Shown: one piece after another, positions 1 through 64,000 of the stretch | How the letters are laid out: each line of letters begins with the position of its first letter | Position numbering within the stretch: the first letter of the stretch is position 1 | Assembly: GCF_014203015.1 (NCBI RefSeq) | Contig: NZ_JACHIB010000015.1 | Coordinates: 1-64,000 of the forward strand | Source: Castellaniella defragrans | GTDB taxonomy: Bacteria; Pseudomonadota; Gammaproteobacteria; Burkholderiales; Burkholderiaceae_B | Direction of reading: 5' to 3' | DNA: 64,000 nucleotides | Notes under the pieces: generated by a model | What the model was told of the DNA's origin: nothing | What the model saw: the letters and a program-made list of their open reading frames with translations, nothing else | Database searches by the model: none | Made by a program: the position numbers and the translations under genes

Positions 1-120
1 ATCCCGGCGGGCACGCTGATCCTGACGGGCGGGCTGACCGAGGCGGTGGCCGTGCAGCCGGGCGACCACGTGGCCCTGCATGCGCAAGGCATGGGCTCGG
101 TCTCCCTCAATTTTTCATAG
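1..120 (+). CDS. 4-oxalocrotonate decarboxylase / 2-oxopent-4-enoate hydratase family, C-terminal end (partial)
   Basis: The window opens inside this gene; the last 39 codons and a TAG stop at 118-120 are present. The visible end reads PAGTLILTGGLTEAVAVQPG and finishes GSVSLNFS, which matches the C-terminus of the 2-oxo-3-hexenedioate (4-oxalocrotonate) decarboxylase and 2-hydroxypentadienoate hydratase family of the catechol meta-cleavage pathway. The TLILTGG..EAV pattern with the adjacent tautomerase favours the decarboxylase over the hydratase, but the two families cannot be told apart from this fragment. The next gene starts nine bases later, so the two are almost certainly cotranscribed. 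Metal-binding residues lie outside the window. Confidence 0.75.
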   Translation: MPAGTLILTGGLTEAVAVQPGDHVALHAQGMGSVSLNFS

Positions 121-129
121 GAAGCGAAA

Positions 130-321
130 ATGCCGTTCGTTCAGGTGTACATGCTGGAAGGCCGGACCGAGGAACAGAAGAAGGCCATGTTCGAGAAAAT
201 GACCCAGGTGCTCGTCGAGACCCTCGGGGTGCCGCAGCAGAACGTGCGCATCTGGGTGCACGACATGCCCAAGGAAAACTGGTGCATCGCGGGCACCACG
301 GCCAAGGACCTGGGGCGCTAG
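130..321 (+). CDS. 4-oxalocrotonate tautomerase family protein
   Basis: A 63-residue protein of the size of 4-oxalocrotonate tautomerase (2-hydroxymuconate tautomerase, DmpI/XylH type). The protein starts Met-Pro, so Pro-1 would be the catalytic base after Met removal, and the family pattern LEGRTEEQKKAMFEKMTQVL follows. AGGAAGCG lies just before the ATG. It sits nine bases after the decarboxylase end, which fits the meta-cleavage order: the tautomerase makes the 2-oxo-3-hexenedioate that the decarboxylase uses. The usual Arg-11 position is held by the Arg of EGRT. The C-terminus (NWCIAGTTAKDLGR) is slightly divergent, so a related tautomerase of another aromatic or halo-acid pathway remains possible. 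Confidence 0.85.
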   Translation: MPFVQVYMLEGRTEEQKKAMFEKMTQVLVETLGVPQQNVRIWVHDMPKENWCIAGTTAKDLGR

Positions 322-504
322 CAGCGCCGGATCCTGTCCGGCCCATGCCCGCCGTTCCTTTCGCGGGCTTGCGCGGCATCCCGCCCACGCGCCACGGGAC
401 GCAGCGCGTGGGGCCGGACCGGCCAAGCCAGCCAAGCCGGGCAGTCCGGCGCGGGCCAGACCGGCGCGGGCGCCCGGGGCCGCAGCCCCCCCGGCCGCCG
501 GCGA

Positions 505-879
505 TTACAGCGGATAGTGTTCGCTTTCGCCGACGATCACCGAGCCGTCGGCGCGCGCGGCGGCCAGTTCGGCCAGCACTTCGGCGCGGGTCTTGGACGC
601 GCCAGCGGACTGGGCCTGCGGGTAGGCGGCCTGCTCGCCGGGCTCGACCTGGCCTTGCGCCTGGGCCAGGCGCAGCGCATTGACCACTTCGGCGCGGCTC
701 AGGGTGCTGGGCGTGCTTTCGACCGGGTAGCCGGGATGCTCGCCGAAGGTGACGAGGCCCTGGGCCTGGGCGGTGTGCAGCTGCTCCACGACTTGAGTGC
801 GGCTCAGGTCGGCGGCCTGGGCCAGGCCGGCGGTGGCGAGGCCGAGGGTGAGGGCGGCGAGGGTGGCGGTGGCTTTCAT
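505..879 (-). CDS. DUF4148 domain-containing periplasmic protein
   Basis: A 124-residue secreted protein with a clear signal peptide (MKATATLAALTLGLATAGLAQA, cleaved before ADLSR). The mature part is three copies of a roughly 35-residue unit with the pattern SRxEVVxxLxxAxAxGxVxxGExxxYP, typical of DUF4148, a family common in Burkholderiales and of unknown function. The ATG at 879 is preferred because GAAGGAAA lies just upstream; an in-frame TTG 15 bases earlier is unlikely. It is divergent from the LysR gene. No catalytic residues are apparent; a structural or stress-related periplasmic role is only a guess. Confidence 0.85.
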   Translation of the reverse strand: MKATATLAALTLGLATAGLAQAADLSRTQVVEQLHTAQAQGLVTFGEHPGYPVESTPSTLSRAEVVNALRLAQAQGQVEPGEQAAYPQAQSAGASKTRAEVLAELAAARADGSVIVGESEHYPL

Positions 880-1102
880 GATGGTTTCCTTCAATCAAAG
901 TGGGTAAATGGGGCAGGGCGCTGCGGGCTTTCCGTTTTGCGCGACATGTCCTGCCTCGGTGAAACGTATTCTGCGCCGCGGCTGCCTCTCGATAAATGGC
1001 CTGGATGCGAATTCAGTTTTCCATTGATGAAAGCAATGAGGCCGGGAATGCGGGACAATGCCGCCATGCCGGGGCCGCCGGGTCCCGCCCTGGAAAGAAG
1101 CC

Positions 1103-2017
1103 ATGTCTCCTTCGTTGAACGATATCGAGCTGTTCGTCGAGGTGGCGCGCGGCAGCAGCTTCACCCGCGCGGGCGAGGCGCTGGACATGCCGGCCTCCAC
1201 AATCTCGCGGCGGATCGCCGCGCTGGAAAAATCCATCGGCGTGCGGCTGCTGAACCGCTCCACCCGCAAGGTGAGCCTGACCGAGGCGGGTGCGGCGTAT
1301 TTCGCCCGCTGCCAGCACATCGTGGAGGAAGCGCGCATCGCCCACGAAATGCTGGTGGACGGAGCCTGCAACCCGCGCGGGCGCCTGAAGGTCTCGATGC
1401 CGTCCACGCTGGCCATGTCCCTGCTGTCGGACGCCCTGCGCGAATTCTCGCTGCGCTACCCCGAGATCGAATGCGAATACGACCTCAGCGTCCGCCCGAT
1501 CGACCTGCGCTCGGACCCCTACGACGTGGTGATCCGGGTGGGGCAGCCGCCCGATTCCGGGGTCGTGTCGCGGCGGCTGGGGACCCTCGTCCTGGGGCTG
1601 TACGCATCCCGCGAGTACCTGGACGCGCGGGGCATCCCCGCCGATCCGGCGGACCTTGCGCGCCACGAATGCCTGCGGTCCAGCACCGAGCGCGGGGATT
1701 CCGTCTGGACGCTGTTCGCCGAGGACGGGCGCGAGCAGCAGGTCCGGGTGCGGGGGCGGATCGCGCTGAACCAGGTGCTGATGCTGCGCCGCATGGGGGA
1801 ATCGGGCATGGGCATCGTGCCCCTGTCCATCCAGGACATGAAGGGCGGCGGCCTGGTCCGGGTGCTGCCCGACTGGTCCTTCGCGCCCATGCCCATGGCG
1901 GCCCTGTTTCCGTCCCGCATGATGCCGGCCCGGGCGCGGGTGTTCATCGATTTCGTCAAGGAACGGCTCGCCGGGGTGGACATCCTGGCGGGCGGCGCGC
2001 GGCCGGCGCATCCCTAG
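1103..2017 (+). CDS. LysR-family transcriptional regulator
   Basis: A 304-residue LysR-type regulator. The N-terminal winged helix-turn-helix (about residues 4-63) shows the family signature, with LNDIELFVEVARGSSFTRAG and STISRRIAALEKSIGVRLLN. A periplasmic-binding-like effector domain follows (from about residue 90). The ATG at 1103 is chosen because GGAAAGAAG lies 2-10 bases upstream and it places the helix-turn-helix at the usual position; in-frame codons before it look like non-coding sequence. It is divergent from the DUF4148 gene and lies upstream of an aldehyde dehydrogenase on the same strand, 193 bp away. The ligand is unknown. The effector domain resembles the CrgA/DsdC-like group that often acts on neighbouring oxidoreductase genes, but no target is proven. 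Confidence 0.9.
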   Translation: MSPSLNDIELFVEVARGSSFTRAGEALDMPASTISRRIAALEKSIGVRLLNRSTRKVSLTEAGAAYFARCQHIVEEARIAHEMLVDGACNPRGRLKVSMPSTLAMSLLSDALREFSLRYPEIECEYDLSVRPIDLRSDPYDVVIRVGQPPDSGVVSRRLGTLVLGLYASREYLDARGIPADPADLARHECLRSSTERGDSVWTLFAEDGREQQVRVRGRIALNQVLMLRRMGESGMGIVPLSIQDMKGGGLVRVLPDWSFAPMPMAALFPSRMMPARARVFIDFVKERLAGVDILAGGARPAHP

Positions 2018-2112
2018 CCGGCGCGGGCGCGGACCCGTCCGCGCGGCGTCCCGCGCGTCCCTTCCCGCGCCCTCGTCCGGCTTCCCGCGCGTGCCCCCGC
2101 GCCGGGCGGTGC

Positions 2113-2149
2113 GTGCACGGCGGGACATCTTTCGGTGCACGGCGGGACA
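2113..2149 (+). promoter_or_regulatory. 22-bp-spaced direct repeat, candidate AraC-type operator
   Basis: The 15-mer GTGCACGGCGGGACA occurs at 2113-2127 and again, identical, at 2135-2149. The starts are 22 bp apart, about two helical turns, in the same orientation. That is the geometry used by AraC/XylS activators. The second copy ends where a -35 box would fall for a candidate -10 (TATGCT at 2172-2177), and there is no good -35 hexamer, as expected for an activator-dependent promoter. The site lies 62-98 bases before the aldehyde dehydrogenase start. The FeaR-like regulator at 8345 is the obvious candidate binder; that link is inference. Confidence 0.5.
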
Positions 2150-2210
2150 ATCGCCGGCCGGCGGGCGCGGGTATGCTTTGGTTGTAAATCAATTCCAGGA
2201 AGAGGTAGAC

Positions 2211-3704
2211 ATGACCGTGACGGATACGCGCCCCGAGCAGGCCGCCATTCGTGAGCACATGATCATCGACGGCAAGCCGTGCGCCCAGGGGGAAGGCCGG
2301 CTGCCCGTTCATGATCCGGCCACGGGCGACGTCATTGCCCATCAGGTCGAGGCCGGCCCGGCCCAGGTGGATCAGGCGGTGCAGGCCGCGCGCCGCGCCT
2401 TCGAGTCCTCCGCCTGGCGCACCATGCCGCCGGCGGGCCGCGAGCGCCTGCTGCTCGCCCTGGCCGACCGCCTCGAAGCCGAAGGCGAGGCCCTGGCCCG
2501 TCTCGAGACGCTCAACAACGGCAAGCTGCTGGGCCTGTCCCAGATGCTCGAAGTCGGCGCCAGCGCCCAGTGGCTGCGCTACATGGCGGGCTGGGCCACC
2601 AAGATCACCGGCGAAAGCCTGAACCTGTCGATCCCCTTTCCGCCCGGCATCCATTATCACGCGCATACCCGGGCGGAGCCCGTGGGCGTGGTCGCCGCCG
2701 TCGTGCCCTGGAATTTTCCGCTGCTGATGGCCGTCTGGAAGATCGCGCCGGCCGTGGCGGCGGGCTGCACGGTCGTGCTCAAGCCGGCGGAGGAAACCCC
2801 GCTGACGGCCATCCGCCTGGCGGAGCTCGCATTGGAAGTCGGGTTCCCGCCCGGCGTGGTCAACGTGATCACCGGCCGGGGCGAAACCACCGGCGCGGCG
2901 CTGGTCGCCCATCCGGGCATCGACAAGATCACCTTCACCGGCTCCACCGAGGTCGGCAAGCTCATCGGCCGCGTCGCGATGGACGGCATGAAACGCGTCT
3001 CGCTCGAACTGGGCGGCAAGTCGCCGGTCCTCATCATGGACGACTGCCCCATCGACCAGGCCATCCAGGGCGCGGCCGGCGCCATCTTCTTCAATCAGGG
3101 CCAGGTCTGCACGGCCGGCTCGCGGCTGTTCATCCAGGACGGCCTCTACGACCGGGTGCTGGAAGGCCTGGCGGCGGTGGCCGACGGCCTCAGGATCGGC
3201 TCCGGCTTTGATCCGGACACGCAGATCGGCCCCATGGTGTCCGCGCGCCATCGCCAGCGGGTGTCCGACTTCATCGCGGCCGGCCGGGCCTCGGGCGCGC
3301 GCCTGGTGGCGGGCGGACGGGATTGGGACGGCCCGGGCTATTTCGTGCGTCCGGCGGTGTTCGACGGCGCGGCGCCCGACGCCTCCATCGTGCGCGAGGA
3401 AATCTTCGGCCCGGTCGTCGTGGCCGCGCGGTTCCGCGACGAGGACCAGGCCGTGGCCCTGGCCAACGACACGCGCTTCGGCCTGGGCGCCAGCATCTGG
3501 AGCAACGACCTCGGACGCGTGCACCGCCTGGTGCCGCGCATCCAGGCCGGCACGGTCTGGGTCAACACCCACAACATGCTCGATCCGAGCATGCCGTTCG
3601 GCGGCTACAAGCAGTCCGGGATCGGACGCGAGCATGGCCGCGCCGTGATCGACAACTACATCGAGACCAAGTCGGTCTGCATCGCCTACCCGGGGGCGGC
3701 CTGA
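2211..3704 (+). CDS. NAD(P)-dependent aldehyde dehydrogenase (phenylacetaldehyde dehydrogenase-like)
   Basis: A 497-residue aldehyde dehydrogenase of normal family length. Catalytic Glu-266 lies in SLELGGKSP and nucleophile Cys-300 in NQGQVCTAGSRL, at the usual 34-residue spacing; the cofactor-binding FTGSTEVGK motif is also present. The start at 2211 follows AGGAAGAGG. It precedes the aromatic amine dehydrogenase genes, so the likely job is oxidation of the arylacetaldehyde released by amine deamination (for example phenylacetaldehyde to phenylacetate), as FeaB does after tyramine oxidase in enteric bacteria. Substrate is inferred from context; betaine-aldehyde or general aldehyde dehydrogenases share these motifs. 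A 165-bp gap separates it from the next gene. Confidence 0.85.
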   Translation: MTVTDTRPEQAAIREHMIIDGKPCAQGEGRLPVHDPATGDVIAHQVEAGPAQVDQAVQAARRAFESSAWRTMPPAGRERLLLALADRLEAEGEALARLETLNNGKLLGLSQMLEVGASAQWLRYMAGWATKITGESLNLSIPFPPGIHYHAHTRAEPVGVVAAVVPWNFPLLMAVWKIAPAVAAGCTVVLKPAEETPLTAIRLAELALEVGFPPGVVNVITGRGETTGAALVAHPGIDKITFTGSTEVGKLIGRVAMDGMKRVSLELGGKSPVLIMDDCPIDQAIQGAAGAIFFNQGQVCTAGSRLFIQDGLYDRVLEGLAAVADGLRIGSGFDPDTQIGPMVSARHRQRVSDFIAAGRASGARLVAGGRDWDGPGYFVRPAVFDGAAPDASIVREEIFGPVVVAARFRDEDQAVALANDTRFGLGASIWSNDLGRVHRLVPRIQAGTVWVNTHNMLDPSMPFGGYKQSGIGREHGRAVIDNYIETKSVCIAYPGAA

Positions 3705-3733
3705 GGCCCGGTTTCGGGCCGGCTCCGGATTTC

Positions 3734-3760
3734 ATTCCAGAAATTCCAGAAACTCCAGAA
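3734..3760 (+). repeat. Short 9-bp tandem repeat upstream of the aau operon
   Basis: Three near-identical 9-mers (ATTCCAGAA, ATTCCAGAA, ACTCCAGAA) lie head to tail in the AT-richer gap between the aldehyde dehydrogenase and the outer-membrane protein gene, followed by related ATTCGAG/ATCGAG words to about 3795. A small hairpin (arms 3836-3842 and 3847-3853, loop CCGA) stands just before the ribosome binding site of the next gene. No function can be assigned. Confidence 0.45.
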
Positions 3761-3869
3761 ATTCGAGCGGTAATCGAGCAATATTCGAGCCATTCAAGCA
3801 GTTCCATGATCTAGCGTTTTTTTCATTCCAGCAGAGCCGGCTCCGAAGCCGGCCATGAGGAGACTTAGC

Positions 3870-4742
3870 ATGACGATGATGCGCACCATGCGCCGGTTCG
3901 CGCTGGCCGCGGCCCTGGCGGCGGCGGGCACGGCCCACGCCGGAGACCCCAGCGCGCGGGACTGGATTCCGGCGCCCCCGGGCACCAGCGTGTTCGCCAC
4001 CTACCTGCTCGGCCTGAGTTCCCACGGCTTCTACGACCGCGGCGAACGGGTTCCCGACGGGCCCACCGTGGACGTGCAGGGCCTGGTCCTGCGGCCCATG
4101 TATTTCAGCGAGATCCTGGGCAAGACCGTCCAGTACGAGCTGATCCTGCCCGCCCTGCGCACCACCATCGGCGTCAGCGGCATGCCCGACGACCGCGTCA
4201 CGGGCGTGGGCGACGCCCAGCTGGGCGCGGCGGTCTGGTTCGTCAACAACGAGCAGACCAAGACCTGGTTCGCCTGGGAGCCGTTCATCACGGTGCCCAC
4301 GGGCCTGTACCGCGGCGGCCAGGCCGACGTCTCGCCGGGCAAGCACCGCTGGACCACCCTCCAGGACTTCGCCTTCGTCCAGGGGATCGGGGAATCGACC
4401 TTCCTCGAAGCCGTGGCCGAATTCGAGTTCTTCGGCGACAACGACAACTACTACGGCAGCACCCTGAAGAAGTCGCCGGCCATCCGCCTCATGGCGCTGG
4501 CATCGACCAACATCACCGAAAGCACCTACGTCGGCATGCGCTACCGCTACGAGACCGGCGGCCGCGAAAAGGTCGATGGCGTCGAGATGGTCTCGCGCGC
4601 CAACAACCACCAGCTCGCCTTCGAGGTGACCCACCAGATCAACGACGCCAACCAGGTGCAGCTGCAGTACATCCACGACCTGAAGGTCGAGAACGGTCCG
4701 CGCATGCGCGGCGTGCAGCTGCGCTACGTCTACGCCTTCTAG
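3870..4742 (+). CDS. Outer-membrane MetA/SphA-family protein of the amine operon
   Basis: A 290-residue secreted protein. A signal peptide ending THA is followed by a beta-rich sequence ending in aromatic-terminal YVYAF, as for outer-membrane barrels. The pattern ([35 protein letters not shown]) matches the Phenol_MetA_deg / SphA transporter-like family, found with aromatic degradation genes. ATG 3870 is preferred over ATG 3855 because AGGAGAC at 3858 is its ribosome binding site. It sits 23 bp before the amine dehydrogenase heavy chain, in the position of orf-1 of the Alcaligenes faecalis aau cluster as I recall it. Its role is probably uptake of the aromatic amine across the outer membrane; this is inferred. 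Confidence 0.75.
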
Positions 4743-4765
4743 GCCGAACCCAGGAGACTCATGCC

Positions 4766-5962
4766 ATGAAAAAAACACCCTTCAGGATCCCGACCGGGGC
4801 CGGCCTGCTGTCGGCGGCCCTGCTGCTGGGGTCCGCCGTGGGCGTCCAGGCCGCCCCGCCCCTGCCGGTCGAGCAGCTGACCGGCGGTCATTCCGTCAAG
4901 GTGGACCCGGCCGAGCGCATCTACGTGATGGACGCCGTGTTCTTCCACCTGACCGACAGCCGTCTCAACATGTACGACCGCGGCACCGGGAAATTCCTGG
5001 GCATGATCCCGACCTCGTTCAACGGCCATGCCCAGCTGTCCAAGGACGGCAAGCAGGTCTACGTCACCACCACCTACTTCGAGCGCGTCACCCGCGGCGA
5101 ACGCACCGACGTGGTCGAGGTCTGGGACAACGACAAGCTCAGCTTCGTGCGCGAGATCAAGATCCCGCCCAAGCGGGCCGGTTCGCTGAACTACGACGGC
5201 ATGTTCCGCCAGACCGGCGACGGCCGCTTCGTCCTGGTGCAGAACGCCACGCCGGCGGCCTCGGTGAGCGTGGTGGACATGAAGAAGGGCGCCTTCGTCG
5301 ACGAGATCACCGCCACGGCCGGCTGCTGGAGCATCATTCCCGTGCCCGGCACGCCGCGCAGCTTCTCCACGATCTGCGGCGACGGCGCCCTGCTGACCAT
5401 CACGCTCGGAGACGACGGCAAGGTGGCGTCGCAGAAGCGCAGCGAGCCCATGTTCCCCGTCAAGGACGATCCCATCTTCATCACGCCGGGCCGCCTGTCG
5501 GACGGGCTGGTGTTCGTGTCCTTCTACGGCAACGTCTACACGGCCCGGCCGCAGAAGGATGGTTCCATGAAGTTCGAGCCGCTCTGGTCGCTGCTCGACG
5601 AAGCGGACCGGGCCAAGCACTGGGTGCCGGGCGGCTACAACCTGCTGGCGGTCGAGCCGCGCAGCGAGCGCCTGTACGTCTTCATGCATCCCGACGGCGT
5701 CGAGGGCTCGCACAAGAATCCCGCCGCCGAGATCTGGGTCTACGACCTGAAGACCCGCAAGCGCGTGGCCCGCGTGCCGGGCAAGGACGCGCTGTCCATG
5801 TCCGTCATCCCGGGCAAGAAGCCCCAGCTGCTGACCCTGGACGGCGGGAACGTCAACATCTACGACATCTCCGCGCCCGAGCCCAAGCTCCTGCGCACCA
5901 TCACGGCCGCGGGCGAGACCGCCCTGCAGGTGATGGGCTATGCGGGAGGCGGCAATGGGTGA
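4766..5962 (+). CDS. aauB: Aralkylamine (aromatic amine) dehydrogenase heavy subunit
   Basis: A 398-residue periplasmic protein with a signal peptide ([11 protein letters not shown]... GVQA) and repeated beta-propeller-like segments (for example [43 protein letters not shown]). This is the architecture of the seven-bladed heavy chain of methylamine and aromatic amine dehydrogenases. The MauB/AauB identity rests mainly on context: MauE-, MauD- and quinone-cofactor light-chain genes follow directly. The heavy chain forms an alpha2-beta2 enzyme with the light chain and helps position the amine substrate and the electron acceptor. AGGAG at 4752 is the ribosome binding site. Its 3' end overlaps aauE by eight bases, indicating one operon. 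Confidence 0.9.
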
Positions 5963-6503
5963 TCCCGTCATCGCGTATGCCGCACTGGCCGTGCTGGCCG
6001 CGCTCTTCTGGCTGGGCGCCCTGCACAAGCTGCGCAACTTCGCCGCCTTCGAGGCCGCCGTGGCCGGCTACCGCCTGATGCCCGCCGTGCTGCAGCGGCC
6101 CTTCGCCCTGGCGTTCATCGCCGCCGAAGTGCTCGCCGGGGGGCTCCTGCTGCTGCCCGCCGCGCGCACCGCGGGGATCCTGACGGCCCTGGCCGTGCTC
6201 GCCGCGGCCTCGCTGGGCGTGGCCGTGAACCTGCTGCGCGGGCGCACCGACATCGACTGCGGCTGCGGCGGCCTGTCGCAGGCGCCGACCAGCCTGTCCT
6301 GGTGGGTCGTGCTGCGCAACGGCCTGCTGGCGGTCCTGGCCCTGCTTGCGTGGCCCCAGGCCGGCGGTCCTTCGCCGCGCGACCTGGTGTGGCTGGACGG
6401 CATCACCTTCTTCGGCATGTCGCTGGCCCTGATCGGCCTCTATCTCGCTTTCAATCAGTTGCTCGCATCCCATCTCGAGATGCGCAAAAGGAGTCAATCA
6501 TGA
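5955..6503 (+). CDS. aauE: MauE/AauE membrane protein for amine dehydrogenase maturation
   Basis: A 182-residue integral membrane protein with four to five hydrophobic segments. The motif [10 protein letters not shown] at about residues 98-107 is typical of MauE, a DoxX-like membrane protein. MauE is required for light-chain stability and probably for its many disulfides. ATG 5955 is chosen over ATG 5940 because GGGAGG lies at the right distance. The gene overlaps aauB by eight bases and aauD by four bases (ATGA). The Cys pair could relay electrons to AauD; that is inference from the methylamine system. Confidence 0.88.
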
Positions 6504-7132
6504 CGGCATTGATCGTATCCAATATCGTGTTGTGGGCCGTGGTGCTGGCCCTGCTGCTGGTGGTGCTGGCGCTGTCCCGCCAGATCGGCGTGCTGTACGA
6601 GCGGGTTGCGCCGATGGGCGCCCTGACCATCGACAAGGGTCCGGCGGTGGGCGCCGCCTCGCCGCAATTCGAGCTCGACGACCTGCTGGGCCGCGCCCAG
6701 CGCATCGGCTACGGCGGCGGACGCGGCCAGCTGCTGTTCTTCGTGTCCCCCACCTGCCCGGTGTGCAAGAAGCTGCTGCCCATCCTGAAGTCGGTGGCGC
6801 GCACCGAGGCCGCCTGGCTGGATATCGTCCTGGCGAGCGACGGCGAGATGCCCGAGCACCTGGCCTTCTACCGCAAGGCCGGCCTGGAACCCTTTCCCTA
6901 CGTCCTGTCCACCGAGATCGGCATGCGCTTCCAGGTCAGCAAGCTGCCCTACGCCATCCTGATCGACGAGCAGGGCATCGTCCGGGCCAAGGGCCTGATC
7001 AATTCCCGCGAACAGCTCGAAAGCCTGTTCACGGCCAAGGAGATCGGCGTGGCCTCGGCTCAGGAATGGCTGGAGCGCGGCACGCAGGTCCAGGAAATCG
7101 TACGCAAGGAGAATGGCAATGCGCTGGCTTGA
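6500..7132 (+). CDS. aauD: MauD/AauD thioredoxin-like disulfide protein
   Basis: A 210-residue protein with an N-terminal membrane anchor (residues about 4-26) and a periplasmic thioredoxin-like domain with the redox motif SPTCPVCKK (CPVC at about residues 85-88). MauD is needed to form or isomerise the numerous disulfides of the amine dehydrogenase light chain. It starts within the aauE stop (ATGA overlap) after AAAAGGAG, and its 3' end overlaps the light-chain gene by 14 bases. The cis-proline expected for the fold is visible in KLPYAIL. Confidence 0.9.
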   Translation: MTALIVSNIVLWAVVLALLLVVLALSRQIGVLYERVAPMGALTIDKGPAVGAASPQFELDDLLGRAQRIGYGGGRGQLLFFVSPTCPVCKKLLPILKSVARTEAAWLDIVLASDGEMPEHLAFYRKAGLEPFPYVLSTEIGMRFQVSKLPYAILIDEQGIVRAKGLINSREQLESLFTAKEIGVASAQEWLERGTQVQEIVRKENGNALA

Positions 7133-7652
7133 TCGTTTCGGTGAATCCCTGACCCGCAAGGTGGCCCATGCCTCGTCGCGGCGCAGCGTGCTGTGCTCGA
7201 TCGGCAAGGTGTTCGTGGGCACGGCCTTCGTGATGCCGGTGCTGCCGGTCGCCCGGATCGCCCGCGCCGCCGAAGCGGCGCCCAAGACGGACCTGGAGAC
7301 CGCAACCGAGGAAGAACTCGCCTCCTGCGACTACTGGCGCTATTGCGCGGTGGACGGCTTCCTGTGCACCTGCTGCGGCGGCTCGGCCACCACGTGCCCG
7401 CCGGGCAGCGAGCCCTCGCCCATCTCGTGGGTCGGCACCTGCCACAATCCCAAGGACGGCAAGGACTATCTGGTCAGCTACCACGACTGCTGCGGCAAGA
7501 CGGCCTGCGGCCGCTGCTACTGCGGCGGCCAGGTGCGCGAACGGCCGGGCTACGAGTTCTTCCTGCACAACGACGTGAACTGGTGCATGGCCAACAGCAA
7601 CACGACGTACCATTGCACGGTCTCCACCATCGTGGGGCTGGGCAAGAACTGA
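7119..7652 (+). CDS. aauA: Aralkylamine (aromatic amine) dehydrogenase light subunit, TTQ-bearing
   Basis: A 177-residue precursor with a long twin-arginine-like leader (SSRRSVLCSIGK, then a hydrophobic stretch). The mature part is very Cys-rich. Trp-104 and Trp-155 are 51 residues apart, the spacing of Trp109/Trp160 that form tryptophan tryptophylquinone in the Alcaligenes faecalis enzyme. Asp-123 and Thr-167 fall where catalytic Asp128 and Thr172 are found. So the cofactor and active site look intact. The enzyme deaminates arylalkylamines such as phenethylamine or tyramine to aldehydes in the periplasm. ATG 7119 has AAGGAG seven bases upstream; ATG 7113 is too close to it. Substrate preference (aromatic versus methylamine) is inferred from the neighbouring aldehyde dehydrogenase and FeaR-like regulator. 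Confidence 0.92.
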   Translation: MRWLDRFGESLTRKVAHASSRRSVLCSIGKVFVGTAFVMPVLPVARIARAAEAAPKTDLETATEEELASCDYWRYCAVDGFLCTCCGGSATTCPPGSEPSPISWVGTCHNPKDGKDYLVSYHDCCGKTACGRCYCGGQVRERPGYEFFLHNDVNWCMANSNTTYHCTVSTIVGLGKN

Positions 7653-7670
7653 CCCCGGGGGGAGCGGATC

Positions 7671-8186
7671 ATGTCCAAGTTCACGAGCGCGCTGCGGACC
7701 GGTCTGCTCCCCTGCCTGGCGCTGGCCCTGTCGGCCGCGGCCATGGCCGGGGAAGCCGGGCCCGCCCGGCATGCGGCGATCGAGTCCATGGGGGCCAGCG
7801 TATCGGCCTACAAGGACTACATGCTCAACTGTGGCGGCTGTCACCGCTACGACGGCGAAGGCGTGGCCCGCAACGCGGTGCCCAGCTTCCGCAATTCGAT
7901 CGGCCTGTTCACCCGCCTGCCCGAGGGCCGGGAATACATGATCCGCGTCCCCGGCGCCGCCCAGTCGCAGCTGGGCAACGCCGAGCTCGCGGACGTCCTG
8001 AACTGGATGGTCGCCAACTACAGCCCGGACGCATTGGCGCCCGATTTCAGGCCGTTCACGGCCGGCGAGGTGGGAGCGGCGCGGCCGTACCGCTTCGACG
8101 ACGTGGTGGCCGAGCGGCGGCGGCTGGAAGCCCGGCTGCAGCAGATGGGCCTGACGCCCGCGCCGTATCTCTATGGATCGAACTGA
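7671..8186 (+). CDS. Periplasmic c-type cytochrome of the amine dehydrogenase operon
   Basis: A 171-residue secreted protein (signal peptide ending AMA) with one heme-binding motif, CGGCH, at about residues 55-59 in YMLNCGGCHRYDGEG. The rest contains a class I-like C-terminal helix (ELADVLNWMVANY) and a charged coiled C-terminal tail. It follows the light chain by 18 bases with GGGGGGAG as ribosome binding site, so it belongs to the operon. Its likely role is to carry electrons from the amine dehydrogenase (directly or via a blue copper protein not present here) to the respiratory chain. No azurin or amicyanin gene is seen in the window. Confidence 0.85.
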   Translation: MSKFTSALRTGLLPCLALALSAAAMAGEAGPARHAAIESMGASVSAYKDYMLNCGGCHRYDGEGVARNAVPSFRNSIGLFTRLPEGREYMIRVPGAAQSQLGNAELADVLNWMVANYSPDALAPDFRPFTAGEVGAARPYRFDDVVAERRRLEARLQQMGLTPAPYLYGSN

Positions 8187-8344
8187 CCCCCGGCTCCGGC
8201 GCCGGCCGGGGCTTTCCTGGTGAGCGCCGCTTCGATCCGCGCCGGAGTGTCCGGTTCCGGACGTCCGGCTAGGGGTTTGCCCTGCTGGCCGTGATCCTTT
8301 CCGGAGGGTAGATTGCTTAGATATTAGCAGGAGAGATCGACATC

Positions 8345-9400
8345 ATGTCCGCTCCCATGCCTCAATCTGCGGTCTCCGCCTTCGAGCCGACGTGGCTGCG
8401 CACGCCGCTGCGGCGGTTCGACACGCGCTGCGCCTGGGCCGACGCGATTTCCGAGCATTTCGTGCCCCTCGAAGTCGAGCCCGGCGGCAACGGCCCGTTC
8501 CGCAATCTGGCGGCCAACGAGACGCTCGGCTGCCTCCAGGTCTCCGAGCTGGTGACGTCGGCGCAGCGGGTGCGGCGCACCCGCGTGCTGGCCAGCCGCT
8601 CCGAAAGCGCCCAATACAAATTCAGCGTGCAGATCTCCGGCCGCACGCTGATCGCGCAGGACGGGCGCTCGGCCCTGCTCGATCCGGGCGACTGGGGCAT
8701 CTACGACACCTCGCGGCCCTACGAGATCAGCGAAGAGCCGAATGCGCATTTCCTCGTGCTGCAGGTGCCGGCGCACGTGCTCTCCGTGTGGGAGCCCTGG
8801 ATCCAGTCGCAGCTCGCCCGGCGCTTCGGCTCGGGCAGCGGCAGCGCGCGGGTCGCCATGGACGCCCTGCGGGCGCTGGTGTCCCAGGGCCCGGCGCTGG
8901 GGCCGGAGCTGGCGTTCGAGGTGTCCTCGACGGTGATGCGGCTGTTCGCCCTCAGCCTGGGCGAGCATGCCGACGGGGGCGGCGCATCGAGCCTGGAGGA
9001 CGTCCGCCAGGGCCAGCTGCGCGTCATCCTGCATCACGTGCACGAGCACCTGCACGACGGCGCGATGAACGCCGATACCCTGGCGCGGCGCTTCCGGATG
9101 TCCCGCCGCTATCTGTACAAGCTGTTCGCCGCCCGGGGGCTCACCCCGGCGGACTACATCCTCGGCGCCCGCCTGGAGCGATGCCGGGAACTCCTGGCCG
9201 ATCCCGCCTGTACGCGCCAGATCGGCGAGCTGGCCTATGCGCACGGGTTCATCGACACCTCGGCGTTCAGCCACGCCTTCCGCCGCCGCTTCGGGCTGTC
9301 GCCCAGCGAATGGCGGGCCCGGCATGCGCGCCCGGCCCGCGAGCGGGCCCTCAGCGGGACGGCGCAAGCGTCCGCAGGTGCTCGTCCAGGATCCGCCTGA
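8345..9400 (+). CDS. AraC-family transcriptional regulator, FeaR/NphR-like
   Basis: A 351-residue regulator. The N-terminal part (about 20-200) matches the AraC_binding_2 type domain of FeaR-like regulators, with YKFSVQISGRTLIAQDGR and DWGIYDTSRPYEI. The C-terminal AraC helix-turn-helix pair (about 225-325) shows DTLARRFRMSRRYLYKLFA and GFIDTSAFSHAFRRRFGLSP. AGGAGAGA precedes the start. It lies 158 bp after the amine dehydrogenase operon on the same strand, so it is the likely activator of the aldehyde and amine dehydrogenase genes, sensing the amine or aldehyde as FeaR does for tynA/feaB; this is inference. Its last 50 bases overlap the 3' end of the convergent lipoprotein gene, giving a low-complexity tail. 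Confidence 0.88.
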   Translation: MSAPMPQSAVSAFEPTWLRTPLRRFDTRCAWADAISEHFVPLEVEPGGNGPFRNLAANETLGCLQVSELVTSAQRVRRTRVLASRSESAQYKFSVQISGRTLIAQDGRSALLDPGDWGIYDTSRPYEISEEPNAHFLVLQVPAHVLSVWEPWIQSQLARRFGSGSGSARVAMDALRALVSQGPALGPELAFEVSSTVMRLFALSLGEHADGGGASSLEDVRQGQLRVILHHVHEHLHDGAMNADTLARRFRMSRRYLYKLFAARGLTPADYILGARLERCRELLADPACTRQIGELAYAHGFIDTSAFSHAFRRRFGLSPSEWRARHARPARERALSGTAQASAGARPGSA

Positions 9401-11429
9401 TTTCCAGGATCGCCGGCGGGGTTTCCTGGACGCTGTGCGAGCCCGGGATGATCTTTTCCGATTCCGCGCCGTCCAGGTGGGCGCTGCGCCAGGGCACCAG
9501 GCCGTCGTCCGAATCCTCCAGCGGGCCGGCCTCCGAGCGGCGGGCGATGATGCTGTGATAGCGCACGGCCGGCGAGATCGCCATGGCGTTGCTCAACTGC
9601 AGGTAGTCGTCCTTCTCGCTCAGGTTGTCGATGCCGTTGGCCACCAGGGCGCGGTCCGCCTTGCCCGGCTGCGCCATCCGCGTCAGGCCGCCGAACTGCT
9701 CCAGAAGGGTCACGGGCAGGCGGATCAGCGACGAGGCCAGCCGCGCCAGGTTGTTGTCGGCGTAGGGCGTGCCGCGGTGCGGCGCGGAGATGAACACCGC
9801 GCGGCTGATGCCCGCGACCGGGGTGAAGTGCAGCAGGCCGCCGAAGTCGCGCACGATCCGGGCCTGCAGGTCCGGCCCCGGCCGATAGTGCGCCTGGATG
9901 GCGTCGTACAGCACGTTGCCCGACGAGGACACCAGCAGGCGGCCCAGCACGCCGCCCATGCTGTGGCCGATGAGCACGATATCGCGGCTGGCGGGCGCGG
10001 CGCGGTCGGGATCGAAGTGCGCCAGGGTGTCCCGGAACGCCTGGCGGATGGCCTGGTTGTTGTAGGCGAGCGGCTGGCCGGTGGGGTAGTAGACCTGCCA
10101 GATCTGGTAGTTGCGGCGCAGTTCCTCGTCGCCCAGGACTTCGTTGGCCACGTTGACCCAGGCTTCGGGGCTGCTGGCCAGGCCGTGCAGCATCAGCACG
10201 ATGCGCCGTTCGGGATCGTAGGGCTGCAGCAGGTAGATGCGCGGTGCGCGCAGGCCGTCGGCGCTGCCCAGGACGTTGCGGATGGCCTGGGCGGCGAAGC
10301 CCGAGCGGGCGAGCCACAGGCCGTAGCCGGAAGTGAAATTGGCCGCCAGCGGCACCGTGTCGCCGGCCAGCCGGATGGCGTCGTGCCGGTAGGGGTCGTA
10401 GACCGTGAGCGCGGCCTCGCGGGTGCGCAGCACGGCCTCCAGGTCGTTTCCCGGGAACGACAGGACGGCGGTCACGGCCGGAAAGGCGGGCTCGCTCCAG
10501 GGCTGCTGGAAGTCTTCCGCTTCCTCGCGGCCGGTGCGGGTGACCGCGACCAGTTCGGCGCCCAGGCCGTCGCGCCGGTAGATGCTGCGCAGGCCCCGGA
10601 AGGTCAGCGTGCTGGCGGGGATCAGTTCGTCGGGCAGGCGCTCGCCCTCGGGCAGGCGCACGTCGGCGTTGCGGATGCGCAGCCGCCAGTTCGCCGTCCG
10701 CAGCCCGGGTCCGCCGCGCCGCAGCTCGGCCGGGTGCTCCCGGTAATGGCGGTAGGCTTTCAGGGAGGCCTGCTGGGTGGCGTAGTTGTAGTAGTCGCGC
10801 ACCTGGGTCTGGCGGTCCTCGAAGGTGCGCAGGGCGGGCGGCCGCTCGGTGTAGAAGAGGTAGGCGTAGGCGTACCGGGCCGCCTGCAGGTAGGTGTCCA
10901 GGCCGGCCGGACTGTCGGGGACGTCCTCGTTCAAGGCCCGGGCCAGCCACAGTTCCGCCAGCGCCGAGAGCCGTTTTTCCGTGCCCAGGCCCGAGGGGCT
11001 GGACAGCGCCTCGATGCAGGGCGCGGGGTCCCGGCGGCAGGGAGCCGGGTCCTGGCCGATGACCGACAGGGTGTCGCGCGCGGCGATGCTGAGCGCGCCG
11101 GAGCTGAGGATGTCGCCGCGGCGCTGGGTGATGAATTCCTGGGTGCTCATGGGGCGGATGCGGACGCCGGCGCAGCCGGCCAGCAAGCAGGCCGCCAGCA
11201 GCAGGCCGGTCCAGCGCGCGAGGCGGGCCAGGAATGTCCGGCCCGCGGATGTCCGGTCCGCGAATGTCCGGCCCGCGGATGTCCGGTCCGCGAATGTCCG
11301 GCCCGCGAATGTCCGGCCTGCGAATGTCCGGTCCGCGCTTCCGGAGCGCCCCGTGATGGGGGTGCGCGCGGCGCGGGCGTCCGCAACGGCGGCGCCGATG
11401 GCCGGGGCGTCCATGGCCGGAGCGCTCAT
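9351..11429 (-). CDS. Lipoprotein with alpha/beta-hydrolase fold (lipase-like)
   Basis: A 692-residue protein with a lipobox (CLLAGC, Cys-86) and a C-terminal alpha/beta-hydrolase domain. The nucleophile elbow is GHSMGG (about 488-493), and the oxyanion region VLMLHGLASS is near 411-420. A late HS in PGSHSVQ may supply the catalytic His. It is likely an outer-membrane esterase/lipase of unknown substrate. The start ATG 11429 overlaps the stop of the upstream DUF4105 gene (ATGA). Oddly, the 85 residues before the lipidated Cys include seven tandem five-residue repeats (ADRTF/AGRTF/ADRTS), making a very long N-region for a signal peptide. No ATG or GTG gives a conventional leader further down, so either the long leader is real or a rare start is used. 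Confidence 0.82.
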   Translation of the reverse strand: MSAPAMDAPAIGAAVADARAARTPITGRSGSADRTFAGRTFAGRTFADRTSAGRTFADRTSAGRTFLARLARWTGLLLAACLLAGCAGVRIRPMSTQEFITQRRGDILSSGALSIAARDTLSVIGQDPAPCRRDPAPCIEALSSPSGLGTEKRLSALAELWLARALNEDVPDSPAGLDTYLQAARYAYAYLFYTERPPALRTFEDRQTQVRDYYNYATQQASLKAYRHYREHPAELRRGGPGLRTANWRLRIRNADVRLPEGERLPDELIPASTLTFRGLRSIYRRDGLGAELVAVTRTGREEAEDFQQPWSEPAFPAVTAVLSFPGNDLEAVLRTREAALTVYDPYRHDAIRLAGDTVPLAANFTSGYGLWLARSGFAAQAIRNVLGSADGLRAPRIYLLQPYDPERRIVLMLHGLASSPEAWVNVANEVLGDEELRRNYQIWQVYYPTGQPLAYNNQAIRQAFRDTLAHFDPDRAAPASRDIVLIGHSMGGVLGRLLVSSSGNVLYDAIQAHYRPGPDLQARIVRDFGGLLHFTPVAGISRAVFISAPHRGTPYADNNLARLASSLIRLPVTLLEQFGGLTRMAQPGKADRALVANGIDNLSEKDDYLQLSNAMAISPAVRYHSIIARRSEAGPLEDSDDGLVPWRSAHLDGAESEKIIPGSHSVQETPPAILEIRRILDEHLRTLAPSR
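11233..11337 (-). repeat. Seven-copy 15-bp coding tandem repeat
   Basis: Seven contiguous 15-bp units (plus-strand consensus AATGTCCGGCCCGCG, with alternation of AAT/GAT and CCC/TCC) lie inside the lipoprotein hydrolase gene just before its lipobox. On the coding strand they encode ADRTF, AGRTF and ADRTS pentapeptides. Copies differ at only a few bases. Unit loss or gain keeps the frame, so this would change leader length rather than switch the gene off. Confidence 0.9.
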
Positions 11430-12274
11430 GACGGAGGCGGCGGCGGAGGCGCGGGCCCGTCCGCCGGCTCCGGCGCGCGGATGCGCCGCGAGAACTCCGC
11501 CGCGGTCCCCGGCCGGGCGGCGCGCCGCGTGATGTCGGCCTGTGCGCGCAGGACCTCCAGCGGCTGGCTGGTGTCCAGGCCACCGTGGCGGTACAGGTAT
11601 TCGGGCAGGTAGCCCGACAGGATCAGCCGGATGTCCAGCGGCAGGCCGGGCACCAGCGGGCGCACCATGTCGTAGACCAGGGTCGTGCAGTTGGCCGTCA
11701 GCGTGTGGTAGAAGCGCGGCTCGTCCGCGAGCCGGTTGGCCCGCGCCACGTAGGAGCGGAACAGGGCGCGCATGGCCGGCACGGGCATGCGGATCGGATA
11801 CAGGAAGACCTGCTCGCCGCGCGGGCCGGCGCGCACGTGCAGGATGTCGCGCTCCTCGGCGGCCACGATGGCCAGCTCGAACTGCTTGAGAAAGCCCCCC
11901 ACGGTGGAAAAGGCCTCGCCGCGTTCCCGGCGGATCTCGACGGAGAACACCACGTGGCGCCCGTCCGTGAAGCCGAAGGACACCAGCGTGTGGGCGATGG
12001 CCGGTCCCATCCAGTAGGACAGCGCCATGTCCACGGACGCGAGCTCGTCCAGGTCGTAGACGCCGTCGTGCCAGCGCGCGGTGTAGTCCGTGTCGCTGCG
12101 CCAGTCGAAATCGCGGATGTCGTGCAGCGTGACGACGGAGCCCTGGATGCTGCCGCGCAGGGGGCGGGAAACCTCGTCGGCCCAGTCGCGGTCGTTCGAC
12201 GGCCGCAGGCTCAGCCACCAGAACGCCCCCGCGATGAAGGCCAGCGCGAAGGCGGCGAGGGTCCAGCGGACCAT
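11426..12274 (-). CDS. DUF4105 (Lnb N-terminal periplasmic domain-like) membrane protein
   Basis: A 282-residue protein with an N-terminal membrane anchor (VRWTLAAFALAFIAGAFWWL) and a periplasmic DUF4105 domain. The conserved HTLVSFGF and YHTLTANCTT segments hold the His and Cys expected for this papain-like fold. The C-terminus is a Pro-rich tail. ATG 12274 is chosen over ATG 12292 because AGGA precedes it and it does not run into ttcA. It sits seven bases after ttcA and overlaps the hydrolase gene by four bases. DUF4105 is related to the N-terminal domain of lipoprotein N-acyltransferase Lnb, so an envelope lipid or lipoprotein role shared with the downstream lipoprotein hydrolase is plausible but unproven. 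Confidence 0.8.
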   Translation of the reverse strand: MVRWTLAAFALAFIAGAFWWLSLRPSNDRDWADEVSRPLRGSIQGSVVTLHDIRDFDWRSDTDYTARWHDGVYDLDELASVDMALSYWMGPAIAHTLVSFGFTDGRHVVFSVEIRRERGEAFSTVGGFLKQFELAIVAAEERDILHVRAGPRGEQVFLYPIRMPVPAMRALFRSYVARANRLADEPRFYHTLTANCTTLVYDMVRPLVPGLPLDIRLILSGYLPEYLYRHGGLDTSQPLEVLRAQADITRRAARPGTAAEFSRRIRAPEPADGPAPPPPPPS

Positions 12275-12281
12275 GGCGGTC

Positions 12282-13361
12282 CTAGGGCGCATCCGGCCTG
12301 CGCACGCGCGGCCGGGCGATCACCTGCTCGACGGGGCCGTCGGCGTCCTGGATGTCGTCGTCCTCGTCCTCGGAGAAGGCCGGCGCGGGGAAGTCCTCTT
12401 CGTCGAAGGCGCGGTCGCCGTCGGCGTCGGCCCGGCCCGTGGGCCGCAGGCCGGCGAAGTCCATCAGCGCCGGATCCATCAGGTGCGAGGGCACCACGTG
12501 CGACAGGGCGCGGAAGACGTTCCAGGTGCGGTTGGCGAAATGGCGGTCCCATTCCTCCAGCATGCGGCCCACTTCCTTGCGCTTGAGGTTTTCCTGCGAG
12601 CCGCACAGATTGCAGGGGATGATGGGGAATTCGCGCAGCCGGGCGTAGGCGGCCAGGTCTTTTTCCCGCACGTAGGCCAGCGGCCGGATGATGACGTGCT
12701 CGCCGTTGTCGGACACCAGCTTGGGCGGCATGGCCTTCATGCGCCCGCCGTAGAACAGGTTCAGGAAGAAGGTCGCCAGGATGTCGTTGCGGTGGTGGCC
12801 CAGGGCGATCTTGGTGGCCCCCAGCTCGCGGGCGACGCGGTAGAGGATGCCGCGCCGCAGGCGCGAGCACAGCGAACAGGTGGTCTTGCCTTCCGGGATC
12901 AGGCGCTTGACGACGGAGTAGGTGTCCTGGTTCTCGATGTGGAAGGGGATGCCGCGCGCGCTCAGGTAGTCGGGCAGCACGTGCTCGGGGAAGCCGGGCT
13001 GCTTCTGGTCCAGGTTGACGGCGACGATCTCGAAGTCGATGGGCGCGCGCTGGCGCAGCGTCAGCAGGATGTCGAGCAGGCCGTAGGAGTCCTTGCCGCC
13101 CGACAGGCAGACCATGACGCGGTCGCCGTTCTCGATCATGCCGTAGTCGGCGATGGCCTTGCCGGTTTCGCGCAGCAGGCGCTTGACGAGCTTGTTCTCG
13201 CTGACGCTGCGGCGCTGCGGCGCGCGCGGCTGCGCGTCGGCAGCCTGGCTGGCGGCGGGGATCTGCGCGGCGCCGGCGCCCGGGACCGGCGCGGGATCGG
13301 CGGCCTGGATCGGGGCGGAGTCGGGGGCCGCCGCGGACGGCGCCGGAGAGGAAGTGTTCAT
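12282..13361 (-). CDS. ttcA: tRNA 2-thiocytidine(32) synthetase TtcA
   Basis: A 359-residue protein with the PP-loop SGGKDS at 87-92. It has the two CxxC pairs of TtcA (Cys-162/Cys-165 in [10 protein letters not shown] and Cys-250/Cys-253 in [10 protein letters not shown]) that bind the iron-sulfur cluster. TtcA thiolates cytidine 32 in certain tRNAs using ATP. The enzyme core is flanked by a roughly 50-residue Ala/Pro-rich N-terminus and an acidic C-terminal tail ([12 protein letters not shown]), making it longer than the about 310 residues of E. coli TtcA. It follows folB by 19 bp on the same strand. Confidence 0.95.
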
Positions 13362-13380
13362 GGGGCGGGCGGAGACGGGT

Positions 13381-13776
13381 TCAGCGGCGGCGGGACTGTT
13401 CGATGCAGACGGTGCAGTCGTCGAAGGCCCGCGGCTTGCAGATGCGGATTTTAACCTCCAGGACGGCGGGGAAATCGCGCAGGACGCGGTCGAGCGTGCG
13501 GTCCACCAGGGTTTCCAGCAGGTCGGTGTGGGCGCGCGTGGCCTCCTCGACCAGGGCGGCGCGCAGCAGGCGGTAGTCGAGCACCGTGCCGATGTCGGCG
13601 TCGTCCACGGGCCGCGCGGCGTCGGTGTCGAATTCCGCCCGGATCGTCAGCGGCTGCGCGGCGCGGCGCTCGTGCTCCAGCATGCCGATGGGGGCCTGGA
13701 CGCGCAGCGCGTCGAGGATCACGCGCCGGGTGGCCCCGCCGCCTTCCGGGCGCCCGGGGCGGCCCGGCGCGCTCAC
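13381..13776 (-). CDS. folB: Dihydroneopterin aldolase FolB
   Basis: A 131-residue protein with the FolB pattern: [18 protein letters not shown] near the N-terminus, [10 protein letters not shown] and [17 protein letters not shown] in the middle, and [12 protein letters not shown]-like [11 protein letters not shown] near the end. It cleaves dihydroneopterin to hydroxymethyl-dihydropterin and glycolaldehyde in folate synthesis. The start is a GTG at 13776 overlapping the stop of the M61 peptidase gene (GTGA), so translation is probably coupled. The first twenty residues are a low-complexity Gly/Pro/Arg stretch. Confidence 0.9.
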
Positions 13777-15563
13777 GCGGCCTCCGGGGCGCCGGAGGCC
13801 GCTTCTGCCGGGGCGGCCCGCCGCAACTGGTGGCGCAGGACGGCCGGCTTGCCCAGCCGCACCGTGTACTGGCGCAGTTCGTCGCGCCGGAACACGTGCA
13901 GGGCGAGGCGTTCGCCCGGTCGGCGCGCGTCCAGCAGGCGGTCCAGCCCGGCGGCGTCGGCGATGCGCAGGCCGTCGGCGGCGATCAGCAGGTCGCCGGC
14001 CGACAGGCCGGCGCGGTGCGCCGGGCCGTGTTCGTACACGGTGGCCAGGCGCACGCCCGCCGGATCGGCCTGGGTGCGCACGCCCAGCTCGGGGCGGGTG
14101 CCCTCCGGCTGCGCGGACAGCTCGATGCCGGCGCGCGCCAGGGCGGCTTTCAGGGGCACGTCCTCGTGGCCGCGCGCGTGGCGGGCGATGAAGTCGGCCA
14201 CGTCGGCGCCGGTGGCGGCGCGGATCAGGTCCGGCATGGCGCCCTCGGCCACGCCGCGCGGGCGGCCCTGGTAGAAGTCGCGGCCGTAGCGCCGCCACAT
14301 CAGGCGCATCACGTCGTCCAGGCTGCGAGCGCCGCCGCTCTGGCGGCGGATTTCCAGGTCCAGGCCCAGGGCGACCAGCGCGCCCTTGGTGTAGTAGCTG
14401 ACCAAGGCGTTGGGCGAGTTCTCGTCCTGCTTGTAGTAGCGCGTCCAGGCGTCGAAGGAGCTGGCCGCCACGGACTGCTTCAGGCGGCCCCCGGCGCGCA
14501 GCACCTGGTCCAGCGTGCGGCCGACCAGCTTCAGGTAGGCGGGCTCGTCGATCACGCCCGCGCGCAGCAGCATCAGGTCGTCGTAGTAGGACGTGAAGCC
14601 CTCGAACACCCACAGTAGTTCCGTGTGGTTGGGGCGGCTCAGGTCGTAGGGCACGAAGGCGGCGGGCTTGATGCGCTTGACGTTCCAGGTGTGGAAGTAT
14701 TCGTGGCTGAGCAGGCCGAGGAAGGTGACGTAGCCTTCGGGCGCCTCGCAGCCGCGCGCGGGCAGATCGGCGCGGCGGGTGATCAGGGCCGTGGAGGCGC
14801 GGTGTTCCAGGCCGCCGTAGCCGTCGCCCGTGACCGTCACCAGGAACACGTAGCGCCCGGCGCTGTCCAGGAACGGCGCGCGGCGGGTGTCGGGCTCGAA
14901 GAACTCGATCTGCGCGGCGCAGATCTTCTGCGCGTCGGCGGCGATGCGCTCCAGGTCCAGGCCGGGAGCCAGGCCGGTGAACACCAGGTCGTGGACTGCC
15001 CCGTGAGCCTCGAAGCTGACGCACTGGGGCGTGCCGATCTCGACGGGATGGTCGATCAGCGCGTCGTAGTCGCCCGCCTGGTAGAGGCCGAAGCCGCGCG
15101 GGGGCGCCGCGTCCGGATGGCCGGCGGCGGACGGCAGGCTGGTGTGGACCTGCCAGCCGCGCGCATGGGCGGGCGGGCACAGTTCCAGCAGGCAGGGCTG
15201 CGATTCCTGGCCGACGGCGGCCAGGAACAGGCTGCAGCCGTTGAAGAAGGCGTGGCTTTCGTCGAAATGCGCGCCGCGCACGGACAGGTCCCAGGCGTAG
15301 ACCTGGTAGTCCACGGTGAGCGGCCCGGCGCAGGGGGTGCAGCGCCAGGTGCTGCCGTCGGTCTTGCGCGCCTCGATCGGGTGCCCGCCGCAGCGGGCCT
15401 GCAAAGTTTCGATCTGTCGGGCAAAATCACGGATCAGGTAGCTGCCTGGAATCCAGGCGGGCAGGCGCAGTTTCTGGCCGGCCGGATCGGGGCGCGGGAT
15501 CGTCAGGCGGACGGCGTAGCGGTGCCCGGCCGGGTCGGCGAGCCGCACCTGATAGCGGATCAT
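13773..15563 (-). CDS. M61-family glycyl aminopeptidase with PDZ domain
   Basis: About 596 residues. An N-terminal beta domain is followed by a gluzincin-type peptidase core with the zinc motif HEYFH (about 287-291) and the downstream [15 protein letters not shown] holding the third ligand. A C-terminal PDZ domain contains [19 protein letters not shown]. No signal peptide is evident, so it is probably cytoplasmic. The family is described as glycyl aminopeptidases. ATG 15563 has weak GAAAGACG upstream; ATG 15587 (eight residues longer) has no ribosome binding site but cannot be excluded. Divergent from the enoyl-CoA hydratase gene and overlapping folB by four bases. Confidence 0.88.
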
Positions 15564-15612
15564 CTGTTCGTCTTTCACATTTTTCATAGCGGTAGTTTAC
15601 TTTGGAGGCACC

Positions 15613-16389
15613 ATGAGCGAATCGTTCGTCAAGGTCGAGGTCCGGGGCCGTGTCGGCCTGCTGACCTTGAACCGCCCGCAGGTCCTGAACGCCCTGAGCA
15701 ACGAGGTCATCGATGAGTTGTCAGCCGCCGTGCGCGCCTTCGAGGCCGACGACGGCATCGGCGCCATGGTGCTCACCGGCAGCCAGAAGGCCTTCGCCGC
15801 CGGGGCCGACATCGGCGCCATGTCCGGCTGGACCTACATGGACGTCTACAAGGCCGACTACCTGGGCGGCAACTGGGACGCGCTGCGCCGCACCCGCAAG
15901 CCCCTCATCGCGGCCGTCTCCGGCTACGCGCTGGGCGGGGGCTGCGAGCTGGCCATGTTGTGCGACTTCATCATCGCCGCCGAGAACGCCAAGTTCGGCC
16001 AGCCGGAAATCAAGCTGGGGGTGATCCCGGGCTATGGCGGCACCCAGCGCCTGCCGCGCGCGGTGGGCAAGGCCAAGGCCATGGACCTGGTGCTGACGGC
16101 CCGCATGATGGACGCCGCCGAGGCCGAGCGCGCCGGGCTGGTGTCGCGCATCGTCCCGGTCGAACGCCTGCTGGACGAGGCCCTCGAAGCCGCCGCGACC
16201 ATCGCCTCGATGCCGCTGCAGGCCGTGATGATGGCCAAGGAATGCGTCAACCGCGCCTTCGAGGCCTCGCTGGACGACTCGCTGCTGTTCGAGCGGCGCA
16301 ATTTCCACGCCCTGTTCGCCACCGAGGACCAGAAGGAAGGCATGCGCGCCTTCGTGGAAAAGCGCAAGCCGGATTTCAAGCACCGCTAG
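15613..16389 (+). CDS. Enoyl-CoA hydratase/isomerase family protein
   Basis: A 258-residue crotonase-fold protein of typical length. The oxyanion-hole motif [12 protein letters not shown] and the second signature [20 protein letters not shown] are intact. The two acidic catalytic residues are in the expected places (Glu in GGGCELAM and Glu-Ile in [13 protein letters not shown]). GGAGG at 15603 is the ribosome binding site. It hydrates short-chain trans-2-enoyl-CoA, in fatty-acid or phenylacetate-type degradation. It stands alone, with no other beta-oxidation gene nearby, so the pathway is not fixed. Confidence 0.9.
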
Positions 16390-16443
16390 GCGCGGCTCCT
16401 TCCGGGGCGCGGCCCGTCCTCCCGCGGATGGACGGGCCTAGCC

Positions 16444-16465
16444 CGAACGGCCGATCGGCCGTTCG
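16444..16465. repeat. Perfect 22-bp palindrome before bcsRQ
   Basis: The 22 bases are their own reverse complement (half-site CGAACGGCCGA). A second, interrupted inverted repeat (arms GGCCCGTCC and GGACGGGCC) lies immediately to its left at about 16411-16438. Neither is followed by a T-run. The position, downstream of the enoyl-CoA hydratase and 83 bases before bcsR, suits either an operator or a weak terminator. Confidence 0.6.
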
Positions 16466-16548
16466 TCCCTTACGGGTGCGCCGGAAAACCCTTATCGTCA
16501 CCGGATACAGAATGTCTTGAACGACCTGGTCCTGGTCACGGGGGTGCG

Positions 16549-16776
16549 ATGGCTGAGACGCAACTGCTGCATGGCCGCGGCCCTGTTCCGGCCGCCGTGC
16601 GGGCGCATCCGGGCGCGCGGGCGCGGCGCGAGACCGATCCGGCCGCTCCCGCCGACGGCCCGGCGTTCCGCCAGGCCCTGGCCCATTGGCCGCTGCTGGC
16701 GGAAATGGACCGCTACCTGGCCCGGAGCCGGCGCGCGCCGTCCGCGCGGGACGACGATCCGGACGCGGCGCGATGA
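16549..16776 (+). CDS. bcsR: Cellulose biosynthesis protein BcsR-like
   Basis: A 75-residue protein whose C-terminal half (AFRQALAHWPLLAEMDRYLA) matches the core of E. coli BcsR (YhjR), a small regulator that binds BcsQ at the cellulose synthase. The first 35 residues are Pro/Ala/Arg-rich without clear fold. GGGGGTG stands ahead of the ATG. Its stop overlaps the bcsQ start by four bases (ATGA). No cellulose synthase gene is present in the window, so the partner machine is unknown. Confidence 0.7.
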   Translation: MAETQLLHGRGPVPAAVRAHPGARARRETDPAAPADGPAFRQALAHWPLLAEMDRYLARSRRAPSARDDDPDAAR

Positions 16777-17480
16777 ACATCCTCACCTTGACGGGGGTGC
16801 GCGGCGGCGAGGGCACCACGACGGTCGCGGGGATGCTGGGGGATGCCCTGCACGCGCTGGGCCAGCGCGTGCTGCTGGTGGACCTGAATGCCTCGGATCT
16901 GCTGCGCCTGCATTTCGGCGTGCCGCACCGGGACGGGCATGGCTGGGCCGCCGCCGGCTTCCCGTTCGACTGGCGCCAGCAGGCATTCGAGCCGGCGCCC
17001 GGCCTGGCGCTGGTGCCGTTCGGCCGCGCGGCCGTCGAGGACGCGGGGATGCCGCCCCTGCTGCATGGCGACGATTTCTGGCTGCGCGCCCTCGCCGGCC
17101 TGGCCGGGGATTTCGACTGGGTGCTGTTCGACTGTCCCGCCTATCCGGGCCGGCAGGCGCGCGCGCTGCGCTTCCGCAGCACGCTGGACGTGCTGGTCGC
17201 CCAGCCGGACGCCGCCGCCCACGTGCTGCTGGCGCAGATCGGCCTGGGCGCGGCCAGCCACCTGCTGATCAACGATTTCGAGCCGTCCTGGCCGCTGGCG
17301 TGCGACGTCGTGCTGGACTGGCGCCACCACTACGGGCCGCGCGTGCTGCCGCAGGCCATCCGCCGCGATGCGTGCCTGTCCGAGGCCCTGGCGTGCAAGC
17401 AGCCGGTCACGCGCTATCGGCCCGATGCCGCCGCCAGCCGGGCCGCGCGAGTCCTCGCGCAGTGGTGCCTGTTGTCCTAG
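16773..17480 (+). CDS. bcsQ: Cellulose biosynthesis protein BcsQ (MinD/ParA-like ATPase)
   Basis: A 235-residue SIMIBI-class ATPase. The N-terminus ILTLTGVRGGEGTTTVAGML corresponds to the deviant Walker A of BcsQ (RGGVGTT in the E. coli protein as I know it; here Glu replaces Val). VLLVDLNASDLLRLHFGV and DWVLFDCPAYPGRQAR form switch I and Walker B. BcsQ localises and supports the cellulose secretion complex at the cell pole with BcsR. It is coupled to bcsR by ATGA. Its TAG stop overlaps the stop of the convergent LuxR gene. With curli and PNAG genes next door, it may serve another polysaccharide system; that is inference. Confidence 0.82.
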   Translation: MNILTLTGVRGGEGTTTVAGMLGDALHALGQRVLLVDLNASDLLRLHFGVPHRDGHGWAAAGFPFDWRQQAFEPAPGLALVPFGRAAVEDAGMPPLLHGDDFWLRALAGLAGDFDWVLFDCPAYPGRQARALRFRSTLDVLVAQPDAAAHVLLAQIGLGAASHLLINDFEPSWPLACDVVLDWRHHYGPRVLPQAIRRDACLSEALACKQPVTRYRPDAAASRAARVLAQWCLLS

Positions 17481-18310
17481 GCGGCGGTATCGCGCCGCAT
17501 CGTGGCGGGGTCGTGCCAGCCCAGCGTGGCGCCGCGCGACACGGCCGCGTAGACCGCGGCGTTGCGGCTGTTGACGGCCAGGCGCTGGTAGAGCGCCTCG
17601 GCGTGGGTCTTGGCGGTGGCCACCGAGATGTTCAGTTCCCGGCTGATCTTCTTGAGCGGATAGCCCTGGGCCAGCAGCACCAGCACTTCGTACTGGCGGT
17701 GCGTCAGGTGCAGCATGGGGGCTTCGCGGGCGACGAGTTCGGGCGTGAGGGTCTGGATCCCGGCCCGCGGCGCGGGCGGCGCGTGGCCGCCGCCCGGAAG
17801 ATGCAGCAGATTGTCGGGCTGGGGCTCGTCGCTGCGGGGCAGGGAAGGCAGCTCCAGGCGGTCGTACCAGCGCCGCCTCGGCTGCTCGCGGCCGTCGGGC
17901 TGCAGGATGTCGGCCTGGCGCGCGTCGGGGTGCGGAAAGCATTTGCCGCCGGCCAGGACCAGCATGACGGAGGTCTTCAGCACGTCCTGCGAGGCGTGCT
18001 TGGAAATGTACCCCGCCAGCACGGGAGGCAGGTTGAGCAGCGAGTAGGGCAGGGTCCAGGTTTCCGACAGCAGCAGGAGGCGGCGCGGCGTATAGTGTTC
18101 CTGCGCCGCGGTGACGAGCTCGATCATCCGGTCGTAGACGCCCGGCACCGACAGCAGCATCAGGTCCGTCTCCCTGCGCCGCGGAGTGTCGTGGAACAGC
18201 TGCGCGTAGTCGATGCCCGTGCTGGTGAAGGCGCAGTCCAGCGTACGCAGCAGCGTCAGGAGTCCCATGCGCAGGAGCGCGTTGGGCTCCACTACCGTGA
18301 TGGTCACCAT
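17477..18310 (-). CDS. LuxR-family regulator with degenerate receiver domain (CsgD-like)
   Basis: A 277-residue two-domain regulator. Residues 1-115 have the fold pattern of a response-regulator receiver, but the phosphorylation site is missing. The acidic pair is EP (VVEPN) and the acceptor Asp is Ser-54 (TDLMLLSVPG). A LuxR/FixJ helix-turn-helix lies at the C-terminus (LTHRQYEVLVLLAQGYPLKK and ATAKTHAEALYQRLAV). This is the architecture of CsgD, the curli master regulator. AAAGGAG precedes ATG 18310. It follows pgaD on the same strand after 137 bp and is the last gene of the curli/PNAG run. Control of that run is a reasonable inference; homology to CsgD itself beyond architecture is not shown. 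Confidence 0.85.
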   Translation of the reverse strand: MVTITVVEPNALLRMGLLTLLRTLDCAFTSTGIDYAQLFHDTPRRRETDLMLLSVPGVYDRMIELVTAAQEHYTPRRLLLLSETWTLPYSLLNLPPVLAGYISKHASQDVLKTSVMLVLAGGKCFPHPDARQADILQPDGREQPRRRWYDRLELPSLPRSDEPQPDNLLHLPGGGHAPPAPRAGIQTLTPELVAREAPMLHLTHRQYEVLVLLAQGYPLKKISRELNISVATAKTHAEALYQRLAVNSRNAAVYAAVSRGATLGWHDPATMRRDTAA

Positions 18311-18363
18311 CGTGATGCTCCTTTGAGAAGGACTTTGGTTACACGCAGTGAAACGGGTGTTCA

Positions 18364-18392
18364 ATTCTTGATGGGTAAGGCGGATTTGACAA
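18364..18392 (-). promoter_or_regulatory. Candidate sigma-70 promoter of the LuxR-family regulator
   Basis: On the minus strand TTGTCA (18392-18387) is separated by 17 bases from AAGAAT (18369-18364), in an AT-rich stretch between pgaD and the regulator. This would let the regulator be transcribed apart from pgaABCD. The -10 is poor. Confidence 0.35.
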
Positions 18393-18446
18393 TCCTTAAT
18401 TTTCCATGTGTGACTAATCTTTCCACTCGTAACCAATCTGTAGGGA

Positions 18447-18920
18447 TCATTGTTGCATTTGTAGTGCCATGTGCCCGGGCTCGGCGTCCTCGGCCGGGCG
18501 CTGCGCGAAGTCGATCATGCTGATCCGGCCTTCGTCGGTATGGTGGATGAGGAGGCTCCGGCTGGTGCGCAGGATCCGCAGCTGCGCCAGGCTGACGCCG
18601 AAGTGCCGCGCCAGCGTCTCCGGCCCCGGGGCGCCCGGCGGCCTGCGCCGGTGCAGGCCGCTGAAGCGCACGGCGTTGTAGCAGGCCCAGGCGGACAGCA
18701 GCAGTCCGATGCAGGCCGCCACCAGCGCGTAGGCCAGCAGCGCCTGCGCGTCCGGCAGCAGGCGGGACACGGCGGGGCTGGCGGCCGCATGCGCCGTGCC
18801 CGCCATGATCGAGTGGACGCCCGAGGCGAACAGGAAGCCGAACGTGGCCCATGCCAGCGTCGTGAGCAGGCCGTCGAGCGCGGCGGCGAGGGCGGAGCGG
18901 GGGGTCTGGATGATCATCAT
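18447..18920 (-). CDS. pgaD: Poly-beta-1,6-N-acetylglucosamine synthesis protein PgaD
   Basis: A 157-residue protein with two transmembrane segments (about 10-36 and 55-78), followed by a cytoplasmic part. PgaD (BpsD in Bordetella) is the small subunit of the PgaC synthase and helps mediate cyclic-di-GMP activation. Identification rests on topology, N-terminal IIQTPRS and position directly after pgaC with a four-base ATGA overlap. Its tail is longer than in E. coli PgaD. Confidence 0.8.
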
Positions 18921-20251
18921 GATGTCGGCGCCTTGATGCCGCGGTCGGGGCTCTTCCAGCGGGCCCGGTCGCGGCGGCGCCGGAGCATGACGCGGGGAAA
19001 GCCCCACAGCGTGGTGAGCAGGCTGATCATCCAGTAGGCCAGGGGATACCAGATGACCCAGTAGAGCGAACGGAACAGGCCGCGTTCGTAGCGGTGGTCG
19101 ATGAAGACGCTGACGCAGAACTGCAACAGGCAGGCCGCGGCCAGCGCCATGCCGGTGAAGGCGGGCGGCACCAGCGTCTCGACGTGGATGCGCGCGGGCA
19201 GGGCCACGAACAGGCCCGCCGCCCACAGCGCCAGGGACAGGGCCAGGGCGAAGGCCCAGATCGTCGATACGCAGTATTCCAGCGCCATGGGCCAGAGGCG
19301 GCGGTGGCGCCAGGCCCGGATGCCGGGGAGATTCTTCAGGAAGACCTCGGCGCCCCCCCGCGCCCAGCGCAGCCGCTGCTTCCACAGGCCGCGCAGCGTT
19401 TCCGGCATCAGGATCCAGCACAGCGCGCGCGGCTCGTAGAAGATCGACCAGTGGTCGCGCTGCAGCTTCCAGCTGATGTCGATGTCCTCGGTCACCATGT
19501 CCAGGCTCCAGTAGCCGACCCGGTCCAGCGCGCCGCGGCGGAAGGCGGCCACCACGCCGGACACGGTGAAGATCTGGCCGTAGACGCGCTGGGTGCGCTT
19601 GATCAGGCCCACGATGGACGAGAATTCGCCCACCTGGACCCGGCCGATCAGCGTGGACCGGGTGCGGATGCGCGGGTTGCCGGTGACCGCGCCGACCCGC
19701 GGGTGGTCGATCAGGGGGGCCACCAGGTAGGCCGCGGCGTCGCGGTCCAGGATGGCGTCGCCGTCGATGCAGACCAGGTATTCGCCGCGGGCCGCCAGCG
19801 CGCCCATGCGCAGGGCCATGGCCTTGCCCTGGTTGCGGGCGAGATGGATCACCCGCAGGCGCGTGTGCGCCTCGGACAGCCGGTCCAGCAAGGCGCCCGT
19901 GGCGTCCGTGGAGCCGTCGTCGATGGCGATCACCTCCACCCGCGGATAGCGCTGGCCCAGCGCCGACAGGATCGTGTCGGCGCCGTGCTCGGCCTCGTCG
20001 TGGCAGGGGATCAGGATGGAAACCCAGGGCTGTCCGCGCAGTGCCGGCGGGGCGGCGTCCGGGCCCCAGGGCCAGTAGCGCTCCCAGTGCAGCCAGTAGT
20101 ACAGCCCGCCGAACATCCACAGGCTCGACATGAACAGCGGATAGAAGAAGACGAAGTCCAGGATCAGGTTGCCCGTCCACAGCAGCGCCACCCCGAAGGG
20201 CGCGCCCGCGACCAGGCACAGGATCAGGAAGGCGAACAATCGGTCCGTCAT
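18917..20251 (-). CDS. pgaC: Poly-beta-1,6-N-acetylglucosamine synthase PgaC
   Basis: A 444-residue family 2 glycosyltransferase. Two N-terminal membrane helices precede the catalytic domain. This contains the UDP-sugar and metal-binding acids (DDGST at 111-115, DGD at 163-165), the base TED at 254-256 and the processive motif QRLRW at 292-296. Further C-terminal helices follow. It polymerises UDP-GlcNAc and secretes the chain across the inner membrane with PgaD. GAGGAG lies upstream of ATG 20251; an in-frame GTG three bases earlier is a weaker option. Twelve bases separate it from pgaB. Confidence 0.93.
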
Positions 20252-20263
20252 CACGGATTCTCC

Positions 20264-22285
20264 TCAGCGGTGGGGATACCAGGCGGTCGAGAGTGCGGGC
20301 CGGATGGTCTCCAGCGCCGGCCGGTCGTGCGCGAAATCGTCGGGGTAGTAGCCGAAATGCCGCACGCCGGCGCGCTGCAGGCGCTGCATCCAGCCGGCCA
20401 GGATCCGGCTGTCCACGGGCGGGCGGCCCGGCAGGCTCCAGTCGCGGGCCTGGAGCTCGAACAGCGTGCGCTCCAGCGCGCCCGGGCGCTGCCGCATCGC
20501 CGCGACCAGGCGGTCGATCCAGGCGCCGGAACGCGCCAGGGGGACCCGCTCCATCAGCGGCATGGCCATGGGCACGGTCCAGTCGTAGGCCTGCAGGAAG
20601 TCGTCCGGGTTCTGCGCGTACCAGGCTTCGCTGGCCGGGTTCAGGACCGGCTCGGCGTACAGGTTGCGGGCGGTCTCCACCTGCGGCCCGCGGATGGCGC
20701 GCACGCGCCGCGCCAGCGCGAGCGTGAAATCGGTCAGCGCGCGGCTCTTGTAGCGCGTCCAGCGCCGCAGGGTGTCCGGGTCGGCGCGCAGCGCCGGGAT
20801 CGAATCGGGCAGGCCCGCCCGCCGGTAGGCGGCGAGCGCCGCCGGGCCGGCGTCCTCGAAGTCGCCCAGCAGGGCGTCGTCGTGGAACAGGACGCCGTCG
20901 ATCGGCGCGGCGCGCGCCATGTCCTCGTACAGGTCCGCGATGGCCGCCCGGGCGCGCGGGTCGAAGGGCGACAGCCTGCGGTATTGCGCGGGATCCGGCG
21001 CCGGAGGCGCGTCCGGATGCGCGGGGTCCAGGCGCAGGACGCGGCCGATGCCGGGCAGGTCGAAGCTCAGCACCGGCATCCAGGCGTAGACCTTCACGCG
21101 GGCGCGGTTGCGCAGCTGCCAGACGGCGCGGTTGAACAGGTCGGCGCGCATGGGCAGCCGGCGGTTGGGGAAATAGACCGCGCGCGCCAGGCCGTCGCCC
21201 GTGGGATCGGCATAGGCCTGCAGGAAGACCGTGTCGATCTTCAGGTCGGCGATCCGCTGCACCAGGGCGCCCAGGTTCCTGTCCGTCTGGGCCGGGTCGG
21301 GATCGTAGACGTAGTCCAGATCCACCTGCGCCACGCGGAAGTCGCCGCGGGACTCGGCGCCCAGCACGGAGCGCGCGAACGCCGGCATGTCGGGCGAGTC
21401 CGTCACCAGCATGCGGGGCATGGACAGCGGCGCATCCACGCTGCCCAGGCCGCCGTCGAGGGTCAGGGCCATGCGGTATCCCTGGCTGCGGACGATGTCC
21501 AGCGCCTCGCCGCTCGCGGCGCCGTAGGGCCAGACCCAGACGCGGGGCGCCTTGCCGGTGGCCTGGCGGATCTTGCGCGTGATGCGCCGGACGTCGTCCG
21601 CGATGCGCCGCCGGTAGGCCGCGGGGGTCTCGTAGGCGCGCGCGCCGGCGTCGTAGCGGTACGTGGCGGCGGCCGGCTCCGCGTTGCCCTGGGGATTGGC
21701 GGGGATGCCCTGGTGCAGGTCGTCGGTGTGCGAGGCGATCTCGACCAGGCCGGAGCGGGCCATCTGCCGCACGTCCTCCCAGGTGGCGAAGCGGTCGCGC
21801 GGCACCCGCAGATCGCCGAAGCGCACGGGCTGGTCCGGCGGGGTGTCGATCCAGCGCCCCACGGGCGCCCAGACGGCGGGCCAGCCCATGGCCTTCAGGA
21901 TGGGGTAGACGCGGCTGCGGAAGCTGCGGTAGCCGTCGTCGAAGCTGAGCAGCACGGCCTTGGGCGGCAGGGGCGCGCCGCCCTGGCCGGCGGCCAGGAT
22001 CTGGTCGACGGACACGGCCTGGTAGCCGTTGTTCCGCAGCCATTCGAGCTGGGCGACGAGCTGGTCCGTGCGCACCGCCAGGAACCGCTGGTCGGGATCG
22101 CTGTCCTCCACGTCGTGGTAGGCCAGCGCCAGCACGCGATTGGCGGGCCAGGGCCGGTCGATGGCGACCACGGGCCTCTGGGCCGGCGGCACGAACGCCG
22201 GGATGTCGCGCGCGCAGCCGGCGAGCAGCGCGAGGCAGCACGCCAGCAGGAACAGGCGCGGACCGCAGGTGAAGGATCGTGGCAT
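20264..22285 (-). CDS. pgaB: Poly-beta-1,6-N-acetylglucosamine N-deacetylase PgaB
   Basis: A 673-residue lipoprotein (lipobox LLAGC, Cys-24). The N-terminal family 4 carbohydrate-esterase domain has the metal and catalytic Asp pair in LLSFDDGYRSF (116-117) and the His pair in EIASHTDDLHQ. A C-terminal glycoside-hydrolase-like domain (from about 310) begins DRNLGALVQRI and includes DGVLFHDDALLGDFE, as in PgaB/BpsB. It partially deacetylates PNAG in the periplasm, which is needed for export through PgaA. Start 22285 follows GGGAGCG; the gene is 14 bp from pgaA. Confidence 0.93.
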   Translation of the reverse strand: MPRSFTCGPRLFLLACCLALLAGCARDIPAFVPPAQRPVVAIDRPWPANRVLALAYHDVEDSDPDQRFLAVRTDQLVAQLEWLRNNGYQAVSVDQILAAGQGGAPLPPKAVLLSFDDGYRSFRSRVYPILKAMGWPAVWAPVGRWIDTPPDQPVRFGDLRVPRDRFATWEDVRQMARSGLVEIASHTDDLHQGIPANPQGNAEPAAATYRYDAGARAYETPAAYRRRIADDVRRITRKIRQATGKAPRVWVWPYGAASGEALDIVRSQGYRMALTLDGGLGSVDAPLSMPRMLVTDSPDMPAFARSVLGAESRGDFRVAQVDLDYVYDPDPAQTDRNLGALVQRIADLKIDTVFLQAYADPTGDGLARAVYFPNRRLPMRADLFNRAVWQLRNRARVKVYAWMPVLSFDLPGIGRVLRLDPAHPDAPPAPDPAQYRRLSPFDPRARAAIADLYEDMARAAPIDGVLFHDDALLGDFEDAGPAALAAYRRAGLPDSIPALRADPDTLRRWTRYKSRALTDFTLALARRVRAIRGPQVETARNLYAEPVLNPASEAWYAQNPDDFLQAYDWTVPMAMPLMERVPLARSGAWIDRLVAAMRQRPGALERTLFELQARDWSLPGRPPVDSRILAGWMQRLQRAGVRHFGYYPDDFAHDRPALETIRPALSTAWYPHR

Positions 22286-22299
22286 GGCGCGCTCCCGAG

Positions 22300-24543
22300 T
22301 CAGAACCGGATCGTCGCGTCGACGAGGAAGTTGAAGCTGCGCTCGCGCTGGCCGTCGTAGGGCCGCGAAGCGACCGAGGCGAGAAAGCCGATCTCGAACG
22401 CGGGACCGTGGCGGTAGCGCAGGCCGTAGCCGAGGGTGTAGAGGCCGCCCGTGCCATAGCCCTGCTGCGCGTAGGCGCCGGCCGCCAGCTGCACCCGTTG
22501 CTCCCACCGGACATCGCCCCGCTGGTACAGGGTGTGCGCCAGCTGCAGCGCCGGCAGGATCGTCAGGTCCGAGCGGGGATTGAAGTAGGGGGCGTCGTCG
22601 GCCGTGTTGTGCGAGGCGGACAGGTCCAGCAGCGCGTCGATCCGCACGCTGGGCGCGGTGTACAGGCGCTGGCGCCCGGACAGGCCGGCCTCCAGGCGGC
22701 GGTTGCCGTCGGAGAAGAAGGCGGGCGCCACGGTCAGGGTCCATTCCCGGCGCTCGTCGCCGCGCCAGCGCAGGGAGGCGCTCAGGCCGTTGGCCCTGAT
22801 GTCGTGCTTCAAGGCCCGCAGCGGCGTGTCGCGCGACAGCAGGGAGGCGCCCACGCCCGCCTGCCAGTGGTCGTCCAGGTCCACGAAGGCCGAGAACGCG
22901 GCCCCGGCCCGGGTGCCGTGGCCGTAGCGGTTGCCCGAGGCTTCCACCTGGGCCGTCAGGTCCCGGCCGCGCCATTCGAGGCCGGCGCGCGCCCAGGCGT
23001 AATGGCCGGTGCCTTCCTCGAACCGGGCCTCGGCGTAGCCGGTGCCGGCGAACGCGCGCCAGTTCTCGTCCAGCGGCGGCGAGTACAGCACGGTGTCGAT
23101 GCTCGCCTCGCGGCTGCCCAGCACCGCGCCGCCGCTGGCGCCGCCCCGGCTGGCGCTGGTCCGCCATTCGGCCTGCCGGTGCGCGGTCCATGCCCGGTCC
23201 AGCCGCTGCACCGCGGCGGATTCCGGGAAGCGGGCCGTCAGGTCGTCGCGCAGCAGCCCGGCCTGGCGCCATTCCTGTAGGGCGAGGGCGGTCTCGGCCT
23301 GGCCGAGCTCGACCTCGATGGATCGGGGCGCCTGGGTTTCGGCGATCTTCAGTTCGCTTTCCGCCCGGCGCGGCAGATCCCGCGCGCGCCAGACTTCCGC
23401 CCGCGCCACGCGCAGGCCGGTGTTGCCGGGCGCTTCCCCGGCCATGCGGTCCAGGCGGGCCTGGGCGTCCAGCGTATCGCCCTGGTACAGCGCGCCCAGG
23501 GCGCGCACCAGTTCGGCGTCCAGCTTCGCGGGATTGGGACGGCGCATCGGATCGCCCTTGATCCAGACCCAGGTGGGCAGCGCGGCCAGCGCCCGGTCCA
23601 GCTCGGCGTTGGCCGCGCCGGTCCGGTCCGACTCGGACAGCGCGTAGAACAGGCCGATCTGGCCGGCCGCCCGGGCCGTCGCGTCCTGGCCCGCGGTGGA
23701 GGCCAGGGAGCGCTCGAACAGGGGCGCGGCCTCTTCCGGCCGGCGCAGGGCCAGGTACGCGCTCGCCGCGTCGTCGAGCGCGTAATCCGGGACGGGCGTG
23801 CCCTCCGCCCGCATGGCTTCGTAGCCCGCCGCGAGGTCCCGCATGCGGCCGCGTGCGCGCAGGGCCTGCAGGCGGTCCGTCTCGGCGCGCCGCACGTCGC
23901 CGCGGGCCTGCGGGCCCAGGGCGCGCCATTGCGGAATCAGCCGGTCGTATTCGGCCAGGGCGCGGTCCGCCAGGACGTACCGCTCGGCCTCGCCCCGGGC
24001 GTCGGCCGACGCGGTCCGGGTCAGCTGGGCCGCGGCGTCGGCCTGCAGCGCGCGGACCAGGGCGGGGTCGGCCAGGCCGGGATGCGCCTGCGCGATGCGC
24101 AGGGCCGCGCGGGGCAGCCGCGCCTGCCGCAGGGCCAGGACGTAGGCGTGCGCCACCCCGGGCGCGTCCGGCGCCCGCTCGTAGGCCGCGGTGGCGAGTT
24201 CCAGCGCCGCATGGGGCTGGCCCGCCCAGCCGGCGATCGTGACGTAGTCCTCCAGCGCGCGGCGGTCTTCCGGAGTCTGCTGCAGACGCCGCTTCAGCAT
24301 GTCCAGCGCCGGCTGGTGGTCGCCCGCGCGGGCCTGCCGGATCAATGCGTCGTAATCCTGCGCCTCCTGCGTCTTTTGCGTCCCTTGTGTCCCTCGTGTC
24401 CCTTGCGTCCCTTGCGTCGCCTGGGTCGCCTGCGTCGGGGCGCACGCGGCCGTGCCGGGCAGTGCCAGGATGGCGCACGTTGCAAGCGCGATGAGCGCGA
24501 TGAGCGCGGCGGCCGGCGGCCGGGCGGGTCGGGCGGGCTTCAT
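22300..24543 (-). CDS. pgaA: PNAG outer-membrane porin PgaA with TPR domain
   Basis: A 747-residue secreted protein. A signal peptide (ending TAACA) is followed by a low-complexity T-Q-G/A repeat, then TPR-like helical repeats to about residue 480. The C-terminal beta-barrel ends FNFLVDATIRF with terminal Phe. PgaA (BpsA) exports PNAG across the outer membrane, and its TPRs bind deacetylated polymer and PgaB. It begins the pgaABCD run and lies 12 bp after csgC, so the curli and PNAG genes may share transcripts. Confidence 0.9.
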   Translation of the reverse strand: MKPARPARPPAAALIALIALATCAILALPGTAACAPTQATQATQGTQGTRGTQGTQKTQEAQDYDALIRQARAGDHQPALDMLKRRLQQTPEDRRALEDYVTIAGWAGQPHAALELATAAYERAPDAPGVAHAYVLALRQARLPRAALRIAQAHPGLADPALVRALQADAAAQLTRTASADARGEAERYVLADRALAEYDRLIPQWRALGPQARGDVRRAETDRLQALRARGRMRDLAAGYEAMRAEGTPVPDYALDDAASAYLALRRPEEAAPLFERSLASTAGQDATARAAGQIGLFYALSESDRTGAANAELDRALAALPTWVWIKGDPMRRPNPAKLDAELVRALGALYQGDTLDAQARLDRMAGEAPGNTGLRVARAEVWRARDLPRRAESELKIAETQAPRSIEVELGQAETALALQEWRQAGLLRDDLTARFPESAAVQRLDRAWTAHRQAEWRTSASRGGASGGAVLGSREASIDTVLYSPPLDENWRAFAGTGYAEARFEEGTGHYAWARAGLEWRGRDLTAQVEASGNRYGHGTRAGAAFSAFVDLDDHWQAGVGASLLSRDTPLRALKHDIRANGLSASLRWRGDERREWTLTVAPAFFSDGNRRLEAGLSGRQRLYTAPSVRIDALLDLSASHNTADDAPYFNPRSDLTILPALQLAHTLYQRGDVRWEQRVQLAAGAYAQQGYGTGGLYTLGYGLRYRHGPAFEIGFLASVASRPYDGQRERSFNFLVDATIRF
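24364..24435 (-). repeat. Eight-copy 9-bp coding tandem repeat at the mature N-terminus of PgaA
   Basis: Eight 9-bp units (coding-strand consensus ACGCAAGGG) encode Thr-Gln-Gly/Ala triplets directly after the predicted signal-peptide cleavage site of PgaA. Units vary at one to three bases. Copy-number change would keep the frame and alter only the linker between signal peptide and TPR domain. Confidence 0.85.
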
Positions 24544-24555
24544 GGCGGACGCGGC

Positions 24556-24873
24556 TCAGGGGGTGCGGGGGCACGCGAAGGTGTACGTGCCCGCCGGATG
24601 TCCGTTGGCGTACAGGACCAGCTCGATCCGGCATTGGTCCCGTTCGCCCACGGAAAGGGAAAATCGCGTCAGGGCGGTCGGCGTGTCCGCGCGCAGCGGC
24701 ACGCTGCCGCTTTGCTGGAGGGAGGACGTTCCGCTGCGCCCCTGCCGGACGGCGCTCAACTGGTAGCGCAGGGTGCCGTCCTCGGGGCTGCGCACGTAGG
24801 GGATGATGATGCCGGGCCGCGTGCCGGGCACGGTGTCCAGCCAGACCTGCAGGCCTGCATCCATTGCCATCAT
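24556..24873 (-). CDS. CsgC/CsgH-type curli chaperone
   Basis: A 105-residue protein. The stretch RYQLSAVRQGRSGTSSLQQS, then VPLRADTPTALTRFSLSV, lines up well with the immunoglobulin-like CsgC of E. coli, which keeps curlin from aggregating in the periplasm. The CxC motif of E. coli CsgC is absent; two Cys are near the end (DQCRIEL, TFACPRTP), closer to CsgH proteins. AGGAGAC precedes ATG 24873. No signal peptide is visible at this start and there is no earlier in-frame start, which is odd for a periplasmic chaperone. It is last of the csg genes, just before pgaA. Confidence 0.75.
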   Translation of the reverse strand: MMAMDAGLQVWLDTVPGTRPGIIIPYVRSPEDGTLRYQLSAVRQGRSGTSSLQQSGSVPLRADTPTALTRFSLSVGERDQCRIELVLYANGHPAGTYTFACPRTP

Positions 24874-24965
24874 GGTCGTCTCCTGATGCTGCGGCGCCGG
24901 GGGAGGGAGGCGCCCGGGCCGGCCGGGGGCGGCCGTCCCGGGCGCGGGGCCGCCGGCCCGGCGGC

Positions 24966-25577
24966 TTACCAGCCGGTCTGGGTGATGGTGCTGACGTTCA
25001 TGTTGCCCTTCTGTACCGCCGAGGCGTACAGCGAGGCGCCGGTCTGGCTGACGTTGGCCGTGTTGTTGAAGCCGGCCTGGTAGATCCTGGCTTCCTGACC
25101 CCAGCCGTTCTTCTGCGTGATGTTGCCGACGTTCTGGTCGCCTTCCTGGATGATGCTCGCCTCGGCGAAGGAGTCGTACTTCTGCGAGGTGCTGGCGGTG
25201 TTGTTGAAGCCGGACTGGCGGATCGAGGATTCCTGGCCGGAGCCGTCCGACTGGATCGCGTTGGCCACGTTCTGGCTGCCCTTCTGCACCACCTCGGCGC
25301 GGGCGTGCGTGTGCGTCTGCTGCACGTCGGCCGTGTTGTTGACGCCCGCCTGCCAGATCTTGGCCTGGCCGATCACGCCGGTCTGGCTGATCTTGCCGAC
25401 GTTGCGGTCGCCTTCCTGGTCGATGTAGGCCGACGCGTTGGTGTTGTACGACTGGGTGATCGCCGCGTCGTTGTTGAAGCCGCGCTGGTCGGTGCTGCCC
25501 GTGCTGCCCGCGAATGCCGCCGAACCGGCGAAAGCCAGGGCGAGACCGGATGCCAGGACGCGAAGTTGCGTTTTCAT
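24966..25577 (-). CDS. csgA: Major curlin subunit CsgA-like
   Basis: A 203-residue secreted protein (signal peptide ending AAFA). The mature protein consists of about eight curlin repeats with the pattern xIxQxGxxNxAxxxQ. Two repeat types alternate: G-F/V-NNTA (QAGVNNTADVQQ, QSGFNNTASTSQ, QAGFNNTANVSQ) and G-D/S-x-NV (QEGDRNVGKISQ, QKGSQNVANAIQ, QEGDQNVGNITQ). Gln and Asn ladders suit an amyloid beta-solenoid. It forms the curli fibre, nucleated by CsgB. AGGAGCATCATC precedes ATG 25577. E. coli CsgA has five repeats, so this fibre subunit is longer. Confidence 0.93.
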   Translation of the reverse strand: MKTQLRVLASGLALAFAGSAAFAGSTGSTDQRGFNNDAAITQSYNTNASAYIDQEGDRNVGKISQTGVIGQAKIWQAGVNNTADVQQTHTHARAEVVQKGSQNVANAIQSDGSGQESSIRQSGFNNTASTSQKYDSFAEASIIQEGDQNVGNITQKNGWGQEARIYQAGFNNTANVSQTGASLYASAVQKGNMNVSTITQTGW

Positions 25578-25720
25578 GATGATGCTCCTCAGGAGTCGAT
25601 AAGACCGGTTTGGGAAATACGCCGCCCGGCGGTCTTGGACCGGGCTTCGTCGGAAAACGGAAAACCGGAAAACAGGAAGCGGAAAGCGGGAAGGCCGGGC
25701 GGATGGGCGCCGGGGCGGGC

Positions 25721-26269
25721 CTACCGGACCACGGTGATCTTCAGGCGGTCGCCGAACTGCAGGACGGGGGCGGAAGACCCCGGCTTCTTCTGCAGCACCC
25801 GGGCCTCGTTCATGCTGCCGAACTGGTCCACCGTGGCCCTGGCGTTGCTGGTGTACTGCTCGATCACGGCCAGGTTTCCGCTCCCCACCTGCTGGGCGAT
25901 GGCCGTGTCGCTGTTGCCCACCTGGGTGATCTCCACCTGGTTGCCGGAGCCGGCCTGGCTGGCGGACGCCCGGTTGCCGGCGCCGGCCTGCGTGATCGCG
26001 GCGCCGTTGCCGTCGCCCCGCTGCGTGACGGCAGCCGACGAGCGCGCGCCCTGCTGGCGGATCCGGCTGGCGTTCATCGCGCCCTGCTGGACCGAGTCTG
26101 CCCGCAGCGACGCCGATCCGAGTTCGGCCGGCGGCAGTTCGGACGGGCGGGCCGGCTCGGCGCCGGCGCCGTATCCGGCCAGGGGGGCCGCGGCCAGCAG
26201 GGCGGCGGCGCACAGGGCCAGTCCCCGCCGGGCGGGCCGGCGCGGGGAGGTCGGAAGGAATTCGTGCAT
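25721..26269 (-). CDS. csgB: Minor curlin subunit / nucleator CsgB-like
   Basis: A 182-residue secreted protein. After a signal peptide ending near AGYGAGA come curlin-like repeats (VQQGAMNASRIRQQG, TQRGDGNGAAITQAG, SQAGSGNQVEITQVG, QQVGSGNLAVIEQYT, VDQFGSMNEARVLQK). The Arg/Lys-rich terminal segment LQFGDRLKITVVR resembles the anchoring end of CsgB. It seeds CsgA polymerisation at the cell surface. AGGAGACC is upstream. The csgB-csgA order is as in other curli loci. Confidence 0.88.
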   Translation of the reverse strand: MHEFLPTSPRRPARRGLALCAAALLAAAPLAGYGAGAEPARPSELPPAELGSASLRADSVQQGAMNASRIRQQGARSSAAVTQRGDGNGAAITQAGAGNRASASQAGSGNQVEITQVGNSDTAIAQQVGSGNLAVIEQYTSNARATVDQFGSMNEARVLQKKPGSSAPVLQFGDRLKITVVR

Positions 26270-26306
26270 GATGGAGGTCTCCTGATTCGCGGGATGGCGG
26301 ATGCCG

Positions 26307-27266
26307 CTACAGCGTGGCCGCCTGGCCGTCGCCCTGTGCCGGGGCGGCGCCCGCCGGCCCCGCGGCCTGCCGCGGCGTCACGGTGAGGGTGTAGTCCTTC
26401 TCGGCATCCAGATAGCGCTGGATCAGGGGATCGTTCCAGTCGCCTGGATTCTTCAGGCGCCACTGGTTGTCCTTGATGCCCTGCACGGTCAGGTGCATGA
26501 CCGCGGCGTCGATGGCTTCCTTGACGGCCAGCTGCGCCGGCTCGTTGTGGGTGTAGCCCCCCTCGACTTCCAGCAGGTCGTAGTAGTTGACGAAGCGGAA
26601 GTAGCTGGGGTGGATTTCGTACGAATAGATGGTCTTGGTCGTCGAGACGCTGTTCAGGATGGCGCCGCTCAGGACGTCCACCGCCCGCAGGTTGACGGTG
26701 ACCTGGTCCACGCTGTACTGGGTGGACAGGCCGATCCCGAGGAACTGCGCGCCCAGCCCGCCGGTGCGGGTGTTGCTGTCGTAGGCGATGACGCCGCCTT
26801 CCAGGATGATGGTGGCCGGCAGCAGGTTGGGCACCTGGCCCTGCTGCCCGCCGCCTTGCTGCCCGCCGCCCTGCGGATGCTCGCCCACCGCGCGCAGCAC
26901 GCGGCGCTCGGTCAGCAGGGACTGCAGGCCCTCGCGCTCCACCGGCACGTACCAGCCCGAATCCTTCAGGGCCTTCATCAGCATCGAGGCCGCGCCCTGC
27001 GTCACCGCGGTGGAAAAAGAACTGTCCGGGGACGGCTTGTACTGGCCGGTCTCGTCGCGGAAGCCATAGACGGCCGCCACGATCTTGCGCTGGGGCGGCG
27101 GCAGCCGCATGAGGTCGACCGTCGAGGGCGTGGCCGGCGTCAGCCGCGCCTCGTTCGAGACGTTCGCCGGCTTCTGCAGCGCGCAGGCCGACAGCGTGAG
27201 CGCGGCCAGCGCGGCCAGGCAGAGGCGGGCGCGCCGGGCGCGCGCGGGGATCGGCAGCGTGCTCAT
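26307..27266 (-). CDS. csgG: Curli secretion channel lipoprotein CsgG
   Basis: A 319-residue lipoprotein (LTLSAC lipobox) with CsgG motifs: PPPQRKIVAAVYGFRDETGQ, SFSTAVTQGAASMLMKALKD, PVEREGLQSLLTERRVLRA, STQYSVDQVTVNLRAVDVLS and SVSTTKTIYSYEIHPSYFRF. It forms the nonameric outer-membrane pore for curlin export. Where E. coli CsgG has a short loop after the ...RxIIRAxxE segment, this protein has a Gly/Gln-rich insert (QGGGQQGGGQQGQ), encoded by short repeats. The start overlaps the csgF stop (ATGA). Confidence 0.95.
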   Translation of the reverse strand: MSTLPIPARARRARLCLAALAALTLSACALQKPANVSNEARLTPATPSTVDLMRLPPPQRKIVAAVYGFRDETGQYKPSPDSSFSTAVTQGAASMLMKALKDSGWYVPVEREGLQSLLTERRVLRAVGEHPQGGGQQGGGQQGQVPNLLPATIILEGGVIAYDSNTRTGGLGAQFLGIGLSTQYSVDQVTVNLRAVDVLSGAILNSVSTTKTIYSYEIHPSYFRFVNYYDLLEVEGGYTHNEPAQLAVKEAIDAAVMHLTVQGIKDNQWRLKNPGDWNDPLIQRYLDAEKDYTLTVTPRQAAGPAGAAPAQGDGQAATL

Positions 27267-27730
27267 TGCAGGACTCCGCTGTCGATGCTCGCCGGGCTTT
27301 GGGCCGGCGCGAGCAGGCTGGCGGCGCTGGACGCCGCGGCCGAGCCGCCGGCCGGCAGGCTGTCCAGATCGAAGGGGATCCACTGGCCCTTGGTCGAGTC
27401 GTAGATGTAGACGCCGTTGCCGACCTGGATGATGGGGGCGGTGCCGGCGTTCAGGATCTTGATCTCGCCGTTGCCGTCCAGGCCCAGGTCGTCCAGGGGG
27501 TACGGGTAGCGCTTCTGCGCCTGGGCGCTCTGCAGCAGGTAGGAGCCGTTCAGCGGATTGCCGCCGAAGGACGGGTTCACCGGCACGTAGACCAGCTGGC
27601 CCGCCGGGGCGGTGCCCGACAGCAGCAGCCCGGCGGCGGCCAGCGCGGCCTGCAGGCGGCCCCGGGCCCTGTGCGGATTGCCTGTGCTGCCTGTGTGCGT
27701 ACCTGCTTTGTGCGCTTCGTGCGTGCTCAT
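27263..27730 (-). CDS. csgF: Curli assembly protein CsgF
   Basis: A 155-residue protein with the diagnostic CsgF N-terminus LVYVPVNPSFGGNPLNGSYLL right after the signal peptide, which inserts in the CsgG pore. The signal peptide has an unusually long polar N-region (about 25 residues rich in His, Thr and Gly). CsgF couples secretion to nucleation by CsgB. The ATG directly abuts the csgE TAA stop, and GGAGATG lies inside the end of csgE. Confidence 0.93.
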   Translation of the reverse strand: MSTHEAHKAGTHTGSTGNPHRARGRLQAALAAAGLLLSGTAPAGQLVYVPVNPSFGGNPLNGSYLLQSAQAQKRYPYPLDDLGLDGNGEIKILNAGTAPIIQVGNGVYIYDSTKGQWIPFDLDSLPAGGSAAASSAASLLAPAQSPASIDSGVLQ

Positions 27731-28174
27731 TTACATCTCCTCCGGGCCCAGGTCGGCGTCCTGGACGAACCTGCGCTGAATGTGGATGGATTCGATGCCG
27801 TCGTGGACGATGCCGACGGCCTCCTTGCTTTCCTGGCGCGCCCGCGAGCGGGCGGGCGACAGGAAGGTGTGGAACAGGGTCTGGTTGTCGTAGCTGATCC
27901 AGATCTCGCTGCCGAACTGGGCGGTCGGCCGTTCGATGACGGTGATCGTGTCCTGCGAATCGGGATACAGCGCCTGCCAGATTTCCGAGAAACTCTTGTA
28001 GAATTCCCAGCCCAGCACGGTGACGGTCCGGCCGATCACCAGGCCGCGCAGGGGATCGCTGTCGATCCGGCCCTGGTCCAGGTCGCGCGGCTCCTGGCCG
28101 GGCTCCTGCGCGGCGGCCGCCGCGCCCAGCAGCGCCGCGATGATGATGCCGAGCCGCAAACCCATGGACCGCAT
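27731..28174 (-). CDS. csgE: Curli secretion specificity factor CsgE
   Basis: A 147-residue secreted protein. DPLRGLVIGRTVTVLGWEFY follows the signal peptide, with ITVIERPTAQFGSEIWISY and TLFHTFLSPARSRARQ, the CsgE pattern. It caps CsgG in the periplasm and selects curlin subunits. AGGAGAAG precedes ATG 28174. First gene of the minus-strand curli/PNAG run and divergent from the ATP synthase operon. Confidence 0.93.
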   Translation of the reverse strand: MRSMGLRLGIIIAALLGAAAAAQEPGQEPRDLDQGRIDSDPLRGLVIGRTVTVLGWEFYKSFSEIWQALYPDSQDTITVIERPTAQFGSEIWISYDNQTLFHTFLSPARSRARQESKEAVGIVHDGIESIHIQRRFVQDADLGPEEM

Positions 28175-28517
28175 GCGCTTCTCCTGTCCGCTGCGACGAT
28201 CTTTGCCGAACGTGTCGAACTGTGATGCCGTGTGGAGAATGTTATGGGCCGGCCCCGCGGCCATCCATAGGCCGGAATCGCTACGCCGTTTGCCGGGTGG
28301 GCGGTCGGCCGGCCGTCGGAGAAACGGCCTAGTCTGTCGGGCGGGTTCGGCCTGAGACACGGGAGGCCGATCTAGGCTAAAATGGTGCGCCTTTTGGACT
28401 GGGGCGCTGAACGCCCCGCCAAAAAAAGCTATAATTCAATAGTTTGACTGTATCGCCTGGTATTCCTTGGGACCGCGTTTTGGGGGCTTTGGGGTGCCTG
28501 GTTGTGAACGGGCTTTT
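28175..28517. other. Divergent intergenic region between csgE and atpI
   Basis: About 340 bp without a convincing gene. It must hold the promoters of the curli run (minus) and the atp operon (plus). A hairpin (GGGGCG, loop CTGAA, CGCCCC; 28401-28417) is followed on the plus strand by an A-run and then TATAAT. The left half is GC-rich with no clear regulator site. Confidence 0.6.
28430..28435 (+). promoter_or_regulatory. atpI: Candidate -10 element of the atp operon
   Basis: A consensus TATAAT follows an A-tract 83 bases before the atpI start. No good -35 hexamer is found 16-18 bases upstream, where the GC hairpin sits instead. A weaker TAAAAT occurs at 28378-28383. Confidence 0.4.
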
Positions 28518-28988
28518 ATGGATGATCGGTCCGCGCCGGATCCGCGCGATGGCTTGGATGGCGGGGCGTCTTCGGTCGCGGCGCTGGCGCTGTCCGACCG
28601 GGATCGCGCGATCATCGCCCGCCGTTCACGGATCGGTCTGTTTCAGGCGCTGGCTGCCCAGGCATTCACGGGGATGCTGGTGGTGCTGGGCGCCTGGGGA
28701 ATTGCTGGGAAGGACGCCGGGCTCTCCGCCCTCATCGGGGCGGCGGCCTATTTCGTGCCCAATGCGCTGTTCGCCTTGCGGCTGCTGCTGGGGTACTTCG
28801 GGCCGAAACGCCCGGGATCGCTCGCCTTTTTCTGGGGCGAATTCCTCAAGCTGCTGGTCGTGGCGGGGGTGGTGGTCCTGGTGGCGTGGCGGTGGGGCGG
28901 CTGGCTGAACTGGCTGGCCTTCCTGCTGGGCCTGCTGGGCGTCATGAAGGGGTACGTGGTGCTGCTGGCCTTGCGCCGGCTGCCATGA
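28518..28988 (+). CDS. atpI: ATP synthase subunit I
   Basis: A 156-residue membrane protein with four hydrophobic segments (from about residue 42 on: LFQALAAQAFTGMLVVLGAW, ALIGAAAYFVPNALFALRLL, EFLKLLVVAGVVVLVAW, and a C-terminal pair). It has the order of AtpI, an assembly factor for the c-ring, and sits directly before atpB as in most atp operons. ATG 28518 is taken; an in-frame ATG at 28467 would add 17 residues of unlikely sequence. Confidence 0.82.
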   Translation: MDDRSAPDPRDGLDGGASSVAALALSDRDRAIIARRSRIGLFQALAAQAFTGMLVVLGAWGIAGKDAGLSALIGAAAYFVPNALFALRLLLGYFGPKRPGSLAFFWGEFLKLLVVAGVVVLVAWRWGGWLNWLAFLLGLLGVMKGYVVLLALRRLP

Positions 28989-29012
28989 TTTGAATACGAA
29001 AAAGGGTTTCCG

Positions 29013-29891
29013 ATGACCGACGCTGCAAGCACGCCTCAGTCCGAATACATTCAGCACCACCTGGTTCACCTGAACAATCTCGGGCACAAGCAGGACATCA
29101 TCGCCAACTTCGACGTCGTCAACTACGACTCGCTGTTCTGGTCGATCCTGATGGGCGCCATCGTCATCTTCTTCCTCTGGCGCGCCGCGCGCCGGGCCAC
29201 CACCGACGTGCCGGGCCGCTTCCAGATGGCCATCGAAATGCTCGTGGGCATGGTCCACGAGGAAGCCAAGGGCATCATCCCCAACGAAACCACGCGCAAG
29301 TTCGCCGCGCCGCTGGCGCTCACCGTGTTCCTCTGGATCACGCTGATGAACACGCTCGACCTGATCCCCGTCGATCTGGCCGGCTGGATCTTCCGCATCA
29401 CCGGCCTGGGCGCCGAGCACTCCGATCCGCTGTACTACCACCGCATCCTGCCCACCGCCGACCTCAACATCCCCATCGGCATGTCCCTGGGCGTGCTGGT
29501 CCTGATGCTGTACTACGGCGTGAAGATCAAGCACCCGGTCGGCTTCGTCAAGGAACTCTTCACCGCGCCCTTCCATGCGCACGGCGTCGCGGCGCTCGTC
29601 CTGGCGCCCTTCAATTTCCTGCTGAACCTCATCGAATATGCGGCCAAGTGCGTGTCGCTGGGCATGCGGCTGTTCGGCAATATGTATGCGGGCGAACTGC
29701 TGTTCATGCTGATCGCCTTGCTGGGTGGTGCCTGGACGGGGGCGAATGCTTCCAGTATCAGCCTTGCGTTCGGACACGTGCTCGCCGGTTCGGCATGGGC
29801 GATCTTCCACATCCTGATCGTGCTGCTGCAGGCGTTCATCTTCATGATGCTGACCCTGGTGTATATCGGGCAGGCGCACGAAGGCCACTAA
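29013..29891 (+). CDS. atpB: F0F1 ATP synthase subunit a
   Basis: A 292-residue integral membrane protein. The essential Arg that faces the c-ring is Arg-219 in [14 protein letters not shown]. Other conserved parts are NTLDLIPV and [19 protein letters not shown]. It forms the proton half-channels of the F0 motor. AAAGGG precedes the ATG; it lies 24 bp after atpI. Confidence 0.97.
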
Positions 29892-29961
29892 AATTCGCCC
29901 GGGCTTCCCGGGCGGGCTCGCGGGGCTTGCCCTGATTTCTGGTTCTTGATTTTTTGACTAA

Positions 29962-30231
<270 letters not shown>

Positions 30232-30361
30232 TGTCGGCGCAGGCCTGGGCGCTTGCCGCAGGCCAGGGGTTCGTCGGCGGCCCGCGCGGGTCGCGGGCGG
30301 CCGGATTAGGTGCCTTGCGGAATCGCCGCGAGGCACGAACGGGTAAATTAGGAAAACGACC

Positions 30362-30832
30362 GTGAATTTAAACGCGACTCTCTTTTTCCAGATGATCGTG
30401 TTTTTCGTTCTGGGTTGGTTTACGATGAAATTCATCTGGCCGCCCCTGACGAAGGCAATGGATGATCGTCGCCAGAAAATCGCCGACGGTCTGGCCGCCG
30501 CCGAGAAGGGCAAGGCCGATCTGGCCCAGGCCCAGGCTCGCGTCAGTCTGATGGAAGCGGCTGCCAAAACGGAAAACCACGCGCGCCTGGCCGAAGCCGA
30601 AAAGCAGGCCACCTCGCTGATCGATCAGGCCCGCCGCGAAGCCGAAGCCGAAAAGGCCCGCATCCTCGCCCAGGCCCGTCAGGACGCCGCCCAGGAAGTC
30701 CAGCGTGCGCGCGAGACCCTGCGCGCCGAAGTGGCCGTGCTGGCCGTCAAGGGCGCCGAGCAGATCCTGCGCCGCGAGGTCGATGCCAAGGCGCACGCCG
30801 AGCTGCTCGACCAGCTCCAGGCCCAACTCTGA
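30362..30832 (+). CDS. atpF: F0F1 ATP synthase subunit b
   Basis: A 156-residue protein with one N-terminal membrane helix ([20 protein letters not shown]) and a long charged amphipathic helix, the peripheral stalk. The start is GTG at 30362, preceded by AGGAAAAC. A 130-bp gap without a gene separates it from atpE. It ends 13 bp before atpH. Confidence 0.96.
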
Positions 30833-30845
30833 ATCAGGGCGAGTC

Positions 30846-31385
30846 ATGGCTGAACTATCCACTATCGCGCGGCCCTACGCCGAGGCCCTGTTTGAATCCG
30901 TGCGCGACGACGCGCGCGGGCTCGAATACTGGTCCGGCGTGATGTCGCTGCTGGCCCAGGTGTCCGGCATGCCCGACGTCCTCGAGGCCATGGCCGATCC
31001 GCGCCTGTCCGACGCGCAGCGCACCGGACTGCTGACGGGCCTGGTCCCCCAGGAGCTTCCCGCGCAGGCGGCCAATCTCGTCGCCCTCGTGGTCGAGAAC
31101 GGCCGCGTCCAGGCGCTGCCCCAGGTGGCCGAGCAATTTGAACTGCTGCGCAACCAGCTCGAAGGCACCGCCCTGGCGCGCATCACCAGCGCCTATCCGC
31201 TCGACGATGCCCAGGTGGCCGCCCTGCTGCAGGGGCTGGAGCGCAAGTTCGGCCTCAAGCTCAAGTCCCAGGTGACGGTCGACCCGGAACTGATCGGCGG
31301 GGTGCGCGTCGCCGTCGGCGATCACGTGCTCGACACTTCCGTGCAGGCCCGGCTGGCCGCCCTGCGCGATACGCTGGCCGCGTGA
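30846..31385 (+). CDS. atpH: F0F1 ATP synthase subunit delta
   Basis: A 179-residue protein with the delta/OSCP pattern: [15 protein letters not shown] at the N-terminus and the C-terminal signature [20 protein letters not shown]. It joins the b-stalk to the F1 head. Start at ATG 30846, 13 bp after atpF, with GGGCGAG upstream. Confidence 0.96.
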
Positions 31386-31421
31386 TGGCGGGCCATACAA
31401 CAGGATTCCAGGAGTCTTACC

Positions 31422-32963
<1,542 letters not shown>

Positions 32964-33013
32964 GTAGCGCACGGGGCGCGCGGCGCGCGTCCCGGACCGC
33001 CCTGACAGGATAG

Positions 33014-35383
<2,370 letters not shown>

Positions 35384-35392
35384 GGATTGCAC

Positions 35393-35818
35393 ATGGCGAC
35401 TCTTCACATCGAAGTGGTCAGCGCGGAGGCCTCGATCTTCTCCGGCGAGGCGGCCTTCATCGCCCTGCCGGGCGAGTCGGGCGACCTCGGCATCCTGCCG
35501 GGGCATACGCCGCTGATCTCGCGCGTGCGTCCCGGCACGCTGAAAATCCGGCGTCCCGACGGCACCGAAGAGCACATCTTCGTGGCCGGCGGCATCCTGG
35601 AAGTCCAGCCGCACGCCGTGACGGTGCTGTCCGACACGGCCATCCGGGCGGCCGACCTGGACGAGGCCAAGGCCGTCGCCGCGCGCGAGCGCGCCGAGGA
35701 AGCCCTGCGCAACACCAAGGAAAAGGCCGACATCGCCGTGGTCGAAGCCGAGCTCGCCATGCTGGCGGCCCAGGCCGCCGCCGCGCGCAAGTTCAGCCAG
35801 AAACGCAGCTCCCACTGA
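35393..35818 (+). CDS. atpC: F0F1 ATP synthase subunit epsilon
   Basis: A 141-residue protein: N-terminal beta sandwich ([33 protein letters not shown]) and C-terminal helical hairpin. It couples and inhibits the rotor. ATG 35393 follows AAGGA within the atpD stop region; the TTG six bases before is disregarded. Last gene of the operon. Confidence 0.97.
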
Positions 35819-35952
35819 GCGGCTTCGGCCGGATCGATCGATCCGGCCCGTCCCGCGGGCCGGCCGGGTGGGTCCGGCGGGCGGCTCCGATGGATCGGTC
35901 CGTTCGGGCCCCGTCTCCAGGCCCGGTTCGCAAAGACGCAAAAAAAAGCGCG

Positions 35953-35976
35953 AGCGCCCTTCGGGGCGCTTTTTTT
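35953..35976 (+). terminator. Rho-independent terminator of the atp operon
   Basis: Stem AGCGCCC, loop TTCG, GGGCGCT, followed by seven to eight T. An A-run at 35939-35947 on the left could give termination for minus-strand transcription (trpC/HIT side) too. Confidence 0.9.
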
Positions 35977-36089
35977 CATCCCCGCGTCCAATCCCAACCG
36001 GTTCGGCCGGTCCATCCCGGTGCAGGGCGCCGGCCGGATCTTCGGTATGGCCGGGCCGTCAAGGAAGGCTGGGCGGAAGACCGGGCGCC

Positions 36090-36560
36090 TCAGGCATCGG
36101 GCTCGGGGATGTCGGCCGCCGGGCCCCGGGCCGACAGGAAGCGGTGCAGCCGCTCGGCGCGCGGGGCCAGCGCGGCGGCAAAATCGGCCCAGGCGGCCGC
36201 GCGGGCGGCATCGTGCCGCGGCGGCGCCCAGATGGCGTCCGGGAAGCAGGGATCCGCGCGCCAGCGGGGGATCGCGTGCCAGTGCAGGTGGGGCACCTGG
36301 TTGCCGAGGCTGGCCAGGTTGACCTTGTCGGGCGCGAGGAAGGCGCGCTGCAGGCGCTCGACCTGGAACACGGTGCGCATCAGGTGCAGGCGGCCCAGGG
36401 GATCGATGTCCGTGTTTTCCGCCACGTGGCGGTGCCAGACGATGCGCAGGTAGCCGGGGTGCCGGGGATCGTCCACGCGGACGATCCGCAGGCGGTCGTC
36501 CTGCCAGAGCAGGGCGGCGTGGTCCGGAGTGCAGAGCGGGCAGTCGGGGAAAAAGGCCAT
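36090..36560 (-). CDS. HIT family protein
   Basis: A 156-residue histidine-triad nucleotide-binding protein. The triad is HLHWHAIP at about residues 92-99, and an N-terminal CPLC pair (FPDCPLCTPD) may bind zinc. Such proteins hydrolyse nucleotidyl or adenylyl conjugates; the substrate here is unknown. No strong ribosome binding site precedes the ATG. It lies 64 bp after trpC on the same strand and could be its operon partner. Confidence 0.88.
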   Translation of the reverse strand: MAFFPDCPLCTPDHAALLWQDDRLRIVRVDDPRHPGYLRIVWHRHVAENTDIDPLGRLHLMRTVFQVERLQRAFLAPDKVNLASLGNQVPHLHWHAIPRWRADPCFPDAIWAPPRHDAARAAAWADFAAALAPRAERLHRFLSARGPAADIPEPDA

Positions 36561-36624
36561 GGCGGCAGCGGAAGCGGTGCAGGGGCCCGCCGCCCGCGGG
36601 CGCGGGCGCGGGGCGGATTCGGCA

Positions 36625-37419
36625 TCAGCGGGCGAAGAACAGCTCCTGCAGCGCGATGCCGGGATCGGGCGCGCGCATGAAGGCCTCGCCCACCAGGAAG
36701 GCCTGCACGCCGTGGTCGCGCATGCGGTCGACGTCCTCGGGCAGCAGGATGCCGCTTTCGGTGACGACGCGCTTGCCTTCCGGCAGGTCCTGCAGCATCG
36801 ACAGGGTGGTTTCCAGGCGGGTCTCGAAGGTGCGCAGGTTGCGGTTGTTGATACCGATCAGCGGCGTGTCCAGGGACAGGGCCGCGTCCAGCTCGTCGCG
36901 GTCGTGGACTTCGACCAGCACGTCCATGCCCAGGCTCGCGGCCACGGATTCCAGCTCGCGCAGCTGGGCGGGCGACAGGGCGGCGGCGATCAGCAGCACG
37001 CAGTCGGCGCCCAGCGCCCGGGCGTGGATGACCTGGTAGGGGTCGATCAGGAAATCCTTGCGCAGCACGGGCAGGCTGCAGGCCGCGCGCGCCTGGCGCA
37101 GGTGGTCGTAGCCGCCCTGGAAATACTGCACGTCGGTCAGCACCGACAGGCAGGCGGCGCCGTGGCCGGCGTAGCTGGTGGCGATGTCCGCCGGGCGGAA
37201 GTCCTCGCGGATCACGCCCTTGGAGGGCGAGGCCTTCTTGATTTCCGCGATCACGGCGGGCTTGCCCTGCGCGATCTTGTCTTCGATGGCGCGCGCGAAG
37301 CCGCGGATGTCCTGGCGGCTCTGGGCTTCGCGCAGCACTTCGGATTCGCTGCGCATCTGCCGCGCGGTGGCGACTTCGGTGCGCTTGGTGTCCAGGATCC
37401 GGGCCAGAATGTCGTTCAT
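36625..37419 (-). CDS. trpC: Indole-3-glycerol-phosphate synthase TrpC
   Basis: A 264-residue TIM-barrel enzyme. The catalytic pattern is complete: [59 protein letters not shown] and VVTESGI. It closes the indole ring from carboxyphenylaminodeoxyribulose phosphate. Start overlaps the trpD stop by four bases. Confidence 0.97.
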
Positions 37420-38450
37420 GCGGAGAACCTTTGCGTGTATTGGCGGAATTGTTCCAGCTTGTCGCGCGCGGCGCCCGAGGCGATCAGCTCGAAGGCCTGG
37501 CGGATGCCGGCGCCGATCGAGTCGGCGCGGTTGCCGGCGTACAGGGCCAGGCCCGCGTTCAGCGCGACGATGTCGCGCGCCGTGCCGGCCGTGTTGTTCA
37601 GCGCGGCGCGCACCAGCTGGGCGGATTCGTCGCGGTTGGCGACCTTGATGCTGCGGTTGGACACCATGGTCATGCCGAAATCCTCGGGGTGGATCTCGTA
37701 TTCGCGCACCTCGCCGTCCTTCAGCTCGCCCACCAGGGTGGCCGCGCCCAGCGAAGCCTCGTCCATGCCGTCCTTGCCGTGCACGATCAGCACGTGGCGC
37801 GAGCCCAGGCGCTGCAGCACCCGCACCAGGATGCCGACCAGGTCGGGGTGGAACACGCCCATGAGCTGGTTGGCCGCGCCGGCCGGATTGGTGAGCGGGC
37901 CGAGGATGTTGAAGATCGTGCGCACGCCCAGTTCGCGGCGCACGGCGGCGACGTTCTTCATCGCGCCGTGGTGGGCCGGGGCGAACATGAAGCCGATGCC
38001 GGTGGCCTCGATGGATTCGGCGACCTGGGCGGGCGTGGCGGCGATGCGCACTCCCAGGGCTTCCAGCACGTCGGCGCTGCCCGAGGAGGACGAGGCGCTG
38101 CGGTTGCCGTGCTTGGCGATCTTGACCCCGCCGGCGGCGGCCACGAACATCGCGGCGGTGGAGATGTTGAAGGTGTGCGAGCCATCGCCGCCCGTGCCGC
38201 ACATGTCCAGCAGGTCCTCGGGGTAGGGGGTGTCCACCGCCAGGGCGAATTCGCGCATGACCTGGGCCGCCGCCGTGATCTCGCCCACGGTCTCCTTCTT
38301 GACGCGCAGGCCCATCAGCAGGGCGCTGGCCAGCTGGGGAGACATTTCCCCGCGCATCAGCATGCGCATCAGTTCCAGCATCTCGTCGTGGAAGATTTCC
38401 CGGTGCTCGATGCAGCGGGCCAGGGCCTCGTTGGGGGTGATCGGCGGCAT
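37416..38450 (-). CDS. trpD: Anthranilate phosphoribosyltransferase TrpD
   Basis: A 344-residue enzyme with the PRPP-binding [32 protein letters not shown] and [12 protein letters not shown] motifs. It transfers phosphoribose to anthranilate. AAGGAATC precedes the ATG. A 168-bp low-complexity gap separates it from trpG. Confidence 0.97.
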
Positions 38451-38459
38451 GAATGATTC

Positions 38460-38590
38460 CTTCTGTCTTCGTGTATTCGTGTGTCTGCGTTTTCGCGTTT
38501 TCGCGTTTTTGCGTTTCTGTGTCTCGGCGTGTCCGGATGTCGGCGTGCCTGCTGCGTCTGCGTGCCAGTGTCTGCGTGCCTGCGGAACCC
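38460..38590 (-). repeat. Low-complexity degenerate repeat between trpG and trpD
   Basis: The gap between trpG and trpD is filled by GCGTTTTC-type octamers (two to four copies near 38488-38518) and scattered TGTCTGCGTG/TCGTGT words. On the transcribed (minus) strand it is purine-rich (GAAAACGC). No gene or hairpin with T-run is seen. Confidence 0.5.
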
Positions 38591-38618
38591 GTCTTCGGAA
38601 TGGACCGTCGCCGACGCC

Positions 38619-39185
38619 CTACAGTTCCAGGAAATTGCGCAGCAGCGCGTGGCCGTGTTCGCTGAGCACGGATTCCGGGTGGAACTGCACGCCGTAGACG
38701 GGCAGGGTCTTGTGCGCGACGCCCATGATTTCTCCGTCGGCGGTCTCGGCGGTGATCTCCAGGCAGTCGGGCAGCGAGGCACGCTCGATCGCCAGGGAAT
38801 GGTAGCGGGTCACGGTGTAGGGCGACGGCAGCCCGGCGAAGACGTCGGTGCCCCGGTGCGTGATGGGCGAGACCTTGCCGTGCATGATTTCCCGGGCGCG
38901 CACGATGCGCCCGCCGTAGGCCGCGCCGATGGCCTGATGGCCCAGGCAGACGCCCAGGATGGGCTTCCTGCCGGCGAAATGGCGGATCAGCTCGATGGAG
39001 ATGCCGGCCTCGGCCGGCGAGCACGGCCCCGGCGACACGCAGATGCGGTCGGGATCAATGGCCTCGACGCCGGCGAGGTCGATCTGGTCGTTGCGCACGA
39101 CCTGGACCTGGGCGCCGAGTTCGCCGAAATACTGCACCAGGTTGTAGGTGAAGGAATCGTAGTTGTCCAGCATCAGCAGCTTCAT
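38619..39185 (-). CDS. trpG: Anthranilate synthase component II (glutamine amidotransferase) TrpG
   Basis: A 188-residue class I amidotransferase. The catalytic triad is Cys-80 in [10 protein letters not shown] with His-169 and Glu-171 in VQFHPES. It supplies ammonia to TrpE; the same protein could serve PabB. It is not next to trpE here: two opposite-strand genes intervene. A possible 64-codon open frame ends in ATGA overlap with its start but lacks family features. Confidence 0.95.
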
Positions 39186-39713
39186 GATCGGGTCGTCCTG
39201 GTCAGTGTCGGGAAGCGGACGCGCGCAGCGAGGCGGGCCGCGGAAGCCGGGTGATGCGGAGAGGGGAATGCGATACGGACATGGTCTTCCTTGGAGTCAG
39301 GAGCCGCCGCACCGGAGATAGATTCACGAAGACCTATGCCTGCCAGAACGGCGGCAAGGTGCGATGAATCACGCATGAGGATGCCGCCCCTAGGAGGAGC
39401 GCCACCAGAACGAAGCGTGCACGGTCGCGTGTGAAATCATGGCAAGCATTCTACTGTGCGGCGCGGGCGCTGTCGAGCGGGGTAAATACCGGTGGACGCG
39501 GGCGTTCCCTACGCCTTCCCCGCATCCGCCCGGCTCATCGGGCTCGGCCGGGATTTCCTCTAAGTGGTCATACCATTATGGGTGGACGGAGCATATACAG
39601 GTGGGCGGCCGTTGCTGGAACGCGCGGACGGCATACGCTGCTTTCCTACCGGAAAGGCGCTTGAATCCTGGGTTTTTGCGAGGTTACAGGGTAAACGCAG
39701 ATCCAGATAAAGA
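39186..39713. other. Long intergenic region between trpG and lldR
   Basis: About 530 bp with no convincing gene on either strand. It contains one LldR-like operator (TGGTCATACCA, 39565-39575). On the minus strand there is a 26-codon frame with AAGGAAG ahead of its ATG (start about 39282). That frame has no Trp codons, so it is not an attenuation peptide. The promoter for trpGDC must lie here if these genes are not read from trpE. Confidence 0.5.
39565..39575. promoter_or_regulatory. FadR/LldR-type operator TGGTCATACCA
   Basis: A 4-3-4 palindrome matching the TGGTNNNACCA consensus of FadR-subfamily GntR regulators. It lies 247 bp before lldR and about 200 bp from a second copy, the arrangement that allows looping in the E. 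coli lldPRD promoter. Confidence 0.5.
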
Positions 39714-39743
39714 TTGACCTGGGCCGTGCCGCATTTTTATAAT
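39714..39743 (+). promoter_or_regulatory. lldR: Sigma-70 promoter of lldR-lldD
   Basis: TTGACC (39714-39719), an 18-bp spacer and a consensus TATAAT (39738-39743). This is the best promoter match in the window. Transcription would start near 39750, just ahead of the second operator. Confidence 0.7.
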
Positions 39744-39771
39744 GCGGTGGCCAGTTCACGATCCGGGAAAA

Positions 39772-39782
39772 TGGTAAGACCA
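39772..39782. promoter_or_regulatory. FadR/LldR-type operator TGGTAAGACCA
   Basis: A second TGGTNNNACCA palindrome about 22 bases downstream of the predicted start of transcription, so binding would block lldR-lldD transcription. Confidence 0.55.
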
Positions 39783-39811
39783 ATAAGCCGTCCATCAGAA
39801 ACCGGCAAGCA

Positions 39812-40654
39812 ATGAATCGGACATCGATGAACCGGCCGTCGATCGAATCCCCCCCGAATCTCCTCGCATCCCTTCGGCTTCTTCTCGCCATGCGCCTTTC
39901 CGACCGACTCGCGGAACAGCTCCGGTCCCTGATCGACGAACAGGGACTGCGGCCCGGCGACCGCCTGCCGGCCGAGCGCCGGCTGGCCGAGGCGCTGGGG
40001 GCTTCGCGGCCCTCGGTGCGCGAGGCCATCCGCCAGCTGGCCAGCCAGGGGCTGCTGCGCAGCCGGCAGGGCGGCGGCACCTACGTCCAGGCGCGCGAGC
40101 CCGCCGCCGACGACTGGCCCGACAGGCACCTGGTGCGGCCGCTCGATGAGCTGGTGTCCGACGACCCCGAATACCGCTACGACGTGCTGGAGGCCCGCCA
40201 TGCGCTGGAAGGCGGCACCGCCTGGCATGCCGCGCTGCGCGCCACGGCGGAGGACCGACGGGCGATCCAGCGCTGCTTCGAGGACATCGTGCGTTTCCAG
40301 AGCAGCGGCGATCCCGCCCTGTCGGCGCGCGCCGACGCCCGCTTCCACCTGGCCATCGCCGAGGCCTCCCACAACGCGGTGCTGCTGCAGATGATGCGCG
40401 GCGTATTCGAGCTGCTGCGGTCCACCGTCACGGAAAACCGCCAGCGCATGTACCTGATCCAGCATACCCAGGATCAGCTGACGGCCCAGCACCAGGCGCT
40501 GATGGAAGCCATCCTGCGCGGTGACGCCGAAGCCGCCCGGACGACCGTCTGGCGGCATCTGGAGTTCGTGCACGGCAGCGTGCGCAAGCTCGACGAAGAC
40601 GAGGCGCGGCGCGCCCGTTCATCCCGTTTGCCCCCTTTCTCTCTCACATCATGA
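39812..40654 (+). CDS. lldR: GntR-family (FadR subfamily) regulator, LldR-like
   Basis: Up to 280 residues. The winged helix-turn-helix is [20 protein letters not shown] with [20 protein letters not shown] and [13 protein letters not shown], closely like E. coli LldR. A C-terminal FCD domain (from about 130) has metal-binding His/Asp residues in [17 protein letters not shown] and [13 protein letters not shown]. It represses lactate genes and is released by lactate. The first ATG (39812) has no clear ribosome binding site; ATG 39890 would give the length of E. coli LldR. Its stop overlaps the lldD start by four bases. Confidence 0.88.
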
Positions 40655-41787
40655 TCATTTCCGCCTCCACCGATTACCGCGAAGCCGCCCGGCGCCGCCT
40701 GCCCCCCTTCCTGTTCCATTACGGCGACGGCGGGGCGTATGCCGAATACACGCTGCGGCACAACGTCAGCGACCTGTCGGGCGTGGCGCTGCGCCAGCGG
40801 GTGCTCAACGACATGTCGCAGCTGGACCTGTCCACGCGGCTGTTCGACGAGACCCTGTCCATGCCGGTGGCCCTGGCGCCGGTGGGCCTGACCGGCATGT
40901 ACGCCCGCCGCGGCGAGGTCCAGGCGGCGCGGGCGGCGGACCGCAAGGGCATCCCCTGCACCCTGTCCACCGTGTCGGTCTGCCCCATCGAGGAGGTCGC
41001 GCCCGCCATCAGCCGGCCCCTGTGGTTCCAGCTCTACGTCCTGAAGGACCGCGGCTTCATGAAGAGCGTGCTGGAGCGCGCCCGGGCGGCCGGGGTGTCG
41101 ACGCTGGTGTTCACCGTGGACATGCCGGTGCCGGGCGCGCGCTACCGCGACGCCCATGCCGGGATGAGCGGCCCGTGCGCCGCCCTGCGCCGCTACTTCC
41201 AGGCCGTCCTGCACCCGCGCTGGGCCTGGGACGTGGGCCTGCGGGGCCGGCCGCACGACCTGGGCAATGTGTCCAGGTACCTGGGCAAGCCCACCGGCCT
41301 GGAGGACTACATCGGCTGGCTGGGGGCCAATTTCGATCCTTCGATCTCCTGGAAGGACCTGCAGTGGATCCGCGACTTCTGGCAGGGGCCGATGGTCATC
41401 AAGGGCATCCTGGATCCGGACGACGCGCGCGACGCCGTGCGTTTCGGCGCCGACGGCATCGTGGTGTCCAACCACGGCGGGCGGCAGCTCGACGGGGTGC
41501 TGTCCACCGCCCGCGCGCTGCCCGCGATCGCCGACGCGGTCAAGGGCCGGATCACCCTGCTGGCGGATTCGGGCGTGCGCACCGGTCTGGACGTGGTGCG
41601 CATGCTGGCGCTGGGCGCCGATGGCGTGCTGCTGGGCCGCGCCTGGCTGTACGCCCTGGCCGTGGGCGGCGAGGCGGGCGTCGCCAATCTGCTGGACCTG
41701 ATCGAAAAGGAAATGCGCGTGGCCATGACCCTGACCGGCGCGCGCACCATCGCCGACATCACGCCGGATCTGCTGGTGCGCGCCTGA
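40651..41787 (+). CDS. lldD: L-lactate dehydrogenase (FMN-dependent, quinone-linked) LldD
   Basis: A 378-residue FMN alpha-hydroxyacid dehydrogenase. Catalytic His-275 lies in [11 protein letters not shown], at the same number as in E. coli LldD. Other FMN-site segments are [32 protein letters not shown] and [17 protein letters not shown]. It oxidises L-lactate to pyruvate at the membrane. No lactate permease gene is next to it. It is convergent with trpE, 102 bp away. Confidence 0.95.
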
Positions 41788-41889
41788 AACCGTACCGCGT
41801 GGGCCCGACCGCTTGCCGCCTGCGCGGCGTGGGGGCCTTCTTTTTGCCGCCGGGCCGTCCCAAGGCAAGAAGCGCCCCCTTTTGGGGTC

Positions 41890-43410
41890 CTAGATAGGCT
41901 CGTCCAGCCCGAACTGCACCTGCTCGGCGGCGCGCAGCAGGGCGCGGGCCTTGGCCTCGGTTTCCTGCCATTCCTTTTCGGGGTCCGAATCGGCGACGAT
42001 GCCGGCGGCGGCCTGCACGTACAGCATGCCGTCGCGGATGATGCCGGTGCGGATGGCGATGGCCAGGTCCATCTCGCCGCCGTAGCTCATGTAGCCGGCG
42101 GCGCCGCCGTAGATGCCGCGGCGCACGGGCTCCAGCTCGTCGATGATTTCCATGGCGCGGACCTTGGGCGCGCCGGTGAGCGTGCCGGCGGGGAAGGTCG
42201 CGCGCAGCACGTCGATGTTGCTCATGCCGTCGTTCAGCTCGCCGCGCACGTTGGACACCAGGTGCATGACGTGGGAATAGCGCTCGATGGCCATGGTGTC
42301 GGTGACTTCGACCGTGCCGGGCTTGGACACGCGGCCGATGTCGTTGCGCGCCAGATCGATGAGCATGACGTGCTCGGCGCGCTCCTTCGGGTCGGCCAGC
42401 AGTTCCTGCTCCAGGCGCAGGTCCTCGTCCTGCGTGGCGCCGCGCTTGCGCGTGCCGGCCAGGGGGCGGATGGTGACCATCTCGCGGGCGCGGCCGTTCT
42501 CGAACTCGCGGTCCTGGCGCACCAGGATCTCCGGCGAGGCGCCCACGACGTGGAAGGTGTCGAAGTTCCAGTAGTACATGTAGGGCGAGGGATTCAGCGA
42601 CCGCAGCGCCCGGTACAGCGACAGCGGCGAGTCGCGGAAGGGCTTGGCGATCACCTGGCCGATCTGCACCTGCATCAGGTCGCCGGCGGCGATGTAGTCC
42701 TTGGCCTTGCGCACGGCGGCCAGGTAGTCGTCCTTCTTGAAGTCGCGCTCCGTGGGCGTCTGCATGCTGGCGTAGGCATAGGGGATGACCACGGGCGTGC
42801 GCAGCTTCTCGCGCAGGGCCTTCAGGCGGCGGCGCGCCAGGGCGTAGGCTTCCGGCTGCTGGGGGTCGGCGTAGACGATCAGGTAGGTGCGGCCGGCCAG
42901 GTTGTCCACGATGACCAGTTCGTCGATCTGCAGCAGCATGATGTCGGGCGTGCCCGGCTGCTGGCCGGTCGGGCGCGGCTTGACGCAGGGGCCCAGGCGC
43001 GGCTCGATGTGGCGCACGGTGTCGTAGCCGAAATAGCCCGCCAGGCCGCCGGCGAAGCGCGGCATGCCCGGGCGCAGGGCCACGCGGAAGCGTTTCTGGA
43101 AGGCTTCGATGAAGGCCAGGGGATCGCCTTCGTGGGTTTCCACGACCTGGCCGCGGGTGACGACCTCGGTGGTGGTGCCGGTGGCGCGGATCAGGGTCCT
43201 GGCCGGCAGGCCGATGAAGGAATAGCGGCCGAAGCGTTCGCCCCCCACCACCGATTCCAGCAGGCAGCTGTTGCGCCCGGCTTCCGGTCCCGCATGGGCC
43301 AGCTTCAGGTAGATCGCCAGGGGCGTGTCCAGGTCGGCGTAGGTTTCCGCGATCAGCGGAATCCGGTTGTAGCCTTGGGCGGCCAGTGCGTTGAATTCGA
43401 TTTCCGTCAT
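41890..43410 (-). CDS. trpE: Anthranilate synthase component I TrpE
   Basis: A 506-residue chorismate-binding enzyme. The signature segments are QIGQVIAKPF, SPEILVRQ, IRPLAGTRKRGAT, HVMLIDLARNDIGRVSKPGT and GAPKVRAMEIIDELEPVRRG. N-terminal LLESVVGGERFGRYSFIG holds the LLES motif of Trp feedback-sensitive enzymes. With TrpG it makes anthranilate from chorismate. It is preceded by a Trp-rich leader peptide and attenuator. A CCCC-AAAA-GGGG hairpin follows its stop. trpG is 2.7 kb downstream rather than adjacent. Confidence 0.97.
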   Translation of the reverse strand: MTEIEFNALAAQGYNRIPLIAETYADLDTPLAIYLKLAHAGPEAGRNSCLLESVVGGERFGRYSFIGLPARTLIRATGTTTEVVTRGQVVETHEGDPLAFIEAFQKRFRVALRPGMPRFAGGLAGYFGYDTVRHIEPRLGPCVKPRPTGQQPGTPDIMLLQIDELVIVDNLAGRTYLIVYADPQQPEAYALARRRLKALREKLRTPVVIPYAYASMQTPTERDFKKDDYLAAVRKAKDYIAAGDLMQVQIGQVIAKPFRDSPLSLYRALRSLNPSPYMYYWNFDTFHVVGASPEILVRQDREFENGRAREMVTIRPLAGTRKRGATQDEDLRLEQELLADPKERAEHVMLIDLARNDIGRVSKPGTVEVTDTMAIERYSHVMHLVSNVRGELNDGMSNIDVLRATFPAGTLTGAPKVRAMEIIDELEPVRRGIYGGAAGYMSYGGEMDLAIAIRTGIIRDGMLYVQAAAGIVADSDPEKEWQETEAKARALLRAAEQVQFGLDEPI

Positions 43411-43452
43411 GGGGGTCTCTGGGTGGGGGTATGGACCGGGACAGAATTGAAA

Positions 43453-43480
43453 CAGCCCGGCCGATCAAGGGTCCGGGCTG
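43453..43480 (-). terminator. trp attenuator hairpin before trpE
   Basis: On the minus strand CAGCCCGG (43480-43473) pairs with CCGGGCTG (43460-43453) across a 12-base loop and is followed by TTTCAATTCT. It lies between the leader peptide and trpE, the place of a transcription attenuator. Alternative pairing partners are available in the GC-rich segment 43485-43520. Confidence 0.65.
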
Positions 43481-43523
43481 CAGGTGGGCGCCACGGGTAG
43501 CCCCGCGCGCCGGGTGACCATCA

Positions 43524-43595
43524 TTACCCGGAACGAGAACACCACCAGCGCCAATAGGCGCCGGCGGTGATCGGGTAATAACGGATGATGTTCAT
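43524..43595 (-). CDS. trpL: Tryptophan-rich leader peptide TrpL
   Basis: A 23-codon frame, MNIIRYYPITAGAYWRWWCS and then RSG-stop. It has three Trp codons within four residues (W-R-W-W), and Tyr nearby, directly upstream of the attenuator and trpE. This is the classic layout of ribosome-mediated trp attenuation. Its ATG overlaps the stop of gph (ATGA), so translation of the leader probably depends on termination of gph translation. No separate ribosome binding site is evident. The frame was found by reading the gap and is too short for routine gene callers. Confidence 0.8.
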   Translation of the reverse strand: MNIIRYYPITAGAYWRWWCSRSG

Positions 43596-44278
43596 GCGTG
43601 TTCGGTGTGCGAAGTCGCATCGGCGGCCCACTGGGCGGCCGCGACGATGGAATCAACTATAGCATCCACCGGCAGGCTCTGCACGGGACGGCCTTCGTTG
43701 TAGCCGTAGGGCAGGGCCAGCACGCGCATGCCGGCGGCGTTGGCGGCCAGGGCGTCGTTGATCGAGTCGCCGATGAACAGGGCCTGGGCGGGCACGATGC
43801 CGAGCAGGTCGCAGGCGTGGAACAGCGGCATGGGATCGGGCTTCTTGCGCTCGCAGGTATCGCCGCAGACCACCGCGTCGAAATAGCCGTCCAGGCCCAT
43901 CTGGCGCAGCAGGGGAGCGGTGAATTCGGTGCCTTTGTTGGTGACCACGGCCAGGCGGGAGCCCTGGGCGCGGAAGGCCTGCAGGCCCGCCACCACGCCG
44001 GGATACACGCGGCTGCGCTGGCCGTTCAGGGCGCGGTAGTGGTCCTGGTAGCGCGCCAGGCCGCGCATGACCATGTCCACGCTGGCGGGACGGCCGTCGT
44101 GGCCCAGGGTGCGGATGACCAGCTGCTCCACGCCCTTGCCGACGTAGGTGGCGATGACGTCCTCGGCGATCGGCGCCAGGCCCATGTCCTGGCGCATGGC
44201 GTTGGCGGCGTCCGCCAGATCGGGGATGGTGTCCAGCAGGGTCCCATCCAGGTCGAACAGAATTCCGGGAAATTGCAT
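43592..44278 (-). CDS. gph: Phosphoglycolate phosphatase (HAD family)
   Basis: A 228-residue HAD phosphatase. Motif I is FDLDGTLLDT, motif II VVTNKG, the Lys is in ERKKPDPMPL and motif IV is FIGDSINDALAA. It removes phosphate from 2-phosphoglycolate. ATG 44278 matches the usual start two to five residues before FDLDG; an in-frame ATG at 44332 is less likely. Its stop overlaps the trpL start. Linkage rpe-gph-trpE is familiar from beta- and gamma-proteobacteria. Confidence 0.93.
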   Translation of the reverse strand: MQFPGILFDLDGTLLDTIPDLADAANAMRQDMGLAPIAEDVIATYVGKGVEQLVIRTLGHDGRPASVDMVMRGLARYQDHYRALNGQRSRVYPGVVAGLQAFRAQGSRLAVVTNKGTEFTAPLLRQMGLDGYFDAVVCGDTCERKKPDPMPLFHACDLLGIVPAQALFIGDSINDALAANAAGMRVLALPYGYNEGRPVQSLPVDAIVDSIVAAAQWAADATSHTEHA

Positions 44279-44417
44279 GGTGTCGCGCGCTGGGGAAAGC
44301 GGCCGTGCCGGATCGGCGGCCAGGTGAATCATGAGAGCGTCGGGGCGCGTGTGGACGCCCGGGCATCGGCGGGCGTCATCGTATCATCACCAGGAAGAAT
44401 ATGCCGCCCCTGTTTGG

Positions 44418-45140
44418 TTACGAACCCTGTGCGCCGGCCGCGCGGCGCCGGGCGTCTCCCTGGGCGATGCCCTCGCGCAGGGCGGCGATCACGCGCGGGT
44501 AGTCGGGCTGGCCGAACACGGCCGAGCCGGCCACGAAGGCATCGGCCCCGGCGGCGCGGATGTCGGCGATGTTGTCGGCCTTGACGCCGCCGTCGACTTC
44601 CAGGTCGATGGCCTGGCCGCCCCGGTCCCGCCAGCGGTCGATGCGGGCGCGCGCCTGGGCGAGCTTGTCCAGCGTGTGCGGGATGAAGGACTGGCCGCCG
44701 AATCCCGGGTTCACCGACATCAGCAGCACCAGGTCGAGGCGCTCCATGACGTGGTCCAGCCATTCCAGCGGCGTGGCCGGGTTGAACACCAGCCCGGCGC
44801 GGCAGCCGTGGTCGCGGATCAGGGCCAGGGTGCGGTCCACGTGGCGCGAGGCTTCGGGGTGGAAGCTGATGATGTCCGCGCCGGCCTTGGCGAAGGCAGG
44901 CACGAGCGCGTCCACGGGCTCGACCATCAGGTGCACGTCGATGGGAGCGGTGGTGTGCGGGCGCAGGGCGGCGCACACCATGGGGCCCATGGTCAGGTTC
45001 GGGACGTAGTGGTTGTCCATGACGTCGAAATGGATCCAGTCGGCGCCGGCGGCCACCACCGCGGCGACTTCCTCGCCCAGGCGGGCGAAGTCGGCGGACA
45101 GCAGGCTGGGGGCGATGCGGGCGGCGGGCAGTTCGGTCAT
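44418..45140 (-). CDS. rpe: Ribulose-phosphate 3-epimerase Rpe
   Basis: A 240-residue TIM-barrel enzyme. The conserved parts are [58 protein letters not shown] and [12 protein letters not shown], with metal-binding His and Asp intact. It interconverts ribulose-5- and xylulose-5-phosphate. It starts the rpe-gph-trpL-trpE run and is divergent from mltA. Confidence 0.97.
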
Positions 45141-45220
45141 GGCGGGGGAGGGTCCGGATATGTCATGATGACGGTTTTGCAGCCTTCATTTTAGTGCACC
45201 CCCGGGTGCCGCAATCCGGA

Positions 45221-46501
45221 ATGAAAATCCACTGGTTGTCCGCTGCCGCGCTGGTCGTCCTGAGCGCCTGTTCCACGGTGCCGCCCGAAGAACCGGCGCC
45301 GGGCGGCGAGGCCGGCGCCCCGGTTTCGGTCGAGCAGCCCCTGGTCGTCCCGCCGCTCTCGGCCCTGCCGGAAACGCCCGTGCGGCCCCTGCAGGGACGC
45401 TACACGGCGGTTTCCTGGGACGGCGTGCCGGGCTGGGGGGGCGACGACCTGAACCACGCCTGGAAGGCGCTGCTGAACGATTGCCGCGGCCTGATGCGGC
45501 CCGTGGCGGGCTCGCTCGCGCTGCCGGCGCGCGCGGCGCCCCGGGCCTGGCAGCCGGTCTGCCAGGCGGCGGTGCAATCCGGCCTGGGGACCGAGGCCGG
45601 CGGCCCGGCGGTGCGCCGGTTCCTGCAGGACCACCTGCGGCCCTGGCGGCTGGACGACGCTTCCGGGCAGGCTGCCAGCGGCACGGTGACGGGCTATTAC
45701 GAGCCCCTCATCCGGGCCTCGCGCACGCGCGGGGGCGCCTACCAGTGGCCGCTCTACGCTACGCCCGACGACCTCCTGACCATCGACCTCGGCTCGGTCT
45801 ATCCGGAACTGGCCGGCAAGCGGGTGCGCGGCAAGCTCGACGGGCGCCGCGTGGTGCCCTACGACACGCGCGCCCAGATCGCCTCCGACCCGGCCCGGCA
45901 GCCGGCCGTGATCGTCTGGGCGGACGACCCGGTCGAGGCCTTCTTCCTGCAGATCCAGGGCTCGGGGCGCGCCATTTTGCCCGATGGCGGGGTGCTGCGG
46001 CTGGCCTACGCCGACCACAACGGCCGGCCCTACGTCTCCATCGGCCAATGGCTGGCCCGGCAGGGCGAGATGCCGCTGGCCCAGACGTCGATGCAGAACA
46101 TCAAGGCCTGGGCGCGCGCACATCCCGAGCGCGTGCCGGAGCTGCTGAACGTGAACCCGGCCATGGTGTTCTTCCGCGAGGAGCCCATCGTCGATCCGGA
46201 GCTCGGTCCCCGGGGCGCCTACGGGGTGCCGCTGCTGCCGCGGCGCGCGATCGCGGTCGATCCGGCCTACGTGCCGCTGGGCACGCCGGTCTTCCTCGAC
46301 GCCGGCCCCCAGGGCGGGGCCGAGCCGCTGCGCCGGCTGGTGTTCGCCCAGGACACGGGCGCGGCGATCAAGGGCGCGGCCCGGGCCGACTTCTATTGGG
46401 GCACGGGCGACGAGGCCGGCGCGCGCGCCGGCCGCATGAAGCAGTCCGGCCGGATGTGGCTGCTGTGGCCGGCGCGCGCCGGGGCGCCGTCGGCGCGCTG
46501 A
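45221..46501 (+). CDS. mltA: Membrane-bound lytic murein transglycosylase A
   Basis: A 426-residue lipoprotein (lipobox LSAC; leader MKIHWLSAAALVVLSAC). MltA motifs are GTVTGYYEPLIRASRTR, FFLQIQGSGRAILPDG, NPAMVFFRE and the C-terminal 3D domain AIAVDPAYVPLGTPVFLD plus QDTGAAIKGAARADFYWGTG that carries the catalytic Asp. It cleaves peptidoglycan with 1,6-anhydro ring formation at the outer membrane. ATG 45221 gives a proper lipoprotein leader; CCGGA precedes it. Confidence 0.95.
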   Translation: MKIHWLSAAALVVLSACSTVPPEEPAPGGEAGAPVSVEQPLVVPPLSALPETPVRPLQGRYTAVSWDGVPGWGGDDLNHAWKALLNDCRGLMRPVAGSLALPARAAPRAWQPVCQAAVQSGLGTEAGGPAVRRFLQDHLRPWRLDDASGQAASGTVTGYYEPLIRASRTRGGAYQWPLYATPDDLLTIDLGSVYPELAGKRVRGKLDGRRVVPYDTRAQIASDPARQPAVIVWADDPVEAFFLQIQGSGRAILPDGGVLRLAYADHNGRPYVSIGQWLARQGEMPLAQTSMQNIKAWARAHPERVPELLNVNPAMVFFREEPIVDPELGPRGAYGVPLLPRRAIAVDPAYVPLGTPVFLDAGPQGGAEPLRRLVFAQDTGAAIKGAARADFYWGTGDEAGARAGRMKQSGRMWLLWPARAGAPSAR

Positions 46502-46585
46502 GCCGGCCTGGCGGCCGGCCTGTGAAACCCGTTTTCCTTGGCGTGCCGCAACGCGCGCCGCGCCGCCGCGCGGTAAGATGACCGG

Positions 46586-47773
46586 ATGAAGACTCAGGAA
46601 CCCATACTCGTCTGCGGCAGCGGCATCGCCGGCCTGGCCTGCGCGCTGGGGCTGGCCCGGGCGGGCCTGTCCGCCGCCCTGCTGGGGCCGCGCCAGGTCC
46701 CGGCCGTGCGCGCGGCCGACGACTACCATCCGCGCGTCTACGCGATTTCCCCGGCCAGCCGCGAGCTGCTCGACCGGCTCGGCGCCTGGTCGCTGATGGA
46801 TGCGCGCCGCATCACCGCCGTCGAGGCCATGGAAGTCCATGGCGACGCCGACGGCCGCCTGGACCTGTCCGCCTGGCAGGACGCGCGCGACACCCTGGCC
46901 TGGATCGTCGAGGCCGGCGAGATGGAGCGTGCGCTCCACCAGGCCGTGCGGGTCATGGGGATCGCCTGGCACGAGGACCGCTTCGAGCGCCTGGAGACCC
47001 GCGGCCTGGGCGTGCGCGTCACGACCGCGCAGGGCCGTGTGCTGGACGCGGCCCTGCTGGTGGGCGCGGACGGCGCGCGGTCGCCGGTGCGGCTGGCGGC
47101 CGGCATCGAGCATCACTACACGCCGTACGGCGACATGGGCGTGGTCGCGCACCTGGACATCGGCCTGCCGCACCAGAACCGCGCCTGCCAGTGGTTCACC
47201 GGCGACAGCGTGTTCGCCCTGCTGCCCATGCCGGACACGGCCGACGGTCCGCAGGCGTCCCTGGTGTGGTCGATGCACGAAGGCCGGGCGCGCGAATGGC
47301 TGGCGCTGGACGCCGACGCCCAGCAGGCGTTCTTCGCCGCGCATGCGCGGGCCATCACGGGCGATCGCCTGGGGCCGCTGCGCCTGCGCACGCGCCCCCA
47401 GGGCTTTCCGCTGACGCTCGAACGCAGCGCCATGATCGCGCCGGGCGTCGCCCTGGTGGGCGATGCCGCGCACCGCGTCCACCCGCTTGCCGGGCAGGGC
47501 TTGAACCTGGGCCTGGGCGACGTGCGGGACCTGCTGGACGTCCTGCGCACGCGCGAACCCCAGCGCGCGCCGGGCGACCCGCGGATCCTGGCGCGCTACC
47601 GCCGCCGCCGGGCCGAGCCCGTCTGCGCCATGGGCCTGGTCACCGACGGCCTGCACCGGCTGTTCGGCACGTCCAACGCCCCGGTGGCCTGGGCCCGCAA
47701 CCAGGGCATGCGCCTCGTCGATGGCCTGCCTTTCCTGAAACGCCGCCTGATCCGGGCGGCCGCCGGCGACTAG
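46586..47773 (+). CDS. FAD-dependent UbiH/UbiF-family hydroxylase
   Basis: A 395-residue aromatic-ring hydroxylase. The FAD-binding motifs are ILVCGSGIAGLACALGLARA, ALLVGADGARSPVR (DG motif) and ALVGDAAHRVHPLAGQGLNL. This places it in the ubiquinone hydroxylase group (UbiH, UbiF, UbiI, UbiM). Which ring position it hydroxylates cannot be told from sequence alone. It lies 84 bp after mltA and 62 bp before dsbC, on the same strand. Confidence 0.88.
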   Translation: MKTQEPILVCGSGIAGLACALGLARAGLSAALLGPRQVPAVRAADDYHPRVYAISPASRELLDRLGAWSLMDARRITAVEAMEVHGDADGRLDLSAWQDARDTLAWIVEAGEMERALHQAVRVMGIAWHEDRFERLETRGLGVRVTTAQGRVLDAALLVGADGARSPVRLAAGIEHHYTPYGDMGVVAHLDIGLPHQNRACQWFTGDSVFALLPMPDTADGPQASLVWSMHEGRAREWLALDADAQQAFFAAHARAITGDRLGPLRLRTRPQGFPLTLERSAMIAPGVALVGDAAHRVHPLAGQGLNLGLGDVRDLLDVLRTREPQRAPGDPRILARYRRRRAEPVCAMGLVTDGLHRLFGTSNAPVAWARNQGMRLVDGLPFLKRRLIRAAAGD

Positions 47774-47835
47774 GGTCTGTCCGGTACGCACAGTCCCCTG
47801 GACGCCGGCCCGTTTTTCCATTGAGGTCCTATTCC

Positions 47836-48675
47836 ATGAAATACTCCCTGAGCCTGGCCGCGCTGCTGCTGTGCGGCAGCCTGTCCGCCCTGGCGCAGCC
47901 CTCCGGCGACCAGGTCCTGAGCACCCGGCCGCCCTCCGATCAGGCCGCGCCGGCCACACCGGTCACGCCGGCCGAACCGGCCGAACCGGCCGCGCGCGGC
48001 GGCGCGGCGGACAAGGTCCTGTCCACCGCGCCCGCCCAGGCCGTCAGCCGCGCCTTCGAGCAGCGCTTTCCCGGCATCCACGTGGATGCCGTGCGGGTGA
48101 CGCCCATGAACGGGATCTTCGAGGTCCAGGTGGGCCTGGACCTGCTGTACACCGACGCCCAGGTGGACTACGTGCTGCAGGGCTCGATGATCGATGCCCA
48201 TGCGCGCCGCGACCTGACGGCCGAGCGGCTCGAAGCCCTGCAGCAGGTGGCCTTCGACAGCCTGCCGCTGGACCACGCGATCAAGCAGGTCAAGGGCACC
48301 GGCGCGCGCCAGGTCGCCGTGTTCGAGGACCCCAACTGCGGCTATTGCAAGCAGCTGCACCGGACGCTGGAAGACGTGGACGACGTCACGGTCTACACCT
48401 TCCTGTTCCCGATCCTGTCGCCGGACTCCACCACCCGCTCGCGCGACATCTGGTGCGCGGCCGACCCGGCCAAGGCCTGGAAGGCCTGGATGCTGGACGG
48501 TACGAACCCCGCCAAGGCCGAATGCGACACGCCGATCCAGGCCAACCTGGCCCTGGGGCGCAAGCTGAACGTGCAGGGCACGCCGGCCCTGTTCTTCGCC
48601 GACGGCAGCCGGGTCAACGGCGCGCTGCCGCTGGAAGCGCTGAAGAAGAAGCTGGACGCTCAGGGTGCTTCCTGA
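47836..48675 (+). CDS. dsbC: Disulfide isomerase DsbC
   Basis: A 279-residue periplasmic protein. A signal peptide ends ALA. An unusual Pro/Ala linker (residues 21-66) is flanked by the repeat DQVLSTRP and DKVLSTAP. The DsbC dimerisation domain and thioredoxin domain follow, with CGYC at 168-171 in EDPNCGYCKQL and the cis-Pro in VQGTPALFF. It shuffles wrong disulfides. The linker is longer than in E. coli DsbC. Confidence 0.93.
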   Translation: MKYSLSLAALLLCGSLSALAQPSGDQVLSTRPPSDQAAPATPVTPAEPAEPAARGGAADKVLSTAPAQAVSRAFEQRFPGIHVDAVRVTPMNGIFEVQVGLDLLYTDAQVDYVLQGSMIDAHARRDLTAERLEALQQVAFDSLPLDHAIKQVKGTGARQVAVFEDPNCGYCKQLHRTLEDVDDVTVYTFLFPILSPDSTTRSRDIWCAADPAKAWKAWMLDGTNPAKAECDTPIQANLALGRKLNVQGTPALFFADGSRVNGALPLEALKKKLDAQGAS

Positions 48676-50193
48676 TCAGCGCATCGGCGAGCTCGGGTGG
48701 TGTCTGTAACCGCTTATGGTTTGGAAATCATCGTCGGAAATAAGATCCAGATTACGCAAGTGTTCAAGTAGCGCGGCCGTTCCTATTTCGAACTTGTTGG
48801 CAAGATGCTTGATCGTGGATGCCTCTCGGGGGTCTTTCGTGCTCAACGCTTTTTCCAAAGCATGTGGAGTGGCAAGAAACATGGCGGCGAAGGCATTGGC
48901 TCGTTTCTCGACCCGTGCCGATGACCAGGGGCCGCTGATGTGCGAGAGGCGCCTTGCACGTGAACGATCGAACAGGATGTGGCAGAACTCGTGCGCCAGG
49001 GTGAATCTCCGCCCTCGGGAATTACTGTTGAACTTATGGCTCGCATTGATGACGATGGCTGGGGAGAAATCTTGACCAGCAATCGCGACGCCGCGAATGC
49101 CGCTGGTTTCCAGGTGCGTTTCCAGAATGGTGATACCCAAGTCCGTCAGAAGTTGTTCGATATCGATAAACGCTGTGCAAGGATCTATACGAAGCGATTC
49201 CCGGATCTGGTAGGCGAGTTCATAGCCGTGCGCATAGGGCTGCAAGTATTCGTAGATCGATGGTGATGAAACGAGTGCATTGAGTTGTTCGTGTTCGTGG
49301 CCTTGATGCTGTCGTATCAGTACATCGAATAACGCACGTGCGTCGTGTGCGCCAATGTCCACGTTCAGGCCGCCGAACATCAGCACGGGCGCATCAAATC
49401 CAGTAATGACGGGGGGGGTTGCCAATGCTCTTCTGTTCGGAGTCCATCGGCCCGCTTGCACCCCTTCCCTGATGATGTTCAAGATTTCGTTTGTCACGTG
49501 CACGGCTTCGAGCTCGGCGGGCTGGCTCCGTAGAACGGAGTCGAGTCGGGTGCGCAATGCGTCTACTTGTGTCCGATCGCATTCCGTAGCCGGCCGTGCC
49601 GACGAAGTGGCCCATCGCAGAAAATCCCAGAGTGGAGCAGCGACTTCATCGACGGCAAGGAGGGCCGTGCCGGGGTTCAGGCTCAGTTCAAATCCTGTGG
49701 GCGCAAACTCGGGCTGCTTGTCGAGCCAGGATACTTCGATATTGTCTTCGACCCTGCGAATAAAAATATGGGGATACAGGGCGCTTGGATCGGCGGAGCG
49801 CAGTGCGTGCCGTATCCACCAGGATTTGACTCGTTTGTAGATCTCTTTGTCCCTGGGGAAATCCGACCCCATGTACCGCTCGAGATCGGCGGTAACGGTG
49901 AACGCGGCCGAGTCTCCCGCACGAGTTGGCCAGACATAGGCTTCCTCGTGCATCAGCCATTTCCATTGCTTGAGCATCCAGGACACCACGGGCCCGAGAT
50001 ACCATTGGATTGCATCCTGCGATCTGCCGTGGATGCGGTGCTCCGTCAGAATAACCCCCCCGACTTTTATGCACAATTCTCCCATCGACCATCCGTATTC
50101 TTTGGGCAGCCGCTCCCTGGGCTCTCGATCTTCCAGCCATCGAGCCGAAATTTCAAAGCGATTGGGATCGCCGAATCTCTGCATGTCCATCAT
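48676..50193 (-). CDS. ImmA/IrrE-family metallopeptidase with novel N-terminal region
   Basis: A 505-residue protein. The C-terminal part (about 325-480) is an ImmA/IrrE peptidase. The zinc motif is HEFCH at 401-405 in FTLAHEFCHILFDRS, with the third ligand Glu-429 in VEKRANAFAAMFL and the AIVINASHKFNSNSRGRRFT segment before it. The first 300 residues (for example YGWSMGELCIKVGGVILTEH and WKWLMHEEAYVWP) match no domain I can name. It starts within the stop of an upstream small gene (ATGA). Base composition is visibly less GC-rich than its surroundings, suggesting transfer. Such peptidases often cleave repressors or antitoxins, so a stress- or phage-responsive role is possible but not shown. 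Confidence 0.8.
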   Translation of the reverse strand: MMDMQRFGDPNRFEISARWLEDREPRERLPKEYGWSMGELCIKVGGVILTEHRIHGRSQDAIQWYLGPVVSWMLKQWKWLMHEEAYVWPTRAGDSAAFTVTADLERYMGSDFPRDKEIYKRVKSWWIRHALRSADPSALYPHIFIRRVEDNIEVSWLDKQPEFAPTGFELSLNPGTALLAVDEVAAPLWDFLRWATSSARPATECDRTQVDALRTRLDSVLRSQPAELEAVHVTNEILNIIREGVQAGRWTPNRRALATPPVITGFDAPVLMFGGLNVDIGAHDARALFDVLIRQHQGHEHEQLNALVSSPSIYEYLQPYAHGYELAYQIRESLRIDPCTAFIDIEQLLTDLGITILETHLETSGIRGVAIAGQDFSPAIVINASHKFNSNSRGRRFTLAHEFCHILFDRSRARRLSHISGPWSSARVEKRANAFAAMFLATPHALEKALSTKDPREASTIKHLANKFEIGTAALLEHLRNLDLISDDDFQTISGYRHHPSSPMR

Positions 50194-50603
50194 TGGGTAT
50201 CACTGTTCAAAGCCCAGTCGATGTTGCTCCTGGAAAAGCTTCTGTACTTTTTGATCTGCCGGTTCGTCACCAGGTTTTCTGTGAGCCATTTGTCAACGAG
50301 ATCGCCGGGAACGCTTTCCCAGGGGATGGGATAGCCATGCCAATGGCCATCGTTGGTGGGTTTCGCCTCGAAGGCGATTCCTTTTCTGGTTGCGTAGCGG
50401 CGCTCTTCTCCTTGAGGATGGGGAAGCGCATTTTCAAAAAGGTCGTGAGCTTCAGTCTGTGGCCATTCGTGGTCGAATGGGTCGTTCCCTAGATTGCGGG
50501 TGGATGTGGCGTGCGTCCATTCCGGGCACAAAGTCCCCTTGGCGCCTTGTGCCGGCCGGTCTTTGTGCTTCTCCGATCCACGATAGGAGCTGGTGGCTGC
50601 GCT
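50190..50603 (-). CDS. Hypothetical protein coupled to the ImmA/IrrE gene
   Basis: About 137 residues from ATG 50603; alternative starts at ATG 50642 or GTG 50747 would lengthen it to 150 or 185. I do not recognise it. The sequence is polar, rich in His, Trp and Glu, with a conserved-looking C-terminal part HGYPIPWESVPGDLVDKWL and RQIKKYRSFSRSNIDWAL that could be a small helical DNA-binding or adaptor unit. No signal peptide or membrane segment. It overlaps the metallopeptidase gene by four bases and shares its lower GC. It might be the partner, substrate or regulator of the peptidase. Confidence 0.6.
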   Translation of the reverse strand, partial: SAATSSYRGSEKHKDRPAQGAKGTLCPEWTHATSTRNLGNDPFDHEWPQTEAHDLFENALPHPQGEERRYATRKGIAFEAKPTNDGHWHGYPIPWESVPGDLVDKWLTENLVTNRQIKKYRSFSRSNIDWALNSDTQ

Positions 50604-50656
50604 CATGAGAAGTTCGGCGAGTAATAGCCCGGCATGCCGCATCGCTGGACTGATGC

Positions 50657-50687
50657 GGTTCCATTGCTGGAGTTTATCAATGGAACC
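50657..50687. repeat. Inverted repeat upstream of the ImmA/IrrE module
   Basis: Perfect 10-bp arms GGTTCCATTG (50657-50666) and CAATGGAACC (50678-50687) with an 11-bp AT-rich loop. It lies 54-84 bases upstream of the preferred start of the small gene, which suits an operator or a small hairpin. No T-run follows on either strand. Confidence 0.6.
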
Positions 50688-50790
50688 GAACTTCCGGCCA
50701 TCTGAAGAGGTGCTTGCCGGCCTCGCCCTGAAATCATGGCATTGCACGGCCGATGCATGCGCCGGGCGCCGGCTGCGCGCCCGACGGCGG

Positions 50791-51942
50791 TCACTTCAGC
50801 AGCGTCCAGGCGCCGTTCTTGACGGTGATGAGTTCGCGGCCGCGCTGGTCGAAGCCGCTGTGGTCCTCGGGGCTCATGGTGTAGACGCCCTGGGTGGCCA
50901 CCAGTTCGTGCGTCTGCTCCAGGGCGTCGCGCAGGGCGCGGCGGAATTCCGGCGTGCCCGGCCTGGCGGACTTCAGGGCGACGGGGATGGCGTGCTGCAG
51001 CAGCAGGCCGGCGTCGTAGACGTTGGCCCCGAAGGTGGCGGGCTTCTCGCCGTATTTCGCCTCGTAGCGCTGGATGTAGTCCTGGGCGATGGGCTTGGAC
51101 GGATTGCTGTCGGGGATCTCGGGCAGCACGAGCATCAGGCTGGCGGCCAGGATGGTGCCTTCGGCCGACTTGCCGGCGAACTTCAGGAAGGCGGGCAGGG
51201 CGGCGCCGTGGGTCTGGTAGAAGCGGCCCTTGTAGCCTTGCTGCGCCAGCGTGGCCTGCGGCAGGGCGGCGGCGCCGCCCGTGCCGGCGACCAGGATGGC
51301 GTCGGGCTTGGCCGCCAGCAGCTTCAGGGCCTGCCCGGTGACGGAGCTGTCGGTGCGCTGGTAGCGTTCGACCACGGTCAGATTCAGGCCCTTGTCCTTG
51401 GCCATGCGGCTGAAGACCTGGTACCAGTCGTCGCCGTAGGCGTCGGCGAAGCCGATGAAGCCCACGGTCTTGATGCCGCGTGCGACCATGTCCTGCACCA
51501 GCGCCTGGGCGATGATCTCGGTGTTCTGGGTGGTCTTGAAGGCCCACTTCTTCTGTTCGGTCATGGGCAGCACCACCGAGGCCGCGCCCACCGGCGCCAG
51601 CATCGGCGTGCCGGATTCGGCGGCGAACTGCAGCACGCTCATGGAATTGGGCGATCCGGTGGGGCCGATCAGGGCGTCCACGCGAGCCTCGGTGATCAGC
51701 TTCTTGAAGGCCGTGACGGTCTGCGTCGGATCGCTGGCGTCGTCCAGCGTGATGTATTCGATGTTCTGCCCGCCCGCCTGGGTCGGCAGCAGCGGCACCG
51801 TGTTCTTCTGGGGGATGCCGACCAGGGCGGTCGGGCCGGTGGCGGACACCACCACGCCGACTTTCACCTGGGCATGGGCGTGGAGCGGAAAGGCCAGGGC
51901 CAGGGCGGCAGCCAGGGCGGCACCGGGGATGCGGATGTTCAC
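50791..51942 (-). CDS. ABC transporter substrate-binding protein, branched-chain amino-acid type
   Basis: A 383-residue periplasmic binding protein of the LivK type. A signal peptide ends AHAQ, then VKVGVVVSATGPTALVGIPQ, with ALIGPTGSPNSMSVLQFAAE and KTVGFIGFADAYGDDWYQVF in the Peripla_BP_6 fold. The start is GTG 51942 with AGGAGAC upstream. No permease or ATPase genes are adjacent, so it is an orphan receptor. The chemoreceptor gene next door suggests it could also serve sensing. Ligand unknown; relatives bind amino acids or aromatic acids. Confidence 0.9.
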   Translation of the reverse strand: MNIRIPGAALAAALALAFPLHAHAQVKVGVVVSATGPTALVGIPQKNTVPLLPTQAGGQNIEYITLDDASDPTQTVTAFKKLITEARVDALIGPTGSPNSMSVLQFAAESGTPMLAPVGAASVVLPMTEQKKWAFKTTQNTEIIAQALVQDMVARGIKTVGFIGFADAYGDDWYQVFSRMAKDKGLNLTVVERYQRTDSSVTGQALKLLAAKPDAILVAGTGGAAALPQATLAQQGYKGRFYQTHGAALPAFLKFAGKSAEGTILAASLMLVLPEIPDSNPSKPIAQDYIQRYEAKYGEKPATFGANVYDAGLLLQHAIPVALKSARPGTPEFRRALRDALEQTHELVATQGVYTMSPEDHSGFDQRGRELITVKNGAWTLLK

Positions 51943-52013
51943 GGCGGATGTCTCCTGAATGAAGCACGGCCCGCGATTGCGGGCCGTGCACGAATCATGC
52001 GTGATTGTAATAC

Positions 52014-53858
52014 TCAGAACTCGGTCCACTCCTCGGTGTCGGCCGAGGCCGGAGCGGGCTTGCCGGGCGCGCGCAGGGCCGGCTTCGCGGCCGCGCGCGG
52101 CGCGGGCGCATCGGCCGGGGCGTCGTGGCGGGGCCGGTGCGGCGCGGGGCTGACGACCTTTTCCGGCGCCGAGGGAATGCGCGCCGGCTGGGCCGCGCGT
52201 GCGGCGCCGGCGCCCGCGGCGGCGGCCTCCGCCTGGGCCGCGCGCGCGCCCGCCTGGGCACCGGCCTGCGCACCGGTCCGGGCGCGCGCATGGGCGCCGC
52301 CCTGGGCGCCGGCCGCATCGCTCTGGCTCAGCGTGAAGGTGGCGACCAGGTGCGCCAGGGTGTCGGCCTGCTCCTGCAGGCTGGAAGCCGCGGCGGCCGA
52401 TTCTTCCACCAGGCTGGCGTTCTGGCGCGTGACGTCGTCCATCTGCGTGACGGCGGCATTGATCTCCTCGATGCCGGTGGTCTGCTCGCGGCTGGCCGCG
52501 CTGATCTCGCCCATGATGTCGGTGACGCGGTTGATGCTGTCGACGATGTCCTGCATCGTGGCGCCCGCGCGCGAGGCCTGCTCGTTGCCCTTGGCGGTCG
52601 ATTCCACCGAGGTGTCGATCAGGCCCTTGATCTCCTTGGCCGCGCCGGCCGAGCGCTGGGCGAGCGCGCGCACCTCGGAGGCCACCACGGCGAAGCCGCG
52701 GCCCTGTTCGCCGGCGCGCGCGGCCTCGACCGCGGCGTTGAGCGCCAGGATGTTGGTCTGGAAGGCGATGGAGTCGATCACGCCGATGATGTCGGCGACC
52801 TGCTGGGACTTGGTGTTGATCTCGCTCATGGTGGAGACCAGCTCGGCGACGATGGCCCCGCCGTCGGTGGCGGTCTTGGCGGCCGAGGCGGCCAGGGTGT
52901 TGGCCTGCTGGGCGTTGTCGGCGTTCTGGCGTACGGTGGCGGTGATTTCCTCCATCGTGGCGGCGGTCTCGGCCAGGGAACTGGCCTGCTGCTCGGTGCG
53001 CGAGGACAGGTCCAGGTTGCCGGCGCTGATCTGGCTTGAGGCCGAGGCGATGGCGTCCGAGCCGGTGCGCACCTCGGTCATGGCGCCGCGCAGGTTGCGC
53101 GTCATGGTGGCCAGCGCGCTCAGCAGCTGGCCGATTTCGTTGGCCGAATCCACGTGGATTTCATGGCTGAGGTCGCGCTGCGCGATGGCCTCGGCGGCCG
53201 CGACCGCGCGGCGCAGCGGCCCGGTGATGGCGCGCATGACGCGCCAGGCGAACAGGGGGCCGAGGATCAGGGCCAGGATCGTGGCCAGCGCGAGGATGCG
53301 TTCGCTCAGCACGGCCTGGTCCGCCGCCCGCCGCTGGGCGTGGTCCACCTGCTCCTGCTGGTAGCTGCGCAGGGCCTCGATGCTGGCGAGATAGGTCCGG
53401 TTGATCTCCGGCAGCCGTTCACGGACGACGTCGAGGGCGGCCGTGGCCTGGCGGGCGTCCAGCGCCTTGTAGATGGTGTCCAGGGTGTTCAGGTAGCTGG
53501 CGCGCTGGTCCATGATGTGCTGGAAGAGGCGGCGCGATTCAGGCACGGTGAACAGGGCGTCCGCCTGCCGCGTGTAGTCCGCGATCCGCGCCGTCGCGCC
53601 GTCGATGCCCTGCTTGAAGTACCCGATCATCTTCGGATCCGAGGCCAGGGCGTAGGCCATGACCTGGTTGGCCCGGACGTCCACGTCCCGGGTCCATTGG
53701 TCCATCAGCTGGCTGGCCTGCTGGCGCTGGCCGACTTCAGCGGCGATCGATTGGGCGTTGAATGCGTTCCAGATGCCGATCAGCGCCAGGATCAGCGCCA
53801 GGAACAGGATGAAGCCGAAAGCCGCGGCGAGCCGCGTGCTGATCTTGAGGTTTTTCAT
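52014..53858 (-). CDS. Methyl-accepting chemotaxis protein
   Basis: A 614-residue transmembrane chemoreceptor. It has an N-terminal helix (about 8-30), a periplasmic four-helix-bundle sensor (about 31-190), a second helix ([17 protein letters not shown]), HAMP and a long signalling domain. The hairpin tip is in [20 protein letters not shown] and [19 protein letters not shown]. An Ala/Pro-rich linker leads to the C-terminal EEWTEF, a CheR-tethering pentapeptide as in Tar/Tsr. Ligand unknown. It lies 71 bp upstream of the binding-protein gene on the same strand. Confidence 0.95.
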
Positions 53859-54023
53859 GAGGGTTCGGCGGCGTACGCCGTGTGGGGAAGGATACCCTCA
53901 ATGTTAGGGAAAACCCTGGGCTCATGATCGATCCAGCAGCGGGCAATAGCCGCCCCAGTATTTCGTTTATCGCCGCTTAACCCCTTTGTTCATGCGGGAA
54001 TCGCATGGGAATCGCTCCAGGCT

Positions 54024-54680
54024 TCAGGTGGCCGTCAGGCGGTAGGCGTCGGTGCCCAGGCGCGATATGCCGCGGGCGGCGAAGTGCGGCTCCTGGTCGA
54101 GGATGTCGCGGTGCTCCAGCCGTTCGATGCGCCAGCGCTCGCCGTAGAGCGCGCGGACCTCGGATTCCGGCACGGAAAACGGCGGGCCGTCCATTTCCGC
54201 CTGCGGGTAGTCCAGGGTCAGCAGCAGCGTGCGGCAGCCGGCGGGCAGCTGGTCGTAGACGTGGCGCACGTAGCGCGTGCGCAATGCCGGCGGCAGGGCG
54301 ATCAGGGCGGCACGGTCGTAGCAGGCCGCGCAGCCGGCCAGGGTGGCCGCATCCAGGCCGAAGATGTCGCCGCACAGGAACTCGATCGATCCGGCGCGGT
54401 ACAGCGTGCCCCGCGGCGTGGTGCGGATGTCGGGCCGCAGCGCGTGTTCCTCGAAGAACTGCCCGACGGCGATCGGCGACAGTTCCACGGCGAGCACGGC
54501 GTGGCCTTGTTCCGCCAGCCAGGCGACGTCCAGGGACTTGCCCGCCAGGGGCACCAGCACCCGGCTGCCGGCCGGCAGGCCGAGCCCGGGCCAGTGCTTC
54601 TGCAGCAGCGGCATGACGCGCGATTGATGGAAGCCGGTCTGCCCGTGCTCCCAGCGTTGCAGCCAGAAATCCGTATCCAT
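54024..54680 (-). CDS. tpm: Thiopurine S-methyltransferase
   Basis: A 218-residue SAM-dependent methyltransferase. The N-terminal [15 protein letters not shown], the SAM-binding [20 protein letters not shown] and [19 protein letters not shown] match the bacterial Tpm family. It methylates thiopurines and, in some bacteria, selenium or tellurium compounds. ATG 54680 gives the usual start; an ATG nine codons earlier is less likely. Confidence 0.93.
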
Positions 54681-54749
54681 GTCTCGTGTTCCATCCGGAA
54701 ACCGCAAGTCCCCAGTGTAGCGGTTCCTGGATGGTTCCCTGGGTGGCGG

Positions 54750-55640
54750 TCAGAAGTGGTATTCGACCTGCAGCGCGGGCGCGGTCGTCAGGATGCCGTC
54801 CTTCTTCGCGCCGTTGCCGAAGTAGCGGTTGCCGAACTTGTTGTGCCAGTATTCATAGCCGACCCCGACCCATAGCGTGTTCTTCTTGTCGAACATCATC
54901 TGTCCGACGTCGGCCATGAGCGAAGCCCGCACCAGGATTTCCGGCTCGGTTGCCACATCGGCGTAGTCGCGGCCCTTCTTGCTGTTGTAATTCGCAAAGC
55001 CCTGGAATTTCAGGGGGACCCGTCCGGCCTGGAACGGCAGACCCCAGGCCAGGCTCACGATCCATTGCGGATCGAATGCGACGTTGGCCTCGGGGCAGGC
55101 CGGGGCGCCCAGGCCGCAATGGTTCCATTCCTTGCCCCAGAGAAGGCTCAGGTCGACAAAGCCTTTGGGCACGTCGAATTTGAGCGTCGGGCCGAGCACC
55201 AGCAGGCGCTTGCGGGGAGCGAACGCTGTGTTTTTCGTGCTCAGGTCAAAGCCCGCCGTCAAGGCGACGTCCTTGACGGGGCCGAAGGCCAGGTCCCGAT
55301 CGAAGACCTTGTCCAGGAGCAACTGGTGCCGGTAGGTCAGGTAGGCCTCGGTCGCGCCTCCCGTGCTGCTTTCGTTGCGCGAGCCGCCGTTCGTCGGGTC
55401 GTTGCTGCTGGATTGCAGGATGTCGATGTTCAGGAAGTTCTGTCCGTAGTCGTAGCCGCTGGCGTGGGTGAAGGACAGGATGTTCTTCGTGATGGTTTCC
55501 GGATTCGTGGGTTCCGTGTACGACGGGCTGTAGCGGTAGCCGACGAAGTTGTCGCTCCAGTTGGCGGCGTGGGCGGTGCCCGCGGATACGCTCAGTCCGA
55601 GGCAGGTGGCGGCCAGCAGGCGCAGCGACTGTTTTTGCAT
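54750..55640 (-). CDS. Outer-membrane Tsx/OmpK-like channel
   Basis: A 296-residue outer-membrane protein. After the signal peptide (ending AHA) the mature part starts NWSDNFVGYRYSPSYTEP and ends in aromatic ALQVEYHF. The pattern (GYDYGQNFLNIDIL, EAYLTYRHQLLLDK, GYEYWHNKFGN) fits the nucleoside-specific Tsx / OmpK family. Substrate unknown. It stands alone, with 109 bp to tpm. Confidence 0.82.
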   Translation of the reverse strand: MQKQSLRLLAATCLGLSVSAGTAHAANWSDNFVGYRYSPSYTEPTNPETITKNILSFTHASGYDYGQNFLNIDILQSSSNDPTNGGSRNESSTGGATEAYLTYRHQLLLDKVFDRDLAFGPVKDVALTAGFDLSTKNTAFAPRKRLLVLGPTLKFDVPKGFVDLSLLWGKEWNHCGLGAPACPEANVAFDPQWIVSLAWGLPFQAGRVPLKFQGFANYNSKKGRDYADVATEPEILVRASLMADVGQMMFDKKNTLWVGVGYEYWHNKFGNRYFGNGAKKDGILTTAPALQVEYHF

Positions 55641-55932
55641 AGTGTCTCCAGTGCTATTGTTTTCGAGAGGGACGGCGGCGGATGTTCCGCGATGCCGCGC
55701 GCCTGATGCGGCGCCCCGCTAACGTAACGAAGTGTTGGCCTCACGGGCATGCCGGGATCCTGATAGTGCGAATATGGGTTTTGCGATACATACCGGCGGG
55801 CGGGGGCCGGCGGCGGGAGGGGACGGGAAATCCCTGTGTCATGGCGACACAGGCCCATACATCGGGAAACTTGAAATGCCCCGCCTCCGCCGCGATCATG
55901 AAACGGTCGATCACGTCATGCGGGAGTACAGG

Positions 55933-56304
55933 ATGAGCCAGCTGATGAAAGGCTTTCTAGCCGCGTCCGTTATCGCGTTGGGCCTGGCGGGTCCTTTGGC
56001 GGTGCCCCGGACGGCGGGCGCGCAGACGGCCTACGAGGCCGTGGACCAGCCGACCGACGAGCAGCTGCAGCGTTATGCGGCCGCCGTGCGCAAGGTCAGC
56101 GCCGTGGCGGCGGAATATCAGCCCAAGCTCGAGGCCGCCCAGGACGAGCCGGCCAAGCAGGCGGTCCGCGTCGAGGCCGACCAGAAGATGGTGGACCAGG
56201 TCGAAGCGGGCGGCATGAGCGTCGCCGAATACAACGGCATCAGCCGCGCCGTGCGCGAGAACCCCGAACTGCGCCAGAAGGTCGAGCGCATGGTCGGCCA
56301 GTGA
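55933..56304 (+). CDS. DUF4168 domain-containing secreted protein
   Basis: A 123-residue secreted protein. A signal peptide (MSQLMKGFLAASVIALGLAG... AGAQ) is followed by a helical DUF4168 domain: QLQRYAAAVRKVSAVAAEY and MSVAEYNGISRAVRENPELR. Function unknown. GGGAG precedes ATG 55933. Confidence 0.85.
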   Translation: MSQLMKGFLAASVIALGLAGPLAVPRTAGAQTAYEAVDQPTDEQLQRYAAAVRKVSAVAAEYQPKLEAAQDEPAKQAVRVEADQKMVDQVEAGGMSVAEYNGISRAVRENPELRQKVERMVGQ

Positions 56305-56424
56305 CGACGATGCGCCGGGTCCGTCCGGCCCCGGGGCCGATCCGCCCGGCGGCCGGAGGCGCGGGGTCGGCGGGGATGCCGTCCGCCGGCTCCAGGATCG
56401 CGCGGGCGTTCCGCCCGGGCGGAA

Positions 56425-56613
56425 TCAGTTTTTTTCGGACCAGAACACGCCGCCGGTGGCCCAACGGTCCTTGCTGATCTCCGTCAGGATGATGTCCACC
56501 GATTCCGGCGCGCAGCCCAGGACTTCGCAGGTGCGTTCGGTCAGGGCACGGACGAGTTCGCGTTTCTTTTCGGGGGTGCGGCCCTCGAACAATTCGATGT
56601 GCATGGTCGGCAT
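56425..56613 (-). CDS. 4-oxalocrotonate tautomerase family protein
   Basis: A 62-residue tautomerase-superfamily protein starting MPTMHIELFEGRTPEKKREL, so Pro-1 is exposed after Met removal. IILTEISKDRWATGGVFW matches the C-terminal half of 4-oxalocrotonate tautomerases. No pathway genes are next to it, so the substrate is unknown. A 7-bp tandem repeat lies 42-82 bases upstream of its start, possibly within its promoter. Confidence 0.85.
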   Translation of the reverse strand: MPTMHIELFEGRTPEKKRELVRALTERTCEVLGCAPESVDIILTEISKDRWATGGVFWSEKN

Positions 56614-56654
56614 GGCGTGGCTCCGGTGAAGTGAGGAGAGGGAGGCTAGCATAA

Positions 56655-56695
56655 CCCGCCTCCCGCCTCCCGCCTCCCGCCTCCCGCCTCCCGCC
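56655..56695. repeat. Heptanucleotide tandem repeat (TCCCGCC)n
   Basis: Five perfect TCCCGCC units preceded by a partial unit CCCGCC, head to tail, in the gap between the tautomerase (minus) and the TRAP operon (plus). It lies 42-82 bases upstream of the tautomerase start, where promoter spacing could be affected by slippage. Confidence 0.92.
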
Positions 56696-56777
56696 AGCCA
56701 CAGCCCGGCCATTTTCCCTCCCCTTCCTCTTCCCCCGGACGACCGCTTTCCCCCGCCGGCGGCATCGGTATTTACCC

Positions 56778-56812
56778 TTGATATGTTGTAAATATATTTA
56801 TTGGATATTAGA
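56778..56812 (+). promoter_or_regulatory. AT-rich promoter/operator region of the TRAP operon
   Basis: A sharply AT-rich stretch 60-95 bases before dctP. It has a -35-like TTGATA (56778-56783), a 12-bp palindrome TAAATATATTTA (56789-56800) and a -10-like GATATT (56804-56809). The palindrome may be an operator, for example of the GntR regulator at 62270. Hexamer spacing is not ideal. Confidence 0.4.
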
Positions 56813-56871
56813 CTGGTGCCAACGCGCATGCCTGGAGGGCCGTCGCGTATTCCATATCCAAGGGGGAGACC

Positions 56872-57927
56872 ATGAAGAAAATGTTTCGCAGCCTGGCCGT
56901 GGCGGCCTTCACGATGTGCGCGATGGGCGCCGCCTCGGCGGCCGACGTGACCTGGCGCGTACCGACCTCGGTGCCCGAGGGTTCGCCCTTCTACCAGAAT
57001 TTCCTGGAGCGCTTCGCCGCCAACGTCAAGACCCTGACGGCGGGCCGGGTCGAGATCCAGCCCTTCGGCGCCGGGGTCATCGTGCCGGCCCTGAAGGTGT
57101 TCGACGCGGTGCGCGACGGCGTGGTCGAGGCGGGCCATTCCACCTCCAGCTACCTGGTCAACCAGGACCCGCAGAACGCCATTTTCTCGGGCTTCCCCGG
57201 CGGCATGGGGCCGGACGCCTACAAGGCCTGGCTGTACCAGGGCGGCGGCAAGGAAAGGCTGGAAAAGCTGCGCGCCGGCCAGGGCCTGAAGACCATGATC
57301 GTCGGCATCGGATCTTCCGAGATCCTGGCGCATGCCAACAAGCCCATCCGCGGCGCGGAAGACCTCAAGGGCCTGAAATACCGCACCTCCGGCCCCTGGG
57401 CGGAAGTGATGCGCGACTATTTCGGCGCCGTGCCGACCGTGGTGCCGCCGGGCGAGACCTACACGCTGCTGCAGCGCAAGGGCGTGGACGCCGTGGAATG
57501 GGCGCCGCCGTCGGCCAACATGCCGGAAGGCTTCCACCAGGCCGCCAAGTACATTGTCGTGCCGGGCGTGCACCAGCCGACCTTCATGTGGGAAGTGGTC
57601 GTGAAGCAGGACACCTGGGACAAGGTGCCCGCGGAACTGAAGCCGCTGATCGAGGCCGCCGCCCACCTGACCACCGAGCAGAGCCTGGACTATTTCTATG
57701 ACGCGGACATGAAGGCCATGGAAAAGTACCGCAGCGGCCGCAACGAGATCATCACGCTCAGTCCCGAGTTCGTGAAGCAGCTGTCCGACGCGGGCTACGA
57801 CTGGATGCACAAGACGGCCGAGGCGCAGAAGGCCGCCGGCAAGCCGGACATGGCCGAGGTGCTGGCCGAATACGAGGCCTATCACAAGCGCTGGAAGGCC
57901 GAGAGCGGCTACCTGATCCGCGATTGA
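56872..57927 (+). CDS. TRAP transporter substrate-binding protein DctP-type
   Basis: A 351-residue periplasmic receptor. A signal peptide ends SAA, followed by DVTWRVPTSVPEGSPFYQNF. The DctP pattern includes LKGLKYRTSGPWAEVMRDYFGAVP, with the Arg that binds a carboxylate, and VDAVEWAPPSANM. GGGGGAG precedes the ATG. It captures the substrate, probably hydroxyproline or a related carboxylic amino acid given the enzymes downstream. Confidence 0.92.
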   Translation: MKKMFRSLAVAAFTMCAMGAASAADVTWRVPTSVPEGSPFYQNFLERFAANVKTLTAGRVEIQPFGAGVIVPALKVFDAVRDGVVEAGHSTSSYLVNQDPQNAIFSGFPGGMGPDAYKAWLYQGGGKERLEKLRAGQGLKTMIVGIGSSEILAHANKPIRGAEDLKGLKYRTSGPWAEVMRDYFGAVPTVVPPGETYTLLQRKGVDAVEWAPPSANMPEGFHQAAKYIVVPGVHQPTFMWEVVVKQDTWDKVPAELKPLIEAAAHLTTEQSLDYFYDADMKAMEKYRSGRNEIITLSPEFVKQLSDAGYDWMHKTAEAQKAAGKPDMAEVLAEYEAYHKRWKAESGYLIRD

Positions 57928-57965
57928 TCCGCGGCCGATCCGCGACTGCACCCAGCGAGGCCGAG

Positions 57966-58481
57966 ATGCTCGATGTCCTGACCCGATTTGCGAACGGCGT
58001 GTCCTGGTGCGCCTCCCAGCTGGCCAGCGTGGCGGCGGCCGTCCTGACCGTGGCCATGGTCTACGAGGTGGCCGCCCGCTACGTGTTCGACGCGCCCACG
58101 GCCTGGGCCTTCGACATCGCCTACATGGCCAATGGCGCCGTCTTCCTGCTGGGCGTGGCCTACGTCCTGCGGGAAGACGCCCACATCCGCATCGACGTGC
58201 TGCGCAACCGCCTGCCCGTCCGCTTCAACCGCGGAGTCCAGGGCATCGCCTACCTGCTGATCCTGGCGCCGTTCTTCGGGATGCTGTCCTGGATCGCCGT
58301 ATCGCACACCTGGCGGGCCTGGGTGCTGCACGAGGTGGAGACGGTCAGCCCCTGGGCGCCGCTGATGTGGCCGTTCTATCTGTGCATCGCGCTCGGGCTG
58401 ATCGCCCTGACCCTGCAATTGGCGGTGGGGGGCCTGCGGGCCTTCCGCGGCCTGGATTCCGCCGCCCGGAAGGACCACTGA
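57966..58481 (+). CDS. TRAP transporter small permease DctQ-type
   Basis: A 171-residue membrane protein with four helices and the DctQ pattern (YEVAARYVFDAPTAWAFDIA, LREDAHIRIDVL). ATG 57966 gives the usual N-terminus; earlier in-frame codons are not supported. Its stop overlaps the dctM start by one base (TGATG). Confidence 0.92.
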   Translation: MLDVLTRFANGVSWCASQLASVAAAVLTVAMVYEVAARYVFDAPTAWAFDIAYMANGAVFLLGVAYVLREDAHIRIDVLRNRLPVRFNRGVQGIAYLLILAPFFGMLSWIAVSHTWRAWVLHEVETVSPWAPLMWPFYLCIALGLIALTLQLAVGGLRAFRGLDSAARKDH

Positions 58482-59800
58482 TGAATCCGACCATCGCCGC
58501 CCTGATGTTTCCGGGGATGTTCCTGCTCATCTTCCTGGGCATCCCGGTTTCCTTTTCCCTCATCATCCCCGCCGTGATCGCGGGCTGGTTCGCCTTCGGC
58601 GACCAGGTGTTCAACCAGCTCTACGGCGGCCTGTATTCGGCCGCCACCAACTACATCCTGTCGGCCATCCCCATGTTCGTGCTCATGGGCGCGATCCTGG
58701 AGCGCTCCGGCATCGCCGCGCGGCTGTTCCGCACCATGCAGCTGTGGCTGGGGCGGCTGCCCGGAGGCCTGGCCGTGGCGACCATCGCCATGGGGGCCAC
58801 GTTCGCCGCCGCCGCCGGCGTGGTGGGCGCGGTCGAGGTCATGGTGGGCCTGATGGCCATTCCGGCCATGCAGCGCTTCCGCTACGACAACTCGCTGATC
58901 GCCGGCACCATCTGCGCGGGCGGCTCGCTGGGCACCATGATCCCACCCTCGGTGGTGGCCGTGGTGTACGCCTCGCTGGCGCAGATCTCGGTGGGCGAGC
59001 TGTTCGCCGCCATGCTGTTCCCGGGGCTGGTGATGGTGGGGCTGTTCATCCTGTACATCATCGCCGTCTGCATCCTGGACCCGAAAAAAGGCCCCCGGGC
59101 CGACGACCCGGACATGCGCCTGCCGGTGATGGAAAAACTGAAGATCACGTTCAGCGGCCTGCTGCCGACCATGCTGCTGATCGTGGCCGTGCTGGGCTCG
59201 CTGATGGCCGGCATCGCCTCGCCCACCGAGGCCGCGGCGGTCGGCGCGATCGGCGCGCTGATCCTGTGCATCTGCTATGGCAGGTTCAGCCTGGGCGTGA
59301 TGCGGGAATCGCTGGCGATCACGGTGCGGATCTCCGCCATGATCCTGCTGATCGTGGCCGGCGGTATCATGTTCACGGGGATTTTCGCGGCCAATGGCGG
59401 CTCGCGCCTGATCCAGGGGCTGATCTCCGACATGGGCCTGGGCCTGCCGGGCACCCTGGTGCTGTTCCTGTTCATCGTGTTCCTGCTGGGCTTCGTGCTG
59501 GACTGGACCGCCAACGTGCTGATCTGCGTGCCGCTGTTCCTGCCCGTGCTGACGGCGGCCGGGGTGGATCCGATCTGGTTCGGCACGCTGGTGATCATCG
59601 TCATCCAGACCAGCTATCTGACCCCGCCCATGGCGTCCTCGATCTTCTACCTGCTGTCGATCGCGCCGCCGGACATGAAATACGGCCAGGTCTGCAAGGG
59701 CGTGGTGCCCTTCATCCTGGTCCAGATCGCCACCCTGGCGCTGGTGGTGCTGTTCCCGGCCCTGGCCACCTGGCTGCCGCAGCGCGTCGTGGGGTTCTGA
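58481..59800 (+). CDS. TRAP transporter large permease DctM-type
   Basis: A 439-residue protein with about twelve membrane helices and the DctM signatures AGVVGAVEVMVGLMAIPAM, CAGGSLGTMIPPSV and ASPTEAAAVGAIGALI. It carries the substrate with sodium. Translationally linked to dctQ. Confidence 0.95.
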   Translation: MNPTIAALMFPGMFLLIFLGIPVSFSLIIPAVIAGWFAFGDQVFNQLYGGLYSAATNYILSAIPMFVLMGAILERSGIAARLFRTMQLWLGRLPGGLAVATIAMGATFAAAAGVVGAVEVMVGLMAIPAMQRFRYDNSLIAGTICAGGSLGTMIPPSVVAVVYASLAQISVGELFAAMLFPGLVMVGLFILYIIAVCILDPKKGPRADDPDMRLPVMEKLKITFSGLLPTMLLIVAVLGSLMAGIASPTEAAAVGAIGALILCICYGRFSLGVMRESLAITVRISAMILLIVAGGIMFTGIFAANGGSRLIQGLISDMGLGLPGTLVLFLFIVFLLGFVLDWTANVLICVPLFLPVLTAAGVDPIWFGTLVIIVIQTSYLTPPMASSIFYLLSIAPPDMKYGQVCKGVVPFILVQIATLALVVLFPALATWLPQRVVGF

Positions 59801-59871
59801 ATCCGACCGCGGGGCCTCGCGCCCCGTTCCCGCCCGGTCCGCGGGCAGCCTTTTTGTTTTAGGAAAAGCAC

Positions 59872-60747
59872 ATGAACACCGAAGGAGTCCTGGTTCCCAT
59901 CGTCACCCCCTTCGCGGCGGACGGCCGCGTCGACGCCGACGCGCTGCGCCGGCTGGTGGAGCGCTTCATCGAGGCCGGCGTCGCCGGCATCGTGGCCTGC
60001 GGCACCACGGGCGAATACTATGCGCTGGAGGACGAGGAACGCGAGCTCGTGCTGAGCACGGTGGCCGAGGCCGCGCGCGGCCGCGTGACGGCGATCGCCG
60101 GCATCAACGCCCTGTCCACGACCCAGGCCATCCGCAACGCGCACCAGGCCGAGGCGCTGGGCTACGACGGCCTGATGCTGTCCACGCCGCCCTACAGCCT
60201 GCCCGAGCAGGCCGGCATCGCGCAGCACTTCCGCACGGTCGCGCAGGCCACGCAGCTGCCCATCATCATGTACGACTTCCCGGCGCGGGTGGGCGTGCAG
60301 ATCGCCGTGGACACGGTGATCGAACTCGCGCGCATCCCCAACATCGTCGGCATCAAGGAAAGCAGCGGCAGCTTCAACCGCGCCCTGGCCCTGATCCAGG
60401 CCGGCATCCCGGATTTCCAGATCATCAGCGGCTCCGACGACATGGCGGCCGACTTCCTGTTCTGGGGCGTGCGCAGCTGGATCAGCGGCGGCGCCAACGT
60501 CTTCCCGGCCGAGCAGGCCGCGATGGTCAAGGCCGCGGGCGAAGGCCGCTGGGATGAGGTGCGCCGCCTGATGAGCGCCATGTATCCCGTGATCCAGTCC
60601 ATGGAATCCGGCGACTACAACCAGAAGGCCAAGCTCGGCTGCCGCCGCCACGGCATCGAGGCCGGCCCGGTGCGCCTGCCGCTGGCGCCGCTGCCGGAAC
60701 AGGACGAACGCGCCTTCCTGGCGCTGCTGGACGCCTACCAGGGCTGA
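59872..60747 (+). CDS. DapA-family enzyme, likely pyrroline-4-hydroxy-2-carboxylate deaminase
   Basis: A 291-residue TIM-barrel of the dihydrodipicolinate synthase family. The Schiff-base Lys-162 is in NIVGIKESSG and Tyr-134 in IIMYDFPARVG; ACGTTGEYYALEDEE is the carboxylate site. With a 4-hydroxyproline epimerase, a D-amino-acid dehydrogenase and an aldehyde dehydrogenase nearby, the best fit is delta-1-pyrroline-4-hydroxy-2-carboxylate deaminase, which yields alpha-ketoglutarate semialdehyde. The specific role is from context; other family members share these motifs. Confidence 0.8.
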   Translation: MNTEGVLVPIVTPFAADGRVDADALRRLVERFIEAGVAGIVACGTTGEYYALEDEERELVLSTVAEAARGRVTAIAGINALSTTQAIRNAHQAEALGYDGLMLSTPPYSLPEQAGIAQHFRTVAQATQLPIIMYDFPARVGVQIAVDTVIELARIPNIVGIKESSGSFNRALALIQAGIPDFQIISGSDDMAADFLFWGVRSWISGGANVFPAEQAAMVKAAGEGRWDEVRRLMSAMYPVIQSMESGDYNQKAKLGCRRHGIEAGPVRLPLAPLPEQDERAFLALLDAYQG

Positions 60748-60757
60748 GGAGACCGCC

Positions 60758-62239
60758 ATGCCGCAAACCAAGGAACAGATTTTCGCCCAGGCCCGCGCGG
60801 GCAGCCTGTGGGCCGGACACCTGATCCCCGGCCACGACGTGCCGGGCGTCCGGATGGACAACACCACGCCGATCGACAACAGCGTGATCGGCGCCCTGGA
60901 ATCGGGCACCGCCGCCGACGTGGACCTGGCGGTGCGCGTGGCGCGCGCCAGCTTCAAGTCCGGCGAATGGTCGCAGCGCGCCCCCGCGGAACGCAAGCGC
61001 GTGCTGCTGGCCTGGGCCGAGCTGATGGAGGCCCACGCCGAGGAACTGGCGGCGCTGGACTGCATCGACGCCGGCAAGCCGATCACCGAATGCCTGAACA
61101 CGGACCTGCCGGCCACGCTGGACACCTTCCGCTGGTACGCCGAGGCCATCGACAAGTGCTTCGGCCGCATCGCCCCGACCGGGCCGGCCGCCACGGGCCT
61201 GATCGTCAAGGAGCCCATCGGCGTGGTGGGGGCCGTGCTGCCCTGGAACTTCCCCGCCCAGATGTACGCCTGGAAGGTCGCGCCCGCGCTGGCGGCCGGC
61301 AATTCGGTCATCGTCAAGCCGGCCGAGCTCACTTCCCTGAGCGCCTACCGCATGACCCAGCTGGCCCACGAGGCCGGCGTCCCGGCCGCCGCGCTGCAGC
61401 TGGTGACCGGCCTGGGCGAGGAAGTCGGCCAGGCGCTCGGCCGCCACATGGACGTGGACGTGGTGTCCTTCACCGGCTCCACCGAGGTCGGCCGCTATTT
61501 CCTGAAATACTCGGCCGAGAGCAACCTGAAGGAGATCGTCCTGGAATGCGGCGGCAAGAGCCCGCAGGTGATCTTCGAGGACGCGGACCTGGACGGGCTG
61601 GTGGACCACGTGCTGGCCGCCGCCTTCTGGAACATGGGCGAGAACTGCAGCTGCGGCTCGCGCCTGATCGTCCAGGCGGGCGTCAAGGACGCCGTACTGG
61701 ACCGCCTGCGCGCCCGCCTGTCGGACTGGAAGGTCGGCCTGCCCACGGACGAGTCCGTGCAGATCGGCCCCATGGTCGAGCGCGCGCACTTCGACAAGGT
61801 GCGCGGTTTCCTGGAAGGCGCGGCGGCCGAGGGCGCGCGCCTGGCGCACGGCGGCCGCATCCATGCGGAGCTGGGCAGCGGCTGGTACGTCGAACCGACC
61901 ATCTTCGACGGCGTCACGCGCGAATCGCGCCTGTTCCGCGAAGAGGTCTTCGGCCCCATCCTGGCCGTGTCCACCTTCGAGACCGAGGCCGAGGCCATCG
62001 AACTGGCCAACGACAGCAACTACGGCCTGGCCGCGTCCCTGTACACCCGCGACGTGGGCCGCGCCCAGCGCGTGGCGCGCGCCATCCAGGCGGGCACGGT
62101 GTCGGTCAACGGCTTCTCGGAAGGCGACATCACCACCCCGTTCGGCGGCTACAAGCAGTCCGGCTTCGGCGGCCGCGACAACGGCCTGGAGGCCCTGGAC
62201 CAGTACCAGCAGGTCAAGACGATCTGGTATGTGAACTGA
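60758..62239 (+). CDS. Aldehyde dehydrogenase, likely alpha-ketoglutarate semialdehyde dehydrogenase
   Basis: A 493-residue aldehyde dehydrogenase. Glu-263 is in VLECGGKSP and Cys-297 in NMGENCSCGSRL, 34 residues apart as usual; FTGSTEVGRYF is the cofactor site. By sequence it resembles the PuuC-type family. It follows the DapA-type gene by ten bases, so the likely reaction is alpha-ketoglutarate semialdehyde to alpha-ketoglutarate, the last step of hydroxyproline breakdown. A second Cys next to the nucleophile (CSC) is unusual. Confidence 0.85.
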   Translation: MPQTKEQIFAQARAGSLWAGHLIPGHDVPGVRMDNTTPIDNSVIGALESGTAADVDLAVRVARASFKSGEWSQRAPAERKRVLLAWAELMEAHAEELAALDCIDAGKPITECLNTDLPATLDTFRWYAEAIDKCFGRIAPTGPAATGLIVKEPIGVVGAVLPWNFPAQMYAWKVAPALAAGNSVIVKPAELTSLSAYRMTQLAHEAGVPAAALQLVTGLGEEVGQALGRHMDVDVVSFTGSTEVGRYFLKYSAESNLKEIVLECGGKSPQVIFEDADLDGLVDHVLAAAFWNMGENCSCGSRLIVQAGVKDAVLDRLRARLSDWKVGLPTDESVQIGPMVERAHFDKVRGFLEGAAAEGARLAHGGRIHAELGSGWYVEPTIFDGVTRESRLFREEVFGPILAVSTFETEAEAIELANDSNYGLAASLYTRDVGRAQRVARAIQAGTVSVNGFSEGDITTPFGGYKQSGFGGRDNGLEALDQYQQVKTIWYVN

Positions 62240-62240
62240 G

Positions 62241-62274
62241 GATGAAAAAGGCGCCGTAAGGCGCCTTTTTCATC
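62241..62274. terminator. Bidirectional terminator between aldehyde dehydrogenase and GntR gene
   Basis: Perfect 15-bp arms (left GATGAAAAAGGCGCC) around a GTAA loop, with a T-run inside the right arm and, on the other strand, the left. It ends both convergent transcripts. The first bases of the GntR stop region (62270-62274) lie inside the right arm. Confidence 0.9.
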
Positions 62275-62926
62275 CTTCGATGACGGTGTGGGTGAATTCC
62301 GTCAGATAGTCCATCAGCGCGTCCGCGCCGGCGATGGCGCGGTCCGGGTCGTTGGCGTGGATGCCCTCGGCCAGCATCAGGTGGCAGCGGGCGCCGCGTT
62401 CCAGGTCGCCTTCGTGCTGGTAGGCGTACCAGAAGCGCCGGCACTGGATGATCATCGGGATGATGGCCTGCACCGCGTAGGGATTGCGGCTGGCCTCGTG
62501 GGTCACGCGGTCCAGCGCCTGGTCGGCCCGCATGTAGCCTTCCAGGTCGCCGCGGCGCGCGGCCTCCGTCATGTCGTGCGCGCATTGCAGCAGCGCGGCG
62601 CGCTGCCCCGCCGTGGCGCGGCGCGCCGCCGATCCGGCGATCAGGCGTTCCAGCACCCGCCGCGTCTCGATCAGGATCAGGTGCTCCGCGATGCGGATCT
62701 CGCTCACGCGCAGCCCGCGCCGCGGCTGCTGCTCGATCAGGCCGCTGGCGATCAGCCGCATCAGGGCTTCGCGGATGGGCGTGCGGCCCAGGCCGGTCAT
62801 CTGGATCAGGTCGCTTTCCACGATGGGCTGGTTGGGTTCCAGCTGCAGCGTGGCGATCATCTGCTCGATGCGGTCGTAGGCCGCCTCGGTGGCGCGGATC
62901 TTGACGGTGGGGGATGCGGATGTCAT
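62270..62926 (-). CDS. GntR-family transcriptional regulator (FCD domain)
   Basis: A 218-residue regulator. The helix-turn-helix is ESDLIQMTGLGRTPIREALM with GLIEQQPRRGLRVSEI; the FCD ligand domain follows (ADQALDRVTHEASRN). It lies four bases after the epimerase gene on the same strand and faces the transporter/enzyme operon, which it most likely controls, with hydroxyproline or a breakdown product as ligand. That target is inferred. Confidence 0.9.
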   Translation of the reverse strand: MTSASPTVKIRATEAAYDRIEQMIATLQLEPNQPIVESDLIQMTGLGRTPIREALMRLIASGLIEQQPRRGLRVSEIRIAEHLILIETRRVLERLIAGSAARRATAGQRAALLQCAHDMTEAARRGDLEGYMRADQALDRVTHEASRNPYAVQAIIPMIIQCRRFWYAYQHEGDLERGARCHLMLAEGIHANDPDRAIAGADALMDYLTEFTHTVIEG

Positions 62927-62930
62927 GGAA

Positions 62931-63872
62931 TCAGGACTGCGGTTCGATGCCCCAGCGGAAGGGGTCGTCGTCCTGCAGGATCAGGGTGGTTTCGCCGCTG
63001 ATGTGGGCGCGCCCGCGCAGAGTCGGGACGACCTCGCCGTCCTCGCCCGGCTCGTAGCTGGCCTCGAACTGACTGCCAATGATACTGGACTGGCGCCAGA
63101 CCTGCCCCGGCGCGAGCTTGCCGTCGGCGGCCAGGCAGGCGAGCTTGGCGCTGGTGCCGGTGCCGCAGGGCGAGCGGTCGTAGGCCTTGCCGGGACACAG
63201 CACGAAGTTGCGGCTGTCGGCGTCCTCGTCGGCGCCGAAGAGCTCGATGTGGTCGATGCGCGCGTCGCCGCGCCCGCGGATGCCCTGGGCGTCCAGGGCC
63301 TGGCAGATGGCCCAGGCGTATTCCGTCAGCGCGGCCCGGTCCGCGCCGGGCACCACGCGGTCGGGGGCGTCCACCAGGAAGAACCAGTTGCCGCCCCAGG
63401 CGATGTCGCCGCGCACGGTGCCGTGGCCGGGGACGTCCACGGCGACCGCCTTGCGGTGGCGGTAGGCGGGGACGTTGCGCACGCCGACCGAGCCGTCCTC
63501 GTGCAGCGTGGCGGTGACGGTGCCCACCGGGGTCTCGATGCGGTGCTCGCCCGGCTCGATGCGGTCCAGCCAGGCGAGCGAGGCCAGCAGGCCGATGGTG
63601 CCGTGGCCGCACATGCCCAGGTAGCCGGTGTTGTTGAAGAAGATCACGCCGGCCGTGGCGGCGGGATCCACGGGCGCGCACAGCAGGGCGCCGACCAGCA
63701 CGTCGCTGCCGCGCGGCTCCAGGATCACGGTCTTGCGCCAGGCGTCGTGCCGCTCGGCCAGCAGCCGGCGGCGTTCGGCCATGGAGCCGCCGCCCAGGTC
63801 GGGAAAGCCGTCGAGCACCAGCCGGGTGGGCTCTCCGCCGGTGTGGGAATCCAGGATGGCGATGCGATGCAT
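62931..63872 (-). CDS. 4-hydroxyproline 2-epimerase (proline racemase family)
   Basis: A 313-residue protein of the proline racemase family. Catalytic Cys-88 is in [10 protein letters not shown] and Cys-236 in [11 protein letters not shown], the numbers reported for bacterial 4-hydroxyproline 2-epimerases. Both Cys present means epimerase rather than the dehydratase (Cys/Thr) group. It converts trans-4-hydroxy-L-proline to cis-4-hydroxy-D-proline. GAGGACAC precedes the ATG. It is nine bases from the upstream dehydrogenase gene. Confidence 0.92.
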
Positions 63873-63881
63873 GATGTGTCC

Positions 63882-64000
63882 TCAGAAGAAGCGTTCCGGC
63901 CGGTAGGGGGCGGGATCGATGGCCGGGGGCTGGCCGCCGATCAGGTCGCGGATCAGGCGGGCGGTGGCCGCCGACTGCGTCAGGCCCAGGTGGCCGTGGC
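63882..64000 (-). CDS. FAD-dependent D-amino-acid dehydrogenase, C-terminal end (partial)
   Basis: The last 38 codons of a gene running off the window. The reading HGHLGLTQSAATARLIRDLI is the C-terminal FAD-contacting segment of DadA-type dehydrogenases. Placed directly before the epimerase, it is probably the D-hydroxyproline dehydrogenase that forms pyrroline-4-hydroxy-2-carboxylate. Stop TGA at 63884-63882. Confidence 0.8.
   Translation of the reverse strand, partial: HGHLGLTQSAATARLIRDLIGGQPPAIDPAPYRPERFF

Follow-up and report, generated by a model that had tools for sequence, protein, structure and literature searches.

The window, that is, the whole 64,000-nucleotide stretch of Castellaniella defragrans DNA that was analysed, carries a run of minus-strand curli and PNAG genes followed by a LuxR-type regulator, on which a plus-strand bcsR-bcsQ pair converges. 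The features of this island are as follows:

27731..28174, minus strand: csgE (PF10627, 120 bits, E=5e-35, above the Pfam cut-off)
27263..27730, minus strand: csgF (PF10614, 54 bits, E=2e-14, above the Pfam cut-off)
26307..27266, minus strand: csgG (PF03783, 232 bits, E=7.5e-69), its start overlapping the csgF stop by 4 bp
25721..26269, minus strand: csgB-like curlin (PF07012 curlin repeats, 6 stretches)
24966..25577, minus strand: csgA-like curlin (PF07012 curlin repeats, 6 stretches)
24874..24965, minus strand: hairpin in the csgA-csgC gap, a candidate attenuator or 3' stabiliser (fold z -1.57)
24556..24873, minus strand: csgC/csgH-like chaperone gene (PF10610, Tafi-CsgC, 42.8 bits against a cut-off of 25; NF041112, CsgH, passed)
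22300..24543, minus strand: pgaA (PgaA barrel, 362 bits, E=2e-108; TIGR03939 above cut-off)
20264..22285, minus strand: pgaB (GHL13, 481 bits, and deacetylase, 83; TIGR03938 and NF011177 above cut-off)
18917..20254, minus strand: pgaC (glycosyltransferase, 108 bits; TIGR03937 above cut-off)
18447..18917, minus strand: pgaD (PF13994, 115 bits, and TIGR03940, both above cut-off)
17477..18310, minus strand: LuxR-type regulator with a receiver-like N-terminus and HTH (GerE, 48 bits, above cut-off)
16773..17480, plus strand: bcsQ, curli/PNAG-linked (PF06564, 315 bits, E=3.5e-94; TIGR03371 above cut-off)
16549..16776, plus strand: bcsR-like gene whose product lacks the BcsA plug at its N-terminus (ALAHWPLLAE motif; PDB match of an ortholog profile)

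Pfam and NCBIfam matches place the csg, pga, regulator and bcsQ genes at the positions and on the strand given by the first-pass annotation, whose 12-bp gap between csgC and pgaA is exact and whose convergent bcsR-bcsQ pair is also borne out, the identity of bcsR itself being weak. On the curli side, CsgG, CsgE, CsgF, curlin-repeat subunits and a CsgC-type chaperone are all present by Pfam cut-offs; the NCBIfam Csg equivalog models match CsgE, CsgF, CsgG, CsgB and CsgA, all below their own cut-offs, and the csgC-like protein scores 53 against a cut-off of 35 for the CsgH subfamily and 44.5 against 75 for the CsgC equivalog. On the PNAG side, PgaA, PgaB with both deacetylase and hydrolase parts, PgaC and PgaD are found. 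The island holds a complete curli secretion-assembly set and a complete PNAG synthesis-export set, together with a LuxR-type regulator.

The island shares with the Escherichia coli curli system CsgA, CsgB, CsgE, CsgF and CsgG, a CsgC/H-like gene, a LuxR-type regulator nearby and a hairpin between csgA and csgC, but differs from it in being unidirectional (csgEFGBAC), with the regulator at the far end and the pga genes joined in. Betaproteobacteria are described in passages of Dueholm 2012 (PMC3521004) as having no csgC and csgD homologs. The four pga genes stand in the canonical E. coli order and exceed curated cut-offs; here, however, they directly follow csgC. The textbook separation of these loci, on which the first-pass annotation relied, is right in that they form distinct operons, but in E. 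coli K-12 a distance of just 8.6 kb separates pgaA from csgG.

For the regulator, 18310 is the most likely start, which leaves 136 bp between it and pgaD. Its description as CsgD-like goes no further than resemblance; the NCBIfam CsgD equivalog reaches 32.6 bits against a cut-off of 250, through the HTH part only. A receiver fold and an HTH are found in the protein. Its structural model matches many receiver domains, including those of CsgD (5xp0, Z 12.9) and VpsT (3klo, Z 13.2), with 603 of 1000 aligned chains reaching Z 8, so that the receiver fold is widely shared. Orthology to CsgD is not supported; the structural matches go to receiver domains in general.

The joining of csg and pga was surveyed in the host's family (for CsgG, 51 genomes less the weak matches G102, G090 and G147, leaving 48; the CsgG tree excludes one row shorter than 150 aa). 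Curli and PNAG genes are linked in 30 of the 34 sampled family genomes that have both, which answers the neighbourhood search proposed by the first-pass annotation and rules out that the union is peculiar to the window genome. The unlinked genomes are G011, G027, G050 and G082, among which G027 has a curli contig of merely 5.2 kb and G082 carries pgaA immediately before csgE. In the commonest linked order, pgaABCD is followed by a gap, csgEFG-curlin-csgC and luxR, with 142-673 bp between pgaD and csgE in 23 measured genomes (G138 omitted). Placement of pga between csgC and luxR occurs only in the Castellaniella clade to which the window belongs, where the csgC-pgaA join spans at most 54 bp in the 7 measured genomes (G443 omitted), and the genomes with this order group as a single clade in the PgaC tree (SH-aLRT 100). 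The same LuxR-type regulator adjoins the island in most mapped loci. Across an order-wide sample of 300 genomes, 7 yielded CsgG and at least 21 PgaB (5 and at least 18 outside the family), and no genome outside the family had both, with at most three PgaB-scan candidates considered per genome, so that misses are possible. Among the matches listed from the open-licence PMC literature, no description of joined csg and pga genes in this family was found. Gene order thus supports the view that curli and PNAG genes are one conserved module in the host's family, and indicates that the Castellaniella clade has reshuffled this module, placing pgaABCD directly behind csgC.

Physical linkage is also compatible with curli and PNAG genes being mere neighbours, with csgEFGBA and csgC-pgaABCD forming separate transcripts under separate control. 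In favour of this alternative, the fold z of the csgA-csgC gap is negative in all 32 measured relatives and below -2 in 22 (32 of 35 loci were counted; G000, G062 and G063, where the start was not found or the gap was too long, were viewed by eye, the window hairpin also being compared with shuffles by itself), E. coli has a hairpin with a T-run in the corresponding gap (z -5.2), and pgaD and csgE are well separated in the commoner order. Control gaps fold more weakly, the controls being represented by their first 100 nt and the csgA-csgC gap by its whole length. The window hairpin is modestly better than shuffled sequences, 15 of 200 of which fold as well. By eye, few csgA-csgC hairpins carry a T-run, and a consensus terminator scan called no minus-strand terminator anywhere in the island, this hairpin included. 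The short csgC-pgaA join of the clade and the scarcity of T-runs make read-through likely, and a consensus scan covering one promoter type revealed no promoter-like site at that join; these observations, along with the widespread linkage, speak against separate units. Overall, the scan yielded two promoter-like sites against 1.2 expected, which is not above chance, one of them lying in the pgaD-luxR gap. Mere neighbourhood appears unlikely, though it deserves consideration. Of the earlier interpretation, the conserved module, the shared neighbouring regulator and the tight join are borne out. The idea of one regulated unit is not supported in the form given: common regulation is a prediction, and the hairpin and the gap before the regulator point to expression that would be stepped rather than uniform.

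Of 10 Castellaniella genomes, 7 carry the bcsR-bcsQ pair next to luxR, in 8 copies altogether. In G110 the locus has lost pgaA and pgaB, yet pgaCD, the curli genes and bcsRQ are still there. Family models identify the window protein as a BcsQ-type SIMIBI ATPase, and the solved structures closest to it are those of E. coli BcsQ (E=1.5e-35, full-length match). BcsR is harder to recognize: the window protein, 75 aa long, reaches E=0.0047 and 16.6 bits against a cut-off of 46 with the NCBIfam BcsR model, has no match to Pfam CBP_BcsR (two of five orthologs do, at best with E=0.00045) and found nothing in a single-sequence PDB search. By contrast, a profile of the five orthologs matched solely BcsR chains in the PDB, over residues 37-58 (E 0.013-0.016). 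The C-terminal helix of the ALxxWPLLAE type that binds BcsQ is present in all 8 island-linked BcsR copies, whereas the N-terminal BcsA plug (D21, I22, L25 ... Y36) occurs in none of these and in 15 of 15 cellulose-linked BcsR/BcsP proteins. According to PMC11470070, E. coli BcsR with a mutated plug remains able to assemble into BcsRQ, yet cellulose is no longer secreted, and BcsP of betaproteobacterial hybrid cellulose operons has a BcsR-like N-terminus; BcsP is longer than the window BcsR and keeps the plug.

As for its history, bcsRQ beside the island is one ancestral arrangement in one genus, with ordinary flanking genes in common (echA in 6 of the 7 genomes), rather than many independent events, which weakens the case for a tie between the two. 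In favour of a tie, a rearrangement in G442 took echA and all of atpI except a 43-residue scrap from the flanks while bcsRQ stayed with the island; this was a single, apparently local event, with ttcA still about 10 kb from csgE, and the atpI scrap left beside csgE weakens the reading that the island moved elsewhere. Also against a tie, Candidimonas (G063) and G088 keep the csg-pga-luxR order without bcsRQ there. A scan of 300 genomes of the order, with at most nine candidates scored per genome, recovered a protein related to the window BcsQ (E<=1e-30) in the window genome alone. A block resembling GATACAGAATG precedes bcsR in 8 of 8 cases including G129 (0-2 mismatches, the pattern having been drawn from the same sequences); a regulatory motif shared by csgE and bcsR was considered and set aside, no counterpart of the block having been seen before csgE by eye in separately aligned regions. 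Distance-correlation co-evolution values range from 0.25 to 0.71, several being undefined, and carry no weight in the interpretation.

Research treats BcsRQ as an activator essential to cellulose synthase. No bcsA lies beside the window bcsRQ, in contrast to type II Bcs systems, where BcsA and BcsB are encoded with BcsRQ. Of 12 genomes, two (G000 and G088) have a BcsA above the family cut-off; of the seven in which bcsRQ adjoins luxR, six show none, among them the single-contig G029. BcsB was found in 3 of 11 genomes tested, not in G029, G062, G110 or G129, and is absent from the three tested of these six BcsA-less genomes. BcsE was found in 0 of 8 genomes with island-type BcsQ and in all 3 genomes used for comparison, where BcsQ belongs to a cellulose operon. 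Among the matches listed from the open-licence PMC literature, no description of BcsRQ without BcsA was found. The window genome has a cellulose operon with BcsA, BcsB, GH8 and BcsC on another contig, and together with the shortage of BcsA and the lost plug this overturns the notion that bcsR-bcsQ adds a cellulose locus to the island.

The absence of BcsA and BcsE and of the BcsR plug would also be expected if BcsRQ were what is left, in slow decay, of a cellulose operon that has otherwise disappeared, and took no part in making curli or PNAG. The BcsR N-terminus varies between island-linked copies, so decay is possible, and G129, a 92%-complete genome in which BcsQ sits beside a GGDEF-type gene, yielded no BcsR, csgG or pgaB; retention of BcsQ there fits poorly with a strict tie between BcsRQ and the island. 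In G062, BcsQ has an altered residue in the P-loop region. The BcsQ reading frame, however, is open in all 9 copies, and 28 pairwise comparisons among 8 sequences give a dN/dS of about 0.07-0.28 at dS values reaching about 1.8 (G129 is included in this alignment and G062 left out, whereas the BcsQ tree includes G062). BcsQ is under purifying selection, and the helix of BcsR is universally retained among the island-linked copies, which renders the leftover explanation improbable. Still less probable is a continuing role of BcsRQ, in trans, for the cellulose synthase of those genomes that have one: the BcsA and BcsB of the window genome would allow this, against the main explanation, but the cellulose operon there comes with a separate BcsQ and a plug-bearing BcsP-like protein, island-linked BcsR lacks the plug, and six relatives show no BcsA above cut-off.

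We therefore lean, with somewhat better than even confidence, towards a biofilm-matrix island in which BcsRQ has been re-used from the cellulose machine. Transcription from upstream of csgE would yield the curli genes, the hairpin after csgA would hold most transcripts at csgBA, and read-through past it would give smaller amounts of csgC and pgaABCD, while the LuxR-type regulator, expressed from its own 136-bp upstream gap, may act in place of CsgD. BcsR-BcsQ would originate from an operon of the cellulose type (type II Bcs). The synthase-docking part of BcsR is gone, and the BcsQ ATPase and the BcsQ-binding helix are retained. On comparative sequence grounds, BcsRQ has probably been uncoupled from cellulose and maintained for the sake of the curli-PNAG island; in most of the bacteria concerned a cellulose synthase seems to be missing, and these helpers probably serve a new job there. 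Most likely, BcsRQ would help to place or switch on a component of the island in the inner membrane, with PgaCD as the best candidate. A more tentative proposal, which we hold at less than even confidence, is that the captured BcsRQ serves as a scaffold, on the cytosolic side, for a secretion site common to curli and PNAG, where the MinD-like ATPase would place or activate PgaCD or the curli export site, fibre and polysaccharide emerging together.

The family-wide union of curli and PNAG genes suggests that the amyloid fibre and the polysaccharide are produced as one matrix. Retention of BcsRQ where no cellulose synthase is found, with its docking part lost, would represent a natural separation of function, through which the question of what BcsRQ does without BcsA becomes testable in a cellulose-free strain. 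Such systems could reveal how synthase regulators pass between exopolysaccharide systems.

The features of the matrix island in the window are as follows.

28174 to 17477, minus strand: csgE, csgF, csgG, two curlin genes, a csgC/csgH-like gene, pgaA, pgaB, pgaC, pgaD and a LuxR-type regulator gene, read from the sequence
16549-17480, plus strand, opposite to the island genes: bcsR-bcsQ, read from the sequence
24874-24965, minus strand: hairpin in the csgA-csgC gap, from folding energy against shuffles

The gene content proposed in the first-pass annotation was correct: in a Pfam search of the window proteins, every island gene except bcsR exceeded its cut-off. The identity of bcsR is based on an ALAHWPLLAE helix, an NCBIfam match below cut-off and a five-sequence profile whose PDB matches were BcsR only (E 0.013-0.016). 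Window BcsQ is a full-length BcsQ. Gaps are 143 bp (csgB-csgA), 92 bp (csgA-csgC), 12 bp (csgC-pgaA, the value originally noted), 14 bp (pgaA-pgaB), 9 bp (pgaB-pgaC) and 136 bp (pgaD-luxR).

A search for csg beside pga, as had been suggested, was performed in 151 family genomes, including the window's own (G000; 3.94 Mb, 45 contigs). A strong CsgG was detected in 48 and PgaB in 46, with both in 34, and the two lay within 15 kb of each other in 30 of these 34. The commonest layout is pgaABCD, a gap, csgEFG-curlin-csgC and luxR; by order, the linked genomes comprise 24 pga-then-csg, five csg-then-pga (as in the window) and one with opposite strands. Among the genomes sampled in the order outside the family, none was found with both CsgG and PgaB. 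A distance of 8.6 kb separates csg from pga in E. coli K-12. Judged by CsgG, the nearest relatives belong to Castellaniella, Candidimonas, Eoetvoesiella and further Alcaligenaceae. After addition of G110, G441 and G442, the eight csg-then-pga rows formed a single clade in the PgaC tree (SH-aLRT 100) and, together with the opposite-strand genome G016, a clade in the CsgG tree (support 100), both being quick trees with no bootstrap. The curli-PNAG union therefore extends across the family, and in one clade it has become tighter.

Several loci depart from this pattern. G016 carries two curli loci (L045 and L096), of which one is of the window-clade type and faces pga on the opposite strand and one is of the other type, with luxR ahead of csgE. 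At L050:9634-12033 (G110) and L025 (Castellaniella caeni), the locus lacks pgaA and pgaB: pgaC and pgaD come next, 175 bp past csgC, and curli genes and bcsRQ are retained. No PgaB was detected elsewhere at E<=1e-60. In G019 (L067) and G104 (L071), curli-linked PgaB matched over only residues ~11-405 despite an open frame of ~600-630 aa, and the C-terminal hydrolase part may therefore be divergent or absent; both genomes contain additional PgaB copies or parts at other places. In G138 (L082), csgG, csgE and pgaB each seemingly occupy two reading frames, reflecting broken genes or assembly errors.

In seven measured genomes of the window's clade, csgC and pgaA are <=54 bp apart or overlapping (relatives' starts estimated by homology), whereas pgaD-csgE spans 142-673 bp in the 23 pga-then-csg genomes that were measured; rearrangement therefore removed a promoter-sized gap. 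Of 35 csgA-csgC loci tried, 32 genomes were measured, all with a minimum free energy below the shuffled mean (mean z -2.9) and 22 with z < -2, although these counts are not independent because the genomes are related. The same threshold was passed in 1/18 csgC-luxR, 1/18 csgG-csgA, 2/17 csgG-csgB, 5/19 pgaD-csgE and 0/5 pgaD-luxR comparison gaps. Stem sequences diverge widely among family genomes. E. coli likewise has a hairpin, with a T-run, between csgA and csgC. By eye, a T-run follows the hairpin in few family genomes (G062, G441 and G145), and a terminator scan of the window did not call it. We infer that the hairpin acts as an attenuator or 3' stabiliser. It would keep the curlin mRNA level high, and csgC, and in the window's clade likewise pgaABCD, would be expressed by read-through past it.

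The regulator is predicted to combine a receiver-like domain with a LuxR HTH (mean pLDDT 71). At the site assigned by motif, the usual phospho-accepting aspartate is replaced by LLS, with S54 invariant in nine aligned orthologs. Structure matches include the CsgD regulatory domain (5xp0) and VpsT (3klo), but very many other receivers also match, so that the regulator is no more than a possible CsgD ortholog.

A BcsQ relative was found in nine of the ten genus genomes, and bcsR-bcsQ converges on luxR in seven genomes (eight copies; G000, G029, G062, G110, G441, G442 and G443). Beyond bcsR lies echA in six of the seven. The exception, G442, carries a 43-residue atpI scrap beside csgE (L123:9476-9604), where other genus members have the atp operon; rearrangement therefore occurred and bcsRQ stayed with the island, while ttcA, still ~10 kb from csgE, indicates that the event may have been local. 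In G129, a BcsQ of the curli/PNAG clade adjoins a GGDEF-type gene, on the downstream side of that gene (L054:5000-6790; type read from DNA), with no BcsR found; the contig breaks off at a gene start with a signal-peptide-like beginning. G088 has BcsQ of the cellulose-operon kind only, and no BcsQ was found in G145. A block resembling GATACAGAATGT lies upstream of bcsR (16500-16520 in the window, and in relatives); it was present in 8/8 upstream sequences compared, that of the displaced G129 BcsQ included, and is a possible promoter.

BcsQ mapping covered matches with E<=5e-61, plus one weaker match, in G000. All 13 other family BcsQ at this threshold sit directly before a bcsA-like gene, the one in L092 matching BcsA weakly. 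A separate cellulose operon on another G000 contig (C6, L043) encodes a BcsP-like protein, a second BcsQ, BcsA, GH8 and BcsC, with two BcsB matches in tandem.

BcsA exceeded the family cut-off in two of 12 genomes tested (G000 and G088), the remaining matches in the 12 being PgaC of the locus. BcsB was found in three of 11 (G000, G088 and G027; G441, G442 and G443 lay outside the 11), and BcsE in none of the eight genomes carrying curli/PNAG-clade BcsQ. Absence is firm in G029, because this genome is one contig with 99% completeness; completeness is lower for G441, G443 and G129.

In E. coli, the BcsR N-terminus (D21, I22, L25, F29, L31, I34, Y36) is reported to plug into cellulose synthase and its C-terminal helices to hold the BcsQ dimer. 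BcsRQ still assembled when the plug was mutated, but cellulose secretion was lost (PMC11470070). With the alignment anchored on the common BcsR helix, the plug pattern D[IVL]xxL...Y was present in 15/15 cellulose-linked BcsR or BcsP (14 family, one E. coli) and in 0/8 curli/PNAG-linked BcsR, and in E. coli BcsR the profile matches from residue 37 onward, immediately past the plug. BcsQ is under purifying selection (dN/dS ~0.07-0.28; 28 pairs of eight sequences, with G129 and without G062), and in the BcsQ tree the curli/PNAG-linked BcsQ, with that of G129 among them, make up one side (85/99). Most simply, this would go back to a single event: exit of a type II BcsRQ from its cellulose operon, loss of the docking part and retention beside the matrix island. 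What is new here is a plug-less BcsRQ without cellulose synthase.
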